Origin: a virus
Direction: 5' to 3' (one strand)
Length of the DNA stretch: 23,420 nt
Virus record (IMG/VR): IMGVR_UViG_3300009128_000135
Span: 1 to 23,420 of that record
Shown: piece by piece, positions 1 through 23,420 of the stretch
Position numbering within the stretch: the first letter of the stretch is position 1
Layout: each line of letters opens with the position of its first letter
The notes under the pieces: generated by a model
The model's input: only the letters and a program-made list of their open reading frames with translations
What the model was told of the DNA's origin: nothing
The model's database searches: none
Translations under genes and position numbers: made by a program

Positions 1-1
1 G

Positions 2-118
2 AACAATATAGGAACGATTACCAACAAAAGAGATCTACCGTGGACATTTAAAGAAAAATATTATGAATTATTAGAATTAAAAGAACGATGTGAATTCCAA
101 AATAATATTAATTATTAA
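2..118 (+). CDS. C-terminal end of an unidentified protein (5' partial)
   Basis: An open frame enters from the left edge and ends with TAA at 116-118, giving 38 residues. The tail contains a DLPWTF stretch followed by a charged helix-like segment ending in NINY. No motif assigns a function. The next 111 bases (119-229) hold no gene; they contain a short palindromic stretch (CTATTTAAATAG, about 209-220) just ahead of the HNH gene. The frame is open from the edge and has codon use like its neighbours, which is the only support for it being coding. Confidence 0.5.
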   Translation, partial: NNIGTITNKRDLPWTFKEKYYELLELKERCEFQNNINY

Positions 119-229
119 AGATAGTTTTTCAATATAAAAAACGAGATAGATTATCAACCCGTTTTATACCCAAAGATACATTAGAATCTATCCAGAGCAG
201 TGCCTTGACTATTTAAATAGGGCTTTGAA

Positions 230-808
230 ATGGAAAACGAAACTCATTGGAAAAGATACAAGAAATCATATTATTTTGTATCGAAAGACTATGAAATATG
301 GTCAAAATTATCAAACAAAATTCTCAAACAATATAAAAATAATCGTGGATATTGGTATGTAGATTTATATGTTAACAAGAAAAAAGAGCGTTGGCTTGTA
401 TCAAGGTTAGGCGCATTGCTTTGGAAGGGAAAAAGCAGCTTACAAGCAGCACATATTGACCACAACAAAGACAATAATTCAGATTTGAACATTAAGTATA
501 AAACTCAATCTGAAAATATCAAAGATGATTTTGAATGTGGTCGTAGAAGTCATAAAGGAGAACGACACCCACAAGCAAAATTAAAAGATATACAAGTTAA
601 AATATTAAGAGAGAAACACGATAATCACGTTGCTGTAATTATGGATAAGTATATTGACAAAGATAAGAAAAAATTTGAAAATTATATGATTTACAATTTT
701 ACAATTGAAGAACTTTGTGAATTTATAGGAATTCACAAAAGGACATATCAGGCTGCGATAGAAAAAAGAGAAACATTTAAACATCTATTAGCAGGGGGCA
801 CGGAGTAA
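230..808 (+). CDS. HNH homing-type endonuclease
   Basis: This 192-residue protein is a phage-type HNH nuclease, likely nicking or cutting DNA for its own spread. Residues 12-65 read like a NUMOD4-type N-terminal DNA-binding module (YYFVSKDYEIWS, then KILKQYKN, then RLGALLW). The nuclease core follows at 74-98: H75-I-D77-H78, then N87 and SEN96, the pattern of HNH_3 enzymes. Residues 110-126 (GERHPQAKL..IQVKILRE) and 158-180 look like helix-turn-helix DNA-binding elements. The start at ATG 230 has only a weak AGGG upstream. It is free-standing: no group I intron core was recognised around it. It sits immediately upstream of the hairpin-rich small-gene array. The family call is secure; the target site is unknown. 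Confidence 0.85.
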   Translation: MENETHWKRYKKSYYFVSKDYEIWSKLSNKILKQYKNNRGYWYVDLYVNKKKERWLVSRLGALLWKGKSSLQAAHIDHNKDNNSDLNIKYKTQSENIKDDFECGRRSHKGERHPQAKLKDIQVKILREKHDNHVAVIMDKYIDKDKKKFENYMIYNFTIEELCEFIGIHKRTYQAAIEKRETFKHLLAGGTE

Positions 809-838
809 ATAAAGGGGAATTAACTTAATTATTCTAAA

Positions 839-930
839 GTGGGCAAGTACTACTAACCCACAGTGATAAGCTGCTGGCATGGGGGTTAATATTAATCTAT
901 CGGTTCGCATCTTATGCCAGTTAGCTTAAT
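839..930 (+). repeat. Imperfect hairpin element J0 (attC-like, first of the array)
   Basis: In the 150-base gap after the HNH gene, a small stem GTGGG 839-843 / CCCAC 857-861 is followed by a larger one. TAAGCTGCTGGCAT at 867-880 pairs with ATGCCAGTTAGCTTA at 914-928, with bulged bases and a 33-base loop. The right end carries the box GTTAGCTTAAT (920-930), which recurs in related form at 2064, 2381 and 2677. No clear left box was found here. It is GC-richer than its surroundings. Confidence 0.6.
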
Positions 931-958
931 TATATTGTTATATTTTTGGGGTAGTTTA

Positions 959-1216
959 ATGAAAACTGTAAGAGATAAAGTAATGAGATGTGTAATAAAA
1001 CATTACAGGATGTATCACACAGGAGCCACCGTTTCTGATATAGTTGAATTTGAACAAATTGACGATTACAAAGATGTTGAGCAAAATTTGAAAGAACTAA
1101 CCACTGATGGATGTGTGAGAGAAAAACATTCTGAATTATATTCTGGTGAAATAATATACTACCCAACCGAAAAGGGAATGGGTGTAGTCAAGCTAACGGA
1201 TAATAAAAGGAAATAA
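959..1216 (+). CDS. Small winged-helix-like hypothetical protein
   Basis: An 85-residue protein starting MKTVRDKVMRCV. I chose ATG 959 because GGGGTAG lies about 5-8 bases upstream; the frame is open to an earlier ATG at 914, but that one falls inside hairpin J0. The pattern of helices (residues 3-15, 22-32, 36-50) followed by a strand-like segment around GEIIYYPTEKG resembles a winged helix, and the phrase LKELTTDGCVREK fits a recognition helix plus wing. This is an inference from sequence shape only. The box GTCAAGCTAAC (1187-1197) lies inside its last codons. The next gene starts one base after the stop. Confidence 0.65.
   Translation: MKTVRDKVMRCVIKHYRMYHTGATVSDIVEFEQIDDYKDVEQNLKELTTDGCVREKHSELYSGEIIYYPTEKGMGVVKLTDNKRK
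1187..1197 (+). repeat. Array box J1 (GTCAAGCTAAC)
   Basis: The 11-base box GTCAAGCTAAC is identical to the one at 2553-2563 and one base different from 1603-1613. It lies at the 3' end of the 959-1216 gene. Here no convincing right-hand partner was found next to it; the following gene starts 20 bases on. It may be a deleted or degenerate copy of the array element. Confidence 0.5.
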
Positions 1217-1217
1217 T

Positions 1218-1409
1218 ATGAAAAAAAACTTACTATCTGCAGCTATTTGTATTAATGCAAACGGCAAGCATACTTTAATTGATTGTAGTGATGATATTTA
1301 TATTGCTAAATGTGAAAATTGTGGAGAACGATTTGTATTAGTTAGTGAGACTGCGTTTAAAAAAATAAATGTGACTCCAGTTGAAAGGAACTTAATTAAT
1401 CTTAATTAA
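1218..1409 (+). CDS. Small hypothetical protein with one CxxC pair
   Basis: A 63-residue protein with AAGGAAATAAT directly ahead of the ATG, so the start is well supported. The middle reads YIAKCENCGERFVLVSE, a single zinc-ribbon knuckle (CENC) that would need another ligand pair or a partner to bind metal; C11 and C23 lie upstream. The gene is separated by 1 base from the preceding one and probably shares its transcript. Function unknown; the knuckle suggests nucleic-acid or protein binding, as for other members of this cluster. Confidence 0.65.
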   Translation: MKKNLLSAAICINANGKHTLIDCSDDIYIAKCENCGERFVLVSETAFKKINVTPVERNLINLN

Positions 1410-1465
1410 ATGGCGGATTTTCCCGTTCTATGCAATTGTTATATTTTTGGAGTGGAGGGGTAACT

Positions 1466-1612
1466 TTGGAGAAAAATAAGTTGAATAATTTAATAGATTG
1501 TTATGAAATAGAAAAAAATAAATATACAAGAACAAGTGATGAAAATCCACGATATTTGATTAGAAAATTTATTAATGATTTAAAAAAATTACGTGATGGG
1601 AAGTCAGGCTAA
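1466..1612 (+). CDS. Small charged hypothetical protein (TTG start)
   Basis: A 48-residue protein starting with TTG (MEKNKLNNL...). GGAGGGG at 1454-1460 sits 5 bases ahead of the TTG, whereas an in-frame ATG at 1430 has no such site, so I prefer TTG 1466. It is rich in Lys, Asn and Glu and predicted helical (residues 5-18 and 28-43), with no recognisable domain. Its leader shares 16 identical bases (1435-1450) with the leader of the 959 gene (934-949). The last codons contain box J2. Confidence 0.5.
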   Translation: MEKNKLNNLIDCYEIEKNKYTRTSDENPRYLIRKFINDLKKLRDGKSG

Positions 1613-1638
1613 CTTACAAGGCTCACCGGTTTTACGGC
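1603..1638 (+). repeat. Array element J2 (short version)
   Basis: The left box GTCAGGCTAAC (1603-1613) ends the 1466 gene. The right part GGTTTTACGG followed by CGGGGAGAG aligns with the right ends of J3 (GGTTAGTTTGCGGAGGG) and J4 (GTTAATTTACGGGACGGG). The interior is only about 14 bases, so this looks like a shortened copy. CCG / CGG can form only a very small stem. Confidence 0.45.
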
Positions 1639-1651
1639 GGGGAGAGAATAA

Positions 1652-1798
1652 ATAGAAATACTGATTTTAATTAGTTTATTGGGATATAAGATAGCTGACG
1701 ATATAAAAAAAGCTAAAGAACAATTATTTGAAGATTTAAAAAAAGAATTAACAAAACAATTTGCAAAGTGGAGTGGTAAATGGCACAAGAATTATTAA
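1652..1798 (+). CDS. Possible small membrane-anchored coiled-coil protein with non-standard start
   Basis: An open frame of up to 48 codons reads as a short hydrophobic segment (ILILISLLGY) followed by an amphipathic charged helix (ADDIKKAKEQLFEDLKKELTKQ). That pattern is typical of a small membrane-anchored phage protein. The problem is the start: upstream of the hydrophobic segment there is no ATG, GTG or TTG. The codon placed correctly after GGGGAGAG is ATA at 1652, with CTG at 1661 and TTG at 1679 as alternatives. It overlaps the start of the Lar-like gene by 19 bases. It could be a weakly translated gene, one with a mutated start, or a remnant. Confidence 0.35.
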   Translation: MEILILISLLGYKIADDIKKAKEQLFEDLKKELTKQFAKWSGKWHKNY

Positions 1799-1995
1799 AC
1801 TGTCCAAATCCAAATTGTAAAAGCAAAGAAGTATTTATATCAGGTGATTTAAATTGGGCGAAAGAATTTTGGATTGAATGCGAAGATTGTGAAATGACTG
1901 GCCCAAAAGCAAAAAAACAAATTTATGCAGCAAAAGCCTGGAATTCTTTATTGCGACCTGGGGAGGAGAAGTCAAACTACCGGTGCTGCGTTTAA
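1780..1995 (+). CDS. Lar-like restriction alleviation zinc-ribbon protein
   Basis: This 71-residue protein follows the Lar/restriction-alleviation pattern: CPNPNC near the N-terminus (C8, C13), then WIECEDCEMTGPKA (C35, C38), then AAKAWN. The closing W-N after a helix is typical of the family. In Rac prophage, Lar relieves type I restriction by favouring modification; here the role is inferred from the fold. A good site (GGAGTGG) precedes ATG 1780. The C-terminal residues after LLRPGEE are encoded by box J3 and read as a run-on (KSNYRCCV), so the ancestral protein may have ended earlier. It lies in the cassette-like array with other zinc ribbons. Confidence 0.65.
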   Translation: MAQELLNCPNPNCKSKEVFISGDLNWAKEFWIECEDCEMTGPKAKKQIYAAKAWNSLLRPGEEKSNYRCCV

Positions 1996-2074
1996 GCTGC
2001 GCCGTAACTAACTAATAACTTTAAAATAACCGCACTAACCAGGCGTCAAGCTTAAAATGCTTGGTTAGTTTGCG
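1971..2074 (+). repeat. Imperfect palindromic array element J3 (attC-like)
   Basis: Left box GTCAAACTACC (1971-1981) pairs with right box GGTTAGTTTG (2063-2072) apart from one bulge. Inside, GCGTTTAAGCTGCGCC (1988-2003) is complementary to 2042-2060 with single-base bulges. Competing local stems exist: GGTGC 1982-1986 / GCGCC 1999-2003, and CCGCA+CTAACC 2030-2040 / GGTTAG..TGCGG 2063-2075. The right end overlaps the ribosome binding site of the 2087 gene. Confidence 0.65.
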
Positions 2075-2086
2075 GAGGGAGAAGCT

Positions 2087-2290
2087 ATGGGATTAACAGA
2101 TGTTGATTTAGGATATAATCTTAATGCTATATGTCCACATTGCTCTCACGAGCATCTTGATTCGTGGGAATATTACATGAATGACGGTGATGAAGGTGTA
2201 CAATTTTGTGCACACTGTGAAAAACAATTTAAGGTAGTATGTGACATAACGACTACTTACTCAACTTATAAATTAGGGCGGAGTAGTTAA
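2087..2290 (+). CDS. Small two-knuckle zinc-ribbon protein
   Basis: A 67-residue protein with two CxxC knuckles: CPHC (C16, C19, followed by SHEHLDSWEYYMNDGDE) and CAHC (C41, C44). A KQFKVVCDITTTYSTYKL tail follows, a strand-rich pattern common to small phage zinc ribbons. It probably binds one zinc ion and may contact nucleic acid or a protein partner; no function is assigned. GGAGGGAGAAGCT precedes ATG 2087. Part of this site (GG at 2074-2075) is inside hairpin J3, so translation may respond to RNA folding. The stop lies inside left box J4. Confidence 0.7.
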   Translation: MGLTDVDLGYNLNAICPHCSHEHLDSWEYYMNDGDEGVQFCAHCEKQFKVVCDITTTYSTYKLGRSS

Positions 2291-2391
2291 ACTACCGGAC
2301 AAGTGTAAGCTGTTAAAACGCTTGCACATAACTTTAAATTACCCAATGATTGACGGCGTTTTAATCAGCTTGACACGATTGTTAATTTACG
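2286..2391 (+). repeat. Imperfect palindromic array element J4 (attC-like)
   Basis: Left box GTTAAACTACC (2286-2296) and right box GTTAATTTACG (2381-2391) bracket a strong inverted repeat: 2303-2321 pairs with 2356-2376 over 19 base pairs, broken only by two single-base bulges on the right arm. A competing local hairpin pairs 2303-2310 with 2320-2327 (8 pairs, one G-T). The segment ATAACTTTAAATTACC (2328-2343) in the loop also occurs in J3 at 2015-2031 with small changes. Confidence 0.7.
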
Positions 2392-2406
2392 GGACGGGAG
2401 ATTGAT

Positions 2407-2562
2407 ATGTTATTAACTTTATTGTTTATAGCAAATATAATTTTTGCTATTGTGCCACCTTACGACTTTCACAATGTAATAAATGCATTTGCTGCTGGTT
2501 TTGTTGGTTATGCTTTAATGGAAAAAATATATGACAAATGGGAAGAGCGGCAGTCAAGCTAA
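2407..2562 (+). CDS. Small single-pass or two-segment membrane protein
   Basis: A 51-residue protein: residues 1-18 are hydrophobic (MLLTLLFIANIIFAIVPP), a second hydrophobic stretch (VINAFAAGFVGYALM) spans about 24-38, and the tail is charged (EKIYDKWEERQSS). GGGAGATTGAT precedes ATG 2407. Both hydrophobic stretches are followed by polar turns, so one or two membrane segments are possible. Its last codons are left box J5. Small membrane proteins of early phage regions often act on the host envelope or on superinfection, but nothing here identifies the role. Confidence 0.6.
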   Translation: MLLTLLFIANIIFAIVPPYDFHNVINAFAAGFVGYALMEKIYDKWEERQSS

Positions 2563-2686
2563 CTTTTACATCACTTGCGCCGACTAAAACGAAAGAACTT
2601 AAATATGAAAAATAAATCTGATAAAACCAACAATATTCAAAAATGCGCTGACGATGATGCGTCAAGTGCATGTATTGTTAGCTGGC
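2553..2686 (+). repeat. Imperfect palindromic array element J5 (attC-like)
   Basis: Left arm 2553-2580 begins with GTCAAGCTAAC. Right arm 2659-2686 ends with GTTAGCTGGC. The arms are complementary in blocks: AGCTAAC with GTTAGCT, TACAT with ATGTA, CACTTG with CAAGTG, CGC with GCG, separated by small bulges. The loop of 78 bases and the right arm lie inside the frame of the next gene. A local stem TGACG 2649-2653 / CGTCA 2660-2664 can also form. Confidence 0.6.
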
Positions 2687-2838
2687 AAAAACAATGTAAT
2701 TGCAAAGGATATTCAAATATGCCAGGCTGGACAAATAAGTCAAAATTAACAGGCGATAAATATTCCGTATCAATTGGATTAATTCAAGAACCCGTCTGTG
2801 AGAAATGCAGAAAGCCGTGGAAATTAGTGTTCATTTAA
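2605..2838 (+). CDS. Small cysteine-rich zinc-binding-like protein
   Basis: Read from ATG 2605 this is 77 residues; the frame also opens at TTG 2575. The C-terminal half is the coherent part: WQKQCNCKGYSNMPGW (two Cys), then PVCEKCRKPWKLVF, which together form a four-cysteine zinc site. The first 30 residues (KNKSDKTNN...DDDASSACIVS) are low in structure and are encoded by the loop and right arm of hairpin J5. The functional start may therefore be further right, near 2675-2690, though no standard start codon with a good site is seen there. Function unknown. Confidence 0.55.
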   Translation: MKNKSDKTNNIQKCADDDASSACIVSWQKQCNCKGYSNMPGWTNKSKLTGDKYSVSIGLIQEPVCEKCRKPWKLVFI

Positions 2839-2906
2839 CATAGTATTAAGCGGCTTATAAATTATTGTATTCTTTATAAAGCATTGAATAAAGTAGAAGA
2901 CAAAAC

Positions 2907-3035
2907 AAGCAAACAAACCAGGGCACTATATAATTAACTGGAATATTAATTTGAAATTGGAGAAAATATGATAAACTTTATTGCTAATAATTTATATGAA
3001 TGTAGTTTGCTGTTAGTGCTCTGGTTTTGTTGTTT
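2907..3035 (+). repeat. Inverted repeat around the start of the 2968 gene
   Basis: Bases 2907-2928 and 3014-3035 are complementary at 18 of 22 positions; the best block is ACCAGGGCACTA against TAGTGCTCTGGT. The 85-base interval holds the ribosome binding site and first third of the 41-residue gene at 2968. The gap 2839-2967 holds no gene otherwise. Confidence 0.5.
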
Positions 3036-3093
3036 AATAAAATATGAAATAATGCGATTAAACAGAAAAGAGAAAAATGAAGATACATTGTAA
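2968..3093 (+). CDS. Small single-pass membrane protein
   Basis: A 41-residue protein with TTGGAGAAAAT ahead of ATG 2968. After a short polar start (MINFIANNLYE) comes a hydrophobic segment, CSLLLVLWFCCLI (residues 12-24), then a basic tail (KYEIMRLNRKEKNEDTL). That gives one membrane helix with the C-terminus probably cytoplasmic by charge. It overlaps the next gene by 17 bases. The right arm of an inverted repeat falls inside the membrane-segment codons. No family recognised. Confidence 0.55.
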   Translation: MINFIANNLYECSLLLVLWFCCLIKYEIMRLNRKEKNEDTL

Positions 3094-3547
3094 ATCAGAA
3101 AATTTATTTCATTCAATTGTTTATGCAAATGAACAAGATGAATTTAGAAAGAAATATTTTTCTGGCAATAAAACATTTAATTCAATGCCAATAATATTGG
3201 TTTCTCTTTATGACGAAAAGACATTAACTCAATTGGGAACTTGTTGGCGTGATTGGTCAATAGCAGCTAAATTTCTTTATACGGATAAAGAAACGATTTA
3301 TTATATGTTATTAAAAGCACCAGAGTTTAAAGAAATTTGGCTTGAAGAAAGCATAATTGGTAAAAGCAAAAAAAAGACATATAGATTTTGTACATTATCT
3401 GGGTTATCAAAAGAAAAAACAGCAGATTTGATAACTCGTTATAGAGATTATTTGCAAGAAATAATTAATAAAGAACACGGAGAATATATACCGATTAACT
3501 GGTCAAAAAAAGAGAATATTAACAAACCTGATGTCGAAAAATGTTAA
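3077..3547 (+). CDS. Hypothetical protein
   Basis: A 156-residue soluble protein of unknown function. The first part (residues 1-40) includes NEQDEFRKKYFSGNKTFNSMPI; the middle is mixed (GTCWRDWSIAAKFLYTDKETIYYMLLKAPEFKEIW); the last third is helical and charged (LSGLSKEKTADLITRYRDYLQEII). The phrase with IAAKFLYTDKETIYYMLLK could be a helix-turn-helix-like unit in which a residue ladder packs against the next helix, but this is only a shape impression. GAGAAAA precedes ATG 3077. It overlaps both neighbours, so it belongs to a run of coupled early genes. Confidence 0.6.
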   Translation: MKIHCKSENLFHSIVYANEQDEFRKKYFSGNKTFNSMPIILVSLYDEKTLTQLGTCWRDWSIAAKFLYTDKETIYYMLLKAPEFKEIWLEESIIGKSKKKTYRFCTLSGLSKEKTADLITRYRDYLQEIINKEHGEYIPINWSKKENINKPDVEKC

Positions 3548-3714
3548 AAGAATTAGCAAACGATCCGTATAAATATAAAGATAATTTTCAATCTAAATCA
3601 AGACGTAAGTTTATGATTAAATATTTTGAAAATAAATTATCAGGGAAGTTAATTAATATTGGTAATGAAAATCCTTTGTGTGATAACTTAAATAGAAAAT
3701 ATAAAGGCAAATAA
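3541..3714 (+). CDS. Short protein resembling the start of a class I methyltransferase
   Basis: A 57-residue protein overlapping the previous gene by 7 bases. Its middle reads SRRKFMIKYFENKLSGKLINIGNENPLCDNL. This resembles the helix and first strand of SAM-dependent methyltransferases that begin with a conserved KxLxxGxxNP-type turn, but it stops straight after motif I, so it cannot be a whole enzyme. It may be a remnant or a coincidence. The start at ATG 3541 has no strong binding site and probably depends on coupling. Confidence 0.45.
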   Translation: MLKELANDPYKYKDNFQSKSRRKFMIKYFENKLSGKLINIGNENPLCDNLNRKYKGK

Positions 3715-3717
3715 AAA

Positions 3718-3885
3718 ATGAAATGCAAGTGTAAAGAATATAAAGAACTGTTAGAAAAGTCAAGTAAACTTTTCAGGCAGTATTTTCAAAAAGAGAATGA
3801 AAAAATATTTTTTGAAGAATTTAATGAAGAACCGAGTGAAGTATATAAGGTTTTAAATGAAATTGAAAAAGTATTATCTGAATGA
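3718..3885 (+). CDS. Small helical hypothetical protein
   Basis: A 55-residue acidic protein. Its start MKCKCKEYKELLEKS has two cysteines close together (C3, C5), and the rest is predicted helical (residues 7-30 and 40-55, VYKVLNEIEKVLSE). It lies 3 bases after the preceding stop and overlaps the next gene by 4 bases (ATGA). No family recognised. Confidence 0.5.
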   Translation: MKCKCKEYKELLEKSSKLFRQYFQKENEKIFFEEFNEEPSEVYKVLNEIEKVLSE

Positions 3886-4013
3886 AAACTTGCAAACATG
3901 AAAATACAATTGAGCGCAATAACGGCAAACTAAAATATTGCCTTGATTGTGATAGTGAATTTAAAGATGGTAGGTGGAAGAAAATTAAAATTTATAAAAA
4001 CAAAAGGAAATGA
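3882..4013 (+). CDS. Small zinc-ribbon-like protein
   Basis: A 43-residue basic protein with the ligand pattern C4-x-H6 and C20-x2-C23 (MKTCKHENT...KLKYCLDCDSEFKDGRW), a compact zinc ribbon frequent in phage early regions. It starts at an ATGA overlap with the gene before it. Its stop overlaps an upstream ATG of the next gene. Role unknown; nucleic-acid binding is likely from fold and basic tail (KKIKIYKNKRK). Confidence 0.55.
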   Translation: MKTCKHENTIERNNGKLKYCLDCDSEFKDGRWKKIKIYKNKRK

Positions 4014-4015
4014 AT

Positions 4016-4309
4016 ATGAAATTATTTGAAACTTTTAAGATCAAAAAAGAGTATAGGAAAGCTATTGAATGCATATTCAAAGAAATCAAATTAGCTCAAT
4101 CGGCTTATTGGTTAGCGTCTCAAGTATACCAAGGTGCTAATGAAAATTTAATAAAATCTCTGCAAGAGTTATATCCAGAATTAAAAGATTATACGTTCAA
4201 TGTAAATTATAAAACATTTGAAGTGAAACTAACTTATTATTCAAAAGAACGAATTGATAGAGATTTGAAAGTAAAAGCTAATGTACGAAATATGCAGACT
4301 AAAAAATAA
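4016..4309 (+). CDS. Hypothetical protein
   Basis: A 97-residue protein. Two ATGs occur two codons apart (4010 and 4016); AAGGAA lies 7-8 bases ahead of the second, which I prefer. The sequence starts with a helical region (EYRKAIECIFKEIKLAQSAYWLASQVY), then LYPELKDYTFNVNYKTFEVKLTYYSKERIDRDL, which looks like a pair of strands and a helix. No motif is recognised. The end overlaps the next small gene by 29 bases in another frame. Confidence 0.55.
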   Translation: MKLFETFKIKKEYRKAIECIFKEIKLAQSAYWLASQVYQGANENLIKSLQELYPELKDYTFNVNYKTFEVKLTYYSKERIDRDLKVKANVRNMQTKK

Positions 4310-4409
4310 ACGCTGTTCATTTGTAGCTATTTCAAAGAATGTTGAATATTGCGGATTGCAAATTGGAGAAAACAGAATAAGCAAAATAAAGAAATGTTCC
4401 AAAAGGTGA
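4281..4409 (+). CDS. Small cysteine-rich protein
   Basis: A 42-residue basic protein with four cysteines: C5 (EICRLKNKRC), C12, C24 (VEYCGLQIGENRISKI) and C39 (KKCSKR). The YCGL..GENRIS..KKC phrase fits a small metal-binding phage protein of a type I have seen in phage early regions, though I cannot name it. It starts inside the end of the previous gene with no clear binding site, and ends 3 bases before the next ATG. Confidence 0.5.
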   Translation: MYEICRLKNKRCSFVAISKNVEYCGLQIGENRISKIKKCSKR

Positions 4410-4412
4410 AAT

Positions 4413-4670
4413 ATGAATTTAAGAAAAAATATAGAAAATGAACTTAAAAAATCTTTGGCTGAAGAAGGTATCACGCAAGATTTAATTGATTGTGTAGATT
4501 TAGAAATAGAATATACTCCTGTACTTGCTATAAAAGGAGAGAATATTTCTGATGCTATAGAAGTAATAAAAACTAAGAATGGATATTTTGTAAAGCATCC
4601 GTTTATAAATAAAGTGATCAATGAAGATGAATTAAAAATAATGCGATGTAGATATTTGCTGAGTCGATAA
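4413..4670 (+). CDS. Hypothetical protein
   Basis: An 85-residue acidic protein with AAAAGGTGAAAT ahead of ATG 4413. The N-terminus (NLRKNIENELKKSLAEEGI) is helical, followed by strand-like stretches (LEIEYTPVLAIKGE, NGYFVKHPFINKVI). No motif is recognised. It lies 2 bases before the Pol X gene, so the two are likely co-translated. A long frame on the other strand here is a shadow. Confidence 0.6.
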   Translation: MNLRKNIENELKKSLAEEGITQDLIDCVDLEIEYTPVLAIKGENISDAIEVIKTKNGYFVKHPFINKVINEDELKIMRCRYLLSR

Positions 4671-4672
4671 AT

Positions 4673-5158
4673 ATGGAATTAAATAAAGCTCAAAAAATAG
4701 CAGATAAAGTTCTTAACGAATTAAAACCGCATTGTGAAAGAATTGAAATAGCCGGAAGTATCCGCAGACAAAAATCAGATGTCAAGGATATTGAAATAGT
4801 TGCTATCCCAAAGCCTTATGATGTTGGCTTATTTGAGTCGGGAATTGCAACTGTAGTTAATAAATGGAAAAAGATAAAAGGCGAACTTCCATGCAAATAT
4901 ATGCAAAGAGTTTTACCGGAAGGAATTAATTTAGATTTATTTTTTGCTACCGAAGATAACTGGGGGGTAATATTTGCAATTAGAACCGGCAGCGCCGAGT
5001 TTTCGCATAAAGTTTTAGCTGTAGGTTGGTCGAAATTAGGTTACAAATCAGAAAATGGGATTTTAATTAAAGATGGTCAAAAATATTACATTCATGAAGA
5101 AATAGATTTGTTTAATTTATTGAATTTAGATTATGTTTATCCTGAGGATAGAGTATGA
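4673..5158 (+). CDS. Family X DNA polymerase-like nucleotidyltransferase
   Basis: This 161-residue protein carries the Pol beta-type catalytic motif: AGSIRRQKSDVKDIEIVAIP (residues 27-46, GS 28-29, RR 31-32, carboxylates D39 and E41), with the third acidic residue at D88 in INLDLFFA. The C-terminal part (GVIFAIRTGSAEFSHKVLAVGWSKLGY, then IHEEIDLFNLL) matches the remainder of the palm and a thumb-like region of bacterial and phage Pol X proteins. The 8-kDa and helix-hairpin-helix DNA-binding domains of full-length Pol X are absent. It may fill gaps or add nucleotides during repair or replication; activity is unproven. An ATGA overlap couples it to the next gene. Confidence 0.85.
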   Translation: MELNKAQKIADKVLNELKPHCERIEIAGSIRRQKSDVKDIEIVAIPKPYDVGLFESGIATVVNKWKKIKGELPCKYMQRVLPEGINLDLFFATEDNWGVIFAIRTGSAEFSHKVLAVGWSKLGYKSENGILIKDGQKYYIHEEIDLFNLLNLDYVYPEDRV

Positions 5159-5271
5159 TTTCAACTGAAAGGTTATATCGCGTAAAATGTCAACATTGTG
5201 AAAGAAAGTTTATTATTACAGATGAACCAGATAAACTATGGTGTCCATTTTGCAGAAGAAAAATAATTTAA
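5155..5271 (+). CDS. Small zinc-ribbon protein
   Basis: A 38-residue protein with two knuckles, CQHC (C12, C15) and CPFC (C30, C33), separated by RKFIITDEPDKLW. That makes a minimal zinc ribbon. It begins at an ATGA overlap with the Pol X gene and is the last gene before a terminator, so it ends this operon. Role unknown; coupling to Pol X suggests but does not show a shared job in DNA metabolism. Confidence 0.65.
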   Translation: MISTERLYRVKCQHCERKFIITDEPDKLWCPFCRRKII

Positions 5272-5300
5272 CTCATTTCTCTCCTTAAGTTAGTGAGTGA

Positions 5301-5331
5301 AGCCCTGGCTTTGATTAGTCGGGGTTTTTTT
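5301..5331 (+). terminator. Rho-independent terminator
   Basis: AGCCCTG (5301-5307) pairs with CGGGGTT (5320-5326), including two G-T pairs, around a 12-base loop, and runs into seven or more T. It follows the last gene of the first operon and precedes a gene-free stretch with a promoter. Confidence 0.75.
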
Positions 5332-5364
5332 AATGGTATTTAATTAACTCAAAAATAAGTTATT

Positions 5365-5474
5365 AATAAACAATAGTTTAACCATGCTAATATGGCTTAA
5401 TAAAAACAATAGTTTATAATCAGTTTTATATGCAAAAAATTAAAAACGAGCTATTCAATAAAAACAATAGTTTA
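5365..5474 (+). repeat. Three direct repeats upstream of a promoter
   Basis: The 18-mer AATAAAAACAATAGTTTA occurs at 5399-5416 and 5457-5474, and a version lacking two A at 5365-5380. The shared core is ACAATAGTTTA. Offsets between cores are 36 and 58 bases, so the spacing is not a regular CRISPR-like one. The stretch 5272-5568 has no gene; it holds the terminator, these repeats, a small inverted repeat CCAT..ATGG (5393-5396 region) and the promoter. Confidence 0.75.
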
Positions 5475-5500
5475 GCAGTACAAAAAAAGTTAAAAAGTGC

Positions 5501-5529
5501 TTGACTTTTACAATAAAAAGTATTATATT
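5501..5529 (+). promoter_or_regulatory. Sigma-70-type promoter
   Basis: TTGACT at 5501-5506 and TATATT at 5524-5529 are 17 bases apart, close to the consensus. Transcription would start near 5536 and lead into the gene at 5569, giving a leader of about 30 bases with a strong AAGGAGAGAG site. The third direct repeat ends 26 bases upstream of the -35 box, a place where activators or repressors often bind. Confidence 0.7.
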
Positions 5530-5568
5530 TATATTGTAATTAATGACAAACTAAATAAGGAGAGAGTC

Positions 5569-5943
5569 ATGAGAGAAGAAAAACAATACTGCTGCGAATG
5601 CGGCGAAAAGTTTGATACGTTTGAAATGGAATCCGTTGAATTTGTAAGTACAGTTGAATGGATGTGTTTTGAATGTTACAAAGCAAAAGTAATGAATGAA
5701 ATTAAAAAAACTGCTGGCAAAATTTTCTTTGTTGAATTTGTCAAAAAAGACGGTTCAATCAGAAAAATGCTGGCACGTACCGGAGTAAAAAAAGGTATTA
5801 ATGGCAATGGTCATTCACTCAAAGAAGAAACAAAGAATCATGTTATTCGAGTTTATGACATGATGAAACAAGCCTGGAGAACTATTACTTATGATAAAGT
5901 AATCCGGTTTTCTGGCAATAAGATAGCTTTTGAACTTAACTAA
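5569..5943 (+). CDS. Zinc-knuckle plus SH3-like barrel hypothetical protein
   Basis: A 124-residue protein with AAGGAGAGAG just before ATG 5569; the in-frame TTG at 5497 would lie inside the promoter and is not used. The N-terminus has CCECGEKF (C8, C9, C11) and CFEC (C33, C36), a zinc-ribbon pattern. From residue 50 the sequence (GKIFFVEFVKKDGSIRKMLARTGVKK ... HVIRVYDMMKQAWRTITYDKVIRFSGNKIAFEL) follows the layout of a small phage beta-barrel protein, in which an ITYDKV strand precedes the last turn. It is the first gene of the second operon, so probably early and well expressed. Function not known. Confidence 0.7.
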   Translation: MREEKQYCCECGEKFDTFEMESVEFVSTVEWMCFECYKAKVMNEIKKTAGKIFFVEFVKKDGSIRKMLARTGVKKGINGNGHSLKEETKNHVIRVYDMMKQAWRTITYDKVIRFSGNKIAFELN

Positions 5944-5954
5944 AGGAGCATAGA

Positions 5955-6158
5955 ATGACAAATTTAACACATCCGAGATTTGTAAAACCAAATAATGATA
6001 ATTTGGTTAGATTAGCAGCAAATGCAACTTTAATTTATAATGGTCAAGGGAGATATTATGTTTCAGATCAAAATGCTTATAATCAGTTCAGATCTGAATT
6101 AAATCGGTTATCAAAATTAGAAACTGAAATTCATAAAACAATTATTCAATCTGTTTAA
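5955..6158 (+). CDS. Small hypothetical protein
   Basis: A 67-residue protein with AAAGGAGCATAGA before its ATG. The centre reads LVRLAANATLIYNGQGRYYVSDQNAYNQFRSELNRLSKLETEIHK: a strand pair followed by a long helix. No motif is recognised. It is 11 bases after the preceding stop and on the same transcript. Confidence 0.6.
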   Translation: MTNLTHPRFVKPNNDNLVRLAANATLIYNGQGRYYVSDQNAYNQFRSELNRLSKLETEIHKTIIQSV

Positions 6159-6174
6159 CTAACTTTCAGCGTTT

Positions 6175-6199
6175 GGCAGTATCGCTTTGAATAACTGCC
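6175..6199 (+). terminator. Weak hairpin, possible attenuator
   Basis: GGCAGT (6175-6180) pairs with ACTGCC (6194-6199) around a 13-base loop and is followed by TAATTTTAATTT rather than a pure T run. It lies in the 66-base gap between two small genes. It may be a partial terminator, an mRNA-stabilising stem or a processing site. Confidence 0.4.
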
Positions 6200-6224
6200 T
6201 AATTTTAATTTAAGGAGATTAAAA

Positions 6225-6398
6225 ATGAAAATAATTAATTATAATAATCAGAAAATTGAAATTAAGACTTATAATGATAATACAATTATGTGGTGTTCAC
6301 ATTGGGAATTAGTTCCTTCAATGGCTGAAGATGGAATTTTGGGAAGCAGATTTTATCAAGGACTTTGGGCACATACAGAATATTTTATTAAAAAATAG
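6225..6398 (+). CDS. Small hypothetical protein
   Basis: A 57-residue protein starting at ATG 6225 behind TAAGGAGATTAAAA. It reads as two strands (IINYNNQKIEIKTYNDNTIMWCSHWELVP) followed by MAEDGILGSRFYQGLWAHTEYFIKK. It is rich in aromatic residues and has one cysteine. No family recognised. It ends in TAG. The frame that overlaps its end on the same strand from 6331 is only the upstream extension of the next gene. Confidence 0.55.
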   Translation: MKIINYNNQKIEIKTYNDNTIMWCSHWELVPSMAEDGILGSRFYQGLWAHTEYFIKK

Positions 6399-6423
6399 CA
6401 TATTTAAAAACAGGAGTTTTAAA

Positions 6424-6630
6424 ATGGATAATAAATTATACGAAGAAGAAAAAAAAGAATCTCGACAATTAATTGAACATATTTTAGATGAATGTAATCT
6501 CCAAGATTTAAGAACTATCTATGATATATTAATTGAAGAAGGTTATATGCATGAAACATATTATCAAAATAAAGAAGCCGATAAAATTAATAAAAATTAT
6601 GAATCTTATAAACAATTAAATTGGAGTTAA
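6424..6630 (+). CDS. Small helical hypothetical protein
   Basis: A 68-residue protein with CAGGAGTTTTAAA ahead of ATG 6424. It is predicted all-helical and acidic: KLYEEEKKESRQLIEHILDECNLQDLRTIYDILIEEGYMHETYYQNKEADKINKNYESYKQL. The upstream in-frame start at 6331 lies inside the previous gene and lacks a binding site. No motif recognised. Confidence 0.6.
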   Translation: MDNKLYEEEKKESRQLIEHILDECNLQDLRTIYDILIEEGYMHETYYQNKEADKINKNYESYKQLNWS

Positions 6631-6632
6631 TA

Positions 6633-6782
6633 ATGAAAAACTTTACATTTTATTTAGATCCAGAAACAATCGAAAAAATGAAAAAACAAATCAAGCAATC
6701 GCATCCCAAATTTCGCAGTCAGGCTCACTTTGTAGAGACTGCAATTTATGAACTTATTGAAAAGGAGAAAAAGAATGGATGA
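6633..6782 (+). CDS. Ribbon-helix-helix-like DNA-binding protein
   Basis: A 49-residue protein with the pattern of a ribbon-helix-helix repressor: a short strand (KNFTFYLD, residues 2-9), helix A (PETIEKMKKQIKQ), a turn (SHPKFRSQ), and helix B (AHFVETAIYELIEKEKK). Such proteins act as dimers whose strands enter the DNA major groove. A GGAG site overlaps the end of the previous gene (TTGGAGTTAATAATG). It is a candidate regulator of this operon, possibly acting on the direct repeats at 5365-5474, but that link is a guess. Confidence 0.6.
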   Translation: MKNFTFYLDPETIEKMKKQIKQSHPKFRSQAHFVETAIYELIEKEKKNG

Positions 6783-6939
6783 TAAAATTGAAATGTTGGC
6801 AAAAAAATTAACTCAATATCAAATGGATTTGCTATGTAGTATTTGCAATTTTCCACGTTCGTATACTTTTCAACAGAGAATAGCAATATTAAAAAATATC
6901 CAAAAAAGTTGTAACTTAATTGATGAATTTGGTAACTAA
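6775..6939 (+). CDS. Small hypothetical protein
   Basis: A 54-residue protein overlapping the previous gene by 8 bases, with AAAAGGAGAAAAAG before ATG 6775. It is mostly helical (IEMLAKKLTQYQMDLLCSI, then FQQRIAILKNIQKSCNLIDEFG). No motif recognised. The tight overlap with the ribbon-helix-helix gene suggests co-translation. Confidence 0.55.
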   Translation: MDDKIEMLAKKLTQYQMDLLCSICNFPRSYTFQQRIAILKNIQKSCNLIDEFGN

Positions 6940-6958
6940 TTAATTTAAGGAGAGAGTT

Positions 6959-7126
6959 ATGAAACGAGAATTAATTCCAATGACAAATGACGAGATGCGA
7001 TACAAAGCACCGTCAATCTTTGCAGAAGCACCGAAACATGATGTTTCAAATCGTTATCAGTTTGTACCAACTGTTGATATGATTCAATTGTTGAATCGTG
7101 AAGGCTGGTTGGTTCATGAAGTATAA
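6959..7126 (+). CDS. N-terminal part of a DUF932-type protein, cut by an in-frame TAA
   Basis: A 55-residue frame with a strong AAGGAGAGAG before ATG 6959. It reads MKRELIPMTNDEMRYKAPSI...RYQFVPTVDMIQLLNREGW, which is the normal N-terminus of phage/plasmid DUF932 proteins, then stops at TAA 7124-7126. The frame continues without shift on the far side as ESRANKSENYGFTKHIVRM, the expected next block of the family (an RxR and KH segment). A CAA-to-TAA change would explain it. Either the gene is broken, or the codon is read through. Confidence 0.75.
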   Translation: MKRELIPMTNDEMRYKAPSIFAEAPKHDVSNRYQFVPTVDMIQLLNREGWLVHEV

Positions 7127-7180
7127 GAATCCAGGGCTAACAAATCAGAAAATTATGGATTTACAAAGCACATTGTAAGA

Positions 7181-7771
7181 ATGTTTCTACCTGAATTAAT
7201 TTTGAACGGCGAAACAATCGAATCCGTGATTATTAATTCACATAATCGAACATCAACTTATCAAATGATGATGGGAGTTTATAGAATGATTTGTGAAAAC
7301 GGGATGATTGTAGGTGATACATTTAATCAGATTTCAATCAAGCATATCGGAGATCAAGCAGAACAGATTGTCAATGCAAGTTATCAAGTTATTGAATCGG
7401 CTCCGCTCGTTGCTGATAATATTTCAGTAATGAAAGACATTGAACTTGATAATAACGAGCAAAAATTACTTGCTGAAAGTGTTTTAATGATCGAACATGA
7501 TCAGGCAGAACTTGAAACAATGAAGGTTAATCCAGAATCATTATTGCGGTCAAGGCGTTGGGAAGATAGACTAGATACAAGTCTATGGACTACGTTTAAC
7601 AAAGTGCAAGAAAATTACATGAAAGGAAATTTCAAATTTAGCAAGGTCGATGATAACGGAAGAGAACATCGCCGGAAATCAAGACAGATAAAAAACATTG
7701 ACAGAGATATTAAATTCAATCGAGCACTTTGGCATTTAACCGAAACGATGAAAAACCTAAAAGTAAAATAA
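7181..7771 (+). CDS. Remainder of the DUF932-type phage protein
   Basis: The same frame as 6959-7126 continues from 7127 to 7771; the first ATG is 7181, without a ribosome binding site. Recognisable family features are FLPELILNGETIESVIINSHNRTSTYQMMMGVYRMICENGMIVGD, where the SHNR..S....GVYRMICENGM phrase is the core of DUF932. A long helical region and a basic tail (NGREHRRKSRQIKNI) follow. The whole gene would be 270 residues. The function of DUF932 proteins is unknown; they are common in phages and plasmids. As written, the second part should be poorly translated unless the stop is bypassed. Confidence 0.7.
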   Translation: MFLPELILNGETIESVIINSHNRTSTYQMMMGVYRMICENGMIVGDTFNQISIKHIGDQAEQIVNASYQVIESAPLVADNISVMKDIELDNNEQKLLAESVLMIEHDQAELETMKVNPESLLRSRRWEDRLDTSLWTTFNKVQENYMKGNFKFSKVDDNGREHRRKSRQIKNIDRDIKFNRALWHLTETMKNLKVK

Positions 7772-7789
7772 AATATCTCTCTTTATCAC

Positions 7790-7823
7790 AAAGCCTTGTC
7801 ATTAATTTGGCAAGGCTTTTTTT
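7790..7823 (+). terminator. Rho-independent terminator
   Basis: AAAGCCTTG (7790-7798) pairs perfectly with CAAGGCTTT (7811-7819) around a 12-base loop and runs into a T tract ending at 7823. It closes the second small-gene operon ahead of the packaging genes. Confidence 0.85.
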
Positions 7824-7830
7824 ATGGAAC

Positions 7831-7846
7831 TTTTATAAATTAAATA
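7831..7846 (+). promoter_or_regulatory. Possible promoter element shared with 16418-16433
   Basis: The 16-mer TTTTATAAATTAAATA lies between a terminator and the first gene of the packaging operon and recurs exactly before the scaffold/capsid genes at 16418-16433. TATAAA could serve as a -10 box; no good -35 box is seen. In so AT-rich a sequence the match alone is weak. Confidence 0.35.
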
Positions 7847-7852
7847 TGTTAA

Positions 7853-8179
7853 ATGATTATGAAATTAAAAGATGAAAAATGTGGATGTGGAAAACCAGCC
7901 AAATATTTAGGTCAAGATGGTAATGGCGCTTGTAATAAATATGGACGGTGTCCAACTTATGAAGAACTGCAAGTTCAGGAAAGATTAATAAAAAATATTT
8001 GCGATGAAATAGAATGCAAATGTGAACCCCTTGGATTAGGGTTAGTTATGAAGGCGGAGCATTTATGTAAGACAATGCGCGGTATTAAAAAAAAAGGATA
8101 TATGAAAACGTCTGATTTAAGGGGAGTTTTTAGAAAACACGAAGTAAGACAAGAATTTTTTAGTTTAATTAACATTTAG
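7853..8179 (+). CDS. Cysteine-rich hypothetical protein
   Basis: A 108-residue protein (or 106 from ATG 7859). The N-terminus carries CGCGKPAKYLGQDGNGACNKYGRCPTYEEL, a phage zinc-binding unit with Cys at residues 10, 12, 27 and 33, followed by a helical linker. The C-terminus reads LCKTMRGIKKKGYMKTSDLRGVFRKHEVRQEFFSLINI. It is the first gene after the terminator at 7790-7823 and precedes the small terminase, so it may belong to the packaging operon. Function unknown. Confidence 0.6.
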   Translation: MIMKLKDEKCGCGKPAKYLGQDGNGACNKYGRCPTYEELQVQERLIKNICDEIECKCEPLGLGLVMKAEHLCKTMRGIKKKGYMKTSDLRGVFRKHEVRQEFFSLINI

Positions 8180-8204
8180 TTACAAATAATAGAAGAATTT
8201 TAAT

Positions 8205-8258
8205 ATGTCAGATCAAAAACAAAGTAAATTAACCAAGTTTGAGAAGTTTAAGAAATAG
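8205..8258 (+). CDS. Possible 17-residue leader peptide
   Basis: An ATG at 8205 opens a 17-codon frame (MSDQKQSKLTKFEKFKK) ended by TAG at 8256-8258, six bases before the small terminase ATG. AGAAGAATTTTAAT is a weak binding site. It could be a translated leader that couples to the terminase gene, which itself lacks a good site, or a chance frame in the 84-base gap. Confidence 0.25.
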   Translation: MSDQKQSKLTKFEKFKK

Positions 8259-8263
8259 TAGAT

Positions 8264-8695
8264 ATGCAGCAAGGGAAAAAAATAGATTACAAAAAAGAAA
8301 CTGTTTTAGAAGCAATTAAAAACAGTCATGGAATTATATTGTCAGTTGCCAATAATTTAAAATGTAATTGGGCAACTGCCAGAACATATATTAACAACTG
8401 GAAAGAAACAAAACAAGCTTTAGAAGATGAAAAAGAAACTTTCGGCGATTTTGTAGAATCAAAGGCAATGGAATGTGTTCAAAATAACAGTGAACAAATG
8501 ATTAGATTCTATCTTACAACACTTTTTAAAGATCGAGGATTTACTGAAAAGAAAGAACTTGAACATACTGGCAAAGATGGAGGCCCAATACAATCCGAAA
8601 ATGTAGATAAATTAGAAAAGATTATTGAAAATATGTCAGACGAAGATCGTAAAACATTCTTTGAAATATATGAACGCAGCAACGGAATTAAATAA
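8264..8695 (+). CDS. terS: Terminase small subunit
   Basis: A 143-residue protein with the usual small-terminase layout. The N-terminal helix-turn-helix (residues 9-45: KETVLEAIKNSHGIILSVANNLKCNWATARTYINNW) recognises phage DNA. The central helical part (FGDFVESKAMECVQNNSEQMIRFYLTTLFKDRGFTEKKELEHTGKDGG) forms the oligomer, and an acidic tail probably contacts the large subunit. It lies just upstream of the large terminase, as expected, with one small gene between. The ATG at 8264 lacks a strong binding site; coupling to the leader at 8205 would help. Confidence 0.8.
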   Translation: MQQGKKIDYKKETVLEAIKNSHGIILSVANNLKCNWATARTYINNWKETKQALEDEKETFGDFVESKAMECVQNNSEQMIRFYLTTLFKDRGFTEKKELEHTGKDGGPIQSENVDKLEKIIENMSDEDRKTFFEIYERSNGIK

Positions 8696-8865
8696 TGAAA
8701 ATATGTCATGTTGAAATAGATAGTTATTTAATGAAAGCTATAAAAGAAACTGGACAATTTAGATGTTATTGTGGTAGTATTACAGAAATAAGATTTTATA
8801 AAAATAGAGTATGTATGGAAATACATCAAAATGAATTAAAAAAAATATCAAATGGAATTAAGTGA
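8695..8865 (+). CDS. Small hypothetical protein with cysteines
   Basis: A 56-residue protein starting at a TAATG junction with the small terminase gene and overlapping the large terminase start by 14 bases. It holds CYC (C24, C26) and lone cysteines at 4 and 40; strands alternate with short helices (GQFRCYCGSITEIRFYKNRVCMEIHQNELKKI). No family is recognised. The overlaps on both sides support real translation. Confidence 0.5.
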   Translation: MKICHVEIDSYLMKAIKETGQFRCYCGSITEIRFYKNRVCMEIHQNELKKISNGIK

Positions 8866-10393
8866 ATTTTCAAGACAGGAATTAGATTTAGTTAAATGCA
8901 GAATTGATCCTGTTTTTTTTATTACGAGATATTGTTTTTCAATTGATAATGAAGATAAAAAAATAAAATTAATTCCAAATTATGATTATGTTGTAGATTT
9001 AATAAAAGAGATACATGCAGAAAAAGATAATTTAATAGAAAAATCCAGGCGTATGCTTGTATCTTGGATTTCACAAGCATATAATGTTTGGGGGTTATTA
9101 TTTGAAAATGGTTATCTTGCTTTAAATTTAAGCAGAAACGAAAGCCTTGTAGATGACCGTACAGCTGATTCATTATTTGGTAAAATGCGATTTGTATTTG
9201 ATAGGCTTCCAGACTGGATGGTTAAAGAACAATTTGGAGAGTATCATAATTCAGATTTTTATATCAGATATTTAAGAGCGGTAAATAAATTAAGAAACAA
9301 TTACATTAAGGGTGAATCAACTAATACAGAAGCAGGGCGTGGTGGTGGTTATAGTAAGATATTTGCCGATGAATATGGATTTGTACCAAAATCAGAAACT
9401 GTATACGCTGCTTTTTCTTCTGCTTGTAAAATAGGAAAGAACTTAATTACGACTCCACCGTGGTCAGGGAAGAAATGTTGTTTCTATCGATTAAGAAAAG
9501 ATTCTATTGAAAGCAAAAATGATTATAACTTAATTAGAGTTCATTGGTCAGAACATCCGGACCGTAATGAAGAATGGTATAAAAAAGAATGTTCTGATAA
9601 AACCAAAGATGAAATTGCTCGTGAATTAGATATTGATTGGAATGTTTCTGTTAAGGGTAGGATATTAGAACAATGGAATGCAGAACAACATAAAATTAAA
9701 TATAAATATCAACCAGAATTAAAACTTGATATAGATTTCGATTTTGGAATTGGTGAAAGTCCGGTTTCAATTGGTTATAGCCAAGACTTGCCAAGTGGAG
9801 AAACGGTATATTTTAAAGATTATGAATACGAGAAAAAAACAGTTGATCAAATAGCTCCCGAACAATTTATGGAACTTTTTAATCTTGGGGTCATTAAAGA
9901 TATAAATTTCATAACGGAATTAAATAATATAAAAGGTTTTACAGATGAGAAGATAAATGAACGCATTGGATTAGTAAAAAAATACAAAATAAAAAAATTG
10001 TTAAATTCAATACGTTGTTTTGGTGATCCGTCAGGGAAAGCAAAGGGCGCAACTGGAAAGAGTTGGATTTCAGAGTTTGAGAAATATGGGTTTCAAATTG
10101 ATTATACTTTCAATGCTAAATTAAGAGACTTGGAATATGGTCATTTGTTATTACAGAGAATGATAATGAAAAGTCAATTATTATGTACAGAGAATTGTCA
10201 TATAACAATTGATTCATTAGAGAATTATAAACGTAAAACTGATAGCGATGGAAATGTACTGGATTCAAAATTAGTGAGTGATGACTGGGCAAAGCATCGA
10301 GTTGACGGAATTCGTTATAAAGCAATTAATACAAAAAACCATGTTGATATAGATTATAAGAATTTAAAAAGTCAAATACCAGCGGGGTTGTAA
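8852..10393 (+). CDS. terL: Terminase large subunit
   Basis: A 513-residue packaging motor that pumps DNA into the prohead and cuts it. The ATPase part shows a variant Walker A at residues 63-72 (EKSRRMLVSW, with R in place of the usual GKS), Walker B at 170-174 (IFADE, D173 and E174) and a coupling motif at 199-204 (ITTPPW). The C-terminal RNase H-type nuclease shows DFDFG at 296-300, GDPSG at 391-395 and the closing HRVDGIRY near 482-489. Length and order are normal for the family. A gene for a 37-residue membrane protein follows by TAATG overlap, then the portal. Confidence 0.93.
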   Translation: MELSEFSRQELDLVKCRIDPVFFITRYCFSIDNEDKKIKLIPNYDYVVDLIKEIHAEKDNLIEKSRRMLVSWISQAYNVWGLLFENGYLALNLSRNESLVDDRTADSLFGKMRFVFDRLPDWMVKEQFGEYHNSDFYIRYLRAVNKLRNNYIKGESTNTEAGRGGGYSKIFADEYGFVPKSETVYAAFSSACKIGKNLITTPPWSGKKCCFYRLRKDSIESKNDYNLIRVHWSEHPDRNEEWYKKECSDKTKDEIARELDIDWNVSVKGRILEQWNAEQHKIKYKYQPELKLDIDFDFGIGESPVSIGYSQDLPSGETVYFKDYEYEKKTVDQIAPEQFMELFNLGVIKDINFITELNNIKGFTDEKINERIGLVKKYKIKKLLNSIRCFGDPSGKAKGATGKSWISEFEKYGFQIDYTFNAKLRDLEYGHLLLQRMIMKSQLLCTENCHITIDSLENYKRKTDSDGNVLDSKLVSDDWAKHRVDGIRYKAINTKNHVDIDYKNLKSQIPAGL

Positions 10394-10506
10394 TGAGAAA
10401 TTACAAAAAAGAATTAAAAGAAATTGCCATATATGCATTTGTTGTTGGAGTGTATGTTGGTGTGGTAATAATGTATTTATGGGTGCGTATCTATTATAAA
10501 ATATAA
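10393..10506 (+). CDS. Small membrane protein
   Basis: A 37-residue protein starting at a TAATG overlap with the large terminase gene. After MRNYKKELKE comes a single hydrophobic helix IAIYAFVVGVYVGVVIMYLWV (split here as residues 11-31) and a short basic end. GxxxG-like spacing (GVYVG) could favour self-association. A membrane protein between terminase and portal is unusual but its role is not visible. Confidence 0.55.
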   Translation: MRNYKKELKEIAIYAFVVGVYVGVVIMYLWVRIYYKI

Positions 10507-10523
10507 AAGGACAAGTGATTTAA

Positions 10524-12083
10524 TTGCCAGCAAAGAATAAAGGATTTTCTACACATCCAGATTATGATAAATTATATGATAAATGGATGTTTTATTTACT
10601 TACTTATGAAGGCGGAGACGAATACAAAGAAGTTGGTGGAAAAGATTATCTATATCAACATACAAGAGAGCAGCCGGACGATTATAATTTTCGTTCTAAA
10701 CGTGCAATCTTTGAATCAATAAGCTATATTATAATAAATTCATGGGGCTCTCATATTCGTAGAAAGAGAATACAGCGAATAGGCGGAAATGATGCGTTTG
10801 AATTATTTAATAATAATTGCGATTTAAACGGTCACAATTTAGATTATTTTATGATGGAAAAAGTTTTTCCAGTTGTCCAGGCTGATGGATTTTCTTATGT
10901 TGTAGTTGATTTTCCAAAGTCAGATGAAGAAATTAATTCAGATTTGGAGAGACAAGAAGCTGGCATTAATCCGTATTTAGTACAATATTACCCAACAGAT
11001 GCGATAAATTGGAAGTGGAAAAATGGTAAGTTTGAATGGATTATATTTAAAGAAACTAATTTTGTTGGTGATGAAGATCCGCTTAAATTAAATAACCAAA
11101 GCATTGAAACAAGCTACAAATTATGGACAAAAGATGAATGGTTAGAATACGATCAAAACAAAAAAGAGACAAACAGCGGAACTCATAATTTTGGTGAAGT
11201 TCCTGTAACTGTATTTTACAATAAAGAAAGTTTGATTTACAATTTACCGATTGGACTTTCGGCATTAAAAACAATTGCGGAGATTGATCGAAAAGTTTAT
11301 AATATGAATTCATTACTTGATGAATTTTTATATCGACAATGTTTTGTGCAGTTGGTGATGGATGAAAAAATGTTAGGTAAAATTATTGAAACTGGTACGA
11401 CACGAGTTTTGGTTGGGAAAGAAGATGATTTAAAGCCATTCTTTTTAGAGCCGGGCACTGGCAGTGCTGAATATATTGTTTCAGAAAGAGATCGTTTTGT
11501 TGATTCTGCTTATAAACATGGAATGGTTCGTGGTGATAATTATGTAACCAAACAAACAGATCAAAGCGGAGTTTCAAAGGCTTATGATTTGCATGACAGT
11601 AATCAGAATATAGCTCAAAAATCTAAAAACATGGAAGCTGGAGAGAATAATATACATAGATTATTAAAAGATTTTCATGGTGAAGTTAATGCAATTTATC
11701 CGTATAATTTTGACATTAAAACATTGAATGAAGAACTAAAAGAAACACTTGATATTTTTAAGGCTGATATGGGTTCGGTAACTTATGCAAGGTCAAAAGC
11801 TATGTCATTAGTTAATCGTGATTTGGAAAATGCTGATCCTGAATTATTAAAGAAAATAAAATCAGAGCTTGAAACTGCTAATCCGGCATTGGACTTTGAG
11901 CAGCGTATTGAAGGGATGAAAAATTTAATATTTAGCGTTGAAGATATAATTAAACAAGAGAATCCAGACCGTAAAGAATCAGATATTAAAACACAAATAG
12001 AGCGTGGGTTAGAATTAAAAAAAGCAGCTGAAGGCGATGAACCAAGAGAACCAGAACCAACATTACAGGAGCTTGCTATTTAA
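10524..12083 (+). CDS. Portal protein (DUF4055-like)
   Basis: A 519-residue protein directly after the terminase genes, in the portal position, with portal-like composition. The N-terminus (HPDYDKLYDKWMFYLLTYEGGDEYKEVGGKDYLYQHT...DDYNFRSKRAIFESI) matches the start of DUF4055-type portals. The middle has YPTDAINWKWKNGKFEWIIFKE and VPVTVFYNKESLIYNLPIGLSALKTIAEIDRKVYNMNSLLDE, followed by the long helical stem and an acidic tail (KKAAEGDEPREPEPT). It forms the ring through which DNA enters. The start is TTG 10524, preceded by AAAGGACAAGTGATTTAA, an extended Shine-Dalgarno-like stretch also seen before other structural genes here. A TAATG overlap leads to the next gene. Confidence 0.8.
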   Translation: MPAKNKGFSTHPDYDKLYDKWMFYLLTYEGGDEYKEVGGKDYLYQHTREQPDDYNFRSKRAIFESISYIIINSWGSHIRRKRIQRIGGNDAFELFNNNCDLNGHNLDYFMMEKVFPVVQADGFSYVVVDFPKSDEEINSDLERQEAGINPYLVQYYPTDAINWKWKNGKFEWIIFKETNFVGDEDPLKLNNQSIETSYKLWTKDEWLEYDQNKKETNSGTHNFGEVPVTVFYNKESLIYNLPIGLSALKTIAEIDRKVYNMNSLLDEFLYRQCFVQLVMDEKMLGKIIETGTTRVLVGKEDDLKPFFLEPGTGSAEYIVSERDRFVDSAYKHGMVRGDNYVTKQTDQSGVSKAYDLHDSNQNIAQKSKNMEAGENNIHRLLKDFHGEVNAIYPYNFDIKTLNEELKETLDIFKADMGSVTYARSKAMSLVNRDLENADPELLKKIKSELETANPALDFEQRIEGMKNLIFSVEDIIKQENPDRKESDIKTQIERGLELKKAAEGDEPREPEPTLQELAI

Positions 12084-12454
12084 TGGGTGCGATTAAATCA
12101 TATATCAGATTGGGTGTCAAAAATCTTGCAGCTCAAGAAGAACGTAAAAAAGCAAGAGAACATTTAGAATTAGCAGTTGAACAAAAACTTATTAAATTAT
12201 TAGACGCCTTTGAAAAAGGCAATCATACAGTTGAAGAGTTTGCAGTTTTAGCAACTGATATTATATTTGCTAATATTTACGGTCAGGAATGGTTTTACAA
12301 AGAACTCGATCAAAGAGAAAATGAATTTATTGAAGAAGAGAAGTTTTATAGTAAGTTGAGCATTGAAGAAATACAGAGATTGAGACCTTTGGATTTGGTT
12401 CAGTTAACTAAAGATTTAGTTAATAAACATGGGATTTTTGAGAATGAAAAATAA
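12083..12454 (+). CDS. Hypothetical helical protein downstream of portal
   Basis: A 123-residue, mostly helical protein starting at the TAATG overlap with the portal gene. Long charged helices dominate (NLAAQEERKKAREHLELAVEQKLIKLLDAFEKG, then FIEEEKFYSKLSIEEIQRLRPLDLVQLTKDLVNKHG). Its place suggests a head or connector accessory protein, but no family is recognised. Its last 11 bases overlap the radical SAM gene. Confidence 0.65.
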   Translation: MGAIKSYIRLGVKNLAAQEERKKAREHLELAVEQKLIKLLDAFEKGNHTVEEFAVLATDIIFANIYGQEWFYKELDQRENEFIEEEKFYSKLSIEEIQRLRPLDLVQLTKDLVNKHGIFENEK

Positions 12455-13304
12455 AAAACATTTGATAATGCGTATATTTCCTTTTTTGAAATGCAATTTT
12501 AGTTGTAGCTATTGTACTGCATATCGAAAGTATGCGAAACCAATAAATCTAAAACGAGATATTATTTCAGCTAAAGATTGGCTGAAAGCAATTAACTGTA
12601 ATAATTTATACGATTCATTTGATGAAAAATTTAGTATTCGATTATCAGGGGGAGAACCTGGACTTTACAAAGATTTAGCTGGACTATGCGATGGAATAGA
12701 ACATAGAAATATTTATATTTATTCTAATATTTCAAGACAAGTGTTTCCGAGACTTTTAACTTTAAAAAAAGAAATTATTTTTTATCCGTCATTTCATGTT
12801 TTAGAAGAAAAAAAAGACGGAAGTAATTATCAAGAATGGTATCAAAGAGTTTACGAACTCAAACAAAAAGGACACAAAATAATGATGCCACATTCGCCAG
12901 ATGATGGGAGCGTGGGAAATTTGCCTGTAATGAAAACTAAAATAGAAGATATGAATTATAGTCCGTATTTGAATGGATGTAGAATGAATGCAAAAGAAAT
13001 AAAAAAAGTATATTGTTTTACAGGGCAATATGTAATTGACAGTGCCGGCGAAATATTTAATTGTCAATCAGGGCTTTGGGCAAATGATAAATCTTTAAGT
13101 TTAGGAAATATTAAAAATACAAAATGGAATGAAATTCCAAAATGGTTTTATTGTGATCAATGTGGTAAATGTCATGTTTGCAGTCAAGCAAAAGTAATAA
13201 AAGATTTGAATGGAAATATTTTTGATCTTGATAATGAATGGCAGTTAAAAATAAAAAAACAATTAGAACAAGAATTTCAAGCGAGACAGTTAAGGAGTGG
13301 GTAG
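12444..13304 (+). CDS. Radical SAM enzyme with SPASM/twitch-like cysteine-rich C-terminus
   Basis: A 286-residue enzyme. C17-NFS-C21-SY-C24 is the CxxxCxxC motif that binds the catalytic 4Fe-4S cluster; LSGGEPG at 68-73 is the SAM-contacting GGE motif, and YIYSN at 91-95 continues the barrel. The C-terminal third holds C191, C207, C237, C240, C243 and C246 (YCDQCGKCHVCSQ) with YVIDSAGEIFNC, typical of SPASM or twitch domains that bind extra clusters. Such enzymes modify peptides, proteins or small molecules. It is not an obvious QueE, which is shorter and lacks this C-terminus. I use ATG 12444; an ATG at 12429 would add five residues. It sits between portal and minor head genes, so it looks like an added cargo gene. 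The substrate is unknown. Confidence 0.85.
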   Translation: MKNKKHLIMRIFPFLKCNFSCSYCTAYRKYAKPINLKRDIISAKDWLKAINCNNLYDSFDEKFSIRLSGGEPGLYKDLAGLCDGIEHRNIYIYSNISRQVFPRLLTLKKEIIFYPSFHVLEEKKDGSNYQEWYQRVYELKQKGHKIMMPHSPDDGSVGNLPVMKTKIEDMNYSPYLNGCRMNAKEIKKVYCFTGQYVIDSAGEIFNCQSGLWANDKSLSLGNIKNTKWNEIPKWFYCDQCGKCHVCSQAKVIKDLNGNIFDLDNEWQLKIKKQLEQEFQARQLRSG

Positions 13305-13375
13305 AAAATGTTATGAAACAAAAATAAAATTAATAAGTTAAATAAGTAATATAAACAAAGACCTGACACGCCGAA

Positions 13376-13423
13376 CGCCGACCGCATGCGGTTAGTAGGC
13401 GAGTCTTAACATGCGGAGGTTAA
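13376..13423 (+). promoter_or_regulatory. Structured leader of the second HNH gene
   Basis: In the 120-base gap, CGCC 13376-13379 pairs with GGCG 13398-13401 around the palindrome ACCGCATGCGGT (13381-13392). The Shine-Dalgarno region repeats part of it: CATGCGG at 13410-13416 can pair with CCGCATG at 13382-13388, and TTAAC 13406-13410 with GTTAA 13419-13423. Either alternative would hide GGAGG (13415-13419), so the leader may restrain HNH translation. Confidence 0.5.
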
Positions 13424-13424
13424 T

Positions 13425-14066
13425 ATGCCAAGAAAAAAAGGTTTTTTACATTCAGAACAAACAAAGAAAAAAATAAGTGCTGCATTAATTGGAATAAAGA
13501 GAACAGAACAGCAAATACAAAATTTAAAAAATGCGCTTAAAAACAAAAAGAAAACAATAAGAAAAATTAAACCGCCTATTCATAGATTTTCAATAAATTT
13601 TGTTATTGATAAAGAAACAAAATGTTGGAATTGGATAAAATCAACTGATGGGTATGGATATGGGAATTTTTATTATAATAGAAAACAATCAAAAGCGCAT
13701 AGATTTAGCTATGAATTTTTTATAAATAAAATACCACCAAACATGTTAGTTTGTCATCATTGTGATAATCCAAGTTGTGTTAATCCTGAACATTTATTTT
13801 TGGGTACACACAAGGACAATTTGCAAGATATGGTAAAAAAAGGAAGATCATTAACGGGAGATAGGAATCCATCGAGGAAATATCCAGAAAAACTTGTTCG
13901 TGGTGAAATTCATCATCAAGCAAAACTAACAAATAATGATATATTAGAAATAAGAAATATGTATAAAACTGGTAATTATTCCCATAGAGAGATAAGTAAA
14001 ATATTTAATATTAGCAAAACTAATACAGGGGATATTATAAGAAAAAAGATTTGGGTACATATATAA
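13425..14066 (+). CDS. HNH homing endonuclease with NUMOD3-like N-terminus
   Basis: A 213-residue nuclease. Residues 9-25 (HSEQTKKKISAALIGIK) are NUMOD3-like, a DNA-binding helix found in homing endonucleases. The core is the HNH_3 type: VCHHCDNPSCVNPEHLFLGTHKDN (residues 109-132; H111, H112, N120, H123, N132), with C113 and C118 possibly binding zinc. Residues 166-205 (AKLTNNDILEIRNMYKTG..SHREISKIFNISKTNTGDII) form a helix-turn-helix. AACATGCGGAGGTTAAT precedes ATG 13425. It overlaps the minor head gene by one base (TAATG). It is free-standing and sits beside the radical SAM gene, consistent with homing-driven insertion into the head operon. Confidence 0.88.
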   Translation: MPRKKGFLHSEQTKKKISAALIGIKRTEQQIQNLKNALKNKKKTIRKIKPPIHRFSINFVIDKETKCWNWIKSTDGYGYGNFYYNRKQSKAHRFSYEFFINKIPPNMLVCHHCDNPSCVNPEHLFLGTHKDNLQDMVKKGRSLTGDRNPSRKYPEKLVRGEIHHQAKLTNNDILEIRNMYKTGNYSHREISKIFNISKTNTGDIIRKKIWVHI

Positions 14067-14830
14067 TGATCAAACTAATTGGACGTGGAAGATTGCCAAA
14101 GCAATCCAATCTAAATCGTCTTAATTCAGAACAATTAAGAAATGTATTAGCTCGTTTTGGGATTAAGCCGATTGATATACGGAATCAAATGCTCAGAGAA
14201 TTCGCAAAGCCTGCAGCGCAAATCAGACATATCCAAAAGCAAGGAATGGTCATCGATGAAGCAATGCGAAATCAACTTCGAGGACAGATCAAGCGAATTA
14301 ACACATCATTGCAGCGTAGGATGGTTAACAAAGCGATTGAGCAATTTTATCAAGAAAGAAATAAAGTTTTATATCCAGATGATTTGAGCAAGCGCATTTG
14401 GATTTGGGTTTGTATGTTAAAGGGAAGTTGTAAATCATGTATCCGCAGACATAATGTAGTTCATAGTTGGAATGAATGGGAACGTTTGGGAATGCCAAAA
14501 AGTGATGCATTGATTTGCGGAGGCAGCTGCCATTGTCATCTACAAAGACGACCAGATATTAAAGGTATTAAAATAGAAAAAAGTCCAGATGATTTACAAA
14601 ACTTAAGGACGCGACAAAGAACAAAAAAAGAAGTTAAGCAAGTAAAAGATGATATTGTTTCGGGGAAAATAAGACCAAACTTTGATTATGTAGAAAGGAA
14701 AATAAAAGAAATTAATAAACGAGATATAACTATAGCAGAAAAAAGAGAACAAATAATTGCGATATCATTTAGTAGGTCGTTGACTAAAAGTGAATACGGT
14801 GAAATATTTACAAAATATTTAAAAGGCTAA
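14066..14830 (+). CDS. Minor head protein (Mu F-like)
   Basis: A 254-residue protein. The diagnostic part is GSCKSCIRRHNVVHSWNEW near residues 120-138, followed by GMPKSDALICGGSCHCHL; these Cys pairs (C122, C125, C151, C155, C157) are typical of the C-terminal metal-binding motif of Mu F-type minor head proteins, which are injected or sit at the portal vertex. The N-terminus is helical. It normally follows the portal directly; here three genes lie between. The start at 14066 overlaps the HNH stop; an in-frame ATG at 14051 lies inside the HNH gene. Confidence 0.75.
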   Translation: MIKLIGRGRLPKQSNLNRLNSEQLRNVLARFGIKPIDIRNQMLREFAKPAAQIRHIQKQGMVIDEAMRNQLRGQIKRINTSLQRRMVNKAIEQFYQERNKVLYPDDLSKRIWIWVCMLKGSCKSCIRRHNVVHSWNEWERLGMPKSDALICGGSCHCHLQRRPDIKGIKIEKSPDDLQNLRTRQRTKKEVKQVKDDIVSGKIRPNFDYVERKIKEINKRDITIAEKREQIIAISFSRSLTKSEYGEIFTKYLKG

Positions 14831-14832
14831 TA

Positions 14833-15402
14833 ATGCCAGCATTAAAAGTAGACATAGAAGGTGTACATGAACTTGATTTTAAAATAAGCCAATTTATTAA
14901 TTTTATTGGCAAAGATTGGAATAAGACAACTTTGAAGGTTGGTAAGTTTGGGGTTAATACATTTAAAGCGCATATATTAAGAGGTGAAGCAATGGGCAAC
15001 ATGCATTGGGGTAATCCGACAAAAATGCGATTTGCTCCTAATGTATTATCATTACAAGAAGATTATGCTGAAGAAAAATTAAAAGCTGTAGGCTTTACTC
15101 ATCCAATTTTAATTAGATCAAGAAAAATGTTCAATGATATTAAGTTTAAAATAAATACATCGTGGAAACATTTTGCAAGTGGTAATCGTATAAGATTAAG
15201 TTGGGGGTTTAAAACAAAAAGAAGTCAAATAATAGCAAAGGCGCATTTTGATGGGATTAAAAGAACTAAAAATCCCACCCCTGTTATAAGGGTTCCATTC
15301 TTTTTTACAATACAAGAAAACAAATTTATCAATTTTTTATATAGACAAGCGACAATAAAAGCATTAAGAAAAGCACGATTAAAAAGTACAAAGGGAATTT
15401 AA
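14833..15402 (+). CDS. Phage virion morphogenesis / head-tail completion-like protein
   Basis: A 189-residue protein, two bases after the minor head gene. The phrase LIRSRKMFNDIKFKI in the middle and IIAKAHFDGIKRTKNPTPVIRVPFFFTIQENKFINFL near the end resemble the two conserved blocks of Mu gpG / HK97 gp10-type completion proteins (a short strand after a Leu-Ile, then IPxRPFL-like). It probably joins head and tail or finishes the neck. Its start ATG 14833 follows TAATA. The similarity is moderate. Confidence 0.55.
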   Translation: MPALKVDIEGVHELDFKISQFINFIGKDWNKTTLKVGKFGVNTFKAHILRGEAMGNMHWGNPTKMRFAPNVLSLQEDYAEEKLKAVGFTHPILIRSRKMFNDIKFKINTSWKHFASGNRIRLSWGFKTKRSQIIAKAHFDGIKRTKNPTPVIRVPFFFTIQENKFINFLYRQATIKALRKARLKSTKGI

Positions 15403-15773
15403 TGTTTAGACGAGATTTTCTACAATTTTTAGGGATTTTTTCAATGGTGCCGAGTGCAATATTTGTAAAAGAAAACAATGTATTCAATATGATAATATCA
15501 AGTGATCTATTTAAATTATATATAAATCTCAATACCAACAAAATGGAATGGATTGAAATTGATAATATAAAATATTACAACGATGCTTTTAATAGTGTCG
15601 ATTTAAATATACATTATTTACGAAATAATTTTGATTTTGTTGATATGCCTTCTAATGTAGAACAATATATACAAAAAAGCCCGCTAATTGTTACGCTGAA
15701 TATTTGGTTTAAGAATGGGGATAAACAACTTATAAGAGATGATAATATAAAAATAAATATATTAACAAAATAG
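15402..15773 (+). CDS. Hypothetical protein with a Tat-like N-terminus
   Basis: A 123-residue protein starting at a TAATG overlap. The N-terminus MFRRDFLQFLGIFSMVPSAIF carries RRDFLQF, close to the twin-arginine signal RRxFLK, followed by a moderately hydrophobic stretch. The rest (KENNVFNMIISSDLFKLYINLNTNKMEWIEID...) reads as strands. If real, the signal would send a folded protein across the host membrane, an unexpected role in a head operon. The hydrophobic core is short, so it could also be a plain N-terminal helix. No family recognised. Confidence 0.55.
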   Translation: MFRRDFLQFLGIFSMVPSAIFVKENNVFNMIISSDLFKLYINLNTNKMEWIEIDNIKYYNDAFNSVDLNIHYLRNNFDFVDMPSNVEQYIQKSPLIVTLNIWFKNGDKQLIRDDNIKINILTK

Positions 15774-15780
15774 GAATATA

Positions 15781-16020
15781 ATGTCAGAAGAAAAAACAGA
15801 ACAAAACCAAGAAATGGTATTAATAACAATAGTACAAAAAAATAATAGATTAGAATGGAGATCAGGAAAAGGAATAAATGCACAAGCAGTTGAACAGATT
15901 TTATTATCTTGTTTAGAAGCTCAAAAGCGAATAAATATAAAAAATGATATATTGATGGAACTAAATAAGCCGCAGATAGTTAAACCGATAATTGCAGATA
16001 TTGGGAGAGTTAAGCATTGA
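15781..16020 (+). CDS. Small hypothetical protein
   Basis: A 79-residue protein: an acidic polar N-terminus (MSEEKTEQNQ), a short strand (MVLITIVQKNNRLEWRSGKG), then a helix (AQAVEQILLSCLEAQKRINIKNDILMEL). No motif recognised. AGGAATATA precedes the ATG. Its stop overlaps the TTG start of the next gene. Confidence 0.55.
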   Translation: MSEEKTEQNQEMVLITIVQKNNRLEWRSGKGINAQAVEQILLSCLEAQKRINIKNDILMELNKPQIVKPIIADIGRVKH

Positions 16021-16196
16021 TCTTTGAATATTATTGTAAAAAATGTGAAAACCGATTTGAAGAACTGACAACGGATTGTAGTAAACAAATTTCTTTATGT
16101 CCTGATTGTCAGCAACCTTCAAATCGTATAATAAGCAAAGTTAATTTTAATGCGGTCGATTTAAAAAGCCAGAGAATATTCGGACATGGAACTTAA
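16017..16196 (+). CDS. FmdB-like small zinc ribbon protein (TTG start)
   Basis: A 59-residue protein starting with TTG 16017, overlapping the previous stop by 4 bases, with GGGAGAG seven bases upstream. The sequence IFEYYCKKCENRFEEL..., then LCPDCQQPSNRIISKVNF, gives the two knuckles (C7, C10; C28, C31) and the RIIS end typical of FmdB-type zinc ribbons. Such small ribbons are frequent in phage head operons. Function there is not known. A TAATG overlap leads to the next gene. Confidence 0.7.
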   Translation: MIFEYYCKKCENRFEELTTDCSKQISLCPDCQQPSNRIISKVNFNAVDLKSQRIFGHGT

Positions 16197-16399
16197 TGCA
16201 AAAATTAACAAAACAAGAGATATCAAAAGTATTAGATCAATTAATCGAAAATGAAAAAGCGGCTTGTATTCAGATTAATTACAATGGTTATGGCAAAGAT
16301 GAATTTACAGCTTGTTATGTTAAGTTACCAATTGATAAATTAGATATTTCAAATATTGAAAGTGCTAAATTAGAAGGATGTTTTATAAATAAAAAATAG
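16196..16399 (+). CDS. Small hypothetical protein
   Basis: A 67-residue protein at a TAATG overlap. It has a helical start (KLTKQEISKVLDQLIENEKAA), then a strand pair around CIQINYNGYGKDEFTACYVKLPIDKLDI. It has three cysteines but no CxxC. No motif recognised. It ends the operon part before the 137-base gap with the attenuator-like hairpin. Confidence 0.55.
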   Translation: MQKLTKQEISKVLDQLIENEKAACIQINYNGYGKDEFTACYVKLPIDKLDISNIESAKLEGCFINKK

Positions 16400-16417
16400 T
16401 TGTATATTAAATAAAAG

Positions 16418-16433
16418 TTTTATAAATTAAATA
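16418..16433 (+). promoter_or_regulatory. Possible promoter element shared with 7831-7846
   Basis: The 16-mer TTTTATAAATTAAATA repeats that at 7831-7846. TTGTAT at 16400-16405 and TATAAA at 16421-16426 are 15 bases apart, a short but possible -35/-10 pair. Transcripts from it would begin about 20-25 bases before the hairpin at 16456-16512. Confidence 0.35.
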
Positions 16434-16455
16434 AATCGGTAATCTTTAAAAGTAG

Positions 16456-16512
16456 AGCCGAATTATGTTTAACTGTACGATGGGGTGCAGGGCGCATAAT
16501 TCGGCTTTTTTT
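16456..16512 (+). terminator. Strong terminator-like hairpin, probable attenuator before scaffold and capsid
   Basis: AGCCGAATTATG (16456-16467) pairs perfectly over 12 bases with CATAATTCGGCT (16495-16506) around a 27-base loop, followed by six T. Only 24 bases remain before the scaffold start, too few for a new promoter, so capsid transcription must pass this point. The loop is GC-richer (GGGGTGCAGGGCG) than the flanks. Confidence 0.75.
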
Positions 16513-16536
16513 ATTTACAAACAGGAGAATTAACTA

Positions 16537-17244
16537 ATGTCTGACGAGAACAAAAACACGGGCGGGACTGAAGAGTCTAAAAAAACTGGCGGGACTGAAG
16601 AGTCTAAAAAAACTGAATTTAATCAAGATTCATTTAATAAGGGTTTTGAAAAAGCAGATGCAAGAAGCAAGACAAAGATTGAAGAGTTGCAAAAAAAAGT
16701 TGACGAGTATGAAGTTCTTCAAGCTGAAATTAATAAGAAAAAAGAAGATGAAGAACAGAATAAACTTAAAGACAAAGCGGAGTTTGACAAAGCTCTTGTA
16801 AATGTAAAAAAGACACATTCAGAAGAAAAAGCGACTCTTGAAAATGAGAAAAGTCAATTAACAGAACAATTAAGAAGTAGAATAATTAAAACGGAACTAT
16901 ACAAAATAGTATCTGAAGTTGATATAATTCCATCTGCGATTGGTGATGTGGTAGAATTGTCTTATAATATCATGGATTATACGGTTGAAAATATTGACGG
17001 AAAACAAATTGATAAAGTATTTCCATCGCATAACGGTACTCCAATGATGGATGAAAAGACCGGAGAGCCACTAACTGTTAAGGGTTATTTTGAACAATTG
17101 CTTGAAAGAAAACCACATTATAAAAAATCTCTATCATCTGGTGGCAGTGGTTCTCAAACTAATTCAGGAATAGGTGGAAAACCAATCTTAAATTCAACGG
17201 ATGCTATTCGTAAAGGACGTAAAGACAGAATGATAAACAGATAA
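16537..17244 (+). CDS. Scaffold protein
   Basis: A 235-residue protein directly before the major capsid gene, the usual scaffold position. The first 26 residues include a tandem TGGTEESKK. Residues 33-110 form a long charged coiled coil (FEKADARSKTKIEELQKKVDEYEVLQAEINKKKEDEEQNKL...), and after a more globular middle (VDIIPSAIGDVVELSYNI) the tail is Gly/Ser-rich and then basic (GGKPILNSTDAIRKGRKDRMINR), which often binds the capsid protein. CAGGAGAATTAACTA precedes ATG 16537. The role is inferred from place and composition. Confidence 0.8.
   Translation: MSDENKNTGGTEESKKTGGTEESKKTEFNQDSFNKGFEKADARSKTKIEELQKKVDEYEVLQAEINKKKEDEEQNKLKDKAEFDKALVNVKKTHSEEKATLENEKSQLTEQLRSRIIKTELYKIVSEVDIIPSAIGDVVELSYNIMDYTVENIDGKQIDKVFPSHNGTPMMDEKTGEPLTVKGYFEQLLERKPHYKKSLSSGGSGSQTNSGIGGKPILNSTDAIRKGRKDRMINR
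16561..16614 (+). repeat. 27-bp tandem repeat in the scaffold gene
   Basis: Two identical 27-base units (16561-16587 and 16588-16614), each nine codons, encode the duplicated GGTEESKKT. The unit ends in a run of six A plus C. In-frame duplication keeps the gene open; slippage is the likely origin. Confidence 0.8.
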
Positions 17245-17257
17245 GGAAGTGATTTTA

Positions 17258-18202
17258 GTGGCAAGTTTAACATTAGCAGAAGCAGCAAAATATTCACAAA
17301 ATCCGCTTGTACAGGGAGTAATGAAAGAATTTCTAACACCGGATACATTTGCATCTCAAATTCCATTTATTCCGCTTAACGGTGGAAAGGCTCGGTTTTT
17401 CAATCGAGAATTAACTGATGCAAAAACAACCGTAGGTGCTTTGGACGTAGCGGGAACTCCGGTTGCATCACAGGCAACAGTAACACAAATAACTCATATT
17501 CTCGGCAGGCTTGCAGGAGATGCACAGGTTGATAACTTTGAGAGTGTTACACTTTCAGATATTAATGACCAAATGGACGAAGCGATTGCAAAGAAAGCTC
17601 GTGGATTGGGTAGATTGTTTCGGCAATATATAATTAAAGGTTCTGGTACATTTCCGCAGTTTGAAGGTATAGATTCGCTTGTTGATTCAAGCAATATGTG
17701 GAAAGCAGCAGGTACAACTACAGCCGGCGCAGCTATAACTTTTGCACTGTTAGATGAAACAATGGATTTGGTTGTTCAGGATGGAGAGAAAATGTTCTGG
17801 GCAATGGATAAAACCAATATGCGAAAATTGAAAGCTTTATACCGTGCTTTAGGCGGTATAGAACCTGAAAAAGTTGAAATCGGTTGGATTGATCCGATAA
17901 CAGGTGATGAAACCGGTCGTAAAGTAATGAGTTATTCCGGTGTACCTATTTTCAGAAATGATAATATTACGGCAGAATCAACCTATGGCAAAACAGGAAA
18001 ATATCGAGTTTCTTTTGGTATTTTAGACGAAGAAGCTGGACTTGTTGGTATTATGCCACGAGATAATGATCCTGGTGTTCGGTTATTTCCAATCGGACAA
18101 AAAGATGCACTTGGCGAAGAAGCCGAACGTCTTGAGATGTATGTTGGATTGAGTTTAAGTTCAACGAAGGGACTTGGTCAGCTTGTGAATGTATTAAATT
18201 AA
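17258..18202 (+). CDS. Major capsid protein (HK97-fold type)
   Basis: A 314-residue protein after the scaffold. It starts MASLTLAEAAKYSQNPLVQGVMKEF. The layout has an N-arm, then GGKARFFNRELTDAKTTVG, a spine-helix region (AIAKKARGLGRLFRQYIIKG), and later P-domain and A-domain-like parts (EKMFWAMDKTNMRKLKALYRALGG, then SYSGVPIFRNDNI). The end has VGIMPRDNDPGVRLFPIG. This is the pattern of HK97-like capsid proteins from siphoviruses. I use GTG 17258, preceded by AAGGAAGTGATTTTA, an extended Shine-Dalgarno; a GTG at 17249 lies inside that site. A strong terminator follows. Confidence 0.85.
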   Translation: MASLTLAEAAKYSQNPLVQGVMKEFLTPDTFASQIPFIPLNGGKARFFNRELTDAKTTVGALDVAGTPVASQATVTQITHILGRLAGDAQVDNFESVTLSDINDQMDEAIAKKARGLGRLFRQYIIKGSGTFPQFEGIDSLVDSSNMWKAAGTTTAGAAITFALLDETMDLVVQDGEKMFWAMDKTNMRKLKALYRALGGIEPEKVEIGWIDPITGDETGRKVMSYSGVPIFRNDNITAESTYGKTGKYRVSFGILDEEAGLVGIMPRDNDPGVRLFPIGQKDALGEEAERLEMYVGLSLSSTKGLGQLVNVLN

Positions 18203-18211
18203 CAGCAAAAT

Positions 18212-18244
18212 ACAGGGGTATTAATTTACCCCTGTTTAATTTTT
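18212..18244 (+). terminator. Rho-independent terminator after the capsid gene
   Basis: ACAGGGGTA (18212-18220) pairs perfectly with TACCCCTGT (18227-18235) around the loop TTAATT, followed by TTAATTTTT. It would separate a high-level capsid transcript from the genes beyond. Confidence 0.85.
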
Positions 18245-18254
18245 AAGGATTGTT

Positions 18255-18581
18255 ATGAAACCAAGAAAATTTAAAGTAACAAATGTAAATAATTTTACAG
18301 ACCATATAGGTACAATTCCGGTTATTAATAGTATCGCAACTGTTACAGAAGAAAGCCAATTACGTATAATTGATCGCCAAAAAACATTAGGAGATTTCTG
18401 TTTTGAAGAAATCATCGAAAAGCCAAAAAAGATTAAAGCCAATAATATCAATAAATATGATGTTGAAGAACGAAGTAAAGACAATAAAGAAAACATTACA
18501 AAGTCTTCAACCGTTGAGAAGTTTATTAAACGTGGAACTGGTAGCAGGGGTAGACCGAAAAAGCAACGACAAAACTTATGA
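18255..18581 (+). CDS. Small hypothetical head protein with run-on basic tail
   Basis: A 108-residue protein with AAGGATTGTT before ATG 18255. The first 55 residues (MKPRKFKVTNVNNFTDHIGTIP...RQKTLGDFCFEEIIEKP) look like a compact unit. From about residue 50 onward (18403-18581) the same bases are also the start of the glycosyltransferase gene in another frame, where the conserved GT2 sequence clearly lies. The tail here (KYDVEERSKDNKENITKS..., ending RGRPKKQRQNL) is basic and low in structure. Either both are translated, or the tail is a run-on created by the arrival of the glycosyltransferase gene. Confidence 0.55.
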   Translation: MKPRKFKVTNVNNFTDHIGTIPVINSIATVTEESQLRIIDRQKTLGDFCFEEIIEKPKKIKANNINKYDVEERSKDNKENITKSSTVEKFIKRGTGSRGRPKKQRQNL

Positions 18582-19731
18582 TATTATAAAAGGCTATGCT
18601 GATGTGTTATTCTTTTTTGACTTTAAAGATAATTTTTCAGAGATTAGAAACAAATTAATAAAACGATCTTCTGGTGATTGGATATTAGTTGTTGATGGAC
18701 ACGAACTGTTCTTTGATATTGATAAAATTACTCATTTATTGTTAGATTGTCCGCCAAGCGTAGAAGCTTTTGCTTTTTTATTAGAAATGTCCCCGGCTGA
18801 AGGCGGGACTATTGGTCAACAGGTTAGGCTTTTTAAAAACGATGTTAATCGAATATATTATGAAGGATCGGTACACAATAAATTAACAATTGATACTACA
18901 GCAGATTCATACGCAACCGACCTTATTAAAATATATCATGACCGACCGAAAAGCAAAAGAGCCGAACGTTATCCACAACGCAAAAAAATGATAACAGAGA
19001 AGTTTCTAAAAGCATTAGAAAAGAATCCAAATGATGCCAGGGCTAATTTCTATGTGGGGACTTATTATTTATCGACAAGCATTGAGAAAGATAGCTCTGG
19101 AGCGATAACAGATAGTCGAAATGTTGATAAAAAAGTATTAAATAAATCAATACCATATTTAGAAAAATATATTGAAGTATCAGATTTTTATGAGGAAAAA
19201 TATTTAGCGAAATGGTATCTTGCACAAGCTTATTATCATTTAGGGGATGTTGAAAAAACAAAAGAAATTGCCTATGATATGTTTGAACAAATGCACGAAC
19301 TGCCACTGGCACAAGAGATGCTTGGAGAAATATTTTTAAAAGATGGGTTACAAAATAAAGACAATCGAAGTATTGGGCTTGCTGAGTTTTGGTTTCAGAA
19401 TTCACGTAACAAAAAGATACCCTTTGTTAGTTGTTTTTTTCCCAAAGCTTTTTTTACTTATTTACCCTGGGATCGTTTGACGGAAATTTATTCTCGGATT
19501 GGTCGATTGACGGATGCTATTATTGCAGGAGAAGAACTTATTAAATTTCCAGACTATCCGCAAGATAAGCGAAAAGAAATCAATAAATGCTTAGCAGAAT
19601 GGAAACAATTATATCAAGAAAAAACAGGAATAAATTTGAATGAAAATTCTAATCGTAGTCGGTCAAGGGATAGGCAATTTAGTAATGTTCACGCCATTAA
19701 TAACGGCGATAAGCAAACTGTACAAAACTAA
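18403..19731 (+). CDS. Family 2 glycosyltransferase with TPR-like C-terminus
   Basis: A 442-residue protein. Residues 13-58 match the GT2 nucleotide-sugar fold: PIISINMMLKNEVKTIKKTLQSL, then VDRKSNDKTYDII; residues 92-101 (DWILVVDGHE) carry the metal-binding D98/H/E motif region. FSEIRNKLI at 78-86 is the usual phrase before it. The C-terminal half has tetratricopeptide-like helices (NPNDARANFYVGTYYL, KYLAKWYLAQAYYHLGDVEKTKEIAYDMFEQ). The start is TTG 18403, with TAGGAG nine bases upstream inside the previous gene; the first 179 bases overlap that gene. The last 92 bases overlap the GT9 gene, where its tail (residues 412-442) has no GT character. It probably adds sugars to virion proteins, phage DNA or host surface. 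Confidence 0.85.
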   Translation: MKKSSKSQKRLKPIISINMMLKNEVKTIKKTLQSLQPLRSLLNVELVAGVDRKSNDKTYDIIKGYADVLFFFDFKDNFSEIRNKLIKRSSGDWILVVDGHELFFDIDKITHLLLDCPPSVEAFAFLLEMSPAEGGTIGQQVRLFKNDVNRIYYEGSVHNKLTIDTTADSYATDLIKIYHDRPKSKRAERYPQRKKMITEKFLKALEKNPNDARANFYVGTYYLSTSIEKDSSGAITDSRNVDKKVLNKSIPYLEKYIEVSDFYEEKYLAKWYLAQAYYHLGDVEKTKEIAYDMFEQMHELPLAQEMLGEIFLKDGLQNKDNRSIGLAEFWFQNSRNKKIPFVSCFFPKAFFTYLPWDRLTEIYSRIGRLTDAIIAGEELIKFPDYPQDKRKEINKCLAEWKQLYQEKTGINLNENSNRSRSRDRQFSNVHAINNGDKQTVQN

Positions 19732-20539
19732 AGTTGATCTTTTAGTAATTCCGACCTGGGAAGGGTCAAGTTCTATTCTTAAGAATGATGAGTTTGTATA
19801 TGAGATATTTGGAGATAAAAATCCTAAATTTACATATAAGTATGATCTAATGATTGAAACCTGGTGGGGTGTCAATAATGTAAAAATATCATTTGATTGC
19901 AAAAAAGTTATTACAGCAAAACAACCAAACTATTTCAATCAACACGAAATAGAATATAATATGGATTTAGCTCGTGAGTTGGGATGGGAAGGAGAAACTC
20001 CGAAACAGTGGGTGAATCATAACAAATTACCAAAATTGAAATTAAAAGTTAACAGTAGAATCGGTATTCATTCAGGGTGTTTTGGCGGGGTGTGGAAAAA
20101 AAAGAAATATCCACATTTTTATGAATTAATTTCTGAACTTGCAAAAGATAATTTGATTTTGAATTTTGGTTCTGAAAAAGAAAAGATAGTTAATAATGAT
20201 GGATTATTAGGTGATTTATTTGTTGAGTATGCTGGAAATTTAGATTTGCAAGGAACCATTGATTTGATGACATCTTGCGATTATTTTATTTCAAACGATT
20301 CTGGATTAATGCACATAGCGGACGCTTTAAATATTCCGTTGATTGCTTTGTTTGGACCAACGTTAATAACAAAGAATCGACCTATAAATGAAAATAGTAA
20401 TGTTTTAGTAAATACAATGACATGCCAACCATGTCAATATACAGAAGATTTTAATAGATGTCAAGACAACAAATGTTTACAATTTAAACCAGAAATGATA
20501 ATAAATTATATGAAAAAATTAAATTGGATAAGTGATTAA
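19640..20539 (+). CDS. Family 9 (heptosyltransferase-like) glycosyltransferase
   Basis: A 299-residue protein of the ADP-heptose:LPS heptosyltransferase family. VVGQGIGNLVMFTPLITAI at residues 6-24 is the N-terminal signature; IGIHSGCFGGVWKKKKYP at 141-158 starts the second domain; ISNDSGLMHIADALNIPLIALFGPT at 217-241 is the nucleotide-sugar-binding region. Four cysteines near the end (C262, C265, C274, C279) match the usual tail. It starts at ATG 19640 within the end of the GT2 gene (92-base overlap). GT2 plus GT9 together suggest a two-step sugar transfer. The acceptor is not known. Confidence 0.85.
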   Translation: MKILIVVGQGIGNLVMFTPLITAISKLYKTKVDLLVIPTWEGSSSILKNDEFVYEIFGDKNPKFTYKYDLMIETWWGVNNVKISFDCKKVITAKQPNYFNQHEIEYNMDLARELGWEGETPKQWVNHNKLPKLKLKVNSRIGIHSGCFGGVWKKKKYPHFYELISELAKDNLILNFGSEKEKIVNNDGLLGDLFVEYAGNLDLQGTIDLMTSCDYFISNDSGLMHIADALNIPLIALFGPTLITKNRPINENSNVLVNTMTCQPCQYTEDFNRCQDNKCLQFKPEMIINYMKKLNWISD

Positions 20540-21541
20540 ATGGCAAGACCATTTTATTGTAATATAACGAGCGATCTCCAAGATGTCTATGCAGAGATTG
20601 AACAATATGCAAGCACAAGGTTTTCATTAAAGGGCTTTGAAGTGCATAGCGCTGGTGGTTCAATTTATAAATCCTACAATACTGGACAAGTAAATGAATT
20701 GCTTGATGATGGTGTACGTCTTACAGAAGTTTCTACAATTGCTTCAATAGATGCGATCTCAAAATGGTATTATGACTCTACCAATGATATTCTATATGTT
20801 CGTAATTCAGATTCAACTGATCCCGATAGTTCGGAAACTGAAAAAGGATTTGATTGGGAAGTTGTAAAAACAAGAGCAAGGGATAAAGCGCAGGATGAAA
20901 TTGACGGATTACTTGATGCCAGATTTCCACGACCCATTCCACAAATGAGACAATATCACGCTACTGATTATAATTATGATATAGGTCTTGTTAAGTCTTG
21001 TGCATTATTTACTTGTGCAAATATTCTTAATATGTTTGGTGATTTTGATGAAGCTAAAAAATTAAGAGATCAAGTTGTAAATAGCGAAACCAGTGATGGT
21101 ATTATTGACAAGTATAATAATGGGCGGATGCGATTTAGCTGGGAAACTACTCCTGATGAATTAGCAAGCTATAATATAGAGCAGGATGTCAGTAATACCG
21201 GAACTGGCTTCATTGAATTATTTGGACGTTATGGGGGGGCTGAAGATATTGAAGACCCGCTTGTTGATTGGGATTTGGGTGATGAGGTTTGGCAAATTGA
21301 AATTGATACCGCAGGTGCTACCGGAACGGCAACTTTTAAATGGTCTCGTGATGACGGGGCTACTTATGAAACAACATTGAAAGCAACAAATTATGAATCA
21401 ATTAGTTTAGGGGCTGGAATTAAAGTTAAATTCTGGGATAGAGATGGTGCATTTGTTTTAAGTGATAAATGGCGAATATTTTTATTTACAGATCGTAGAG
21501 AAGATATTGTTCAGCCGCCAACTGTGATATTGAGAGGATAA
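20540..21541 (+). CDS. Head-tail connector-like protein with beta-sandwich C-terminus
   Basis: A 333-residue protein starting at ATG 20540, immediately after the GT9 stop, with AAGTGATTAA ahead. The N-terminal two-thirds has YCNITSDLQDVYAEIEQY, IDAISKWYYDSTNDILYVRNSD, and then RARDKAQDEIDGLLDARFPRPIP, which matches the helical core of gp6/DUF1320-type connector proteins. From about residue 215 a beta-rich domain (GYxxG-like GRYGG, then WQIEIDTAGATGTATFKWSRDDGATYETT and IKVKFWDRDGAFVLSDKWRIFLF) is typical of an extra immunoglobulin-like domain on phage structural proteins. Position after capsid supports a neck role. Confidence 0.7.
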   Translation: MARPFYCNITSDLQDVYAEIEQYASTRFSLKGFEVHSAGGSIYKSYNTGQVNELLDDGVRLTEVSTIASIDAISKWYYDSTNDILYVRNSDSTDPDSSETEKGFDWEVVKTRARDKAQDEIDGLLDARFPRPIPQMRQYHATDYNYDIGLVKSCALFTCANILNMFGDFDEAKKLRDQVVNSETSDGIIDKYNNGRMRFSWETTPDELASYNIEQDVSNTGTGFIELFGRYGGAEDIEDPLVDWDLGDEVWQIEIDTAGATGTATFKWSRDDGATYETTLKATNYESISLGAGIKVKFWDRDGAFVLSDKWRIFLFTDRREDIVQPPTVILRG

Positions 21542-21542
21542 T

Positions 21543-21842
21543 GTGGTAAAAAAAGTTAAGATTGGAAGTTCTATATTTAATGTGAATTATGTTGATGGGT
21601 TAAAAGATGGGAATGATAGTTTATATGGTCATATTGAATATAGCGATTTAATAATTACAGTTAATAATAAACATCACAAAAGACAACAAGAAAAAACAAT
21701 ATTACATGAAATGGTTCACGCAATGGCAGAAGAAAATCAAATAAATTGGAATGAAAAAAAAATAATCGTTATAACAAATATTTTAATGTCTTTAATAATA
21801 GATAATAAACAATTTTTTAAGGATGTTTTAGATGGCAGTTAA
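21543..21842 (+). CDS. Small HExxH metallopeptidase-like protein
   Basis: A 99-residue protein starting with GTG 21543 behind AGAGGATAAT; the ATG two bases earlier opens only a two-codon frame. TILHEMVHAMAEENQI (residues 52-67) has the HExxH zinc motif of short ImmA/IrrE- or SprT-like peptidases, and a downstream acidic residue (E60 or E61) might be the third ligand. It could cleave a phage structural protein or a host regulator. Family members of this length are found beside neck genes in other phages. A short overlap (11 bases) joins it to the next gene. Confidence 0.6.
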   Translation: MVKKVKIGSSIFNVNYVDGLKDGNDSLYGHIEYSDLIITVNNKHHKRQQEKTILHEMVHAMAEENQINWNEKKIIVITNILMSLIIDNKQFFKDVLDGS

Positions 21843-22266
21843 TTACACTGATAATATAATCGAAAGACTTGTAAAAATATTAAAAGCTGAATTTAAAACG
21901 TCTATTAATGTTTTTAAAACAGATCGACCGGATATACATAAAAAGTCTATTTGCTTAACAGAAGGATTAGGAATAAATGAACATACTTGGGCACCTGATA
22001 TTTTAGTTGATAGATTTGCAATTGATATAATTTTAAGACACCCCTGGCAAAAAGATGAAAATAAAAAAGAATGGTTAAATAAAGATTTACATAAAATTAA
22101 AGTTTCGATATTGGGTAGTAGGTCAGATTCAATAACTAATTGGTTTAATGGATTGGTTAATGATTCTGATCCGATAGAAATTGAAAATGACGAAGAAGAC
22201 AAACCGAAATTCTGGAAAAAAATACTACATTTTAGTTGTTTGATAGCTTATGACAGAACGGAGTAA
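21832..22266 (+). CDS. Putative tail/head completion protein
   Basis: A 144-residue protein overlapping the previous gene by 11 bases. It reads INVFKTDRPDIHKKSICLTEGLGINEHTWAPDILVDRFAIDIILRHPW in the first half and a polar helical-to-strand second half (DPIEIENDEEDKPKFWKKILHFSCLIAY). The order after the connector and before the tail tube matches a tail-terminator-type protein, which has similar length and a mixed alpha/beta fold. The assignment is by place and shape rather than by a motif. Confidence 0.5.
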   Translation: MAVNYTDNIIERLVKILKAEFKTSINVFKTDRPDIHKKSICLTEGLGINEHTWAPDILVDRFAIDIILRHPWQKDENKKEWLNKDLHKIKVSILGSRSDSITNWFNGLVNDSDPIEIENDEEDKPKFWKKILHFSCLIAYDRTE

Positions 22267-22269
22267 CTT

Positions 22270-22452
22270 ATGAACAAACCAGACAAAAAAATAACAGTAA
22301 CTGCAAAAGATGGTTTTATACAACGTAGATTGCGTACAATTGCAGGATTAAAAAAGTCAGATTTTAGAAAGTTAAAACGTGGTGAAAAAGTAAAAATAGA
22401 TAAATATTTATTTGAACGTCATCAAGATATATTACAAAAGGAAGTGATTTAA
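22270..22452 (+). CDS. Small basic hypothetical protein
   Basis: A 60-residue very basic protein (MNKPDKKITVTAKDGFIQRRLRTIAGLKKSDFRKLKRGEKVKIDKYLFERHQDILQKEVI), 3 bases after the preceding stop. A strand, helix and second strand or helix can be seen. No motif recognised. The very end encodes the Shine-Dalgarno of the next gene, AAAGGAAGTGATTTAA. Confidence 0.55.
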   Translation: MNKPDKKITVTAKDGFIQRRLRTIAGLKKSDFRKLKRGEKVKIDKYLFERHQDILQKEVI

Positions 22453-23420
22453 TTGGCAATGACAATCTATACAAGTTTAGACGAACAATGGTGCTTTGCT
22501 GAACAAACAACTTGGGGAACAGCAGTTGCGGATTCGGCTGCCGGGCTTGGAATTTTAACAGAAGGATTTGGCGTAAATTCTGAAATTAATTTCAGGAATC
22601 CACCGAGAGCAAGGGCACAACGATATAATACTCTTGCAGATATGCAAGCAGATCAAAAAGGAGTTGTATATCAAACTGAAGGAATGAATACACCGGCAAC
22701 ACTTACACAATTAGATGTTTTGCTTTATGGATTAATGCAAAGCGTTACTGAAAGTTCTGGTACTCCATTTGAAAAGACTCTTATTTTTCCACAAACTCAA
22801 CCGGATTTTAGTAATAATGCTGGTGAGTTTTTTACAATGTGGAATGCTCAACAAGTAGCATCTACTGATGCAAAATTACATGATGCTATTATATCAGAAT
22901 TAACTTTAACTTGTGCACCTGATGCAAATGAAGGTGAATTATGGGTTGCTCCTGTTTTTATGGGATTGAATCATTCTGATGTAGCTAATTATTCAGGAAC
23001 GATAACATATCCATCTTTGGCAGCTGCAAATCAATATTATTTTTATGATGTTATAACTGTTACATTGGGTGGAGATGCATGTATATTAGGGGATGGTGGT
23101 GTAACAATGACGTTACGAAATAATGCCAGAAAAATAGGTCAAGCATCAGGCATACCGCAAAATTTTGCATTACCACGATATGAAGCTGAATTAACTTTTA
23201 ATATATTGTGGGACGGTACAGCACGAAATTTAATGGCAGATGCAAAAGCAGGAACTACAGTTGCATTTGTTCTTACATGGGGAAGCTCTGGGGTAAGTGG
23301 ACATTTATCATTTACAGGATCAGCAAAAATAAACAATGCTGTTAATATTATTCATGCAATTGAAGGAAATTTTGTTGATGTTAATTTAACAGCAGGCGGC
23401 ACATTTGGAAGTACAGAACC
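22453..23420 (+). CDS. Major tail / tail tube-like protein (3' partial)
   Basis: The frame begins at TTG 22453 (MAMTIYTSLDEQWCFAEQTTWGTAVADSAA) after AAGGAAGTGATTTAA and runs off the right edge, giving 322 codons so far. An in-frame ATG at 22459 is the alternative start. The beta-rich, Thr- and Gly-rich sequence (ELTLTCAPDANEGELWVAPVF, VITVTLGG, AELTFNILWDG) and position after the completion genes fit a tail tube or major tail protein. No single motif is decisive. Confidence 0.65.
   Translation, partial: MAMTIYTSLDEQWCFAEQTTWGTAVADSAAGLGILTEGFGVNSEINFRNPPRARAQRYNTLADMQADQKGVVYQTEGMNTPATLTQLDVLLYGLMQSVTESSGTPFEKTLIFPQTQPDFSNNAGEFFTMWNAQQVASTDAKLHDAIISELTLTCAPDANEGELWVAPVFMGLNHSDVANYSGTITYPSLAAANQYYFYDVITVTLGGDACILGDGGVTMTLRNNARKIGQASGIPQNFALPRYEAELTFNILWDGTARNLMADAKAGTTVAFVLTWGSSGVSGHLSFTGSAKINNAVNIIHAIEGNFVDVNLTAGGTFGSTE

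Follow-up and report, generated by a model that had tools for sequence, protein, structure and literature searches.

The window, a complete IMG/VR entry of 23,420 bases with 31% GC, probably carries a CALIN-like array of a tailed phage, in which clustered attC sites of integron type have diverged and in part decayed. Two of its six sites, S5 and S6, match the fine structure of known attC hairpins, and the polarity of the hairpins is antiparallel to that of every gene in the array (Table 1). Terminase, portal, scaffold and major head genes were identified in the record, which is a tailed-phage genome or a fragment of one and possibly incomplete. All identified phage genes read on the plus strand, and the ORF listing bore out the original prediction in placing the genes on that strand. 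The packaging genes are downstream of the hairpin array, which adjoins an HNH endonuclease gene (230–808). The window had been described as lacking an integrase; likewise, no gene for a tyrosine recombinase or integron integrase was found in cis in the 23.4-kb, possibly incomplete, record, and the array is not classed as a complete integron.

Table 1. Sites and genes of the array, with positions in the window.
Feature	Position	Strand	Description
S1	851–943	−	R″ ATATAAC (937–943), bulged stem TAAGCT-a-ACTGGCAT, R′ GTTAGTA (851–857)
Winged-helix-like gene, S1–S2 interval	959–1216	+	Weak DUF4364 match, Pfam E 2.5e-4, below curated cut-off
S2, R′ half	1187–1197	−	GTTAGCTTGAC (plus strand GTCAAGCTAAC); exact box, without hairpin partner nearby
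Small CxxC protein, between S2 halves	1218–1409	+	ORF
Small ORF ending in S3 box (TAA inside CTAAC)	1430–1612	+	ORF; no family match
S2, possible R″ half	1435–1453	−	Repeat of S1 R″ end (CCAAAAATATAACAAT)
S3	1607–1635	−	R″ GTAAAAC, R′ GTTAGCC, 15 nt between; stem-loop absent
Lar-like restriction-alleviation protein	1780–1995	+	phrog_599 6.1e-6, Pfam Lar 3.4e-5
S4	1973–2070	−	R″ AACTAAC, stem TTTAAGC-t-TG-a-CGCC, R′ damaged (GTAGTTTGAC)
Zinc-ribbon protein of phage family, stop codon in S5 box	2087–2290	+	phrog_6504 4.3e-14; tblastn matches in phages
S5	2287–2387	−	R″ AATTAAC, AATCG, TGT, bulged C, AAGCTG, bulged A, TTAAAACGC stem; R′ damaged (GTAGTTTAAC)
Small hydrophobic protein, stop codon in S6 box	2407–2562	+	ORF
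S6	2557–2683	−	R″ AGCTAAC, AATA, CAT, bulged G, CACTTG, bulged A, CGC stem; R′ GTTAGCT then TGACT

Boxes, hairpins and genes

The original prediction described small genes followed by hairpins, each bounded by a left box close to GTCARRCTAAC and a right box close to its complement. All five left boxes (1187, 1603, 1971, 2286 and 2553) were confirmed at those coordinates. Between 785 and 2700, the motif GTCARRCTAAC was present in four copies with up to one mismatch and in six copies with up to two, compared with means of 0.04 (maximum 1) and 0.70 (maximum 4), respectively, in 300 dinucleotide shuffles. Right boxes were recovered at 2064, 2381 and 2677; the sequence at 920, given as the right box of S1, proved to be part of the S1 stem, and the true end is GTTATAT at 937–943. 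With the right end at 920, the arm pairing of S1 was equalled in 132 of 500 shuffles, and those ends were rejected. GTTATAT sits in a 19-nt direct repeat, ATTGTTATATTTTTGG(G/A)GT, which recurs at 1435–1453; this copy and the one at 934–952 are 95% identical.

On the plus strand the right boxes retain GTT at all six sites. S1 and S6 have both inverted ends (R″-AAC and R′-GTT), whereas the minus-strand R′ of S4 and S5 reads GTA, so its GTT is damaged. Past the box, the minus-strand R′ extends as GTTAGYYTGACT in S2, S3 and S6; TGACT is present in S4 as well, TAACT in S5, and no extension in S1, the last site in the minus direction. No TGACT-type extension was found among the known attC sites, used below as a yardstick, that were printed with their flanks.

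Arm pairing was tested by comparing the interior of each site with 500 shuffles. Self-complementary arms between paired boxes, as predicted, were borne out for S1, S4, S5 and S6 but not for S3, which is truncated, or S2, which is unpaired. Pairing as good as the real one was obtained in none of the 500 shuffles for S5, in 1–3 for S4 (with two bulges on the minus-strand 5′ arm), in 3 for S1 using the corrected ends and in 8–9 for S6. At 1603 both boxes exist, but they are only 15 nt apart and enclose no stem. No right box was found within 200 nt of 1187; the only candidate, at 1438, lies past the gene at 1218–1409, and pairing of these two halves was unconvincing (30 of 500 shuffles). Folded as single-stranded DNA, S5 was far better than its shuffles (z −3.7 to −3.8) and S6 slightly better, and S4 favoured other folds. 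S4, S5 and S6 lie on the same strand within 711 bp, S1 has the same orientation and unrelated small genes lie between them, which is the tandem arrangement of attC sites in a CALIN.

The boxes hold the stop codons of three array genes. The genes between the sites are mutually unrelated, which fits cassettes better than tandem duplication; duplication of a gene together with its hairpin was ruled out as the source on this ground. The Lar-like, zinc-ribbon and weak DUF4364 matches make the plus-strand genes credible. The Lar-like protein is plausible counter-defence cargo inside the array. An ORF at 2575–2838 spans the loop of S6, and a shorter version starting at 2719, past the box, may be the real gene.

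Comparison with known attC sites

A yardstick of known attC sites was assembled from 80 bacterial and 80 viral loci, fetched with an alignment of four IntI proteins, in which an inverted R-box scan located attC arrays. Yardstick sites consisted of R″ (7 nt), 5 nt, 3 bp, an extrahelical C or G, 6 bp, an extrahelical A and a stem, the opposite arm having a 6-nt spacer; 88 of 134 had exactly the 5- and 6-nt spacers. When aligned, they shared the boxes, a T before the first bulge, and A and G at positions 2 and 6 of the 6-bp helix; the aligned sites had been pre-selected for the bulged C/G and the bulged A, and those two positions are not independent findings. A second attC type, marked by G/A bulges and a spacer of 4 nt, was observed in virus Rctr41k and in viral contigs L158, L159 and L166. 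The scanner misses some attC types, as the published attC sites of P12002L failed to stand out.

Applied to the window, the scanner returned two strong sites, S6 (2683 to 2557) and S5 (2387 to 2290), both on the minus strand and 170 nt apart. With five context positions added, they scored 30 and 28.5, respectively. The maximum in 120 dinucleotide-shuffled windows was 27.5, with none at 28 or above and no two hits of at least 25 within 600 nt, and the best hit in a further 1.04 Mb of viral DNA reached 25. Two attC sites of Tetrasphaera phage TJE1 scored 30.5 and 26.5 on the same scanner, a pair that we assume to be among the sites tested by Qi and colleagues, in whose work TJE1 attC were integrated by IntI1 (PMC9892861). 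The context positions (T, C/G, A, G, A), unused in the first scan, are correct in both S5 and S6; by our own arithmetic, base composition alone gives this at about 0.001 per site. In S5 and S6 the pair of extrahelical bases on the R″-L″ arm, separated by about 6 bp, and the unpaired central spacer are exact; S1 and S4 show them with deviations. When S5 and S6 were aligned with eight real attC sites, 94.5% of the structure cells were paired and 14 of 20 pairs had two-sided changes, most of this covariation signal coming from the known attC; it demonstrates the fit of S5 and S6, and not that these two would prove the structure by themselves. Sliding the partner by one column lowered pairing in the same alignment to 27–37%; the loop columns 28–33 of S5 and S6, which are approximate and unpaired, were left out of the counts. 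The predicted attC-like architecture thus held in its fine structure (bulges 6 bp apart, spacer lengths, the T/A/G/A context and AAC/GTT ends) but not in its orientation, and the sequence supports S5 and S6 as putative attC-type sites, attC-like at the level of fine structure.

Covariance models and relatives

The original prediction proposed a check with attC covariance models, and here it was not upheld: two models gave 7–9 bits and did not call the sites. Model R1 gave S5 7.7 bits, and model R2 gave 8.8 bits for S5 and 7.3 for S6. Both were built from known, mostly GC-rich attC and are insensitive. This negative is weak because R1 lists only one Rctr41k site at E ≤ 1. As neither the covariance models nor the polarity of the genes identified the sites as attC, we label them attC-like and not a certified attC array.

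No relatives covering the array were found in viral contigs or annotated phages, and the array proteins used as queries had no relatives among the viral contigs. Relatives of the terminase (L001 and L002, 88%) leave the array uncovered. Queries from 4673–5158, 7181–7771 and 3077–3547 gave two loci without homology to the array and then none. The stretch at 4673–5158 encodes a PolX-like nucleotidyltransferase with relatives in L179 (70%) and in viral contig L152 (42%), the latter directly upstream of the integrase gene. An exact double-box pattern search gave no matches with a gap range of 40–70, which is too short for S4–S6. A box-plus-arm pattern matched 120 stretches, none with attC-like structure, and these were used as a negative control.

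Polarity of the sites

In known integrons, imperfections in the attC hairpin steer IntI to one strand and thereby fix the orientation of the cassette (PMC8946536). The single-base bulges of S1, S4, S5 and S6 all lie on a single arm, the 5′ one when the minus strand is read, a feature the original prediction did not remark on. It had read the sites with the genes, at the gene 3′ ends; the position of the bulges gives the attC polarity as minus, antiparallel to every gene. The genes are thus not parallel to attC as in a cassette array. In the lower-GC yardstick loci (GC to about 0.58), about 23 gaps had parallel genes and one or two had antiparallel genes; calls of gene orientation relative to attC are unreliable in the GC-rich yardstick loci. 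Read on the plus strand, the sites scored 23.5 at best (S6), and S5 was not among the best. Box integrity favours the opposite strand, with GTT kept in the right boxes of the plus strand and lost in the minus-strand R′ of S4 and S5. Minus-strand polarity is therefore shown for the hairpin structure, and any recombination may have either polarity.

One tentative and rather unlikely reading of this polarity is that the phage lineage has an attC type of its own, mirrored in polarity. Every cassette would then have the bulged, recombinogenic strand as its coding strand, with an R box extended to about 12 bp (GTTAGCTTGACT). Small early genes would be shuffled by an unseen integrase, in the reverse of the orientation known from described integrons.

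Proposed origin and alternative explanations

The sites are most likely attC-derived, and would work or once have worked through folded single-stranded DNA and an integron-type integrase acting in trans. As single-stranded DNA, each site, an imperfect inverted repeat, would fold into a hairpin in which an integron-type tyrosine recombinase is offered the R and L boxes, a pair of extrahelical bases and an unpaired spacer. Acting in trans, this recombinase may come from the host or from phage DNA that is unsequenced. Successive sites would bound small, unrelated genes that could be exchanged singly, and the array genes are probably co-transcribed from outside. We infer recognition by an integrase, past gain of the genes as cassettes and present decay.

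An improbable explanation, in our judgement, is that the hairpins act as RNA between the genes of an early phage operon, as repeated elements for processing, attenuation or translation control whose stems co-vary under selection on RNA structure and not on DNA recombination. The hairpins do lie between co-directional genes, the plus-strand right box of S3, S4 and S5 leads into a G-rich ribosome-binding stretch, and boxes are retained at S2 and S3 in the absence of recombinogenic stems. Yet no Rfam family matched, the one plus-strand terminator-like match in the region is not at any site, and nothing in an RNA role would lead one to expect extrahelical bases spaced by 6 bp, a T-[CG]-xAxxxG-A context or AAC/GTT ends at attC distances. 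We consider it still harder to credit that the sites were left behind as relics by a different mobile or dispersed hairpin element (REP-like, like the ends of IS200/IS605, or a phage-specific intergenic repeat) and resemble attC by convergence. Such elements would not be expected to match attC finely, down to the positions of the bulges, and only the ends and geometry are common to the sites, whose interiors are not one repeated sequence; several copies are nevertheless truncated, and the conserved box extension (GTTAGCTTGACT) is absent from the printed attC. Chance boxes with chance pairing in AT-rich DNA, to which the unpaired S2 and S3 and the arm pairing of S6 taken alone would lend themselves, are very improbable and already disfavoured by the shuffles, given the excess of boxes and the two high scorers on one strand, a combination seen in none of the 120 shuffled windows. 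The original prediction was confirmed in part as an observation and supported in part as an interpretation, with the divergent, partly decayed attC cluster as the probable reading.

Relation to known integrons

Only about 20 phages have been reported to carry integron components, and CALIN-like arrays have already been published for phages (PMC9892861). The array of TJE1 (PMC9892861) is alike in its R″/R′ hairpins with an unpaired spacer, two extrahelical bases and a variable loop, in the small genes between sites, in the lack of an integrase nearby and in scores like those of S5 and S6. Its attC are parallel to the genes, in contrast to the antiparallel sites described here, and the present array also differs in its AT-rich boxes, two damaged R′, some truncated sites and the failure of the attC models built here to call it. 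The phage integrons of Rctr41k, L158 and L159 resemble S6 in the 4-nt spacer and the bulged G followed by A, but they encode IntI, their attC are parallel to the genes and their structural genes differ from those of the array phage. The attC of class 1 and sedentary chromosomal integrons share the geometry of R″, 5 nt, 3 bp, extrahelical base, 6 bp, extrahelical base and stem; those integrons usually have attI and IntI in cis and genes parallel to attC, and their attC usually have an intact GTT and GC-rich conserved boxes, with no TGACT extension. A phage CALIN is therefore a kind already known, and the antiparallel polarity, AT-rich boxes and box extension mark a variant of it.

The search also recovered other phage-borne integron components. 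In virus Rctr41k (KX853513, L015), a tailed virus from a methane-oxidising enrichment, an IntI-like integrase is encoded within positions 4680–10101 and at least six attC come after it on its strand, two of which flank a methyltransferase-like gene. This is apparently a complete phage-borne integron, and it is not in the complete-integron table of PMC9892861. The IMG/VR contigs L158 and L159 each encode a terminase large subunit and a relative of IntI, together with same-strand attC that have G/A bulges and a 4-nt spacer. By tblastn, 270 IMG/VR stretches encode relatives of integron integrases, a number that may include misassigned bacterial integrons.

The array extends phage integron components to an AT-rich lineage that covariance models of common attC miss, so that counts of such arrays may be too low. 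Should the mirrored polarity prove real and the sites active, the array would offer a test of whether extrahelical bases alone set the strand used by the integrase and the reading direction of the cassette, and would point to phages swapping early genes, such as the Lar-like antirestriction gene, by integron chemistry.
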